Assembly (NCBI GenBank): GCA_015489175.1
Contig: WGAI01000040.1
Coordinates: forward strand, 1 to 41,558
DNA length: 41,558 nucleotides
DNA from: Caldifarciminota bacterium
GTDB lineage: Bacteria > Hydrothermota > Hydrothermia > B15-G9
Direction: 5' to 3'
Positions 1 to 41,558 of this stretch are shown here, in pieces. Made by a program: the position numbers and the translations under genes. Numbering within the stretch: the first letter of the stretch is position 1; every line of letters starts with the position of its first letter. The notes beneath the pieces were generated by a model that made no database searches, was not told the DNA's origin, and saw only the letters and a program-made list of their open reading frames with translations.

Positions 1-27
1 GGTTATCGGAAAGCTATTTCAAGGCCT

Positions 28-33
28 TAAAAT
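28..33 (+). promoter_or_regulatory. Candidate -10 box (TAAAAT) of the rlmI-like gene
   Basis: TAAAAT ends 7 nt before the ATG at 41 and no Shine-Dalgarno lies in between. This matches the leaderless arrangement seen at five other genes here. The -35 region falls at the window edge and does not look like TTGACA. An upstream reading frame in frame 3 (stop at 33-35) may be the end of a preceding gene. Confidence 0.4.
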
Positions 34-40
34 AGACCGC

Positions 41-1213
41 ATGCGAAAGGTTCGAGTTAAAGGCAGGGCAAAAGATTATCTAACGCATCCGTGGATCTAT
101 TCCAATAACATCGTCGAGGATCAAGGAGCTGCTCCTGGCGAGGCTGTTCTGGTTTACACGACAAAAAACATCTTCCTTGGCTCAGCGATATACAATCCAA
201 AGTCAAGGATAGCGTTGAGGTTCTACTCTAGGGAGAAGGAGGAACTCGATTACATTGCCATAAAAACGCGCATCTACAATGCCCATCTCAGAAGAAGCAG
301 AACAATAAGAAAAGAAAAAAGTTACCGGCTTGTTTTCAGCGAATCGGATGACCTGCCCGGTCTGATCGTGGACAGATACGGAAACGGCTTTGTAATTCAG
401 ATAGTTTCCATAGGTATGGAACAGAGGCGTAGCTACATAGTCGAGGCATTGGTTGACATCTTTAACCCTATTTTCATCTATGACAGGAGTGATTCTGTTT
501 TGAGGCGGGATGAAGGTCTATCGCCGCGATCGGAGCTGATGTATGGCGAACTACCAGAAAGTGTTACCATAGAATCCGCTGGGATGAAATACCTTATAGA
601 CATCGAGCAGGGGCAAAAAACAGGCTTCTTTTTCGACCAGCGCAACAATCGCAGGATTATCGAGTATTATTCAAAAGGTGTTTCGCGGGGGCTTGACCTG
701 TTTTCTTACACGGGCTCCTTTGCGCTCCACATGCTGAAAGGCGGCGCTGAGATCGTGTATGCGGTCGATCGTTCTCAGCACGCACTTGAGATGGTCCAAA
801 AGAACGCTGAGCTCAACGACATTTCTCCCGATAGGATTGTCACTTTCCGCAAAGATGCGTTTGAATTTCTGGATGAAATGGCGCTCGCCTCCGAAAAATT
901 TGACCTGATAGTGCTGGATCCCCCATCTTTCACGCGCAAAAGGAACAAGTTGAAAGAAGCGTTAAACGGCTATCGGGCATTGCATGAGCGCGCTATTGCT
1001 CTGCTTAACGACGGCGGCATGATAGCTACATTCTCATGCTCAATGTATGTGTCCCGTAAAGACTTGCTTGACTCATTTCATCAGGCGGCGAGGCGACTGC
1101 GGAAATCATTTTATGTCGTCGAGAACCTATATCAAGCCAAAGATCATCCGATACTGCTCGGATTTCCTGAGAGCGAATATCTCAAAGGATTTCTCTTTGC
1201 TCACAAGTCATGA
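41..1213 (+). CDS. RlmI-type 23S rRNA (cytosine-C5) methyltransferase
   Basis: The 390-residue protein has the architecture of the RlmI/RlmK-like class I methyltransferases. An N-terminal PUA-like RNA-binding domain (about residues 1-75, with the HPWIYSNNI segment) is followed by a Rossmann-fold catalytic domain. Motif I is seen as LDLFSYTGSF near residue 225, the acidic end of strand 2 as AVDRS, motif IV as LDPPSF near 295, and the catalytic cysteine motif as FSCS near 332. The family uses SAM to methylate C5 of a cytosine in 23S rRNA in the cytoplasm; the exact position (C1962 in E. coli) is inferred by homology. The frame is open to the window edge, but homologues begin close to this ATG, and a -10 box just upstream supports it. 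The stop overlaps the next gene by 4 bp. Confidence 0.85.
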   Translation: MRKVRVKGRAKDYLTHPWIYSNNIVEDQGAAPGEAVLVYTTKNIFLGSAIYNPKSRIALRFYSREKEELDYIAIKTRIYNAHLRRSRTIRKEKSYRLVFSESDDLPGLIVDRYGNGFVIQIVSIGMEQRRSYIVEALVDIFNPIFIYDRSDSVLRRDEGLSPRSELMYGELPESVTIESAGMKYLIDIEQGQKTGFFFDQRNNRRIIEYYSKGVSRGLDLFSYTGSFALHMLKGGAEIVYAVDRSQHALEMVQKNAELNDISPDRIVTFRKDAFEFLDEMALASEKFDLIVLDPPSFTRKRNKLKEALNGYRALHERAIALLNDGGMIATFSCSMYVSRKDLLDSFHQAARRLRKSFYVVENLYQAKDHPILLGFPESEYLKGFLFAHKS

Positions 1214-2295
1214 AGATAAAAGTCCTTGACCGATACATCATAACCGAGTTCCTGAGGTATCTTGTCATCTTTTTGTTGGGCGTAATCTTCATCTTCATAA
1301 TCGTCAATTTCTTCGAGCAAATCGACAAATTCATAGCCAAGAAGGCATCGATGGAGGCCGTTGTCAAGTATTACATGTATCAAATCCCTTACCTCGTTAA
1401 CCTTCTTTTGCCCATAGCTGAGCTGCTTGCGGTGTTTTTTGCAATAGGGGATATGGCTCGCCGTTTTGAGCTCATAGCGATAAAAGCAGCGGGAGTTGAT
1501 ATGTATCGCGTATTTGTGCCGATAATCGTTATCGGCATCATCAACTCGTTCATAGCGTTTGGTATAGGAGGCTATGTTTCGGGCAAAGGAATGAGAAAAG
1601 CGTTTGAAGTAAGGATGAGGGAGATCGAAAAGCGGCATTACTCGCTCCACAGGACATTTGCGCGAAACCTCTCATTTCTGGGGAAAGGCGGGCGACTTTT
1701 TTTCTTCGGCTCAATCAATGCGGTCTCAAACAGCGTAAGCAGAGCAATGATAATCGATTTCAAGGATGGCAAAATCGTAAGGCGCATAGACGCTAAATCC
1801 GGCAGGTATGAAAACGGCAGATGGACATTTTATTCCGTGATAGAACGCCATTTTTCAGGAGATTCCATAATCGTGTTCACCTACAAATCAAAAACTTACC
1901 CTGAAATAAAAGAAAAACCGTTCGAGTTTCTAAAAGTGAGCCTTGAGCTTCAGGAGATGTCATTAAGCCAACTATACATGCACAGGAAAGCATTGAGAGA
2001 GGCAGGGCTTGATTGTTCCGAGGTCAATACGGAGATACAGTTCAGATTTGCGTTCCCGTTGATAAATTTCGTGATTTTGATCTTCGCTTTGCCTCTTGCT
2101 GCATCACTACGCGGGCATGGGAAGGCTTACGGATTTGGGCTCGCTGTATCGCTAGCATTCGTCTATTGGAACCTGATTCAGATCTTCAAAGTGCTTGGGC
2201 AGACGGGCGAATTATCTCCTTTCATAGCATCGTGGACGCCAAACCTCATATTTTTTGCTGCTGGCCTGTTCCTCAATAGCAAAGTGCAGAGGTGA
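1210..2295 (+). CDS. LptF/LptG (YjgP/YjgQ) family permease
   Basis: This 361-residue membrane protein has the family layout: three N-terminal transmembrane segments (about residues 13-35, 55-80 and 95-120), a large soluble beta-rich domain (about 125-270, periplasmic in known members), and three C-terminal transmembrane segments (about 275-355). LptF and LptG form the membrane part of the LptB2FG ABC transporter that extracts lipopolysaccharide from the inner membrane, so the gene suggests a diderm cell. Only one paralogue is present, so LptF and LptG cannot be told apart with confidence; the N-terminus (LDRYIITEFL) looks LptG-like. Its ATG overlaps the stop of the rRNA methyltransferase gene (ATGA), indicating translational coupling. 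A strong hairpin follows the stop. Confidence 0.8.
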   Translation: MKIKVLDRYIITEFLRYLVIFLLGVIFIFIIVNFFEQIDKFIAKKASMEAVVKYYMYQIPYLVNLLLPIAELLAVFFAIGDMARRFELIAIKAAGVDMYRVFVPIIVIGIINSFIAFGIGGYVSGKGMRKAFEVRMREIEKRHYSLHRTFARNLSFLGKGGRLFFFGSINAVSNSVSRAMIIDFKDGKIVRRIDAKSGRYENGRWTFYSVIERHFSGDSIIVFTYKSKTYPEIKEKPFEFLKVSLELQEMSLSQLYMHRKALREAGLDCSEVNTEIQFRFAFPLINFVILIFALPLAASLRGHGKAYGFGLAVSLAFVYWNLIQIFKVLGQTGELSPFIASWTPNLIFFAAGLFLNSKVQR

Positions 2296-2302
2296 AAAGA
2301 AA

Positions 2303-2325
2303 GGGGCGGGCTGAAAGCCCGCCCC
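2303..2325. terminator. Strong hairpin between convergent genes
   Basis: A perfect 10-bp G+C-rich stem (GGGGCGGGCT paired with AGCCCGCCCC) has a 3-nt loop and lies between the lptG-like gene (+) and gdhA (-). On the minus strand it is followed by a T-rich stretch (TTTCTTTTC), so it probably terminates the gdhA transcript. It may also act for the plus-strand gene, although that side has no T-run. It resembles the hairpin at 8841-8865. Confidence 0.6.
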
Positions 2326-2350
2326 GACAAAACCAGCGCAAATTCAGCTT

Positions 2351-3601
2351 TTAGACCCAGCCTCTCAGTTTCATGCCCTCGACCACACGGCTGACAGCCA
2401 CGAGATAGGCCGCAAGTCTCGGGTGCACATTCTTCTCTTTATACATCTCATACATGTCGTGGAAGGCCTGGGTCATCTTCTTATCCAGTCTCTCATAGAC
2501 CTCTTCGGCGGTCCAGTAATAACCTGTGATGTTCTGCACCCACTCGAAGTAGGACACGGTCACGCCGCCAGCGTTTGCGAGGAAGTCAGGAATCACGAAC
2601 TTGCCGTTGTCGTGCAAAATCTTGTCGGCTTCAGGTGTTGTCGGGCCATTTGCGAGCTCGACGATGATGGAGGCTTTGATCCTGTTAGCATTCTCTTCCG
2701 TGATGACATTCTCAAGTGCTGCCGGGAACAGGACCTCAACATCCAGCTCGAGAAGCTCTTCGTTTGAGATCTTCTCGGCCTTTTCGTAATTGACAACTGA
2801 ACCGGTTTCGACTTTGACCTTGTGAACTTCCTCAAAATCGAGGCCATCGGGATTGTAAATTCCGCCCTTGGAATCCGAGACAGCCACGACTTTGGAGCCG
2901 AACATCTCGGTCACGAGTTTGTGTGCGAACTGGCCTGCGTTACCGTAGCCTTGAATGGCTACTTTTGCGCTCTTGAGGTCGATGCCTCTGACCTTTGCGG
3001 CCTCGCGAAGGGTATACATGCCGCCTTTTGCGGTTGCATCACCGCGGCCGAGCGAACCGCCAACACGGATGGGCTTACCCGTGATCACACCAAACGCATT
3101 GTAGCCGACTATCTTAGAATACTCATCCATCATCCATGCCATTATCTGAGGCGTTGTATAGACATCAGGAGCCGGGATGTCTCTTTCCGGGCCGATAAAC
3201 CTGCCCAGGGCACGGATGTAGCCCCTTGCCAGCCTCTCTTTTTCTCCCTCGCTCATCTCTTTGGGGTTGCAGATGATGCCACCCTTTCCGCCGCCGTAAG
3301 GCAGGTTGACGATGGCTGTTTTCCATGTCATCCATGCGGCGAGTGCCCTGACGGTATCGATAGTCTCGGCAGGATGCCACCTGATACCGCCTTTTGTCGG
3401 GCCAAGTGCATCGTTATACTGAACGCGGAACCCATGAAAAACTTTAACTGTGCCATCATCCATTCGGACAGGGATGGTCACATGGAGCTCACGCATCGGC
3501 CAACGGAGCATCTCATGGGTTGCCGGATCGAGCTTAAGATGCTCTGCCGCTTCGTCGAGCTGTTCCTGCGCTATTTTGAATGGATTGCGCTCCTTTGACA
3601 T
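2351..3601 (-). CDS. gdhA: Glutamate dehydrogenase
   Basis: The 416-residue protein is a complete Glu/Leu/Phe/Val dehydrogenase of the hexameric, roughly 420-residue class found in Gram-positives, archaea and thermophiles. The glutamate-binding lysine motif YGGGKGG lies near residue 103, preceded by GPTKGGIR. The dinucleotide-binding motif QGYGNAG lies near residue 220. The C-terminal substrate segments [11 protein letters not shown] and [14 protein letters not shown] are also present. It interconverts glutamate and 2-oxoglutarate plus ammonia; cofactor preference cannot be read safely. It is the last gene of a tight minus-strand operon, starting 2 nt after the restriction endonuclease stop with its own AGGAGG. 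A hairpin follows. With the acyl-phosphate operon it fits amino-acid fermentation. Confidence 0.93.
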
Positions 3602-3603
3602 GA

Positions 3604-4350
3604 CTATGCCTCCTTTTGGGTTTGGTAATTGTCTGGTTTATCCATAATTTTTGCCTTTTTAATGACCTCATCGCCGATCTCATGCGGATCGACGAGATAT
3701 TCGTTAAATTCATGGATATTTCTGTCAGTTATCCCTATCTGGTATTCAATGCCACCTCGATGCTGGTGGCTCAAAAATTTGTTCTTTTTCACATCTCTGT
3801 TGCTCATCACCCAGTAATTAATTTTGTCAACCCATACACCGATAAAGATAAATACGTCTGCGACATCTATTTTTATCTGTTGGAAGTTCATCCAGAATGG
3901 CTTTTTATCTTCAAACCTCAATGCCCTTTCCAATATGCTACCTTTAATTTTTCTGTTTACGGCTCTCGCAGACTTAACCTCTACCCTTACACCGTCTATC
4001 CAGAGGTCGTATTCTCCGTTGTAGTCAGGATCAATGGATTTATTTGGCTTTTTAAACCTTGAATCCAGATCCATAATATGCTTATGTGCCCATACCTCGC
4101 CGAATATACGTGGAGCAAGTGAATATAGCTCAAGATATTTATTTGAAGAAACATAATCACTCCTGAGTTTTTCGTAATCCTCAAAAGATATTTTTCCTCT
4201 ATCAAGCAAAAACATTAGAACATACTCATACTCGTTAAATGGGAAGACAGAAAAAAGGCCTTTCAACCTTGCATTAAGTAACTCTCTATCCTTCTCATCA
4301 AGTGTTTCAGAGAGCTCCTTTAGGTAAAGTTTTAACTTCTCTAGATTCAT
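3604..4350 (-). CDS. Putative type II restriction endonuclease (PD-(D/E)XK)
   Basis: I do not recognise a named family, but the protein (248 aa from this start) carries a plausible PD-(D/E)XK nuclease core. An Asp in EYDLW (about residue 115) is followed by EVK (Glu124, Lys126) on predicted beta strands, and it directly follows a DNA methyltransferase gene. That pairing, and the absence of other candidates, make it the probable endonuclease that cuts unmethylated copies of the site the methyltransferase protects. An upstream in-frame ATG at 4362 overlaps the methyltransferase gene. I prefer the ATG at 4350 because a GGAG sits 6 nt before it and it begins 1 nt after the methyltransferase stop. 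The gene is visibly more A+T-rich than gdhA, consistent with horizontal gain. The recognition sequence is unknown. Confidence 0.65.
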
Positions 4351-4351
4351 T

Positions 4352-5380
4352 TCACACTCCATATTTGTCTATCTCAGGGAATGGATTTCGCCACTGCCAC
4401 CCCGTTTTCCCTGTTTTTCTGAACCTTTCCAGCCTTCTGATTGTTATCTCAGCGAAAATAGGATCTATATCGAAAGTGTAGACTTTTCTTCCTAGAATTT
4501 CACCTGCAATCAATGTGGTCCCAGAATGTGCGAAGAAATCCACCACAAGATCGTGTTTCTGACTGCTACTCTCGATTATCCTTTCGATAGCTTTCAAAGG
4601 CTTTTGTGCATAACATCCTGGTACATTCTCCTCCATACGATAAAAAACCTGCTGGATATCGATCCAGACATTGCCTGGCCGTATCGTGGCAGATTTGCTC
4701 CTCTCAAGATTTTCTGTCAATTTTCCATTCACAACCTTGTAATATCCTCGCAAAACCTTTGGAATATCTGTGTAAACAACTTTAAAGAATGGATTGCCTT
4801 TGATGTAGTGAAGCAGCTCCTGACGAACCCACATCCAGTTTTTTTGTGTGCCGTAACCTCTTTGATTCCTGAGTGTTATGAAATTTCTAGCTTTGAGGGT
4901 TTTAAATTCACGCATCATTATCATGAAATCGGGAAGTGGTTGAAAATTGTCTCTGTAATCCGCTCCTAACCAAACATATAAATGGGCATTTTCTGACATT
5001 ACATTTATGGCGTTTTTGACCCATCTCCTCGAAAAGTCGAGGTAATCTGAAAGATCAATTTTGAAAAGCGATGTAGTGTTAGCGTTTCCAACGACCACAT
5101 TGTATGGAGGATCATTTATTATGAGCGTTGCTTTTTCGTCTCCCATGATTTTCAAGACATCCTCAAACTTGGTTGCATCCAAAACACCAACCTTATGTCC
5201 TTTCAAAGGATCCTCCCATATCTCACCGTATCTCAACCTGCAAAACGGCAATATCTTTTTTCTAAGCTCTCCATGCAAATCTATTCTTTTCAACCTCTCG
5301 GTTGTGGAAATATTACTCATGCCACTTTCATACCTGTCAAACAGGCTCTGCGCCCTGTTCTTGCCCTTGCTCTTGCTCAT
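4352..5380 (-). CDS. DNA methyltransferase of a type II R-M system (N6-adenine or N4-cytosine, beta class)
   Basis: The 342-residue protein carries catalytic motif IV as NDPPY (residues 89-93) and the SAM-binding motif I as DFFAHSGTT (about 281-289), followed by an acidic TFDID. Motif IV before motif I is the beta-class order. DPPY favours N6-adenine methylation, but N4-cytosine is not excluded. Motif I has His where FxGxG has the first Gly, a variation to note rather than proof of inactivity. It presumably protects the host from the adjacent endonuclease. Its start overlaps the tadA stop by 4 bp and its stop lies 1 nt from the endonuclease ATG, so both R-M genes are coupled to a housekeeping operon. 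No controller (C) protein gene is visible. Confidence 0.85.
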   Translation of the reverse strand: MSKSKGKNRAQSLFDRYESGMSNISTTERLKRIDLHGELRKKILPFCRLRYGEIWEDPLKGHKVGVLDATKFEDVLKIMGDEKATLIINDPPYNVVVGNANTTSLFKIDLSDYLDFSRRWVKNAINVMSENAHLYVWLGADYRDNFQPLPDFMIMMREFKTLKARNFITLRNQRGYGTQKNWMWVRQELLHYIKGNPFFKVVYTDIPKVLRGYYKVVNGKLTENLERSKSATIRPGNVWIDIQQVFYRMEENVPGCYAQKPLKAIERIIESSSQKHDLVVDFFAHSGTTLIAGEILGRKVYTFDIDPIFAEITIRRLERFRKTGKTGWQWRNPFPEIDKYGV

Positions 5381-5838
5381 GAGTTTTTCCTCCTAAGTTT
5401 CTGGAAAAACTCGCGCATCATGGCAGCTATCTCATCGCCGAATGGGCCTTTTCTAACCTTAAAATTGTGGTTGAGCCTTATGTCGGTGGGGATGGAATAG
5501 AGTGAGACCGATCCTCCGAATTTTGGGTCAGGCACACCGTAAACCACCTCTTTGATTCTCGCGAGCACCAGCGCTCCGGTGCACATAACGCATGGCTCTA
5601 CGGTAGAGTAGATGACACAATCCGTCAGCCGCCAGTTTCTGATCGATCTGGCAGCTTCCCGTATAGCGATAATTTCGGCATGTGCAGTGGGATCGGTTGT
5701 GGTTTCAGTCAGGTTATGGCCTCTGCCGACGACAACGCCGCCACAGACGACCACGGCGCCTATAGGGACCTCCCCGATTTGCATTGCTTTCCGCGCCTCT
5801 TCTATCGCTTCGCGCATAAAGACTTCGTCATTGCTCAT
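5377..5838 (-). CDS. tadA: tRNA-specific adenosine-34 deaminase TadA
   Basis: A compact 153-residue cytidine/deoxycytidylate-deaminase-fold protein. The zinc-binding and catalytic residues are HAE (His53, Glu55) and PCVMC (Cys83, Cys86). The motif GALVLARI follows, as in TadA. The enzyme deaminates adenosine 34 to inosine in tRNA-Arg(ACG), letting one tRNA read CGU, CGC and CGA. The substrate tRNA is encoded about 0.8 kb upstream on the same strand (6647-6720), so enzyme and target are neighbours. The ATG overlaps the upstream methyltransferase stop by 4 bp, and the stop overlaps the DNA methyltransferase start by 4 bp. Confidence 0.92.
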   Translation of the reverse strand: MSNDEVFMREAIEEARKAMQIGEVPIGAVVVCGGVVVGRGHNLTETTTDPTAHAEIIAIREAARSIRNWRLTDCVIYSTVEPCVMCTGALVLARIKEVVYGVPDPKFGGSVSLYSIPTDIRLNHNFKVRKGPFGDEIAAMMREFFQKLRRKNS

Positions 5839-6590
5839 CCCTGCCCCCGCTTTCTGGCAACCCAGATTATGCGTCTGCTTTCAACATCATAATCAGAAAG
5901 ATCATGGTCTCCAAAAACTTTGATAACATCAAATCCAAGTCCTTTGAGCAAGAAACTCAGTTCAGCAGATGTATAAAACCTGACAAAATTTGTTCTTTCA
6001 TCTATGAGATTGCCATCCAGTAATATTTTGCGCTTTGTGTAAGCACGCATTGTAACGGCGTCAAACCAACTCTCCTCAAGGACAATATACCTTCCGGCCT
6101 CAAACCACGAAAACGGATATAAACCTTTAATCACTCTTAGAGGGTTAGACATCTCTATCAAAATCATGCCACCGGGTCTTGTGACTCTCGCAATCTCAGC
6201 TAAAACTTTCATGTTATCCTCATCGTCAAAATATCCGAAGGATGTAAAAAACGAATAAACGCCATCAAATTCGTGGTCATCGAAAGGCAGGTCTCGCATA
6301 TCTCCTTCAACGAACTTGACATCAACTCCGTTCTGCCTTGCCCGCTCACGGGCAAGATTCAGGAGGTATGAGGAATAATCAAGTCCCACGACCTCAAATC
6401 CCCATTTGGCTAATTCAACCGCATGGCGACCCTGACCACACGCAAGGTCAAGAATTTTAGAACCCTGTGGCAGATTCAAAGCAGACTTTATGGCTTCAGT
6501 TTCTTTACGAATCTTTTCCGGCTGTTTGACAAACTCCTTGTAAATCTCAAAATAAATTTCATCGAAGAAGTTTTTCCACCAATCTTTCAT
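5835..6590 (-). CDS. Class I SAM-dependent methyltransferase, substrate unknown
   Basis: A 251-residue Rossmann-fold methyltransferase. Motif I is LDLACGQGRH (about residues 47-56), motif II ends in GLDYS, and further features are EGDMRDLPF (motif III region) and RPGGMILIEM (post-motif region). It belongs to the broad methyltransferase type 11/25 group that modifies small molecules, lipids or proteins, and nothing here fixes the substrate. Homology to the family starts at this ATG (MKDWW), which has AGGAGG 4 nt upstream; an in-frame start 33 nt earlier is less likely. It is the first gene of the operon with tadA, the R-M pair and gdhA, and lies about 55 bp after tRNA-Arg, so readthrough from the tRNA promoter is possible. 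Confidence 0.75.
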   Translation of the reverse strand: MKDWWKNFFDEIYFEIYKEFVKQPEKIRKETEAIKSALNLPQGSKILDLACGQGRHAVELAKWGFEVVGLDYSSYLLNLARERARQNGVDVKFVEGDMRDLPFDDHEFDGVYSFFTSFGYFDDEDNMKVLAEIARVTRPGGMILIEMSNPLRVIKGLYPFSWFEAGRYIVLEESWFDAVTMRAYTKRKILLDGNLIDERTNFVRFYTSAELSFLLKGLGFDVIKVFGDHDLSDYDVESRRIIWVARKRGQG

Positions 6591-6646
6591 CAGGCCTCCT
6601 TGTAAAAATGTCAAATTTAACATAAGGAGACAAAAAATAATAAAAA

Positions 6647-6720
6647 CGCGCCCGGAGGGAGTCGAACCCCCAACCTACGGATTCGTAGTCCGCCGCTCTA
6701 TCCAATTGAGCTACGGGCGC
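6647..6720 (-). tRNA. tRNA-Arg (anticodon ACG)
   Basis: A full cloverleaf folds on the minus strand: a 7-bp acceptor stem (GCGCCCG/CGGGCGC), a D arm, an anticodon arm with loop CTACGAA (anticodon ACG), a 5-bp T stem with TTCGACT loop, and discriminator G. No CCA is encoded. The A34 is the expected TadA substrate. It follows tRNA-Asn by 44 bp, probably in the same transcript. Confidence 0.95.
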
Positions 6721-6764
6721 AATGCGATTCATGACCATTGGTATTTTCATCAAATTTTCAGAAG

Positions 6765-6837
6765 CTCCCCGGGGGAGACTCGAACTCCCAACCTACGGGT
6801 TAACAGCCCGCCGCTCTGCCGATTGAGCTACCGGGGA
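6765..6837 (-). tRNA. tRNA-Asn (anticodon GTT)
   Basis: A complete cloverleaf on the minus strand has acceptor stem TCCCCGG/CCGGGGA, anticodon loop CTGTTAA (anticodon GTT), T loop TTCGAGT and discriminator G. CCA is not encoded. A consensus promoter lies 20 bp upstream. Confidence 0.95.
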
Positions 6838-6856
6838 ACTTCTTTGTCAGGTGGAA

Positions 6857-6885
6857 ATTATATTCGGCCGTTTTTAGCCTGTCAA
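6857..6885 (-). promoter_or_regulatory. Consensus sigma70 promoter for tRNA-Asn and tRNA-Arg
   Basis: On the minus strand a perfect TTGACA (6880-6885), a 17-bp spacer and a perfect TATAAT (6857-6862) precede tRNA-Asn. The 5' edge of the -35 box is 4 bp from an insertion-sequence end (6890-6923). Confidence 0.88.
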
Positions 6886-6889
6886 CAAT

Positions 6890-6923
6890 GCGTTATCACT
6901 CATTTAAAATGTTACCGAAATGA
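6890..6923 (+). mobile_element. Remnant of an insertion-sequence left end
   Basis: These 34 bp are identical to the left end of the decayed IS at 20556 and nearly identical (one difference) to the IS end at 41373. Homology stops abruptly at 6923, so this is either a deletion relic or a solo end. It abuts the tRNA-Asn promoter. Nothing else is seen between 6924 and the end of the next gene at 6991. Confidence 0.8.
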
Positions 6924-6990
6924 TGGGACAAGCGTTAAAGATGTTCTCCGAATTACAGCCGACCTTTTGCTTCTCCACTTAAGTGCAAAC

Positions 6991-7941
6991 CTATTTGGAG
7001 ATACGGTTCAGCCACTCGTCGTTGTAAATCTTGGTTATGTATTTGTATCCGCTGTCGGGGATTACTGTGACGACAAGGTCGTCAGGCGTGAGATTTGATG
7101 CAATTCTGAGGGCTGCGAGGATGTTGGCTCCCGATGAACCTCCGCCGAAAATGCCCTCCTTCAGCGCAAGCTCCCACGACATCCGAAAACTTTCGATGTC
7201 ATCGACCTGCACAATATCATCTATGAGTTCAAAATCGAGAAGTGGAGGCACGAAATCCGAACCAATACCCTCGATCTGATATTCGCTGTATTCAAAGTCC
7301 TCGATCTTCCTGAACGATGGATAGATAACGGAGCCTTTCGGGTCAACTCCTATGCATTTGATCGATCTTTTCATCTCCTTAAGGAACCGACATGTCCCCA
7401 TCAAAGTTCCACCCGTGCCGATGCCAGCGACCCAATGTGTCACCTTGCCATCTGTATCATTCCATATTTCAGGTCCGGTCGTCAGGTAATGCGCCTCTGC
7501 GTTGTCAGGATTTGACGACTGTGCCACATAGAAAAATTTGCCCCTTTCTAATCCGATTTTGAGGACAGCTTCCTCCTGCTCCTGAAAAGTACCGTCAACT
7601 TTTACAACTTCCGCTCCAAACGCTTTCATTGTGGTGACCTTTTCCAATGAGACCTTTGAAGAGACCACAAGGATGACTTCAAGGCCGTATAAAGCGCCAA
7701 GCATGGCGAGAGAAGTGCCTGTGTTGCCAGATGTTACCTCGATGATAGTGGTTTCAGGCGTGATGTCACCCCTGTCCATCCCCTTCCTGATGATGTGATA
7801 CGCCATTCTGTCCTTTATGCTCCCGCCGGGGTTCATAAACTCCAGTTTTACCGCTACTCTGGAGGGTATGTCAGATGTAAGTTTATCGAGATAAATTAGA
7901 GGCGTGTTGCCGATGGCATCCACGATCGATGATTTGTTCAT
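6991..7941 (-). CDS. Cysteine synthase / cystathionine beta-synthase-like PLP enzyme
   Basis: A 316-residue fold-type II PLP enzyme of the OASS/CBS family. The Schiff-base lysine is Lys43 in PGGSIKDR, the substrate loop is TSGNTGTSLA (about 69-78), and the phosphate-binding glycine loop is GTGGTLMG. The C-terminal half has IEGIGSDFVPPLLD and YNDEWL, which look more like cystathionine beta-synthase than plain CysK. There is no C-terminal CBS-pair (Bateman) domain. It makes cysteine from O-acetylserine and sulfide, or cystathionine from homocysteine and serine; sequence alone does not decide. It starts 17 bp downstream of the UPF0282 gene with a GGAGG and is probably the last gene of that operon. 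Confidence 0.85.
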   Translation of the reverse strand: MNKSSIVDAIGNTPLIYLDKLTSDIPSRVAVKLEFMNPGGSIKDRMAYHIIRKGMDRGDITPETTIIEVTSGNTGTSLAMLGALYGLEVILVVSSKVSLEKVTTMKAFGAEVVKVDGTFQEQEEAVLKIGLERGKFFYVAQSSNPDNAEAHYLTTGPEIWNDTDGKVTHWVAGIGTGGTLMGTCRFLKEMKRSIKCIGVDPKGSVIYPSFRKIEDFEYSEYQIEGIGSDFVPPLLDFELIDDIVQVDDIESFRMSWELALKEGIFGGGSSGANILAALRIASNLTPDDLVVTVIPDSGYKYITKIYNDEWLNRISK

Positions 7942-7958
7942 GCGGCCTCCTGTTTGGT

Positions 7959-8819
7959 TTATCTCTTACCGTAGAGCTCTTTCCTTCTTGCCTCAAGCTG
8001 ATCTACGGGTTCCCCCATGAATTCAGCGGCACAAACGACATCCACTCCGTTTCTTGAGCCGGCCTCGAATACGGGACTCATCTTTTCACGCCATTTGATG
8101 TCGCGCAGCAAGTGGTGATCGAGAATAAGTTTTTGAGGATGTGCCTCTTCTATTATGCGTATCAGGTTCTCAATGCTTTTCTGGAGGTGTCCCTTTGAGT
8201 ATCGATAGCCCAACATGTAAGTCATTGGGCCGTCGATGTAAATTACGTCTGCAGGGTGGTCAAGTATGAACTCCACCTGCGCGTCTATGGCAGGACCTTC
8301 AACATCGGATGAAAAAAGAAATTTTCCATCCGGCGAGTCAATGAAAACCTCTACGACATGGCCAAGCCTCGAATTTGTCCCGTGATATACGGACTTCGAG
8401 AAGATAATTCTTGTCCTTCCAAAATCCACGCTTTTGCCCTCTGCAAACTCGATTGAGCCGGGAATATCCCCGAGCTTATCCTGAAAATAAGCAGCACGCA
8501 TCTTTTGACTTCTGTTGATGTTATTGGTCGGATGTTTTATGAAAACCCGCTTGTCCTTGAATATCTCAATGTGGTCGGGGTTGTGGTGATCGTAATGGTA
8601 ATGGGTGATGATCATGATGTCGCTCTGCGATGCCGCTTTTAAAATCCTCTCCCAGTGGATATGCAGGCGTTCTATTTCGATCGGGTGTGGTGGCAGACCG
8701 TATCTTCTTGGTCCGAGTGCGACGCCTGGGTCGATCAAAATCCTGATGTCGGAGGTTTTGATGAAGGTGGCCATCGAGCGGGTGCCCATGCTGTCGGCTG
8801 CGAGGAGTTCGATTTCCAT
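7959..8819 (-). CDS. UPF0282-type metallo-beta-lactamase-fold protein
   Basis: The 286-residue protein is a metallo-beta-lactamase-fold hydrolase with the HxHxDH metal site (His73, His75, Asp77, His78 in THYHYDHHN). It also has further conserved segments: LIDPGVALGPRRYGLPPHPIE near the N-terminus, FSSDVEGPA in the middle, and LILDHHLLRD near the C-terminus. These match the UPF0282 family, best known from archaea and thermophilic bacteria, whose substrate is unknown to me. A GTG start 12 nt upstream is possible, but family members begin like this ATG (MEIELLA). It lies between ackA and the cysteine synthase-like gene, all on the minus strand, with a hairpin separating it from ackA. Confidence 0.75.
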   Translation of the reverse strand: MEIELLAADSMGTRSMATFIKTSDIRILIDPGVALGPRRYGLPPHPIEIERLHIHWERILKAASQSDIMIITHYHYDHHNPDHIEIFKDKRVFIKHPTNNINRSQKMRAAYFQDKLGDIPGSIEFAEGKSVDFGRTRIIFSKSVYHGTNSRLGHVVEVFIDSPDGKFLFSSDVEGPAIDAQVEFILDHPADVIYIDGPMTYMLGYRYSKGHLQKSIENLIRIIEEAHPQKLILDHHLLRDIKWREKMSPVFEAGSRNGVDVVCAAEFMGEPVDQLEARRKELYGKR

Positions 8820-8840
8820 TCTTTGCCCCACCGGGGTGTG

Positions 8841-8865
8841 CGGGCAGGCGCTTCGCGCCTGCCCG
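8841..8865 (-). terminator. Intergenic hairpin after ackA
   Basis: A perfect 10-bp inverted repeat (CGGGCAGGCG / CGCCTGCCCG) with a 5-nt loop lies 6 bp past the ackA stop and ahead of the UPF0282 start. No T-run follows, so it may be an mRNA-stabilising or attenuating hairpin rather than a strict terminator. The sequence style (GGGCRGGC paired arms) resembles 2303-2325. Confidence 0.45.
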
Positions 8866-8871
8866 AAACCA

Positions 8872-10257
8872 TCATGTAGATTTCTTTCTCTTCTTTTCCA
8901 GCTCTTTCTGATAGGCCTCTTCCCGAAGCTTGTTCACATAATTCGGGCTCTGGAATGAGTATGTAAACCTTGTGTGGATGTCGTATCTCCCTTCGACTAT
9001 GGCCGCCGTATCTTCGGCTATGACAAGCTCTTCATCAGTCGGTATAACAAAGATTTTCACCTTAGAGTCGTCGGCGCTTATCTCGAACTCATGATTTCGG
9101 GAATTGGCCTCGCGGTTCTTGTCAGGATCAATCTTGATTCCGAACGGCTCAAGTCCCTTGAGGGCTTCCTCACGCAGCATCGGCCATCTCTCGCCGACTC
9201 CCGCTGTAAAAACTATTGCGTCAACCCTGCCGAGCGCAAACGCATAAGCGCCGATGTATTTCCTGATTCTGTAAGCCTCCACCTTGAAGGCGAGATATGC
9301 GCGCTGAAGTTCCTCTTTCTCCGCATCCGGCAGCGAGTCGAACTCGCCTTTCTCTTTCAGCTCAAGATACCTATCGACGCGCTCCTCGATCTCACGGCGG
9401 TCAACGAACTTGCCGGTTATGCCGAGTACTCCGCTTTTCTTATTGAGTATGGTTACAATCCTCGACGCCGTGTAACCCTTTTTCTGCTCGATGAACCCGA
9501 TAATCGCCGGATCGATGTCGCCCGACCTCGTCCCCATGACAAGTCCCTCAAGCGGGGTAAATCCCATTGATGTGTCGATGGATATGCCGCCTTTGACAGC
9601 TGCGACGCTCGCACCGTTCCCGATGTGACATGTGATGACATTCACTTCGGACGGGTCTTTGCGCATCAGAGCCGCCGCGCGCCTTGAGACATAAAGGTGC
9701 GATGTGCCATGAAATCCGTATCTCCTTATCCCGTATTCCTCATACCACTCGTAGGGCACGGCGTAGATGTAAGCGTGTTCAGGCATCGTCTGATGGAAAG
9801 CCGTGTCCATAACAGCGACATGGGGCACATTCGGCAGCACCTTCATTGCGGCCTTTATGCCAAGAACATTGGCAGGGTTGTGAAGAGGTGCAAGATCTGA
9901 GAGTTCCTCAAATGTCTTTAAAACTTCAGGGGTTATGAGGACGGATTTTGCGTATTGCTCTCCGCCGTGAACGACCCTGTGTCCCACTGCCTTGATCTCG
10001 TTGATGTCTTTCAACACAGGTTCGATACCATTCATCTTGCCGACGAGCGTGTTCAGCACAAGCTGCACGGCGTGAGTGTGATTCTCGCATTCGTAATCCA
10101 CTTTAACCGTGGCCTTTCCGGGCACTTCATGCAGTATGAACGATCCACCGATTGCGACGCGCTCGACAATTCCCTTAGCTATCGGCCGCTTTTGATCCCA
10201 ATCGTAAACCTGATATTTGACCGATGAGCTGCCGCAGTTGAGCGTCAGGATTTTCAT
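8872..10257 (-). CDS. ackA: Acetate kinase
   Basis: The protein has the ASKHA acetate/butyrate kinase fold. The N-terminal phosphate-1 motif is LNCGSSSVKY (about residues 5-14), followed by GHRVVHGGE, AVMDTAFHQTMP, RYGFHGTSH, HIGNGAS and MGFTPLEGLVMGTRSGDIDP; all are AckA signatures. It converts acetyl phosphate and ADP to acetate and ATP. At 461 residues it is about 60 longer than typical AckA (about 400). Extra residues appear as a charged helical insert (near ERVDRYLELKEKGEFDSLP) and a Lys/Glu-rich C-terminal tail. It starts 3 bp after ptb in a buk-ptb-ackA operon. No pta gene is in the window. Confidence 0.93.
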   Translation of the reverse strand: MKILTLNCGSSSVKYQVYDWDQKRPIAKGIVERVAIGGSFILHEVPGKATVKVDYECENHTHAVQLVLNTLVGKMNGIEPVLKDINEIKAVGHRVVHGGEQYAKSVLITPEVLKTFEELSDLAPLHNPANVLGIKAAMKVLPNVPHVAVMDTAFHQTMPEHAYIYAVPYEWYEEYGIRRYGFHGTSHLYVSRRAAALMRKDPSEVNVITCHIGNGASVAAVKGGISIDTSMGFTPLEGLVMGTRSGDIDPAIIGFIEQKKGYTASRIVTILNKKSGVLGITGKFVDRREIEERVDRYLELKEKGEFDSLPDAEKEELQRAYLAFKVEAYRIRKYIGAYAFALGRVDAIVFTAGVGERWPMLREEALKGLEPFGIKIDPDKNREANSRNHEFEISADDSKVKIFVIPTDEELVIAEDTAAIVEGRYDIHTRFTYSFQSPNYVNKLREEAYQKELEKKRKKST

Positions 10258-10260
10258 GGC

Positions 10261-11184
10261 TCAGTTACCTCTTTCTTTCTGTATGAGTGCCACTCTGAGT
10301 GCGAGGGCTATGGAGTAGAACTTGGATTCCTCAGAATCACCGCGTGATGTCAGGACTGCCGGTCTCATAGCGCCTGCCACCATTGCGGCAATGTTGCCCT
10401 TAGCAATTTTTGTCGCAGTTTTGAAGAAGACATTGCCCGTTTCTATGTTCGGGAAAATTAGGATGTCAGCCTCGCCGACGACCGGCGATTTCACGCCTTT
10501 GATCTCAGCAGCCTCCTTATCGACTGCGAGGTCAAGTGCAAGTGGCCCATCGACGATAGCGCCCTTGATCTGGCCGCGCTCAGCCATCTTAGCTATCAGT
10601 GCGGCATCAACCGACGAAGGCATCTTTGGATTGACTTTTTCGACGGCCGAGATGATGGCCGCTTTGGGCTGCTCTATGCCGAGCGCATGGGCGACCTCGA
10701 TGCAGTAGTTGAGCATCTGCACCTTTTGATTGAGGTCAGGCTGTATGATGACAGCGACATCCGACACGATGAGCAGCCTTTCGTAAGTCGGGAATTCCAC
10801 GACTGTTACATGGGAAAGCACCTTACCGGGAGGCAAGAGCCCCCATTCCTTGTTCAGAATGCCCCTCATGTAAACGGCTGTATCGACGAGTCCCTTCATC
10901 AGGACATCGCCTTCGCCGTTCCTCACCATTGTAACGGCAGTCTTAACTGCCTCCTTTTTGTCTTTTACATCGACAAGCTGGAATTTTGACGGGTCTATGT
11001 TGTGTTGAGACGCGACTTCTTTCACTTTGTCTGCGTCTCCCACCAGGACCGCCCTGACGATTTTTTCATCGACGGCCCTGCTAACAGCCTCAATGGTGTG
11101 TGGGTCTTCACCGGCTGCGACTATGAGGGTGCCAAGCTCTTTGCCCTGCAACCCTTCTACCAACTGAGCAAGCCTCTTGATCAT
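10261..11184 (-). CDS. ptb: Phosphate butyryltransferase
   Basis: A 307-residue member of the phosphate acetyl/butyryltransferase family, of the short Ptb type. Diagnostic segments are DVLMKGLVDT near residue 94, LSHVTVVEFPTY, VSDVAVIIQPDLNQK, AIISAVEKVNPKMPSSVDA and the C-terminal PAVLTSRGDSEESK, which forms part of the CoA/phosphate site. It converts butyryl-CoA (or other short or branched acyl-CoA) and phosphate to acyl phosphate and CoA. The adjacent butyrate kinase then makes ATP, and Ptb may also supply acetyl phosphate to AckA. It starts 22 bp after buk with a GGAGG ahead of the ATG. Confidence 0.92.
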   Translation of the reverse strand: MIKRLAQLVEGLQGKELGTLIVAAGEDPHTIEAVSRAVDEKIVRAVLVGDADKVKEVASQHNIDPSKFQLVDVKDKKEAVKTAVTMVRNGEGDVLMKGLVDTAVYMRGILNKEWGLLPPGKVLSHVTVVEFPTYERLLIVSDVAVIIQPDLNQKVQMLNYCIEVAHALGIEQPKAAIISAVEKVNPKMPSSVDAALIAKMAERGQIKGAIVDGPLALDLAVDKEAAEIKGVKSPVVGEADILIFPNIETGNVFFKTATKIAKGNIAAMVAGAMRPAVLTSRGDSEESKFYSIALALRVALIQKERGN

Positions 11185-11206
11185 CGGCTACCTCCTTTTG
11201 ATCCAT

Positions 11207-12289
11207 TCATGGCTTGTATTCCTTTGCTTCTTCTTCGCCTCTCAACACACGCAAAGCTCCCATTGCAAGAGCCAGCATTTCGTCTCCTCCAGGATACAAA
11301 AGTATCGGTGCTATCCATTCCACTCTTTTGCGTATCCTGTCAACAAACCGTTTGGCATTTGCAAGTCCGCCGGTTAAAACTATTGCGTCAACTTTGCCTT
11401 CGAGCACAGCAGCATTCGCTCCTATTTCCTTGGAAACCTGATAAGCCATGCCTTCACAGATAAAATCGGCATATTCGTCACCCTCATCAACGCGTTTCTC
11501 AACCTCAAACATGTTGTTTGTGCCGAGATAGGCAACGATACCGCCTTTCCCGGCAAGTTTCTTTTTGAGTTCATCCTTCGTGTATTTGCCCGATAGGGCC
11601 ATCTCTATGAGGTCCCATGCCGGAAGTCCACCGGAACGCTCAGGTGCAAACGGGCCATCGCCGTTCAGCGCATTGTTCACATCTATGACACGGCCATTCC
11701 TGTGAGCACCGACAGATATGCCGCCTCCAAGGTGAACCACTATTAGGTTAACTTCCTCGTATTTTTTGCCGAGGTCTTTCGCCGCCTGACGGGCTGTGAA
11801 TTTCTGGTTTAAGGCGTGGAATATGCTCTTCCTCTCGATTTCTGGAAGCCCTGAAAGCTTTGCGAGTGGTTCCATCTCATCGACCACGACGGGATCAACA
11901 ATAAACGCCGGAATTCCAAGCGGTTCAGCGATAGATGCCGCTATCAATCCGCCCAAATTTGATGCGTGTTCCCCCATAAGCCCTGCTCGCAGATGCTCTT
12001 TCATGATGTCGTTGACGATGTATGTCCCGCTCGGAACAGGCTTGATGAGTCCGCCTCTACCGACAACAGCAGCGAGCTCCTCGACTTTTATCCCCTTTTC
12101 TTTTAGCAGGTTGAGAATTAGCTCCTTTCTGAAATCGAACTGGTCAACTATACGGTCGAATTTCGATAATTCCTCTGAAGAGTGATAGATGGACTGCACA
12201 AATACGGGAGTTTCGCCCCGAAAGACGGCCACTTTTGTGGAAGTGGACCCGGGGTTGATCACAAGGATCAACGGATCTTTGTTGTCCAT
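11207..12289 (-). CDS. buk: Butyrate kinase
   Basis: A 360-residue ASKHA-fold acid kinase of the Buk type. The phosphate-1 motif is [13 protein letters not shown] (about residues 11-23). It also has [40 protein letters not shown] (phosphate-2) and IVLTGGLA (adenosine motif). It transfers phosphate from butyryl phosphate (or branched acyl phosphate) to ADP, the ATP-yielding step of butyrate-type fermentation. It is first in the buk-ptb-ackA operon, with GGAGG 9-13 nt before its ATG. A long non-coding region upstream (12290-12754) should hold its promoter, but no convincing -35/-10 pair was found. Confidence 0.92.
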
Positions 12290-12754
12290 GGCTTTTTTCC
12301 TCCATTTAACCTTGCAAAATCTACAACTTACAGCAGGCCGACCTCATCTCAAACGGAGAGCTTGTTAGAACCACAGATCGTCGATGATTGAATAAACGGT
12401 ATCATAAAAACAGCCCACATAAACCTACTGCAAACTAACGACTTTGTTACAGGCATCAGTTTTAACTTTATCCCTCAAGATTTGGTTAAAATTATATCGC
12501 CAAAACGCAAATCGCTCAATATCAAAGACCGTAACGCATTTTGAAATACTGAATTGCGATTATTGTGCAGTAATGCATTTGTGCATCTTTGGAATAAATT
12601 GTCCAATCTTGCAATGAGATTTGCAGGGTGGATTTGGGAACTTGGCGATAGGGAATCGGTTGGAACTGAACCTCTTAAAATGATGGATATGGACAACAGG
12701 CAATAGATGTGACAGGAGAGGTAAATCTGTGTTTTTCGGTTATAATCTACAACT
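12290..12754. other. 465-bp non-coding divergent intergenic region
   Basis: This A+T-rich gap separates the divergent buk and glycosyltransferase genes. It carries the buk ribosome-binding site at its left end and a TATAAT just before the glycosyltransferase ATG at its right end. No credible gene, RNA or strong hairpin is seen. A 73-codon minus-strand frame (12475-12696) has no family signature or good start. Confidence 0.6.
12741..12746 (+). promoter_or_regulatory. -10 box (TATAAT) of the glycosyltransferase gene
   Basis: A perfect TATAAT ends 8 nt before the ATG at 12755, leaving no room for a Shine-Dalgarno in the transcript. No good -35 is found at 16-18 bp. The arrangement predicts a leaderless mRNA. 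Confidence 0.6.
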
Positions 12755-14140
12755 ATGAAGATAATAGCTCTCGTTCAGCAGAAGGGTAATTCCCTTGAGG
12801 AACCACTTGAGAGGACGGAATCAGCGTTCAACGCCGTTGGCATTGAGGTAATAAGATACAGAGATGGCAGAGAGGCAACGCGAGCTGTAAACGAGTCTGA
12901 CGCCGATCTTGTGGCTTTTGTCGATCCCGGAACAGTTCCGCGCGCGGATATAAAACCGATGGTAGATGCGGCTCAGGACGGATTTGCGATGGTTTATTCG
13001 GACTATGTCGAGAACGACCGCATCGAAAAGCTATTTGATCCAGTTTACGAGATTCATGAGCGGTTCAATTACGGGAGGTTTAGGCTCTATTCGCGCAGAT
13101 GGATCGACATGGTTGGTGGGCTGAATCCGATGTTCTTCCACGCCATCGAATATGACATCAGGCTTAGAATCCAGGAAGAACGCGGCGGGAAATTTTTCCA
13201 TGTCGCCGAGCCGCTTTTCAATTCGATCCCCAAATCCGAAACGATAAAGACGGACAAACTGATGTCCAAAAGTTTTGGTTACCTATTCTACCCTCCAGAG
13301 GAGGAAAGGGAATATGAAAAGGCATTCAAGGACATGCTTAAACGGGTGGGCGCATTTCTGGATGGCGAGTATGAGCTTGCTCATGATAAACTCAAACATG
13401 AATACAAGGCCACCGTGTTGATTCCGGTCCTCAACAGAGCAAAATACATCGGTTATGCGATAAAGTCAGTTCTCGCTCAGACGATGCAGGATTTTGAGAT
13501 CATAGTTGTGGACAATGGCTCTACGGACGGGACGCAGGATGTCGTCAGGTCTTTCAGTGACCCGCGCATTAAGCTTATACAGAACAGCGGTGGCACAATA
13601 GCTTATGCTCTTAACACCGGTATCAGGGCGGCTAAAGGTCAGTATATATCTCAGCTCGATTCTGATGATGTCTATCTACCGGAGACGCTTGAGCTTATGA
13701 CCTCAGCACTTGATGATGACCCTTACGCCGGATTGGCGATATCGTATTACGAATTGATGGATTCCGAAGGCAATCCGATGCCTGAGTTCGGCGTGATCAC
13801 CCATCTCGAATACGATCGAAACAACATATTGAGAGTTGAAGGTGCAGGTGCAGTCAGGACATGGCGTCGTGCGACTCTTCTTAGGATGGGGTTGTTCGAT
13901 GAGCCTCACTACGGGAACTACGGCGAGGATTACGACATGGTGCTTAAAGTCTCGGAACACCACAGGGTTATCAGGGTGCACAAAGTTCTCTACCGTTACC
14001 GCAGGCATTCTGATTCCACTGAATTGACCCGTCCGGCCGAATACAGATTGAGAACAAAATCCCTTGCCCGCAGGATGTCGCTTGAACGGCGTAAAGCCTT
14101 GAATTTTGCCAGATTTTTATCTAAAGGATTGATATCCTGA
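12755..14140 (+). CDS. Two-domain family 2-type glycosyltransferase
   Basis: The 461-residue protein has two parts. Residues about 220-460 are a standard GT-A, family 2 glycosyltransferase: VLIPVLNRAKYI at the nucleotide-binding strand, VVDNGSTDGT, the metal-binding DSDD (302-305) and a C-terminal GEDYDM. Residues about 1-150 look like a second GT-A-like domain that has lost its key acidic motif, with AFVDPGTVPR where a DxD loop would be, followed by VYSDY. A linker of about 60 residues rich in Glu and Lys joins them. It probably adds sugars to a surface polysaccharide or lipid; donor and acceptor are unknown. There is no transmembrane segment. It stands alone, with a -10 box directly before the ATG and no Shine-Dalgarno. 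Confidence 0.8.
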   Translation: MKIIALVQQKGNSLEEPLERTESAFNAVGIEVIRYRDGREATRAVNESDADLVAFVDPGTVPRADIKPMVDAAQDGFAMVYSDYVENDRIEKLFDPVYEIHERFNYGRFRLYSRRWIDMVGGLNPMFFHAIEYDIRLRIQEERGGKFFHVAEPLFNSIPKSETIKTDKLMSKSFGYLFYPPEEEREYEKAFKDMLKRVGAFLDGEYELAHDKLKHEYKATVLIPVLNRAKYIGYAIKSVLAQTMQDFEIIVVDNGSTDGTQDVVRSFSDPRIKLIQNSGGTIAYALNTGIRAAKGQYISQLDSDDVYLPETLELMTSALDDDPYAGLAISYYELMDSEGNPMPEFGVITHLEYDRNNILRVEGAGAVRTWRRATLLRMGLFDEPHYGNYGEDYDMVLKVSEHHRVIRVHKVLYRYRRHSDSTELTRPAEYRLRTKSLARRMSLERRKALNFARFLSKGLIS

Positions 14141-14203
14141 TGCACTGCTTAAATTACAGTTTTTCATTAAATCCCGCAAATTTATGCAAATGCCTATTAG
14201 ATG

Positions 14204-14232
14204 TTGACTTATGCAATCCTTTTTACTATAAT
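14204..14232 (+). promoter_or_regulatory. sigma70-type promoter of the HU gene cluster
   Basis: TTGACT (14204-14209), a 17-bp spacer and TATAAT (14227-14232) precede the HU gene, leaving a leader of about 40 nt with a strong Shine-Dalgarno. It probably drives the genes from HU up to bL25. Confidence 0.8.
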
Positions 14233-14278
14233 ACTTGCCCCAAAAGTGCAGTAACAAAGCAACAAAGGAGGTCACAAA

Positions 14279-14548
14279 ATGACTAAAGCTGAACTCATCA
14301 GTGATGTCGCAAGGAAAACCGGACTGCCAAGGAAAGATGTTGCTCTCGTTGTCAATGCCGTGCTTGAGTCTTTGAGAGAGGCGTTTTTCAGGAAGGAGAG
14401 AATCGAGCTTAGAGGATTTGGCGTGTTTGTTACTAAAAAGAGAAAACCCAGAGTGGGCAGGAATCCAAGGACGAAAGAAGAGGTCAAGATACCTGAGAGG
14501 ACTGTCGTAGTCTTTAAGCCATCCAAGGTCATCAAAGAGAATTTATAA
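14279..14548 (+). CDS. HU-type DNA-binding protein
   Basis: An 89-residue HU/IHF-family protein. It begins MTKAELISDVARKTGL and has the arm-region consensus GFGVFVTKKRKPRVGRNPRT (about 46-65), containing the signature GRNPRT. The arm Pro that intercalates into DNA is in RNPRT. HU dimers bind and bend DNA non-specifically and organise the nucleoid. An AAAGGAGGT sits 6 nt before the ATG. It is the first gene of a plus-strand cluster followed 14 bp later by a ribosome-associated microgene. Confidence 0.93.
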   Translation: MTKAELISDVARKTGLPRKDVALVVNAVLESLREAFFRKERIELRGFGVFVTKKRKPRVGRNPRTKEEVKIPERTVVVFKPSKVIKENL

Positions 14549-14562
14549 GGGAGAGATAGGAT

Positions 14563-14658
14563 ATGCCCTGTGGTAGAAAGAGGAAACTCCGCAAGATCAA
14601 GAAGCACAAGCTGAAAAAGCGCAGGAAAAGGGATAGGCATAAGAAAAAGAAGAGATGA
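14563..14658 (+). CDS. AURKAIP1/COX24 (bS22/mS38)-like small basic protein
   Basis: A 31-residue protein made almost entirely of Lys, Arg and His, starting MPCGRKRKLRK and ending KKKKR. Such peptides (MPSGKKRKR-type in Bacteroidetes and relatives; bS22 in mycobacteria) belong to the AURKAIP1/COX24 domain family, homologous to mitochondrial mS38, and bind rRNA in the small subunit near the decoding site. Assignment rests on composition, length and the MPxGxKRK start, so it is probable rather than certain. It has a purine-rich Shine-Dalgarno (GGGAGAGATAGG) and its stop overlaps the next gene's ATG by 4 bp (ATGA). Confidence 0.7.
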   Translation: MPCGRKRKLRKIKKHKLKKRRKRDRHKKKKR

Positions 14659-15146
14659 AGATCCTTGTAATCTCTGATACCCACATCCCGAACAGGGCGA
14701 AGGAGCTCCCGAAAAAGGTATTGGATGAGATCAAAAGCGTGGATATGGTCGTCCACGCTGGAGATTTCACATCCTTCAACTTCTACCTGGAGCTTCGCGC
14801 CCTGTCTCCTTCCCTGAAAGCCGTTCGTGGTAACATGGATGATGAGGACATATACGATACATTGCCCGAAAAACTCACATTTGAGGTTGAAGGCCTTAAA
14901 TTTGGCCTTACACACGGGTTTGGCGCCCCGTTCGGCATAGAGAAAAGGGTGGGCGCCATGTTCGATGGGAGCGACATCGATCTCCTGATATTCGGGCATA
15001 CGCATCGTGCAACTGATAAGGTCTTTCAGGGAATTCGTATGTTCAATCCCGGTAGTCCTACCGATAGGCTGTTCGCTCCAAGACGTAGTTATGGGTTGAT
15101 CGAGGTGGATAAGGGCAAGATCGAGACCAAGATTGTCTATATTTGA
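14655..15146 (+). CDS. YfcE/MJ0936-family metallophosphoesterase
   Basis: A 163-residue calcineurin-like phosphoesterase of the small single-domain group. The metal-binding motifs appear in order: SDTH (residues 7-10), HAGDF, RGNMD, LTHG and FGHTH, followed by the typical NPGSPTDRL. The family hydrolyses phosphodiesters and cyclic nucleotides with Mn or Ni in vitro; the physiological substrate is unknown. It is translationally coupled to the upstream microgene and lies 5 bp before tRNA-Arg(CCG), so the tRNA is probably processed from the same transcript. Confidence 0.88.
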   Translation: MKILVISDTHIPNRAKELPKKVLDEIKSVDMVVHAGDFTSFNFYLELRALSPSLKAVRGNMDDEDIYDTLPEKLTFEVEGLKFGLTHGFGAPFGIEKRVGAMFDGSDIDLLIFGHTHRATDKVFQGIRMFNPGSPTDRLFAPRRSYGLIEVDKGKIETKIVYI

Positions 15147-15151
15147 CCCGT

Positions 15152-15225
15152 GCGCCCGTAGCTCAACTGGATAGAGCGTCAGACTCCGGATCTGGAGGTT
15201 GGGGGTTCAACTCCCCCCGGGCGCG
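15152..15225 (+). tRNA. tRNA-Arg (anticodon CCG)
   Basis: A cloverleaf with acceptor stem GCGCCCG/CGGGCGC, anticodon loop CTCCGGA (anticodon CCG), T stem GGGGG/CCCCC and discriminator G. No CCA is encoded. It reads CGG codons and sits between the phosphoesterase gene and prs. Confidence 0.95.
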
Positions 15226-15249
15226 CTTTTATTCTGTGAGGGGAATGAA

Positions 15250-16197
15250 ATGCATGGCGATATAAAAATTCTGTCAGGTAGTAATTCTGAATATCTCCTG
15301 CAGAAGATCGCGCGTAGGATCGGCATACAACCTACCAGCAGAATTGTTTCCCGTTTCAGTGATGGTGAAATACGGGTGCAGATAAAGGAGAGCATAAGGG
15401 GCGACGATGTGTTTATAATCCAATCCACGAATCCACCGTCGGATAACCTCATGGAGCTGCTTCTGTTGATAGATGCGGCAAGACGTGCATCGGCATCAAG
15501 GGTTACGGCCGTGATCCCTTATTTTGGCTATGCGCGACAGGACAGGAAGGATCAGCCGCGCGTCCCAATATCCGCTAAACTGATAGCCAATCTACTTCAG
15601 GTTGCCGGAGCAGACCGGGTTATAACCCTCGACCTCCATGCTGATCAGATACAGGGCTTTTTCGATATTCCGGTCGATAACCTCTATGCAACGCCGATTT
15701 TCAAGGATTTTTTTACATCGAGACATTCACTTGATCCCGACGAGTATATGATCGTCGCGCCGGATGTAGGGGCGACGAAAAGGGCGAGGCTGATGGCGCG
15801 ATACTTTGGTAACCTACCTCTTGCCCTCGTGGATAAAAGGCGACCTGAACCCAACAAGGCAGAGGTTGTCAACATCATAGGCAGCGTTGAGAACAAAAAG
15901 CTGTTGATCGTCGATGATATCATAGACACGGGGCGAACCATTGCCGTTGCCACGAATGCGTTGATGGAGGCAGGGGCGGTTGAGGTCAGGGTAGCGGCTA
16001 CACACGGGCTTTTCTCCGGCGACGCAAAGTCAATTTTAGACGAGAGTCTCATCAAAGAGATAGTCATAACCGATTCTCTCCCTATCCCAAAAGAGAAACG
16101 GCCTGAGAGGCTTGAGGTGCTTGATATTGCTCCACTTCTCGCAGAAGCCATACTCAGGACACACGATGCTCGCTCTTTGAGCGCACTTTTCCTTTAA
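15250..16197 (+). CDS. prs: Ribose-phosphate pyrophosphokinase (PRPP synthetase)
   Basis: A 315-residue class I PRPP synthetase, normal length. Signatures are RFSDGEIRV (flexible ATP loop region), STNPPSDNLMELLL, PYFGYARQDRK, the cation/ribose-5-phosphate segment VITLDLHADQIQGFF, and the PRPP loop LLIVDDIIDTGRT (about 211-223). It makes PRPP from ribose 5-phosphate and ATP for purine, pyrimidine, histidine and NAD synthesis. A longer frame runs back through the tRNA; the ATG at 15250 is chosen because GAGGGG precedes it and homologues start here. It is followed 44 bp later by bL25. Confidence 0.96.
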   Translation: MHGDIKILSGSNSEYLLQKIARRIGIQPTSRIVSRFSDGEIRVQIKESIRGDDVFIIQSTNPPSDNLMELLLLIDAARRASASRVTAVIPYFGYARQDRKDQPRVPISAKLIANLLQVAGADRVITLDLHADQIQGFFDIPVDNLYATPIFKDFFTSRHSLDPDEYMIVAPDVGATKRARLMARYFGNLPLALVDKRRPEPNKAEVVNIIGSVENKKLLIVDDIIDTGRTIAVATNALMEAGAVEVRVAATHGLFSGDAKSILDESLIKEIVITDSLPIPKEKRPERLEVLDIAPLLAEAILRTHDARSLSALFL

Positions 16198-16241
16198 CAT
16201 AAAGGACTAACTTTAGCTTTAGAAAAGGAGGGAATTTAATT

Positions 16242-16874
16242 ATGGCAGTCGAACTCAGAGTAGATTACAGAAACGAGCTCGGCAAATCGGCAGTCAGGAA
16301 GCTTAGAGCGGCCGGTTATCTTCCTGGCGTGATTTACGGCGCCAGTGAGGAAACACAGCACATTAAGTTCAACGCAAGTGAATTCGAGCACCTGTGGCAT
16401 CAAATCCACGGCGAAAGTGTCGTTATAAACTTGATATTCCCCGACGGCACAAAGAAAATGGGGGTCATTCAGGAGGTCGCAAGGCATCCGGTAACCGGCA
16501 AGATGCTTCATGTCGATTTCCATATCCTTCACAAAGGCGAGAAAGTGGAGGTCACCGTGCCTATAGTCACGGTTGGTACACCTAAAGGCGTTAAGATGGG
16601 CGGTATCTTAGAGCACATCATACGCGAAGTGGACATAAAGACCACTCCTGATAATATCCCACCTCATATTGAGATCGATGTATCGGGCCTCGGAATAGGG
16701 GATTCAATTCATATCAAGGATCTTCAGCTTGAGGGTATCGAGATTGATGAGGACCCGGAAGAAGTCATCGTTACCGTCCTTGCGCCTCGTAAGGTTGTCG
16801 AAGAGGTTGTTGAGGAAGAGGCTGCCGAAGAGGGCGAAGCAGCTGCCGAAGGTGAAGCAACCGAAGAAGGATGA
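16242..16874 (+). CDS. rplY: Ribosomal protein bL25 (Ctc form)
   Basis: A 210-residue bL25 of the long Ctc/TL5 type. The N-terminal 5S rRNA-binding domain (about 1-90) has GKSAVRKLRAAGYLPGVIYG and is followed by the C-terminal TL5 beta domain (about 95-185). A Glu/Ala-rich acidic tail (after about 186) ends the protein. It binds 5S rRNA in the large subunit. A strong AAAAGGAGG precedes the ATG. prs-rplY order is common in bacteria. A terminator follows. Confidence 0.93.
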   Translation: MAVELRVDYRNELGKSAVRKLRAAGYLPGVIYGASEETQHIKFNASEFEHLWHQIHGESVVINLIFPDGTKKMGVIQEVARHPVTGKMLHVDFHILHKGEKVEVTVPIVTVGTPKGVKMGGILEHIIREVDIKTTPDNIPPHIEIDVSGLGIGDSIHIKDLQLEGIEIDEDPEEVIVTVLAPRKVVEEVVEEEAAEEGEAAAEGEATEEG

Positions 16875-16907
16875 GGAGAGGGTTAGCTTAATCTCAACCT
16901 TAGGAAC

Positions 16908-16938
16908 AGGAGGGCCGTTCAGGCTCTCCTTTCTTTTT
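16908..16938 (+). terminator. Rho-independent terminator after bL25
   Basis: A 9-bp stem (AGGAGGGCC / GGCTCTCCT, with one G-T pair) and 5-nt loop are followed by TTCTTTTT. It ends the HU-to-bL25 transcript and lies against the convergent ruvB stop. Confidence 0.85.
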
Positions 16939-17947
16939 AAAACAGCGTGGTATCCCCGTTTTCTATAAGTTGTTTGAGGTGCTGATAGGCGTTTGGCGTT
17001 GCGATTCTCCCTCTTGGTGTGCGTTGTATGAAACCCTCCCTCAGAAGATAAGGCTCATAGACCTCCTCGATTGTCTCGGCGTCCTCTCCAACGGCCATTG
17101 AGAGCGTCTTTATACCGACCGGCCCGCCGTCGAATTTCTCTATGAGCGTCAAAAGTATGCGTTTGTCCATGTCGTCAAGGCCTCGCTCGTCCACATTCAG
17201 CATGTCGAGTGCATAGCGGGCTATGTCAAGTGTTATTGTGCCGTCGCCTTTGATCTGTGCGTAGTCCCTGACACGCCGCAAAAGCCTGTTGGCTATTCTT
17301 GGGGTGCCTCTTGACCTGCGAGCTATCTCGTGCGCCGCATCCTCATGTATCTCGACCTCAAGTATTCGGGCAGAACGCTTCACTATCCTTTTGAGTTCGC
17401 CGACGGAGTAGTAATCCAGCCTGAAACTTATGCCGAACCTTGACAGTAGTGGTGATGTTATCATACCCGCCCTCGTTGTGGCCCCGATAAGGGTGAACTC
17501 GTTCAGAGGGATTTTGACAGTCCTCGCTCCAGGCCCCCGATCGATGACGATGTCTATTCTGAAATCCTCCATCGCTGCATAAAGGTATTCCTCAACGCTG
17601 CGCGGCAGCCTGTGTATTTCATCCACAAATATGACATCGCCATTCGATAACGAGGTCAATATGCCAGCGAGATCCGCCGGCCGCTCAAGGATAGGCCCGG
17701 ATGTAGAAACTATGTTAACTCCAAGCTCGTTGGAAATGATATGAGCAAGTGTGGTTTTGCCAAGTCCTGGCGGCCCGTAGAAAAGTATGTGATCAAGCGC
17801 CTCTCCGCGCCGCTTTGCAGCTTCTATGAAAACTTCGAGGTTCTCCTTTACCCGCGATTGGCCGATAAACTCCACAAGTCGGCGGGGCCGCAGTGTGACA
17901 TCAAGCTCAAATTCCAGTTCACTGGCTTTTGGATCAGTTATCCTCAT
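16937..17947 (-). CDS. ruvB: Holliday junction helicase subunit RuvB
   Basis: A 336-residue AAA+ ATPase of normal RuvB length. Features are [12 protein letters not shown], Walker [10 protein letters not shown] (about residues 59-67), Walker B VDEIHRL, the sensor region ATTRAGM, the arginine-finger region [14 protein letters not shown], and the C-terminal winged helix ending [11 protein letters not shown]. With RuvA it migrates Holliday junctions during recombination. ruvA and ruvC are not adjacent. The gene is divergent from dcd. A TATAAT ends 9 nt before its ATG with no Shine-Dalgarno, predicting a leaderless message. Confidence 0.97.
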
Positions 17948-17956
17948 GGCTGGAAA

Positions 17957-17962
17957 ATTATA
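17957..17962 (-). promoter_or_regulatory. -10 box (TATAAT) of ruvB
   Basis: On the minus strand TATAAT ends 9 nt before the ruvB ATG. A matching -35 is not evident at the usual distance. Confidence 0.55.
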
Positions 17963-18030
17963 TTGCCTTTGGCCTTATGACGCAGCCGCTTGCATAGTCT
18001 GAAGGTTAAGCCCACAGCGGAAATCAATTT

Positions 18031-18059
18031 TTGACTGGAGGCTGAACTGCCGTTAAAAT
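18031..18059 (+). promoter_or_regulatory. Promoter of dcd (leaderless)
   Basis: TTGACT (18031-18036), a 17-bp spacer and TAAAAT (18054-18059) end 11 nt before the dcd ATG. No Shine-Dalgarno is present. Confidence 0.75.
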
Positions 18060-18070
18060 CCACCGCCACT

Positions 18071-18637
18071 ATGGGACTTAAAAACGACAGATGGATAAAG
18101 GAAATGGCGCTCAAACACGGCATGATAGAACCGTTTGAGCCTAAATTGATAAGAAAGGTCGAGGATAGGCGCGTCATCTCTTATGGACTCTCTTCTTACG
18201 GATACGACATAAGGGTTGCAGACGAGTTCAAGATATTTACAAATGCATTCTCCGCTATCGTTGACCCCAAGAATTTCGATACCAAGTCGTTCGTGGATTT
18301 CAAAGGTGAAGAGTGTATCATACCGCCAAATTCCTTCTGTCTCGCTCGTTCCGTTGAATATTTCCGCATTCCCAGATCTGCAATGGGCATCTGCATCGGG
18401 AAATCCACTTATGCGAGATGCGGCATTATCGTTAACATCACGCCTCTGGAACCTGAGTGGGAAGGGCATCTCACGATAGAGATCTCCAACACAACTCCGT
18501 TACCTGCCAAGATTTACGCTTTTGAGGGCATCGCTCAGCTTGTGTTTTTCGAAGCAGATGAGGAGTGCTCCATTTCGTATAAGGACAGGGGTGGAAAATA
18601 TCAGGCTCAAAGAGGCGTGACGCCACCTAAAGTATGA
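18071..18637 (+). CDS. dcd: dCTP deaminase
   Basis: A 188-residue trimeric dUTPase-fold protein of the Dcd family. The N-terminal part has [13 protein letters not shown], the family's nucleotide site is KSTYARCGI (about 112-120), and the catalytic glutamate region is [16 protein letters not shown]. The C-terminal tail has [12 protein letters not shown], which closes over the triphosphate in the family. It converts dCTP to dUTP (or directly to dUMP in bifunctional forms, not resolvable here) for thymidylate synthesis. It begins 11 nt after a good promoter, so translation is probably leaderless. It is divergent from ruvB. Confidence 0.94.
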
Positions 18638-18729
18638 TATACAAATCTCTTACCGGTTTGCGGCACAGCTTCTGCCTAAGTCTCTAATACAACATCGCAC
18701 ATTTACACCAGGCAATTCTGTATCTGCAT

Positions 18730-18735
18730 TATAAT
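18730..18735 (+). promoter_or_regulatory. Candidate -10 box (TATAAT) of the second phosphoesterase
   Basis: A perfect TATAAT lies 28 bp before the ATG at 18764, leaving a leader that includes GGGAGG. No convincing -35 is present at 17 bp; a TTTACA is 22 bp upstream. Confidence 0.5.
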
Positions 18736-18763
18736 TGAGATAGAAACGGGAGGTGTGGTTGGC

Positions 18764-19504
18764 ATGAGATACCTTGTTATTTCAGATATCCATGGGAACC
18801 TTGAAGCATTCAAAGCGGTTCTGAAAGCAAGCAAAAAGGATAGGTTTGATAAGGTCATTTTTCTTGGGGATGTAGTGGGCTACGGTGCTGATCCGTCTAA
18901 GGTTTGTAAACTCCTAAAAGAGATAAGTCCCATTTGTGTTATGGGCAATCATGATGCTTCTGTTCTCAACCCAAAACTTCTTTCATGGTTTAACCCTTAC
19001 GCACGGTTTGCCCTTGAATGGACAGCCGAGCACCTCACTGAAAATTGTAAGAACTATATGAGAGAGTTCCCTGAAAAGACAAAGCTTGATGACATGCTGA
19101 TCGTGCATTCAAACCCTTATAAACCTCAAAGTTGGGAGTATATCTTGTCGAGGCTGGATGCCCTGTTTTACTTCCAGAAGACATCAGAAAAAGTTATTCT
19201 TTTCGGACATACCCACATTCCAGTGGTTTACGAATACAATCCAGAGTCAGAAAACGCGGCGTCAGTTTCACCTGTTGGTCGCGAGATACAGCTTGACATA
19301 GAAAATATGCGCTACATGCTCAATCCCGGAAGCGTTGGGCAGCCAAGAGACAACGATCCTCGAGCTGCTTACGGCATTCTTGACACGGATAAGTGGACAT
19401 TTACGGTGAAGCGAGTCGACTACGATATCGAAAAAGCTGCCCAGAAGATAATCGAGGCGGGACTTCCTCAATTCCTCGCCCACAGGCTTTATACAGGGGA
19501 ATAA
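18764..19504 (+). CDS. Calcineurin-like metallophosphoesterase, substrate unknown
   Basis: A 246-residue phosphoesterase with all metal motifs: SDIHGNLEA (about residues 7-15), FLGDVVGYGADP, VMGNHDA, IVHSNP and LFGHTHIP, then LNPGSVGQPRDNDPRAAYGI. This matches the YfcE-like/diadenosine-tetraphosphatase-like group (DUF2-type), but it is larger than the gene at 14655 and not a close paralogue. Substrate unknown. A GTG 9 nt upstream is in frame, but the ATG at 18764 is better spaced (10 nt) from GGGAGG. It converges with tsaD, with only 1 bp between stops. Confidence 0.87.
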   Translation: MRYLVISDIHGNLEAFKAVLKASKKDRFDKVIFLGDVVGYGADPSKVCKLLKEISPICVMGNHDASVLNPKLLSWFNPYARFALEWTAEHLTENCKNYMREFPEKTKLDDMLIVHSNPYKPQSWEYILSRLDALFYFQKTSEKVILFGHTHIPVVYEYNPESENAASVSPVGREIQLDIENMRYMLNPGSVGQPRDNDPRAAYGILDTDKWTFTVKRVDYDIEKAAQKIIEAGLPQFLAHRLYTGE

Positions 19505-19505
19505 C

Positions 19506-20492
19506 TCACAGTTGTAAGTTAGGGTAAGCGGTCAGATCCATACCATCAACATACCCGTTTATTATGCGCAAGTGTCCTGCAGCGCCTATCATAGCTGCAT
19601 TGTCGCCACAATATTTAGGCTCAGGAAAATACAATGAAACCTCATTGCTCAACTCTTCCTGAAATTTAGTTCTGAGTCTGCTGTTGAGCGAGACGCCTCC
19701 GACAACAGCAAGTTTATCAGCTCCATGTATCTCTATGGCCTTCAATGTCTTGATGAGAAGGGAATCGACTACTGCCTCCTGAAAAGAGGCCGCAATATCG
19801 GCTTTATGCTGTATTATGAATTCATCAGTCTGTTTGCGGAGGTAATAAAGGACAGCCGTTTTTAGGCCACTGAAGCTGAAGTTCAACCCTGATGGGTTGG
19901 CTCTCGGAAACTTAACGAAATCGGGCCTTCCTGAACGGGCAATTTTATCTATTTGAGGGCCCCCAGGATACGGTAGACCGAGAAGTTTTGCGACCTTGTC
20001 AAAGGCTTCACCTGCTGCATCGTCGAGTGTGACGCCAAGCAATCTATAATCAAAATAATCCTGCATCCACACGAGCTCCGTATGGCCACCTGATACGAGC
20101 AAAACAAGCAGCGGAGGTTCCAATTCCTTGTGCGATATGAAGGCCGAGAAAATATGACCTTCGAGATGATTAACTCCAACGATCGGTTTCTTTATCAACT
20201 GACTTATCGTTTTGGCAAAAACGATGCCCACCAACAGAGAACCTATGAGTCCGGGCCCTTTGGTTACCGCAACGCCTTCGATGTCCTGAAGTTCCACATT
20301 AGCGACTTTAAGAGCCTTTCGCGTAATCGGCAATATAAGCCGAACCTGCGCTCTGGACGCTATTTCCGGAACCACACCGCCAAAATCGGCATGCTCCAGC
20401 TGGGTATGTGTTATGTTGGACAGGACATTGAAACCATCTACGACAGCGGCCGATGTTTCGTCACACGATGTTTCAAATGCGAGAACCTTCAT
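19506..20492 (-). CDS. tsaD: tRNA threonylcarbamoyladenosine transferase TsaD
   Basis: A 328-residue Kae1/Qri7/YgjD protein of the ASKHA fold. It starts with LAFETSCDETSAAV and carries the iron-binding motif HLEGH (109-113), LVSGGHTELV, GEAFDKVAKLLGLPYPGGP and the C-terminal CGDNAAMIG. With TsaB, TsaC and TsaE it forms t6A at position 37 of ANN-decoding tRNAs, including the tRNA-Asn in this window. A GGAG lies ahead of the ATG, and a near-consensus promoter is 27-55 bp upstream, right next to the decayed IS. Confidence 0.96.
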   Translation of the reverse strand: MKVLAFETSCDETSAAVVDGFNVLSNITHTQLEHADFGGVVPEIASRAQVRLILPITRKALKVANVELQDIEGVAVTKGPGLIGSLLVGIVFAKTISQLIKKPIVGVNHLEGHIFSAFISHKELEPPLLVLLVSGGHTELVWMQDYFDYRLLGVTLDDAAGEAFDKVAKLLGLPYPGGPQIDKIARSGRPDFVKFPRANPSGLNFSFSGLKTAVLYYLRKQTDEFIIQHKADIAASFQEAVVDSLLIKTLKAIEIHGADKLAVVGGVSLNSRLRTKFQEELSNEVSLYFPEPKYCGDNAAMIGAAGHLRIINGYVDGMDLTAYPNLQL

Positions 20493-20518
20493 GACTTCGT
20501 CTCCATATCAGGGCGGCG

Positions 20519-20547
20519 ATTTTAATATCAATTCAAACCCGTGTCAA
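20519..20547 (-). promoter_or_regulatory. sigma70-type promoter of tsaD
   Basis: On the minus strand TTGACA (20542-20547), a 17-bp spacer and TAAAAT (20519-20524) precede tsaD. The upstream edge of the -35 is 8 bp from the IS end at 20556. Confidence 0.8.
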
Positions 20548-20555
20548 ACACAGAA

Positions 20556-21501
20556 GCGTTATCACTCATTTAAAATGTTACCGAAATGAAACCGCTCACC
20601 AAACGATAATGTTACCAAAACGGAGGTGAAATATGCATAAAAAGCTACCTATGAGCTTCTCTGAAAGGCGCAAATACTCGCTCATAATGAAACCTCGCTA
20701 CAAAAAGACCTCTAAGTCAATGAAATGCAACAGGTCACAGATCTCCGCCGTAGATCAATCATACGACTGATGAATGCCCCCTATCTCACCACTGAGCGCA
20801 GACTTCATGAAAGAAGCCCGGTCTATGATGCAATGGTTAAGGATGCCCTCCGAATAATAGCCAAAGCTCTCGATTACCCGGCCGCAGAACGGTTAAAACC
20901 CGCGCTCCTTTCTACAGCTCGCCATCTCGCAAGCTTCGGGAAACTTAAACTTAACAAAGAAATGATGGAAAAGCTGGATAAAATCAGTTTCTCCACGCTC
21001 AGGCGCATGCTTGCTTTAATCCCGAGGGATAAACCTCGCCCAAATGCTCCTAATCGCTACAACAAAAGGATTCTCCTGATAAAAATACCGATAGAACGCA
21101 TACCATGGGATCAGCAAGAGCCCGGATATTTTGAGGCTGATCTTGTGCATCACTCTGGTTCAATGACATCTGGAGAATATATCCACTCCCTGGTTATAGT
21201 TGATGTAGCCACTGGCTGGGTGGAACTCTGTGCTGTGTTGGGCAGGGGATACGAGATCATGCAGGATGCCTTCAATCACATCCTGCTTCGCCTACCTTTC
21301 CCGATCAAGGAAATACCCCTCCGATAATGGGAGCAAATTCATCAATCATCATATACTACGGTTCTGGAAAGAAAAGCTCCCAGAAGTCCGCCTCACACGC
21401 TCTCGCCACAAGAAAGACAACAGATTTGTAGAGCAGAGAAACAGCCTCCTCATTCGTTCATACATTTTCTCAGTAGCAATTTTCATTTGACTTGATACGA
21501 A
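20556..21501 (+). mobile_element. Decayed insertion sequence with integrase-type transposase
   Basis: The left end (20556 to about 20720) is repeated at 41373-41558, and its first 34 bp at 6890. An imperfect inverted copy of the terminal GCGTTATCACTCATTT is visible near 21480-21501 on the minus strand (TCGTATCAAGTCAAAT), giving a right boundary near 21501. Boundaries are approximate: an alternative reading takes TGTCAA (20542) and TTGACA (ending 21538) as the tips. Within the left end, AATGTTACC occurs twice (20574-20582 and 20608-20616), as expected of transposase-binding sites. No clear target duplication is seen. The transposase is frameshifted and its C-terminus missing, so the element is not autonomous. 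Confidence 0.8.
20633..21490 (+). pseudogene. Transposase with integrase (DDE) core, broken by two frameshifts
   Basis: Translation starts at an ATG with GGAGGTGA upstream, giving MHKKLPMSFSERRKYS. The frame shifts near 20715, where the protein continues as QQVTDLRRRSIIRLMNAPYL. It shifts back near 21320, where SDNGSKFINHH resumes in the first frame. The integrase-core acidic residues are traceable: Asp in FEADLVHH, Asp in SDNGS (other frame) and Glu in VEQRN. Only about 16 residues follow the catalytic Glu before a stop, whereas such transposases normally run on for about 100 more, so the 3' part is probably deleted. The family is the IS481/ISNCY-like integrase group; I cannot name the exact IS. 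Confidence 0.85.
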
Positions 21502-21582
21502 GTTCATTTGTGCCCCCCAATCATCATCGTTTTTGACAACCGACGGACAAAACTTAACCATAAAATTCTCACGGAGGTAAAG

Positions 21583-23082
21583 ATGAGCGACGATACGATT
21601 AACCCTGAAACAACAAACCTTGAGGACATTCTGAACAAACCAAGGAAGGATTTTACGAAAGATGACATTGTAAAAATCGTGGACAAACTTGGCATCTGCA
21701 TGCTCAACTTTCGGTATGTTGGAGGTGATGGCAGGCTCAAAACTCTGAACTTTGTCATTCAGGGTAAAAAGCATCTTGACCGCATCCTGACGCTCGGCGA
21801 ACGGGTCGATGGGTCAAGCTTGTTCAAATTTGTGGATGCCGGCATGAGCGACCTCTATGTGGTGCCTCGATATCGGACTGCGTTCGTCAATCCGTTCTCG
21901 AAAATCCCGACACTTGACCTGCTATGTTCATACTTTTCTCCCGATGGCTCCCCGTTCGATCCCGCTCCCGAGTATGTCCTGAAAAAGGCGGACGAGCGGC
22001 TGAAAGAAAAAACCGGAATGGCGCTTGAAGCGCTTGGAGAGCTTGAATTTTACATAATCGCGCCGAAGAGCAACCTCTATCCCGAAGAAGTGCAACGCGG
22101 CTATCACACCTCTTACCCGTTCTCGAAATTTGAAGGGCTGCGCAAGGAGGCCATGCTTGCGATCTCGATGGCAGGCGGCAGGATAAAATACGGTCATTCG
22201 GAGGTGGGATTTGTCAGGTATGGCGATTTAGAGTTCGAGCAGAACGAGATCGAGTTCCTCCCGATGTCACTTGAGGAAGCGGCAGACTACATTGTGCTTG
22301 CGAGATGGATGCTTCGAGCCATAGGTCATCGATATGGCGTCAACATAACCTTTGCGCCCAAAGTGCTTGTCGGGCATGCTGGCAGCGGCCTTCACATCCA
22401 CTCTCGACTTGTCAAGGACGGTGTAAACATGATCGTGGGGCATAAGGGTCTGAGCAAAATTGGGTTAAAGCTCATAGGCGGATATCTGAAACTGGCACCC
22501 TCGCTGACGGCATTCGGAAACACCATCCCGATTTCTTATCTCAGGCTCGTGCCGCATCAGGAAGCGCCAACCGCAATTTGCTGGGGCTACCGCAACAGAT
22601 CCGCGCTCGTGCGCGTGCCACTTGCGTGGGACACCACATCCGCCATGCACCGTATAGCTAACCCAAACGAAAAGAGCACTTACCAGCTGGAGATTCACCC
22701 TCAGACAGTGGAATTCAGGGCGCCGGACGGCTCAGCGAATGTGCATCTTCTGCTTGCCGGGATGGCGGTCGCTGCCCTCAACGGACTCACCTCCAGCGAC
22801 TCGCTTGAACTGGCTGAAAAGCTGTTCGTGGATTCAAACATCTTCAGGGATCCCGAGACATACAAAGACCTGCCTTCGTTGCCGTCATCCTGCTGGGAAT
22901 CGGCTGAGAAGTTGCAGGAACAGAGGAAATTCTACGAGGAAGGCGGAGTTTTCCCGCCTGAGCTCATCGACTGGACCATCTCAAAGCTGAAAGGCTACGA
23001 GGATATCGACCTCAGTGAGCGGCTTTACAGGAAGGACAGAGAAATTGAAAAGCTTGTCATGCAATTTCTGCATCATCCATGA
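21583..23082 (+). CDS. Glutamine synthetase family protein (divergent)
   Basis: A 499-residue protein with the full glutamine-synthetase fold. The N-terminal beta-grasp ends in ERVDGSSLFKF. The catalytic domain has GELEFYII (metal ligands), EVGFVRYGDLEFEQNEIE, GSGLHIHSR (usual GSGMHVHQS), RLVPHQEAPTAICWGYRNRSALVR (usual RLVPGYEAP...SYRNRS) and VEFRAPDGSANVHL. Active-site Glu and Arg positions are mostly kept, but several usually invariant residues differ (Gly-Tyr to His-Gln, His-Gln-Ser to His-Ser-Arg). It may be true glutamine synthetase of an unusual subgroup or a gamma-glutamyl ligase. The ATG at 21583 has GGAGG 6 nt upstream; a longer frame from 21508 is ignored. It lies about 80 bp after the decayed IS. 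Confidence 0.8.
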   Translation: MSDDTINPETTNLEDILNKPRKDFTKDDIVKIVDKLGICMLNFRYVGGDGRLKTLNFVIQGKKHLDRILTLGERVDGSSLFKFVDAGMSDLYVVPRYRTAFVNPFSKIPTLDLLCSYFSPDGSPFDPAPEYVLKKADERLKEKTGMALEALGELEFYIIAPKSNLYPEEVQRGYHTSYPFSKFEGLRKEAMLAISMAGGRIKYGHSEVGFVRYGDLEFEQNEIEFLPMSLEEAADYIVLARWMLRAIGHRYGVNITFAPKVLVGHAGSGLHIHSRLVKDGVNMIVGHKGLSKIGLKLIGGYLKLAPSLTAFGNTIPISYLRLVPHQEAPTAICWGYRNRSALVRVPLAWDTTSAMHRIANPNEKSTYQLEIHPQTVEFRAPDGSANVHLLLAGMAVAALNGLTSSDSLELAEKLFVDSNIFRDPETYKDLPSLPSSCWESAEKLQEQRKFYEEGGVFPPELIDWTISKLKGYEDIDLSERLYRKDREIEKLVMQFLHHP

Positions 23083-23202
23083 GCGAAATCGCCATGATGT
23101 CCCCGTTCACCGTTGAATTGCAAAGGATAGAGGGTGTGCACCGGACTGATGAGGCCTATGGTTAAAGAAATGGGGCCACGACTCCGCCTTAATCCTTCAG
23201 CT

Positions 23203-23231
23203 TTGAACAGCCAAATCAGGATGTTTATACT
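23203..23231 (+). promoter_or_regulatory. Promoter of the ABC permease pair (leaderless)
   Basis: TTGAAC (23203-23208), a 17-bp spacer and TATACT (23226-23231) end 9 nt before the ATG at 23241. No Shine-Dalgarno is present. Confidence 0.7.
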
Positions 23232-23240
23232 CAAAACATC

Positions 23241-24128
23241 ATGAAACTCAGGATATTCAAAGGAGATTCAGGCTGGGCGTTGTTCTTTCTTGGGCCAAAC
23301 ATACTTGGCTTCCTTGTATTTATGCTTATCCCGCTTGTGGCATCGTTCCTCCTGAGTTTGACCCACTGGGACCTGCTCAGTCCGCCCAAATTTGCTGGAC
23401 TTCAGAACTTCATCAACCTGATGAAAGACCCACTGTTCTGGAAATATCTCGGCAACACCCTGTTCTTCATGCTGGCGATCCCATTCCAGATGGGGCTGGG
23501 CCTGTTCCTTGCCATCCTCATGAACAAACCTTTGAAGCTCAGAACCCTGTTTCGGACGACATATTTCCTGCCCGTGGTGACCACCACCGTCGCTATCGCC
23601 TTGCTCTGGCAATGGATTTACGATCCGGAATTCGGAATCCTCAACTACCTCCTATCCCTGATCGGTATCAAAGGCCCGGCTTGGCTTGCATCTACCGCAT
23701 GGGCCAAGCCCGCCATCATGATAATGGGAATATGGAAAGGCGTCGGTTATGACATGTTGATCTACCTTGCCGGACTTCAAGAAATTCCATCTCAGCTCTA
23801 CGAGGCTGCCGATATTGACGGAGCTGGTGCATGGCGCAAGTTCTCAAGCATCACATTCCCGCTACTGATGCCAGTCCACTTTTTCCTGCTCATCATGCAC
23901 ATAATCTGGGGATTCCAGATATTCGATGCGGTTTACATAATGACGAACGGCGGCCCGGCCGGCGCCACGACACCGATAATGATGTACATCTACAACAACG
24001 CATTCCGCTGGGGCAAAATGGGATACGCTTCTGCTGTTGCGTGGCTCCTGACGCTGATCATCTTCATCGTGACGCTCATCCAGTGGTGGATTTCAAAGAA
24101 AAAACTTTCTTATTTGTCAACGACATAG
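23241..24128 (+). CDS. Carbohydrate ABC transporter permease, MalF/UgpA type
   Basis: A 295-residue inner-membrane permease with six predicted transmembrane segments. The cytoplasmic EAA loop reads EAADIDGAGAWRKFSSITFP (about residues 190-209), the coupling site for an MsmK/UgpC-type ATPase. It belongs to the CUT1 sugar-uptake family. The N-terminal GWALFFLGPNILGFLVFMLIPL is typical of UgpA/MalF-like subunits. The sugar is unknown. No solute-binding protein or ATPase gene is in the window, and a promoter sits directly before this gene, so the permease pair looks like a separate transcription unit. The stop is 2 bp from the next start. Confidence 0.9.
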   Translation: MKLRIFKGDSGWALFFLGPNILGFLVFMLIPLVASFLLSLTHWDLLSPPKFAGLQNFINLMKDPLFWKYLGNTLFFMLAIPFQMGLGLFLAILMNKPLKLRTLFRTTYFLPVVTTTVAIALLWQWIYDPEFGILNYLLSLIGIKGPAWLASTAWAKPAIMIMGIWKGVGYDMLIYLAGLQEIPSQLYEAADIDGAGAWRKFSSITFPLLMPVHFFLLIMHIIWGFQIFDAVYIMTNGGPAGATTPIMMYIYNNAFRWGKMGYASAVAWLLTLIIFIVTLIQWWISKKKLSYLSTT

Positions 24129-24130
24129 CC

Positions 24131-24988
24131 ATGAAGAAACGCAAATTTATCATAGAATACATAATACTGACCACAGGTGCCCTCATCATGATGGCGCCGT
24201 TCCTGTGGATGTTGCTGACCTCCTTCAAAGGTCAGGGCAACATATTCCGCATACCGCCTCAATGGATACCTCGACCCGTGCACTGGGAGAACTACATCAA
24301 GGTGTGGTCGGCATTGAGGGTGGATGCTCACTTCCTCGGCCTACATATCACTCAGGGCTTTCTCATGGCCTTCATCAACTCCGTCTTCGTGTCCGTGACG
24401 CTCACTTTCGGCCAGATTTTGACAAGTGCTATGGGCGCCTTTGCGTTTTCACGACTCAAATTCAAGCTGAGGGACAAGCTGTTTCTGGGATACCTCGTCA
24501 CTCTTATGATCCCGTTCCAGGTCACTATGATTCCGACTTTCGTTCTCCTCAAATACCTCGGATGGGTTGACACATATCAGGGGCTAATCGTGCCCGGGCT
24601 CGTCTCCGCCTATGGCACATTCTTTTTGAGGCAGTTCTTCATCTCCATTCCGCGCGACCTTGAGGACGCCGCCACCATCGACGGATGCAACAAGCTGGGC
24701 ATTTTCAGACATGTAATTCTGCCGCTTGCAAAACCGGCGATCGCAACGCTGTCGATCTTCACTTTCCTCGGCGTCTGGAATGACTTTCTCTGGCCACTCG
24801 TCGTGATCAACTCGCCCGAAAAGATGACCTTGCCGCTCATGCTCAACAGCCTCAGGGGACTGCATTCGACAGACTGGACGATACTCATGCCTGCGTCCGT
24901 CATCGTGGTGACGCCCGTGATACTCGTTTACATATTCAACCAGAAATTCATCACAGAGGGCATTTCGCTAACGGGATTGAAAGGCTGA
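24131..24988 (+). CDS. Carbohydrate ABC transporter permease, MalG/UgpE type
   Basis: A 285-residue partner permease with six transmembrane segments and the EAA loop EDAATIDGCNKLGIFRHVILP (about 190-210). It begins MKKRKFIIEYIILTTGALIMM and ends at NQKFITEGISLTGLKG, which is typical of MalG/UgpE. It pairs with the preceding subunit to form the membrane channel of a CUT1 importer. A longer frame begins at 23831 inside the upstream gene; the ATG at 24131, 2 bp after the upstream stop, is the real start. There is no evident Shine-Dalgarno, so it is likely translated by coupling. Confidence 0.9.
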   Translation: MKKRKFIIEYIILTTGALIMMAPFLWMLLTSFKGQGNIFRIPPQWIPRPVHWENYIKVWSALRVDAHFLGLHITQGFLMAFINSVFVSVTLTFGQILTSAMGAFAFSRLKFKLRDKLFLGYLVTLMIPFQVTMIPTFVLLKYLGWVDTYQGLIVPGLVSAYGTFFLRQFFISIPRDLEDAATIDGCNKLGIFRHVILPLAKPAIATLSIFTFLGVWNDFLWPLVVINSPEKMTLPLMLNSLRGLHSTDWTILMPASVIVVTPVILVYIFNQKFITEGISLTGLKG

Positions 24989-25027
24989 AACGGCGGGGAA
25001 ACAGGCCGTCACCGCTGGAGGATTGAC

Positions 25028-25084
25028 ATGGCTCGGCCTTGCAATTCATTCAACATCGTCATCCTGAAACCAGCCAAGGCTTAA
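25028..25084 (+). CDS. Possible 18-residue small ORF
   Basis: In the 221-bp gap after the permease pair an ATG with GGAGG 7-8 nt upstream opens a frame of 18 codons beginning MARPCNSF and ending in TAA. There is no similarity I recognise. It could be a leader peptide for the downstream oxidoreductase gene, or chance. Nothing else is seen in the gap apart from a TAAAAT at 25176. Confidence 0.2.
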   Translation: MARPCNSFNIVILKPAKA

Positions 25085-25209
25085 TTCTGGTGATAGTTAC
25101 TATCGCAGAGGTAGAAGGACGGGGCGATAGGTGAGATTTCAATCCTTAAGCGTTTCCTCACAGCGGATCTTGAGCTAAAATCCGCCGCCACAAAAGGGGG
25201 GAAGATGAA

Positions 25210-26520
25210 ATGAAACCCATCACAGCCGTAATGGTGGGAGCCGGTCAGCGCGGGTTGTATTCATACGGCCCTTATGCGCTCAGGTATCCCGATGAGTTGA
25301 AATTTGTGGCCGTTGCCGAGCCGAGAGAGGATCGGCGCAAACGGTTCGCTCAGGAACACAACATACCGAAAGAGATGCAATTCAGTTCGTGGCAAGAGCT
25401 TATGGAACACGGGAAGATAGCGGATGTGCTGTTCAACATGACGATGGATCGCGACCATTTTGAGTCCACAATGGCAGCGCTCAAGGCTGGCTATGATGTG
25501 CTGCTCGAAAAACCGATAGCCCACACGCCCGAACACAGCGCAGCGCTCGTCCTTATGGCCAAAAAGACGGGCAGGTTGCTCCAGATATGCCATGTGCTGC
25601 GATACACGGCATTTTTCCGCAGGCTGAAGGAAACCCTGCTTGAAGGGGTGCTCGGCGACCTCATCACGGTGGAACACAAGGAGAATCTCGTCTGGTGGCA
25701 CATGGCGCACAGTTTCGTGAGGGGCAACTGGCGCCGCTCCGACACATCTACGCCGATGATCGTGGCAAAATGCTGTCACGATTTCGATATCCTCTACTGG
25801 AACATAGGGCGGAAATCGGTTCGAGTGTCGTCTGTCGGTGAACTCACCCACTTTCGGGCTGAAAATGCGCCTGAGGGCGCGCCTGAAAGCTGCCTCGACG
25901 AGTGCCCGGCAAGGGAAAATTGCCCTTACGATGTCCACAAGATTTATCTAAACATGAACTACAACGGATGGCCCATCAATGCCATAACGCAGGATATGAG
26001 CTACGAGGGCAGGTTGAAAGCGTTGCGTGAGACGGGATACGGCCGCTGTGTTTACCATTGCGATAACGATGTGGTTGACCATCAGGTCGTCAACATCGAA
26101 TTTGAGGGAGGCGTCACAGTGGCTATGACGATGAACGGGCATGGGTTTGAGGAGTCTCGAACCATGAGATACGATGGAACAAGGGGAACTCTGCGCGCAA
26201 AATTCAACTATCGCGATGGAATTATCGAAATCCATCCCCATTTCTGGGGTCGTAAAAGCAAGGAGATACGCATTCCTGCATCGGAGAGCGGCCACGGTGG
26301 CGGCGATTTCGAGCTGGTGAGGGGATTTCTTAAGGCTGTTAGAGGTGAAGAAAAAGCACTATCTTCAGCCATGGATTCACTTGAAAGCCATTTCATCGCG
26401 TTTGCGGCAGAGGAGTCAAGGTTGACCGGCAAAGTGATCGAGATGGAAAATTACAGGGCTCAAGTAATGAGGAGGGCGAAGGAGATCGTCAGCGAATGGA
26501 TTGGAGAACCGAAATCCTGA
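25210..26520 (+). CDS. Gfo/Idh/MocA family oxidoreductase
   Basis: A 436-residue NAD(P)-dependent dehydrogenase. The N-terminal Rossmann fold starts VMVGAGQRGLYSYGPYA, and the family lysine motif LLEKPIAHT lies near residue 99. The C-terminal alpha/beta domain contains the substrate segment AKCCHDFDILYWNIG, with the catalytic His region. A Cys cluster (CLDECPARENCPYD, about 230-243) may bind a metal and is shared by a subgroup of these enzymes. Members oxidise or reduce sugars and inositols; the substrate is unknown. Its place beside sugar permeases suggests carbohydrate catabolism. GGGGGG lies 8 nt before the ATG. Its 3' end overlaps the acyltransferase gene by 25 bp. Confidence 0.87.
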   Translation: MKPITAVMVGAGQRGLYSYGPYALRYPDELKFVAVAEPREDRRKRFAQEHNIPKEMQFSSWQELMEHGKIADVLFNMTMDRDHFESTMAALKAGYDVLLEKPIAHTPEHSAALVLMAKKTGRLLQICHVLRYTAFFRRLKETLLEGVLGDLITVEHKENLVWWHMAHSFVRGNWRRSDTSTPMIVAKCCHDFDILYWNIGRKSVRVSSVGELTHFRAENAPEGAPESCLDECPARENCPYDVHKIYLNMNYNGWPINAITQDMSYEGRLKALRETGYGRCVYHCDNDVVDHQVVNIEFEGGVTVAMTMNGHGFEESRTMRYDGTRGTLRAKFNYRDGIIEIHPHFWGRKSKEIRIPASESGHGGGDFELVRGFLKAVRGEEKALSSAMDSLESHFIAFAAEESRLTGKVIEMENYRAQVMRRAKEIVSEWIGEPKS

Positions 26521-27098
26521 GGCGAATTTACCGAGTATGGACTCCAACTCTGAGATATACGAAAATCGGTTCGCCGATCAGAAGCGCAGCGGTCATAGTT
26601 GTGTGGCACAGAAAACTGTGGGGTGCTGTCTCTGCCTACATCGGCTACGATGCGGTAGCACTTGCATCACAGCACGCCGATGCCGATCCGATAGTGGCTA
26701 TCCTGCGTGATTATGGCTTCGATGCGGTAAGGGGATCGACTACACGGGGCGGAATATCTGCCAGCATCGGCCTGATCAAGAGCCTCAAGCGCAACAAGCT
26801 TGTGGCTATCACTCCGGATGGGCCACGCGGGCCAGCAGAGCATTTCCAGAAGGGCGCATGGGCGCTCGCCAGAGCACTCAATGTGCCGATGATCTTCACG
26901 GGCATCGGTTACTCTCACTTTATCAGGTTGCGGACATGGGACAGGTTTGAGCTTCCCGTCCCGTTTTCGCGCGTATTCGTCATCTATGAAGTCAGAAATG
27001 CGCCGAATTCACACGAGGAGGCAGGCGATATACTAAAGGCCGTCACGAAGAAGGCTGAGGACATGGCGAAAAGGTGGAAGATGTATGTTCAAAGTTGA
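26496..27098 (+). CDS. DUF374-family lysophospholipid acyltransferase
   Basis: A 200-residue protein of the DUF374 group of LPLAT-like acyltransferases. The family's HX-type motif appears as VVWHRKLWG (about 34-42) rather than HX4D. It is followed by DYGFDAVRGSTTRGG, ITPDGPRGP (about 106-114) and KGAWALARALNVPM. It is thought to transfer acyl chains to lipid or lipid A-like acceptors at the inner membrane; the acceptor is not known here. It starts inside the oxidoreductase gene and ends overlapping holB by 14 bp, forming a coupled string. Confidence 0.8.
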   Translation: MDWRTEILRRIYRVWTPTLRYTKIGSPIRSAAVIVVWHRKLWGAVSAYIGYDAVALASQHADADPIVAILRDYGFDAVRGSTTRGGISASIGLIKSLKRNKLVAITPDGPRGPAEHFQKGAWALARALNVPMIFTGIGYSHFIRLRTWDRFELPVPFSRVFVIYEVRNAPNSHEEAGDILKAVTKKAEDMAKRWKMYVQS

Positions 27099-28131
27099 CC
27101 TATCGAAAATCAGAGGTCAGGAATCCGCTGTCAGGTTGCTGTCGAGGGCTGTTCTGTCCGGCAGTTACGCCCCACTCTATCTGTTTTATGGGCCTCAGGG
27201 GGTCGGAAAGGCCACCGCAGCGCTTGAATTTGCAAAAGCCGCCAATTGCAGGTCGAAGACCGTAAGGCCGTGCGGTAAGTGCAGTCAATGCAAAAAGATC
27301 AGTAGGTTTGTCCATCCCGACATCTTCATACTTTTGCCCACCAAATCGGACGATTACACAGCGCTTGAACGCAGAGACGGCGAAGTTCGGCCTTACAACA
27401 TCGACATGACAAAGGAGATCTCGATCAAACGGGTCAGAGAGCTGCAATACCAGCTATCACGGCCGCCGATGGAGGCAAAGCGGCGGTTCGTAATCATTCT
27501 GAACGGCGAAAATTTGAGCCTTGAGGCACAAAACAGCTTCCTGAAGACGCTCGAAGAGCCACCATCAAATACCACTTTCATCATGGTTTCGTCAAATCCT
27601 GAGTTGATACTGCCCACCATTCGCTCGCGCGCCAGAAAGATCAGGTTCAATCCGCTGCCGATAGAACTATTCCGCAGCTTCTTCGACACCGATGAAGGAA
27701 CTGTCAATGTACTTTGGCACCTGTCCGGCGGCAGCGTGGGCATGGCAAGGGAGATTTTATCCAGAAACCTGCTGGAAATGCGGGCGCGCATCGTCGAACT
27801 AATGATCACAAAGGACATCAACGCCCTGCTGGAGCTCAAAGACGAGTTTGTGCGCAGTCGAAAGACAGCGTCCGATGTGGCGCTCCTCTACGGGATAATC
27901 CTTCGGGACATCATGTTGAAAAAGGAGGACAGCGACGGCCTTGTCGTGAACATCGATTTAGAGGAGAAATTGGAGCAAGCCGCAAAAGAATTGAACTGGA
28001 AAAACATAGAGGATGCATTTTCTGCGCTCAGAAGGGTGCAGAAAGGGATTTCCCGAAATGTCTCACTGCAAAACATGTTTTTCGTGCTTTTCCGCCCGTT
28101 CTACCGCAACTTTGAGGCCGTAGTGGTGTGA
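27085..28131 (+). CDS. holB: DNA polymerase III delta-prime subunit
   Basis: A 348-residue AAA+ clamp-loader subunit. Walker A is GPQGVGKA (36-43), a four-Cys zinc module is Cys55, Cys63, Cys66 and Cys69 (RPCGKCSQC), and the sensor/Arg-finger segment IRSRARKI contains the SRC-like motif. The expected Walker B (DExx) is replaced by IILNGENLSLEAQNSFLKTLEEPP, which has the typical delta-prime NALLK-like helix but no acidic Walker B pair. It helps load the beta clamp at replication forks. It overlaps the acyltransferase gene by 14 bp; uvrC follows after 21 bp with its own -10. Confidence 0.88.
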   Translation: MFKVDLSKIRGQESAVRLLSRAVLSGSYAPLYLFYGPQGVGKATAALEFAKAANCRSKTVRPCGKCSQCKKISRFVHPDIFILLPTKSDDYTALERRDGEVRPYNIDMTKEISIKRVRELQYQLSRPPMEAKRRFVIILNGENLSLEAQNSFLKTLEEPPSNTTFIMVSSNPELILPTIRSRARKIRFNPLPIELFRSFFDTDEGTVNVLWHLSGGSVGMAREILSRNLLEMRARIVELMITKDINALLELKDEFVRSRKTASDVALLYGIILRDIMLKKEDSDGLVVNIDLEEKLEQAAKELNWKNIEDAFSALRRVQKGISRNVSLQNMFFVLFRPFYRNFEAVVV

Positions 28132-28138
28132 AACGCAT

Positions 28139-28144
28139 TAAAAT
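28139..28144 (+). promoter_or_regulatory. Candidate -10 box (TAAAAT) of uvrC
   Basis: TAAAAT ends 8 nt before the uvrC ATG, with no Shine-Dalgarno between them. No good -35 is found, so this is a weaker call than dcd. Confidence 0.45.
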
Positions 28145-28152
28145 TTTGTGCT

Positions 28153-29964
28153 ATGCAATGGCTTGAGAAGCTTAAAGGCAGGGGAATTCCGGAAGCGCCG
28201 GGTGTCTATATCTTCAGGGACAGGAACGGGACGCCTCTCTATGTCGGCAAAGCCAAAAATTTGAAAAATCGGCTTCGTGCATACATGCGCGAGCCGGATG
28301 ATCCCCGAATAAGGCAGTTCGTTAAAAAAGCCACGGATGTCGAATTCATCGTTACCCCCACGGAAAACGATGCGCTTCTCCTCGAAGCCAATTTGATCAA
28401 GGAGTATCAGCCTCGATACAACATCAGGCTGAAGGACAACAAGGCCTACCCTTACATAATGGTCACCATGCGGGAGAAATATCCGCGTGTGGCCGTCGTC
28501 AGGCGCCCAAAATTTGAGAGCGGTAACCTGTATTTCGGGCCGTATCCGAATGTCGCATCGCTCAGAAAGACGCTCAGGCTTGTCAGACGCATTTTCCCAA
28601 TCCGCAGCTGCAAATACAAACTCCCGTCGTCAAGGCAGCTCAAGCCATGCCTCGAATACCACATCGGCAAATGCATAGGCCCGTGCACCGGGGAAGTGAG
28701 CGAGGAGGAATACAGGAGCCTTGTTCGCGGGGTAATCGCTTTTCTACGAGGTCAGACCGACGAACTTGAGCGGGAACTTGAGCGTGAAATGCTTGAGGAA
28801 GCTAAAAAATTGAACTTTGAGCGAGCGGCGGTGCTGCGCGATCAGCTGTTCTCCATCCGACAGACCAAAATGGCGTTCAGGAGGGCAATAACTGCCCGCT
28901 CAATCGATTTCGTGGCAGTCGCAAGCAGTGGACACTACGCCTACGGCATGGTCGTCCTGTATCGAGGGGACAGAATTGTGGACAAACACGGGTTTATGAT
29001 GGAATTGCCTGCCAAAAACGCTGAGCCTGAGGATGTTCTGGCCTCGTTCATGGAGCAGTATTACACCTCATCGACGGTCACCGCCGATGAGATCGTCTTC
29101 CGCCCCATGATAGACGATCTTCAGGCGCTGCAGGAGCTTATCGAGAAGAACACAGGCAGGAAAGTCAAGTTCAGGGAACCTAATGCCATAGAGGAACGCA
29201 TCTACCGAATAGCCACAGAGAACGCTGAGCGGCTTCTGTCTGAAGAGCTTGAGAGGGCAGGTGCTACCGATGAAGCGCCGCATCCGGCAGTTATCTCGCT
29301 CCAGAAAGAACTCAACCTCGATCGTCCGCCGCTGTGGATCGAAGCCGTTGACATATCCCACACATTCGGCGAAGCGATGGTCGGCTCGGTAGTAGTTTTC
29401 GTAAACGGACGGCCTAAAAAATCGCAGTATCGCCGTTACAGAATCAAGTCAGTCGAGGGCATCGACGACTTTCGAGCCATACGCGAAGTGGTCTATCGAA
29501 GGCTCCGAAAGCTCATCGAGAGCGACAGCGACCTGCCCGACCTCATGTTGATCGATGGAGGCGAGATCCAGCTGCAATTTGCGCTCGACGCAGCCAATGA
29601 GCTCGGCGTGGAAGACATCCATTTCATAGGAATTGCCAAAAAATTCGAGGAACTCCATTTCCCTGACGGGCGGGTGGTAATGCTGCCATACCATTCGGAT
29701 GCCTTGCGCCTGTTACAAAGGGTTCGAGATGAAGCACACAGGTTCGCGATAACATATCACCGCAAGATTCGAGGCAGGGACAGGATGATCTCCGTCCTTG
29801 ATATGATACCGGGGTTGAGCGAAAACCGCAGGATAGCGCTGTTACGCTATTTCGGCTCGATTGAGGCAATTCACAAGGCGAGCGTCAGGGATCTCCAGAA
29901 GGTTAAAGGTATAGGACCTAAACTCGCACGCAGGATTTACAACTACCTGCACGGTGAGGAATGA
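28153..29964 (+). CDS. uvrC: Excinuclease ABC subunit C
   Basis: A 603-residue UvrC of usual length. Domains in order: the GIY-YIG nuclease (about 10-90, GVYIFRD...PLYVGKAKNLKNRL), a Cys-containing segment (CKYKLPSSRQLKPCLEYHIGKCIGPC), a UVR helix pair (about 205-240), the RNase H-like nuclease domain (about 380-540, Asp in EAVDISHTFGEAMVGS and in LMLIDGGEIQLQ, His in ITYHRKIRGRD), and a C-terminal helix-hairpin-helix pair (LRYFGSIEAIHKAS and VKGIGPKLARRIY). It makes both incisions in nucleotide excision repair. It converges with rpoC, with a terminator between. Confidence 0.97.
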   Translation: MQWLEKLKGRGIPEAPGVYIFRDRNGTPLYVGKAKNLKNRLRAYMREPDDPRIRQFVKKATDVEFIVTPTENDALLLEANLIKEYQPRYNIRLKDNKAYPYIMVTMREKYPRVAVVRRPKFESGNLYFGPYPNVASLRKTLRLVRRIFPIRSCKYKLPSSRQLKPCLEYHIGKCIGPCTGEVSEEEYRSLVRGVIAFLRGQTDELERELEREMLEEAKKLNFERAAVLRDQLFSIRQTKMAFRRAITARSIDFVAVASSGHYAYGMVVLYRGDRIVDKHGFMMELPAKNAEPEDVLASFMEQYYTSSTVTADEIVFRPMIDDLQALQELIEKNTGRKVKFREPNAIEERIYRIATENAERLLSEELERAGATDEAPHPAVISLQKELNLDRPPLWIEAVDISHTFGEAMVGSVVVFVNGRPKKSQYRRYRIKSVEGIDDFRAIREVVYRRLRKLIESDSDLPDLMLIDGGEIQLQFALDAANELGVEDIHFIGIAKKFEELHFPDGRVVMLPYHSDALRLLQRVRDEAHRFAITYHRKIRGRDRMISVLDMIPGLSENRRIALLRYFGSIEAIHKASVRDLQKVKGIGPKLARRIYNYLHGEE

Positions 29965-29966
29965 AA

Positions 29967-29996
29967 AAAAGCGGAGGGATTGGACCCTCCGCTTTT
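29967..29996. terminator. Bidirectional rho-independent terminator
   Basis: AAAAGCGGAGGG, a 6-nt loop (ATTGGA) and CCCTCCGCTTTT form a stem of 8 G+C-rich pairs extended by A-T pairs, with T-runs on both strands. It lies between uvrC (+) and rpoC (-). Confidence 0.9.
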
Positions 29997-30022
29997 CCTT
30001 TCACAAGTTACCCATCAGGGTT

Positions 30023-33000
30023 TCATGCAGCCTGAGGCGGTTCGGTGGATTCGGCCTCGCTCTCGACTTTCGGTTCGATTTCCTCTTCAGAAACGGCTTC
30101 CTCAGCTTTCGCCTCTTTCTCTTCCTCTTTCTCCTCCAGCACTACCTCGATGTCCCTGTATTTCTTCAATCCAGTTCCGCTCGGCACAAGGCTGCCGATT
30201 ATCACATTCTCCTTTAGGCCTCTCAGCTCATCCCTCGCACCTGAAATAGCCGCCTGAGCCAGCACCTTGGTCGTCTCCTGGAACGATGCAGCAGCTATGA
30301 AGCTGTAAGTCGTTAACGATGCGCGCGTTATGCCAAGAAGCACAGGTCTGAACCTCGCTGGCTTTCCACCTTTCTGGGAGACCTTCCTGTTCTCAGCTTC
30401 AACCTGGAACTTATCGACGATGTCGCCCTCAACGAACTTGGTGTCACCGGGATCCTCGATTTTGACCTTTTTCATCATCTGGTGCACGATGATCTCGATG
30501 TGCTTGTCGTCAATCTTAACTCCAGACAGGCGATAAACTTCCTGAATCTGGTCGAGCAAGAACTCCTGAACATAGTCCTTACCTTTGATCTTCAGTATGT
30601 CGTGAGGATCAATCGGCCCTGTGGTTATCGGCTCACCTGCCTCAATGTATTCGCCATCGCCGACGAGCAGGTATTTTCCGTAAGGCACAAGGTAATCTTT
30701 GGGTTCACCGGCTTCAGGCACCACCTTGATGCGGTAGTAACCCCTCTCCATGCCCTCGATCTTGACGATGCCTGAGATCTCGGAGACGATGGCCTTGTTT
30801 TTCGGCGAGCGAGCCTCGAACAGCTCCTCAACACGAGGCAGACCGCCTGTGATGTCACGGGTCTTACCGACTTCACGCGGCACTCTGGCAATTATGGTGC
30901 CTGGCTTGACTTCCTGTCCCTCATGGACAGATAGACGGGCATCAGCTACAAGGTGAATGACCTCGATGACCTCTTCCTCGTCCTCAGGATTAACTATCTC
31001 AATCTTCGGGAAATATCTCTTGTGGCGGTCCATCACGACGATGCGCTCGATCTTGCCTTCCTCGACTACCTCTTTGAGCGTCACGCCTTCGATCAGGTCA
31101 ACAAATTTGACGACGCCCTGATGCTTGTTCAAAATCGGCATGGAGTAAGGTTCCCATTCGCAGAGATCTTGATCTTTCTGGACTTCCTCACCGTCGGCAA
31201 CCTTAATAATCGAGCCGTAAGGGACATTAAACTCACGCTGACGAGGGCCATCCTTTTCAATGAGCTTAATTTTGCCCTTTTTGGAAAGCGAAACGACCTC
31301 GCCATTCGGCCTGACAGCAGTCTCAAGTTGCTCAAATTTTACCACGCCGTCATAAGGTGCCATATGTTTTGCCACCTCTGCAATTCGTTCAGCGGCTCCA
31401 CCTGTGTGGAATGTCCTCAGAGTCAACTGTGTGCCGGGCTCTCCGATCGACTGTGCGGCCATAACGCCAACAGCCTCGCCGATCTCCACCATGCGGCCGG
31501 TAGCAAGGTTTCTACCATAACATTTGGCACAGACACCGTGAGGCGCTTCGCATCTCAACACGGAACGCACCTCGACCGACTCTATGCCGGCCTCCTCGAT
31601 CCTCTTTGCAGCATCTTCGGTAATCTCCTCTCCTTCCGCCACGATAAGCTCACCTGTCTCAGGATGATAGACATCTTCGAGTGAGACACGCCCGACAATG
31701 CGCTCGGAAAGCGGCTCGATAACTGTCTCGCCCTCCTTTAGCGCCGTCATCTTCCTGCCCATAATCGTGCCGCAGTCGTCCATCGTGACAACCACTTCTT
31801 GAGCCACATCGACAAGCCTTCTCGTAAGGTGACCTGCGTTAGCTGTCTTCAATGCGGTATCGGACAGTCCCTTACGCGCGCCATGCGTCGAAATGAAGTA
31901 TTCCAGCACCTTCAGCCCCTCTTTGAAGTTCGAGATGATCGGCGTCTCGATGAACTCGCCAAGAACCTCTTTGCCTTTTGCCGGCCTTGCCATCAACCCA
32001 CGCATTCCGGCTATCTGCCTGACCTGGTCCACATTACCACGAGCACCTGAGAAGACTGACATCCATATTGGGTTAAACCCGTATCTGTCGGCGCCCATGT
32101 GCTTAAGCATGGCATCTTTGACGCGCTCAGTCGCTTCGGTCCAGATGTCGAGAATTTTCTGGTAGCGCTCAATCCTCGAAATCACGCCTTTACGGAACGC
32201 TTCCTCGACCTCGTCCCGTTTCCGCATCGCTTCCTCGATGATCTGCTCCTTCTCAGGCGGAACCACCATGTCCTCGATGCCGAATGTCAATCCCGAATAG
32301 GTTGCGTAGAGGAACCCGTAATATTTCAGCCTGTCCAGAAACTCGGTTGTCGGCCCGCTGCCAAGCGTCTTGTGGGCTCTGGCAACGAGATTGGTAAGTG
32401 TCTTCTTGTTCTGCTCCTCGTTGACATAGCGGAGTTCTTCAGGAAGGATCTCGTTGAAAAGGTATCTGCCGAAGGTAGTCTTGATGTATTCGCCGTTGAT
32501 CGGCAGCTCGATCTCGGCATGTAGGTCGAGGTAACCGTGCTCGTAGGCGAGCCTTGCCTCCTCGACGCTGGAGAACCGCTTGCCCTCACCTTTAGCGCCC
32601 GGTTTGATCTTTGTGAGGTAGTGCAACCCTATGACCATGTCCCTTGTAGGAGCGGCGAGAGGTTTACCATGAGCGGGCGAAAGGATGTTGTTAGGCGCGA
32701 GGAGGAGCATGTGGTTTTCTGTGAGCGCTTCGGGTGAGATCGGGACGAACACGGCCATCTGGTCGCCGTCGAAGTCTGCGTTGTAAGCCGGGCAGACAAG
32801 CGGATGCAGTTTTATGGCTTTGCCTTCCACAAGAACCGGCTCGAACGCTTGAATTGACAACCTGTGCAGCGTCGGAGCACGGTTGAGCATCACAGGATGG
32901 TCCTTGACTATCTCATCAAGCAATCCCCAAATTCGCTCATCCCTCTGCTGGAGCAGCCTCCTGGCGGCGCGAATCGTGTCGGCGATTCCAGTTTCCTCCA

Positions 33001-34129
33001 GTTTATGCTCCACGAACGGCCTGAACAGCTCTATGGCCATCTCTTTCGGGATACCGACCTGATTGAGTTTGAGTTCAGGTCCAACCACGATAACGGAACG
33101 GCCTGAATAGTCAACACGCTTGCCGAGCAAATTACGGCGCAGCAGGCCTTTTTTACCGCGAAGTATGTCGGACAGAGATTTAAGTTTCCTTCCACCTTTG
33201 CCGATGACCGGGCGTCTGCGGCGTGAGTTGTCAAGGAGGGCATCGACTGCTTCCTGAAGCATCCTTTTCTCGTTGCGCAGAATAATCTCCGGCGCATTCA
33301 TTTCGAGCATGTGTTTGAGCCTGTTGTTACGGGTTATCACCCTGCGATACAGGTCGTTCAGGTCTGAAGTGGCGTATCGGCCGCCCTCAAGCGGAACAAG
33401 TGGCCTGAGATCAGGCGGAATAACAGGTATCACATCCAGAATCATCCATTCCGGCCTGTTGTTCGAGTAAAGCAAAGCCTCGACAACTTTCAGCTTCTTC
33501 AGCAGCTTGGTCTTCCGCAACGGAGATTTCTCGATCTTCATTCTGGTTCTCAGCTCAACGCTCAACTCCTCGAGGTCAAGCTCGGCCAGCAGCCGTTTGA
33601 TCGGAGGCGCTCCCATCTCGGCAACGAACTCGTCCCCATACTCCTGCCTCAGAGCCCTGTATTGGCTCTCAATGAGGACTTCCCCCTTCCTGAGCGGCGT
33701 ATCGCCCGGATCAACCACGATGTAAGAATCGTAGTAAAGTATGTCCTCAAGCTGTCTTATGGATAAATCGAGCAAAAGACCGATGATGGACGGCGGCACC
33801 TTGTAATACCAGATGTGAGCGACAGGCACGGCAAGCTCTATGTGGCCCATGCGCTCGCGCCTGACGCTGGATGTGGTGACTTCAACTCCGCATCGATCGC
33901 AGATTATCCCCTTGTATCTCTTTCCTTTGTATTTGCCGCATGCACACTCGTAATCCTTAACCGGGCCGAAAATCCGTTCGCAGAAAAGCCCATCGCGCTC
34001 AGGCTTCTGCGTCCTGTAATTGATCGTTTCCGCTCTCTTGACCTCGCCGTGAGACCAGCTTCTGATCTTGTCAGGCGAGGCCAATCTCAGTTGAATGGCC
34101 TTCAAATCTTTGGGGTTAATATCAGGCAC
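30023..34129 (-). CDS. rpoC: RNA polymerase beta-prime subunit
   Basis: A 1368-residue beta-prime. The N-terminal zinc ribbon is [20 protein letters not shown] (Cys pairs near 60-80), the active-site aspartates lie in [14 protein letters not shown] (about 450), and the bridge helix and trigger loop lie around SVFSGARGN and the following residues. A second zinc site reads [15 protein letters not shown] near 830. A 35-residue acidic tail (Glu/Lys-rich) ends the protein. It holds the catalytic Mg site of RNA polymerase. The start codon is GTG, 12 bp after the rpoB stop; purine-rich GGGGG upstream serves as the ribosome site. Confidence 0.98.
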
Positions 34130-34141
34130 TTTAATACCCCC

Positions 34142-37100
34142 TTATTCCTCTTTTTCAATTTCAATATCAAGGCAAAGTCCCTGAAGTTCCTTAAGCAGCA
34201 CATCGAACGATGCCGGCATACCGGGTTCAGGCGGTTCTTCACCCCGTATTATGGCCTGATACAACAGGTTACGTCCCTTAATGTCGTCCGATTTCACCGT
34301 GAGCATTTCCTGAAGCGTGTAAGCGGCGCCGTAGGCTTCAAGTGCCCAGACCTCCATCTCTCCGAAACGCTGGCCGCCGAAGTGGCTCTTACCGCCGACT
34401 GGCTGCTGCGTTATCAGTGAATACGGGCCTGTTGCACGGGCGTGAATCTTGTCCTCAACCATGTGTATCAGCTTCATCATGTACATGTTGCCGACCGTTG
34501 CCTCTTCGTCGAAATACTCGCCTGTCAGGCCATCGCGCAGTCTCGCCTTGCCGGTCGTCGGCAATCCTGCAAGCTTGAGCTCTTTCTCGACATCAGTGAC
34601 CTTAAATCCCTGAAAGACAGGGGTTGCAAAGTAAACACCTTCATCGACAAGCTTCTTTGCGAGCTCGATGACCTCTTCCTTCCTGAGCCTCTTGATCTTC
34701 GATTTCTGGTGATCCGGATACATTTCGAGCAGGAACTTCTTGATTTCAGTCGATTTCGCGCCTCTATCAAGCATTTCCTTGAGTTTGCGGCGCAGCTCAA
34801 CCGAAGCCCAGCCCAGAACGGTCTCAAGAATCTGCCCGACATTCATTCGGGACGGCACACCGAGCGGATTAAGCACAACATCGACTGGTGTGCCATCATC
34901 GAGGAACGGCATATCCTCGACAGGTGCGATCTTCGCCACAACACCTTTGTTTCCGTGCCTACCTGACAGCTTGTCGCCTGCCTGAAGTTTACGCTTCTGC
35001 GCAACATAGACTTTGATCAGCTGGAGGACGCCGGGCGGTAGCTCGTCGCCACGCTCAAGCTGCTGAATCTGGCGCTTCGTAAGCTCGTCGATGTGTTCAA
35101 GCGACCTCTGAACATCCATCAAAAGCTGCTGGAACGCAGTTTCTTTGTCTTCGTCATCGATAAATCCGTCAGGGAACTGCACTTGCATTATGTCCAGATC
35201 CTCGAAGAACTCGTCCGTGAATTCCTCGCCAGCCCTAAGGATAACCTTTCCGCCGCGCTTTATCGGCTGTCTGGCAATCTCACCTTTGAGCAGCTTGCGT
35301 GCGGCTTCCCTGAGCTTCAAATTCACGATGCGTTTCTCGATCTCGGCCTCTTCCTGAATTTTCTTCTTGCGCTCCTGCATCACTTTTCTGGACAGCGGGT
35401 CATCTTTCCGTCTCGACAGCACCATGACATCGACGACAACGCCCTGCACCCCAGGTGGAACGCGCTTGGATGTGTCGCGCACATCTTTCGCTTTCTCACC
35501 GAATATGGCCTGTATGAGGCGCTCCTCAGGCGAGAGCTCACGCTCACCTTTCGGACTGACCTTGCCGACGAGAATGTCGTCAGGCTTGACCTCAGCACCG
35601 ATGCGGACTATCCCGTTCTCATCCAGATGTTTCAACGCATCATCGGACACATTCGGCAGGTCACGGGTAATCTCCTCGGGCCCGAGCTTGGTTTCACGGA
35701 CTGCCACTTCGTATTCAAGGATGTGAATCGATGTGAATGTGTCCCATTTGAGCAGGTTTTCAGAGACGATGATGGCGTCCTCGTAGTTGTAGCCGAACCA
35801 CGGCAGGAACGCAACGAGCAAGTTCTTGCCGAGCGCCAGTTCGCCCTTCTTAGTAGCCGAAGCATCGGCTATCGGGTCGTTGCGCTTGACGAAATCGCCG
35901 ACCTTGACGATCGGACGCTGGTTTATAAGCGTGTTCTGGTTGGATCTGCGGAACTTTATGAGGTCGTAGATGTCGATTGACTCCTCAAACGGGTTTTCAA
36001 GGTTGGTCTCCTCAGGAATAGGCTCGATGACTATTCTCGATGAATCGACTTCTCTGACATATCCACTTCTTCTTGCGAGCAGCACATTTCCGGAGTCAAG
36101 CGCCACCTTCCGCTCCATACCCGTCCCGATGAAAGGAGGCTCGGTCCACAGGAGCGGCACGGACTGGCGCTGCATGTTGGATCCCATCAAAGCACGGTTT
36201 GCGTCGTCATGCTCAAGGAAAGGTATGAGCGATGCGGACGGCGACACCACCTGACGAGGTGAGACATCGATGTAATCCACTTCCTCAGGCGAGACAAGCG
36301 GATAACCGCCTTTAAACCTCACCCAGACACGCTCAGCAAGAATCTTTCCGGTCTTTGGATCGACTGGCGTGTCAGCAGAAGCGATCATGATGTCCTCTTC
36401 TTCGTAAGGAGCGAGCCATTTAACCTCTTTGGTGACCCGACCGTTCTCAACCTTGAGGAGCGGTGTTCTGATAAATCCCAGTTCGTCGATCCTTGCGTAA
36501 GTCGTCAGAGATGTGATAAGTCCGATGTTCTGCCCTTCTGGAGTTTCGATAGGACAGAGGCGCCCATAGTGGGACGGATGCACATCGCGCACCTCAAAGT
36601 CGGCCGTTTCCTTTGTCAGTCCACCTCGACCAAGAGCCGAGAGGCGGCGTTTATGGGTAAGCTCGGAAAGAGGGTTGGTCTGGTCAAGGAACTGTGAGAG
36701 GCGTTCGCCGGTGTAAAACGCGAGTATGCTCGATGTCACAAGGCGCGGATTGACAAGCTTTTTAGGGGTAAGATGCTCATCTCTGTCAACGAGCATCCTC
36801 TCCTTTACGACACGGGCAAGTCTCAGGAACGCAATCCTGAACTGCTCCAGTATCAATTCACCGACACGGCGAACGCGTCTGTTGGCGAGGTCATCGACAT
36901 CATCCTCGTGTTCCTCTCCGACATATAGATTAAGGAGCTTGCGCACTATGGCGATAATGTCCTGCATCGTCAGGGTGTATTCGTCCTCGGGAACATCGAC
37001 TTCCAGCCTCCAGTTGAGTTTGTAGCGCCCAACTCTGCCAAGGTAAAACCTGCTGCGCGAGAAAAAGAAGTTTTTGATGTATTCGCGAGCTTCCTCCTCA

Positions 37101-38041
37101 TCCCTCGGAGGTGTGTATCTGAGCGTTCGGTAAATGTTGAACAGCGCCTGCTTGTTATCCTTTATTCTGTCCTGTCTGTGAGTAGTCAGGAGGACTTCCA
37201 CACGCGGGTCACGGCGGTCATAGACCGGCACTTCTTCAATTCCCCTTTCCTTGAGGTAATCGATAACAGCGGCATCGATATCGCCTATCGCCTCCACAAT
37301 CAGCTCGCCTGTTTCCATATCAACTATGTCTTCGGCTGCGATGTAATCGTCTGGCGTGAGGTTCGACACCTTCTTGACCTCGGGATCGAGCAGCGTCTTG
37401 AAGATCTCCTCAATAGTAGAAATGCCAAATGCCTTAAGTAATCTTGTGATAGGGATTTTCCTGCGCTTCGAGATCGTGACGCCCAGCACTTTTGAGCCGT
37501 CTATTGAGAAATCGACCCATGGGCCACGGTATGGGACAAGGAGCGCGCGGAACACAGCAGGTATCTTGCGCAATATTTCCAGATACACGCCCGGAGAGCG
37601 GTGAAGCTGGTTAACGACAACCCTCTCCACGCCGTTGATGATAAATGTTCCATTGGGCGTCATGTATGGGAGATCGCAGAGATAGACCTCCTGCTCGGTG
37701 GTATCGATCACTTTGCCAGTATCGGGCTCTTTTTTGACGAGACGCAACTTGACCCATAGGGGCGCTGAATATGTCAGATTTTTCTTCTTTGCTTCTTCGA
37801 CTGTATACTTTGGGGCACCTATGCGGTATTCGATAAACTCAAGGGAGTATTTACCGTGTATGTCCTCAATTGGGAAAATCTCAAGGAAAACGGCCTGGAG
37901 CCCTTCTTCCTTGCGCTTTTTGGGCGGTGTAGTTTCTTGAAGGAAATTTTTGAAGGACTCCACCTGCACAACAAGGAGATGCGGCATTGGATACCGCTCT
38001 TCCTTGTATCCAATTCTTTCGTTTAAAATTGATTTAGCCAA
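34142..38041 (-). CDS. rpoB: RNA polymerase beta subunit
   Basis: A 1299-residue beta subunit. The rifampicin-region segment DQTNPLSELTHKRRLSALG is intact. Also present are HYGRLCPIETPEGQNIGL, SLIPFLEHDDANRALMGSNMQRQ, KLSGRHGNKGV and GGKSHFGGQRFGEMEVWALEAYGA. The sequence gives no sign of known rifampicin-resistance changes. The start codon is TTG (TTG GCT AAA), with GGAGGTGA 9 nt upstream. A hairpin lies in the 106-bp gap after rplL. Confidence 0.98.
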   Translation of the reverse strand: MAKSILNERIGYKEERYPMPHLLVVQVESFKNFLQETTPPKKRKEEGLQAVFLEIFPIEDIHGKYSLEFIEYRIGAPKYTVEEAKKKNLTYSAPLWVKLRLVKKEPDTGKVIDTTEQEVYLCDLPYMTPNGTFIINGVERVVVNQLHRSPGVYLEILRKIPAVFRALLVPYRGPWVDFSIDGSKVLGVTISKRRKIPITRLLKAFGISTIEEIFKTLLDPEVKKVSNLTPDDYIAAEDIVDMETGELIVEAIGDIDAAVIDYLKERGIEEVPVYDRRDPRVEVLLTTHRQDRIKDNKQALFNIYRTLRYTPPRDEEEAREYIKNFFFSRSRFYLGRVGRYKLNWRLEVDVPEDEYTLTMQDIIAIVRKLLNLYVGEEHEDDVDDLANRRVRRVGELILEQFRIAFLRLARVVKERMLVDRDEHLTPKKLVNPRLVTSSILAFYTGERLSQFLDQTNPLSELTHKRRLSALGRGGLTKETADFEVRDVHPSHYGRLCPIETPEGQNIGLITSLTTYARIDELGFIRTPLLKVENGRVTKEVKWLAPYEEEDIMIASADTPVDPKTGKILAERVWVRFKGGYPLVSPEEVDYIDVSPRQVVSPSASLIPFLEHDDANRALMGSNMQRQSVPLLWTEPPFIGTGMERKVALDSGNVLLARRSGYVREVDSSRIVIEPIPEETNLENPFEESIDIYDLIKFRRSNQNTLINQRPIVKVGDFVKRNDPIADASATKKGELALGKNLLVAFLPWFGYNYEDAIIVSENLLKWDTFTSIHILEYEVAVRETKLGPEEITRDLPNVSDDALKHLDENGIVRIGAEVKPDDILVGKVSPKGERELSPEERLIQAIFGEKAKDVRDTSKRVPPGVQGVVVDVMVLSRRKDDPLSRKVMQERKKKIQEEAEIEKRIVNLKLREAARKLLKGEIARQPIKRGGKVILRAGEEFTDEFFEDLDIMQVQFPDGFIDDEDKETAFQQLLMDVQRSLEHIDELTKRQIQQLERGDELPPGVLQLIKVYVAQKRKLQAGDKLSGRHGNKGVVAKIAPVEDMPFLDDGTPVDVVLNPLGVPSRMNVGQILETVLGWASVELRRKLKEMLDRGAKSTEIKKFLLEMYPDHQKSKIKRLRKEEVIELAKKLVDEGVYFATPVFQGFKVTDVEKELKLAGLPTTGKARLRDGLTGEYFDEEATVGNMYMMKLIHMVEDKIHARATGPYSLITQQPVGGKSHFGGQRFGEMEVWALEAYGAAYTLQEMLTVKSDDIKGRNLLYQAIIRGEEPPEPGMPASFDVLLKELQGLCLDIEIEKEE

Positions 38042-38082
38042 GGCGAGAAATCACCTCCCCCATTTTTTTTAAAATACGCATG

Positions 38083-38122
38083 GGCTGTCCGCACACGGGA
38101 TAACCCATCCATGCGGACAGCC
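38083..38122 (-). promoter_or_regulatory. rplL-rpoB intergenic hairpin (attenuator or processing site)
   Basis: An 11-bp perfect inverted repeat (GGCTGTCCGCA / TGCGGACAGCC) with an 18-nt loop lies between the rplL stop and the rpoB ribosome site. On the minus strand it is followed by a T-run of about 4 (TATTTT), then A8. In E. coli this position holds a partial attenuator and RNase III site that sets the ratio of L7/L12 to polymerase; a like role is inferred. Confidence 0.65.
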
Positions 38123-38147
38123 TACTACGCAATTATTTCTCGGGGAA

Positions 38148-38537
38148 TTACTTAAGCTCAACAACAGCTCCAAGAGCTTCGAGAGCAGATTTAATTTTTT
38201 CTGCCTCTTCCTTGTCCACTCCCTCTTTAATGGGCTTTGGAACACTATCAACGAGAGCCTTTGCTTCTTTCAGACCAAGGCCTGTAATGGACCTGACTTC
38301 TTTGAGGATTTTGAGCTTAGATGCGGCTGGAACCTCTTTGAGGATGACATCGAACTCAGTCTTTTCCTCGACTGGCTCAGCGGCGGCAGCAGCACCTGCA
38401 CCAGCCGCGACGGCGACCGGCATGGCGGCGCTCACGCCAAACTTTTCCTCGAGTTTTTTAACAAGTTCGGACAGTTCCAGGACCGAGAGCACCTCAATAG
38501 CCTCTACGATTTGATCAACTGAAAGTTTCTCCGGCAT
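38148..38537 (-). CDS. rplL: Ribosomal protein bL12 (L7/L12)
   Basis: A 129-residue stalk protein. It has an N-terminal dimerisation domain (about 1-35, [16 protein letters not shown]), an Ala-rich hinge (about 38-55) and a C-terminal factor-binding domain (KTEFDVIL, then [22 protein letters not shown]). It recruits EF-Tu, EF-G and IF2 to the ribosome. It follows rplJ by 2 bp with GGAGG ahead of its ATG. Confidence 0.98.
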
Positions 38538-38539
38538 GA

Positions 38540-39076
38540 TTATCCCTCCTTTTCTCTTTTATCTTTTAAGGCGGACAAAGTCCACACAAGTGAATTTATC
38601 ACAGACTTCAAAGTAAATACCAGGCCATAAAGCGGAGCGCCGATGGCCCCAACCGCTTTTGCCCTGAGTTCATCTTTGCCCGGAAGTTTTGAAATGGCCT
38701 CAACCTGACTTTCATCGAGGTATTCGCCCTCAAGGAAACCTGCACGAAGTTTCAATCCCTCGACATCATATTCCTTTCTGAAGGAATAGACGATCTTAAC
38801 GGCCTCCACGGGATCTTCATAAGCCACCACTATTGCGTTCGGGCCGTGAAGTATCTCGTCAAGCTTTTCCTCAGGGTAGCCAAGGTCACGGAGCGCAAAC
38901 TTCGTGCGCAGGTTCTTCGCAACCTTAAAGACGACTTTTTTCTCACGAAGCATTCGCCTCAGGTTGGTCACTTGCTCGACTGTGAGGCCAGTAAAATCAG
39001 CGAAATAAATAGCTTTTGCGTCTTCAGCCAGCTTCTTGATTTCTTCAACCTGCTTAATTTTTTCGGGTTTAACCAT
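38540..39076 (-). CDS. rplJ: Ribosomal protein uL10
   Basis: A 178-residue L10, normal for bacteria. The N-terminal rRNA-binding domain includes [17 protein letters not shown] and [13 protein letters not shown], and the C-terminal helix ([18 protein letters not shown]) anchors the bL12 dimers. It starts 13 bp after rplA, so there is no room for a long L10 leader. Confidence 0.97.
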
Positions 39077-39089
39077 GGCGACTCACTCC

Positions 39090-39806
39090 TTAACCCATCT
39101 CTGAGATTTTGCGCAGGGCGTCATTCACGCTAACCCTGACAGATGGGCCCATTGTAGGGGAAAGATAAATTGAACGGATGTATGTTCCTTTAAATGTCTG
39201 CGGTCTCAGATGCTGGAGCTCACGGATAAGTGCAATCAGGTTTTCAGCGAGATGTTCCTCGGGAAACGACACCTTGCCGATGGGTGCATGGATGTTGCCC
39301 GTGCGATCGACCTTGAACTCAATTCTACCGCCTTTCAACTCTTTGACCACCTGAGCGACATTGTTGGTTACGGTGCCCGTTTTGGGCGACGGCATGAGTC
39401 CCCTAGGGCCGAGTATGCGACCGAGCTTTGCAACTTCGCGCATGGCGTCAGGGGTGGCCACAACCTTATCGAAATCAAGCCATCCCTTCTTGATCTGCTC
39501 AATGTAATCCGCAAACCCGACATAATCGGCGCCAGCCTCTTTCGCCTCTTTTTCCTTCTCAGGATCCGGAGTGAGGACAAGCACCTTCACCTTCTTGCCT
39601 GTGCCGTGAGGCAGAACCACCGAACCACGAACCATCTGGTCGGCCTTTCTTGGGTCAACGCCGAGTTTGATGGCAGCATCTACGGTCTCATCGAACTTAG
39701 CGGAAGCGAGCTGTTTAACTATCTTGACGGCCTCATCGACGGGATACTCTTTAGTCCTGTCATATTTTGTAACAAGGGAGCGATATCTCTTTCCTTTCTT
39801 AGCCAT
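39090..39806 (-). CDS. rplA: Ribosomal protein uL1
   Basis: A 238-residue L1 with the signature segments KRYRSLVTKYDR, HGTGKKVKV and LGPRGLMPSPKTGTVT. The frame extends 16 codons upstream into rplK, but the ATG (MAKKGKR) with GGAGG is the real start, 1 nt after the rplK stop. It forms the L1 stalk and in some bacteria represses its own operon. Confidence 0.97.
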   Translation of the reverse strand: MAKKGKRYRSLVTKYDRTKEYPVDEAVKIVKQLASAKFDETVDAAIKLGVDPRKADQMVRGSVVLPHGTGKKVKVLVLTPDPEKEKEAKEAGADYVGFADYIEQIKKGWLDFDKVVATPDAMREVAKLGRILGPRGLMPSPKTGTVTNNVAQVVKELKGGRIEFKVDRTGNIHAPIGKVSFPEEHLAENLIALIRELQHLRPQTFKGTYIRSIYLSPTMGPSVRVSVNDALRKISEMG

Positions 39807-39807
39807 T

Positions 39808-40254
39808 TCAATCCTCCACGACTTCGATGCCCATGCTGCGGGCAGTGCCTTCAATAATTCGCATAGCAGCCTCTATGTCGTTCGCATTCAAGTCGCGCAT
39901 CTTGATCTCCGCGATCTCTTTAACCTGTGATCTCGTGACTTTGCCGACCTTCTTCTTATTGGGCTCACCGGAACCTTTTGCCACTCCAGCTGCACGTTTT
40001 AGCAATATTGCAGCGGGTGGTGTCTTCAGCTCGAATGTGAAACTCCTGTCCTTGTAGATGGTTATGATCACCGGTATTATCAGCCCAGCCTTATCTTTCG
40101 TGGCCTCGTTGAACTGGCGGCAGAAATCCATTATGTTGACGCCGTGCGGTCCAAGAGCTGAACCAACTGGCGGGGCTGGATTAGCCTGACCGGCGGGTAT
40201 CTGGAGTTTCACTTTTGCCGTTATTTCCTTCTTTTTGCCTTTTTTGGGCGGCAT
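39808..40254 (-). CDS. rplK: Ribosomal protein uL11
   Basis: A 148-residue L11 with [22 protein letters not shown] near the start (thiostrepton/GTPase-centre domain), an N-terminal domain followed by the rRNA-binding C-terminal domain. A TTG 6 nt upstream is in frame, but AGGAGG is 8 nt from the ATG at 40254, which is preferred. It follows nusG after 30 bp. Confidence 0.97.
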
Positions 40255-40284
40255 CCCCAAGACCTCCTTATAGTTTTGGCCCTC

Positions 40285-40842
40285 TTACACCCTCTCCACC
40301 TGCAGGAAATCAAGCACCACAGGTGTGGTTCTTCCGAAGATGTTTACGAGGACCTTAAGTTTTCCCCTCTCAGGATACACTTCTTCAACTTTTCCGGTAA
40401 AATCGGAGAACGGGCCATCAACAACCCGCACAATTTCACCCTTAAGAAAAGGAACTTCCTGTTCCTTCTTTTGTTGCTCTATCTCGACAGTTTGTTTAAT
40501 CCTTTCAACTTCCTCATCGCTCAAAGAAATTAGCTCGTTATGAGCCATAAGTGCCCTGATAGAGCCGACGGATGTCAGTTTCTGAATGACATCCGGGTCG
40601 GGCTCCATTTCAATAAGGATATATCCCCTGAAAATTGGTTTTTCCTCAAGAATACGCTTGCCCTTTCTGATTTTAGGCACTGTACGGGTCGGTATCAGGA
40701 TCTCTCCAACTTTGTCCTGAAGTCCCTGCTCTTCGATTATCTTATCGAGGAGCCTGCGAACCCGCTTCTCCTTGCCAGAAAATGTCCTAAACACAAACCA
40801 CTTCCTTTTAGCCCCTTTCCCGTTGCCGCTTTTCTCAGCCAT
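40285..40842 (-). CDS. nusG: Transcription antitermination/termination factor NusG
   Basis: A 185-residue NusG with an N-terminal NGN domain (about 14-125; KWFVFRTFSGKE, then PIFRGYILIEM) and a C-terminal KOW domain (about 130-185; GEIVRVVDGPFSDFTGKVEEV). It binds RNA polymerase and Rho or S10. GAGGTGA lies 7 nt before the ATG. The gene starts 6 bp after the secE stop. Confidence 0.97.
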   Translation of the reverse strand: MAEKSGNGKGAKRKWFVFRTFSGKEKRVRRLLDKIIEEQGLQDKVGEILIPTRTVPKIRKGKRILEEKPIFRGYILIEMEPDPDVIQKLTSVGSIRALMAHNELISLSDEEVERIKQTVEIEQQKKEQEVPFLKGEIVRVVDGPFSDFTGKVEEVYPERGKLKVLVNIFGRTTPVVLDFLQVERV

Positions 40843-40848
40843 CGAAAA

Positions 40849-41043
40849 TCACCTCAATATCCAGCTGATTATCTGGGACACGATAAGGTCAACGATCCAC
40901 ATGTAGAGAACGAAGATGAAGGAGACAAGGATGACAGCAGCTGTGCCGCCTATCACCATCTCCTTACTCGGCCATGTAACCCTTTTAAGCTCAGCATAGC
41001 TTTCTTCAATGAATGTGATCAAGTTTTTAATGGCCGTCATCAT
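40849..41043 (-). CDS. secE: Preprotein translocase subunit SecE
   Basis: A 64-residue SecE of the short one-helix type. The amphipathic segment ESYAELKRVTWPSKEMV (about 14-30) carries the conserved VTWP and is followed by one transmembrane segment (about 34-57). It holds SecY in the export channel. The ATG overlaps the rpmG stop (ATGA); a second ATG follows at once. AAGGAG lies just upstream. Confidence 0.95.
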   Translation of the reverse strand: MMTAIKNLITFIEESYAELKRVTWPSKEMVIGGTAAVILVSFIFVLYMWIVDLIVSQIISWILR

Positions 41044-41201
41044 CTTGACTCCTTATGCAATGTGTGTTTCCTACAATACTTGCAGTATTTCTTGAGCTGG
41101 AGTTTTGTTCCCTTTTTATCTTTCCTGCGCCTGATCGTGTAATTTCTGTGTTTGCATTCTGTGCAAACAAGGAAAGAGACAGCGAATTTTTTCTTAGCCA
41201 T
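41040..41201 (-). CDS. rpmG: Ribosomal protein bL33
   Basis: A 53-residue large-subunit protein. It has the zinc-ribbon cysteines CTEC and CKYC (Cys13, Cys16, Cys40 and Cys43) and the basic middle NYTIRRRKDKKGTKLQLKKY. AGGAGG sits 7 nt before the ATG. It is too short to stand out as a long frame but unmistakable in place, between tRNA-Trp and secE, the usual bacterial order. All four Cys are present, so it is the zinc-bound (C+) form. Confidence 0.96.
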   Translation of the reverse strand: MAKKKFAVSFLVCTECKHRNYTIRRRKDKKGTKLQLKKYCKYCRKHTLHKESR

Positions 41202-41245
41202 ATCGTTTCCTCCTGATTAACCTAAAATTAAAAGATGCGAAAAAG

Positions 41246-41319
41246 CAGGCCTGGAGGGACTTGAACCCCCAACCCTCGGATTTGGAATCCGATGCTCTAG
41301 CCAATTGAGCTACAGGCCT
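41246..41319 (-). tRNA. tRNA-Trp (anticodon CCA)
   Basis: A complete cloverleaf on the minus strand has acceptor stem AGGCCTG/CAGGCCT, anticodon loop TTCCAAA (anticodon CCA), T stem GGGGG/CCCTC with TTCAAGT loop and discriminator G. No CCA is encoded. It precedes rpmG by 44 bp, the common tRNA-Trp-rpmG-secE-nusG arrangement. Confidence 0.95.
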
Positions 41320-41339
41320 ACCCTTCAAGTGGGCACTTT

Positions 41340-41368
41340 ATTTTAAGTGCCTCTCCCGAAACTGTCAA
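41340..41368 (-). promoter_or_regulatory. sigma70-type promoter of tRNA-Trp and the nusG cluster
   Basis: On the minus strand TTGACA (41363-41368), a 17-bp spacer and TAAAAT (41340-41345) precede tRNA-Trp. The IS end at 41373 is 4 bp from the -35 box. Confidence 0.85.
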
Positions 41369-41372
41369 CAAC

Positions 41373-41558
41373 GCGTTATCCCTCATTTAAAATGTTACCG
41401 AAATGAGACCGCTCACCAAATGATAATGTTACCAAAACGGGGGCAAAGTATGCATAAAAAGCTACCTATGAGCTTCTCTGAAAGGCGCAAATATTTGCTA
41501 CTGATGAAACCTCGCTATAAAAAGCCTCTAAGAAAGAAAATCATATAATCCTCGATGA
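41373..41558 (+). mobile_element. Left end of a second IS copy, cut by the window edge
   Basis: The sequence matches the left end of the element at 20556 closely, including the terminal GCGTTATC, both AATGTTACC repeats, the ribosome site region and the transposase start. It begins 4 bp upstream of the tRNA-Trp promoter -35. Confidence 0.85.
41450..41558 (+). pseudogene. N-terminus of the IS transposase, frameshifted
   Basis: The ATG at 41450 encodes MHKKLPMSFSERRKYLLLMKPRYKK, then runs into a stop at 41546 after a single-base frameshift near 41524. The shifted frame continues as SKKENHIILDE, the expected family sequence. The rest lies beyond the window. Confidence 0.7.

Follow-up and report, generated by a model that had tools for sequence, protein, structure and literature searches.

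The window analysed here, the whole 41,558-nt stretch of contig WGAI01000040.1 of a Caldifarciminota bacterium, carries an A+T-rich block upstream of the -35 box of a tRNA-Asn/tRNA-Arg promoter. This locus raises the question of whether the block is the end of an insertion sequence (IS) that was kept as a domesticated upstream element, as the original prediction proposed, or whether it marks the place where such an element inserts. Since relatives in many phyla land about five bases upstream of -35, the block is the mark of an insertion directed to a promoter and not of a retired element with a new function: very probably, an ISNCY-type DDE insertion sequence inserts with fixed orientation beside sigma70 promoters, with a 5-bp target site duplication (TSD) filling the gap to the -35 box. 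The features of the window are collected in Table 1.

Table 1. Features of the window that bear on the IS copies and their neighbouring promoters.
Feature	Position	Strand	Remarks
33-bp IS left-end remnant (reported block)	6891..6923	+	terminus 5'-CG at 6891; identical to 20557-20589
5-nt gap between IS terminus and -35 box	6886..6890		where relatives have the 5-bp target duplication
-35 box TTGACA, tRNA-Asn promoter	6880..6885	-	same in IS-free sister locus L220
-10 box TATAAT, tRNA-Asn promoter	6857..6862	-	17-nt spacer
tRNA-Asn (GTT)	6764..6837	-	
tRNA-Arg (ACG)	6646..6721	-	
Decayed IS copy, both ends present, rve-type transposase gene (ORF 20725-21327) broken	20557..21499	+	
-35 box TTGACA, 9 nt from left terminus of the 20557 copy	20542..20547	-	kept in IS-free ortholog L221; 17-nt spacer, -10 TAAAAT at 20519-20524
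Third IS copy, left part, cut by contig end	41374..41558	+	
-35 box TTGACA, tRNA-Trp promoter, 5 nt from IS terminus	41363..41368	-	kept in IS-free orthologs L222 and L233; 17-nt spacer, -10 TAAAAT at 41340-41345
tRNA-Trp (CCA)	41245..41319	-	

The 34-bp identity from which the original prediction started is real, 6890-6923 being the same as 20556-20589 base for base. However, comparison of the copies places the IS terminus, 5'-CG, at 6891, so that base 6890 belongs to the flank and matches by chance, and the true repeat is the 33-bp left end. The promoter of the tRNA pair was likewise found as described, with the boxes and spacer given in Table 1, and the loss of the IS interior and the abutment of the remaining end on the -35 box could both be confirmed. 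That the block is an IS end is borne out by the 33 homologous left ends read in two genomes. The statement that nothing follows the repeat holds in so far as no IS interior sequence is present, but on its cysK side the block has an old neighbourhood, and the remnant is found beside the cysK gene of a sister genome as well. A third copy of the block (41373-41406, one mismatch) lies beside the tRNA-Trp promoter, and in the window's genome the block pattern occurs 14 times at up to 3 mismatches of 34 as compared to 0 for the pattern read backwards. At the window locus no duplicate of the 5-nt gap was seen.

In the sister genome (G001) the two sides of the locus stand apart. The same left-end remnant adjoins cysK (L067) with 86% identity over 698 bp to the cysK side of the window locus, and its outer flank differs from that of the window locus. 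The tRNA-Asn promoter of the sister (L220) stands elsewhere, its sequence being 99.7% identical over 344 bp up to window position 6891, which is the first base of the IS terminus. This match ending at 6891, together with the IS-free orthologs described below, means that the -35 box is not part of the IS. Because the sister has both parts in separate places, the cysK side is seen as an old remnant, which in the lineage of the window or an ancestor came to abut the tRNA-Asn promoter, with the IS end as the junction. Since this junction is also where synteny with the sister genome is lost, the joining would most simply have occurred by recombination or a transposition-linked rearrangement; if a young copy at tRNA-Asn had crossed over with the old cysK remnant inside the end that both share, a perfect 33-bp end would be left, and then nothing.

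The 20557 copy extends over about 940 bp to its right end, and the product of its broken gene matches rve weakly (E 0.14). A search with this copy detected IS pieces at many places in the window's genome (G000) and in G001, the longest matching open frame in the two being at most 203 aa, and a protein search found transposase matches in 7 of 41 genomes searched, with better-preserved relatives in other genomes. The public relatives kept for analysis, the best 80 of 532 loci, span more than ten phyla, with WOR-3, Omnitrophota, Aminicenantes, Acidobacteria, Thermodesulfovibrio, Chloroflexi, Spirochaetia, Bacteroidetes, Actinobacteria, Bacillota and others represented, and 66 of these 80 read open over the matched stretch. 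Better-preserved relatives code for a DDE (rve/integrase-fold) transposase of about 400-430 aa, for instance 426 aa in L041, whose catalytic residues D199, D260 and E296 are kept in 43/43 aligned transposases; 42 of the 43 match rve at E 0.01 or better. The IS481 and IS3 models match the transposase below their cut-offs, and no family is excluded by absence. In the predicted structure of the L041 protein (mean pLDDT 84.5), residues 186-375 form an integrase-fold core (best Z 16.7; rmsd 2.8-2.9 for 153 residues). The model further has helical parts at the N terminus, two long paired strands and a tail at the C terminus that is helical as well. The Foldseek and VIA rows are mostly retroviral integrases, because of the catalytic core; with the L041 model, Foldseek placed ShCAST TnsB (7svw_B) at rank 11 and IstA (8b4h_A) at rank 33. 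At many left ends two tandem motifs stand about 34 bp apart, which also appear in the TIR alignments of both ends and are taken to be transposase sites. Termini of the 19 copies with exact TSD begin with 5'-CG at the left in 17 and at the right in 12 cases, and with TGT in none. The tentative assignment of this single-gene, decayed IS as ISNCY-type is based on a 33.7% match to a record named ISBj12 and on the shared end motif.

The association with promoters was analysed at the 33 own-genus left ends, 20 in the window's genome and 13 in the sister genome; L034 and L037 were left out as not being IS ends, and hits with no readable left end (such as G001:C157, C22, C56, G000:C75, C77:1-446) were not counted. 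The outside flanks were scored with a -35/-10 matrix based on textbook E. coli frequencies. At 31 of the 33 left ends, as compared to 5.20 by shuffling, the best sigma70-type promoter is directed away from the IS and 4-10 nt separate its -35 box from the terminus; the distance is exactly 5 nt at 21/33 as compared to 0.72. Measured from TTATCAC, two bases further in, it is exactly 7 at 20/33 and 6-12 at 30/33. A link between the ends of this IS and promoters thus holds in both genomes. No recognisable promoter was found beside two of the own-genus left ends (L099 and L067), and six sites (L008, L010, L012, L016, L035, L036) lie 7-10 nt, not 5, from -35. Promoters of tRNA genes (Asn, Trp, Pro, Gly, Ser, Gly, Met, Ser) account for 8/33 sites. 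In five own-genus copies with both ends that were compared by eye, no TSD was seen. One insertion (L065 on G001:C42, L011 on G000:C53) is apparently common to both species at the same promoter, and the IS family was therefore probably present in their ancestor.

For the relatives, 83 loci were considered, i.e., the best 80 of 532 and L040-L042, and all counts in this paragraph refer to that set. Fourteen loci with no locatable left end or hardly any flank were left out (L115, L127, L128, L132, L137, L142, L147, L158, L168, L173, L176, L183, L187, L188), as was L136 with its too short flank, and 68 were scored; since L042 is the contig of L112, 67 relatives are independent, and 67 were used in the -35/-10 box statistics. 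Left-end anchors were set by hand before promoter scoring, the flanks of 20 loci having been seen already. The -35 box stands at offset 13 from the CTCA anchor, which equals 5 nt from the terminus, in 44/68 relatives, and at offset 11-16 in 56/68 as compared to 5.8 by shuffling; the signal at 11-16 is missing in 12/68, six of these 12 being actinobacteria, and tRNA promoters were found at 4/68. The 50 copies with both ends allowed a comparison within the same elements: the left flank has a promoter at 3-8 nt in 43 and at exactly 5 nt in 31, while for the right end the figures are 8 and 3. Chance as the source of the promoter link was rejected based on the shuffles and this right-end control. 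Of the two-ended copies, 19/57 are bounded by a 5-bp direct repeat immediately adjoining the two termini, and allowing each boundary a shift of up to 3 the number rises to 27/57, some of them chance matches. That more than half of the two-ended copies have no clear TSD fits rearrangement or replicative events.

Recent copies of the element were found in the finished genome of an Acidipropionibacterium timonense isolate, where 12 copies are about 100% identical over the 397 bp compared, 11 of them having the top match score and one a score slightly below. The best promoter lies 4-6 nt from the terminus in 11/12 copies, and exact 5-bp TSDs flank 8 of the 11 copies with a located right end. Moreover, with the hexamer set by the 5-bp rule, TANNNT at a spacing of 16-18 is present at 11/11 distinct sites as compared to 0.021 per shuffled site. 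Two further observations concern these copies (L278-L294, G041): in five of the 12 an additional left end stands 138 bp further out than the first, and L286 and L289 have one left flank in common while their right flanks differ, a possible trace of replicative transposition.

Orthologs were searched for 14 of the 33 promoter flanks in the own, the sister and more distant genomes, and 13 sites with 19 IS-free orthologs were scored, L060 being left out as its ortholog lies at a contig end. The promoter was found at the same place in 15/19 IS-free orthologs, in 14 with identical hexamers, which covers 12 of the 13 sites; in the remaining four of the 19 (L238, L229, L239, L236) the same promoter is missing. 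The presence of the promoter at the same place in IS-free orthologs indicates that the promoter came first and the IS second. The far side of the IS was compared with about 370 to 1350 nt upstream of the promoter at IS-free sites in 10 pairs, and only scattered 12-27-nt matches were detected in nine of these; the tenth, L009/L222, is uninformative because the window's contig ends inside the IS. Between sister genomes with closely matching promoters, synteny breaks at the IS end in 9/9 pairs, window position 6891 included, the stretches being short.

Across phyla the element thus recurs in fixed position and orientation next to a promoter older than itself and with a 5-bp duplication. The left terminus, which mostly reads 5'-CG and precedes two tandem repeats, faces the promoter, with the 5-bp target duplication filling the gap to -35. 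In the mechanism that we propose, the transposase would find its target via the promoter-bound RNA polymerase holoenzyme, at the face of sigma region 4 or alpha-CTD. As judged from the sequences, targeting probably operates through promoter-bound RNA polymerase rather than through the -35 hexamer alone, because sites with a poor -35 still have a -10 at the right distance and because the two boxes are both over-represented, at the flexible spacing that is usual for promoters. Among relatives with at most 3/6 matches to -35 (from the best 80 of 532 and L040-L042), a -10 of at least 4/6 is present in 24/31 (null 0.19). The own genus gives a weaker signal, a good -10 being present with 6/13 weak -35 boxes (null 0.22) and with 19/20 strong ones. 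We lean towards the view that a widespread IS family uses the RNA polymerase holoenzyme on sigma70 promoters as a landing beacon, with the transposase docking on its upstream face and the left end being joined 5 bp upstream of -35, as a bacterial counterpart of yeast Ty.

The main competing explanation, that the transposase reads the TTGACA-like DNA of the -35 box directly with RNA polymerase uninvolved, seems rather unlikely, though it deserves consideration: the first -35 position is the most informative one in the relatives (1.23 bits; best 80 of 532 and L040-L042), the -35 box is what fixes the point of insertion, and the own-genus difference between strong and weak sites given above would be expected from it. 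Against this, a -10 at 16-18 nt is present in 24 of the 31 relatives despite a poor -35, and in all 11 distinct A. timonense sites, several of which do not have TTG. Outward -35 boxes that form hybrid promoters are known for other IS ends, and as an outward -35 accompanies most copies at a constant spacing, the IS end might itself bring the -35 and have captured a -10 at each landing site; this is hardly credible here, given that IS-free orthologs have the promoter at the same place in 15/19 cases, that the TSDs sit between the IS and the promoter and that the hexamers vary among near-identical copies. Wherever the flanks were read far enough, the sites of the own genus precede genes, which would also result from random insertion with only harmless intergenic copies persisting, a reading that the single-base precision of the offset, the single orientation and the near-absence of promoters at right ends render very improbable.

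Targeted insertion also bears on the proposed domestication, according to which selection keeps the A+T-rich end as an UP element since it raises tRNA transcription. UP elements are A+T-rich stretches at about -40 to -60 that enhance transcription, and the present block is A+T-rich and stands upstream of the -35 box. In its favour, the block at 6891-6923 represents the commonest form and is unchanged, whereas 3 of 24 bases are mismatched in the cysK remnant of the sister; this could be due to selection, but equally to recombination with a younger copy. Furthermore, the search with the 20557 copy gave 32 hits that extend to the left end of the query and 7 that extend to its right end, but this imbalance may only reflect a better query match of the left end. 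The comparison of the upstream sequence with a sister genome, which had been suggested as a check, spoke against domestication: -35, spacer and -10 of the sister tRNA-Asn promoter are the same and the block is missing. Moreover, longer copies and, in another species, young full copies hold the same fixed position, so that the position needs no selection and the promoter link arises from where the IS inserts. Domestication thus appears improbable, while the block may have a side effect of the UP-element kind on tRNA transcription.

To our knowledge, few target-specific insertion sequences exist. The nearest described case hunts dif sites: the ISAjo2 group of the IS1202 family inserts 5 bp from the XerC binding site at dif/pdif, in one orientation and with a 5-bp TSD (Harmer, Pong and Hall, 2023; PMC10132070). 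IS1202 family members are marked by a DDE transposase of about 394-507 aa with Q as the seventh residue after the catalytic E, 5'-TGT/ACA-3' ends and a second internal site per end, and a target was reported neither for the long-TSD nor for the no-TSD group (PMC10132070). The present element resembles the ISAjo2 group in its single DDE transposase of similar size (426 aa in L041), its TIRs with a second internal site, its 5-bp TSD (19/57 two-ended copies from the set based on the best 80 of 532; 8/11 in A. timonense), its single orientation and a distance of 5 bp between the insertion and a sequence bound by a host protein. In contrast, its target is a sigma70 promoter, its left termini are mostly 5'-CG and not 5'-TGT, and the residue at E+7 is V in 37, I in 5 and A in 1 of 43 transposases; membership in the IS1202 family is ruled out by the lack of Q in 43/43 and by the termini not being TGT.

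Another known relative is ISBj12 (ISNCY) of rhizobial and related plasmids, with 33.7% identity to the L041 transposase and with a CGCATTGCCTC-like end and a tandem second site in common. Six plasmid relatives (30-34% identity; ISBj12/ISNCY where so annotated) share the end motif. Unlike the present IS, the ISBj12-like elements have a CDS of 1512-1587 nt in five annotated loci and long extra inverted flanks at both ends in 5/6 plasmid loci. In L272, L273, L275, L276 and L277, from rhizobial and other plasmids, the inner ends are common and each side bears a long GCGCGACAATCAGGATGAGA-like extra inverted flank, as though these elements had acquired new termini or a different target. A best promoter at 3-8 nt from the inner or outer end was found in 0/6 of the ISBj12-like plasmid relatives, so that promoter targeting does not extend to every member of the wider group. 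Tn7-type TnsB and IS21 IstA would have the integrase-fold core in common with the L041 transposase, as judged from the predicted model; in comparison with those systems the present IS appears to code for one protein. Yeast Ty3 and Ty1 integrate upstream of tRNA genes at a set distance from transcription start signals. The present IS is similar in that an integrase-fold enzyme lands at a set distance, and different in that Ty elements are eukaryotic retrotransposons associated with RNA polymerase III. No published IS with promoter targeting was found in a search that covered mostly titles and the beginnings of abstracts, with subscription journals mostly outside it.

If a transposon with a single protein locates promoters to the base, it would allow a direct look at how transposases can use the transcription machinery as a target. 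A promoter-targeting IS would moreover explain the recurring IS ends beside tRNA and other promoters, and would provide a natural promoter map in uncultured phyla. For the interpretation of upstream regions it follows that a conserved block upstream of a -35 box is not necessarily a regulatory element.

A second repeat family (L240-L264, 17 of 25 in G002), with a conserved CACCACAAAGTAAACGGC... end, was also noticed beside some promoters, e.g., at L242, L252, L258 and L262. With the best promoter at 6-11 nt in 9/25 and some poor scores, the signal was too weak and this family was rejected as promoter-targeting. By eye, the G002 tRNA promoter with the second repeat (L262) resembles that of G001 with the IS (L063).
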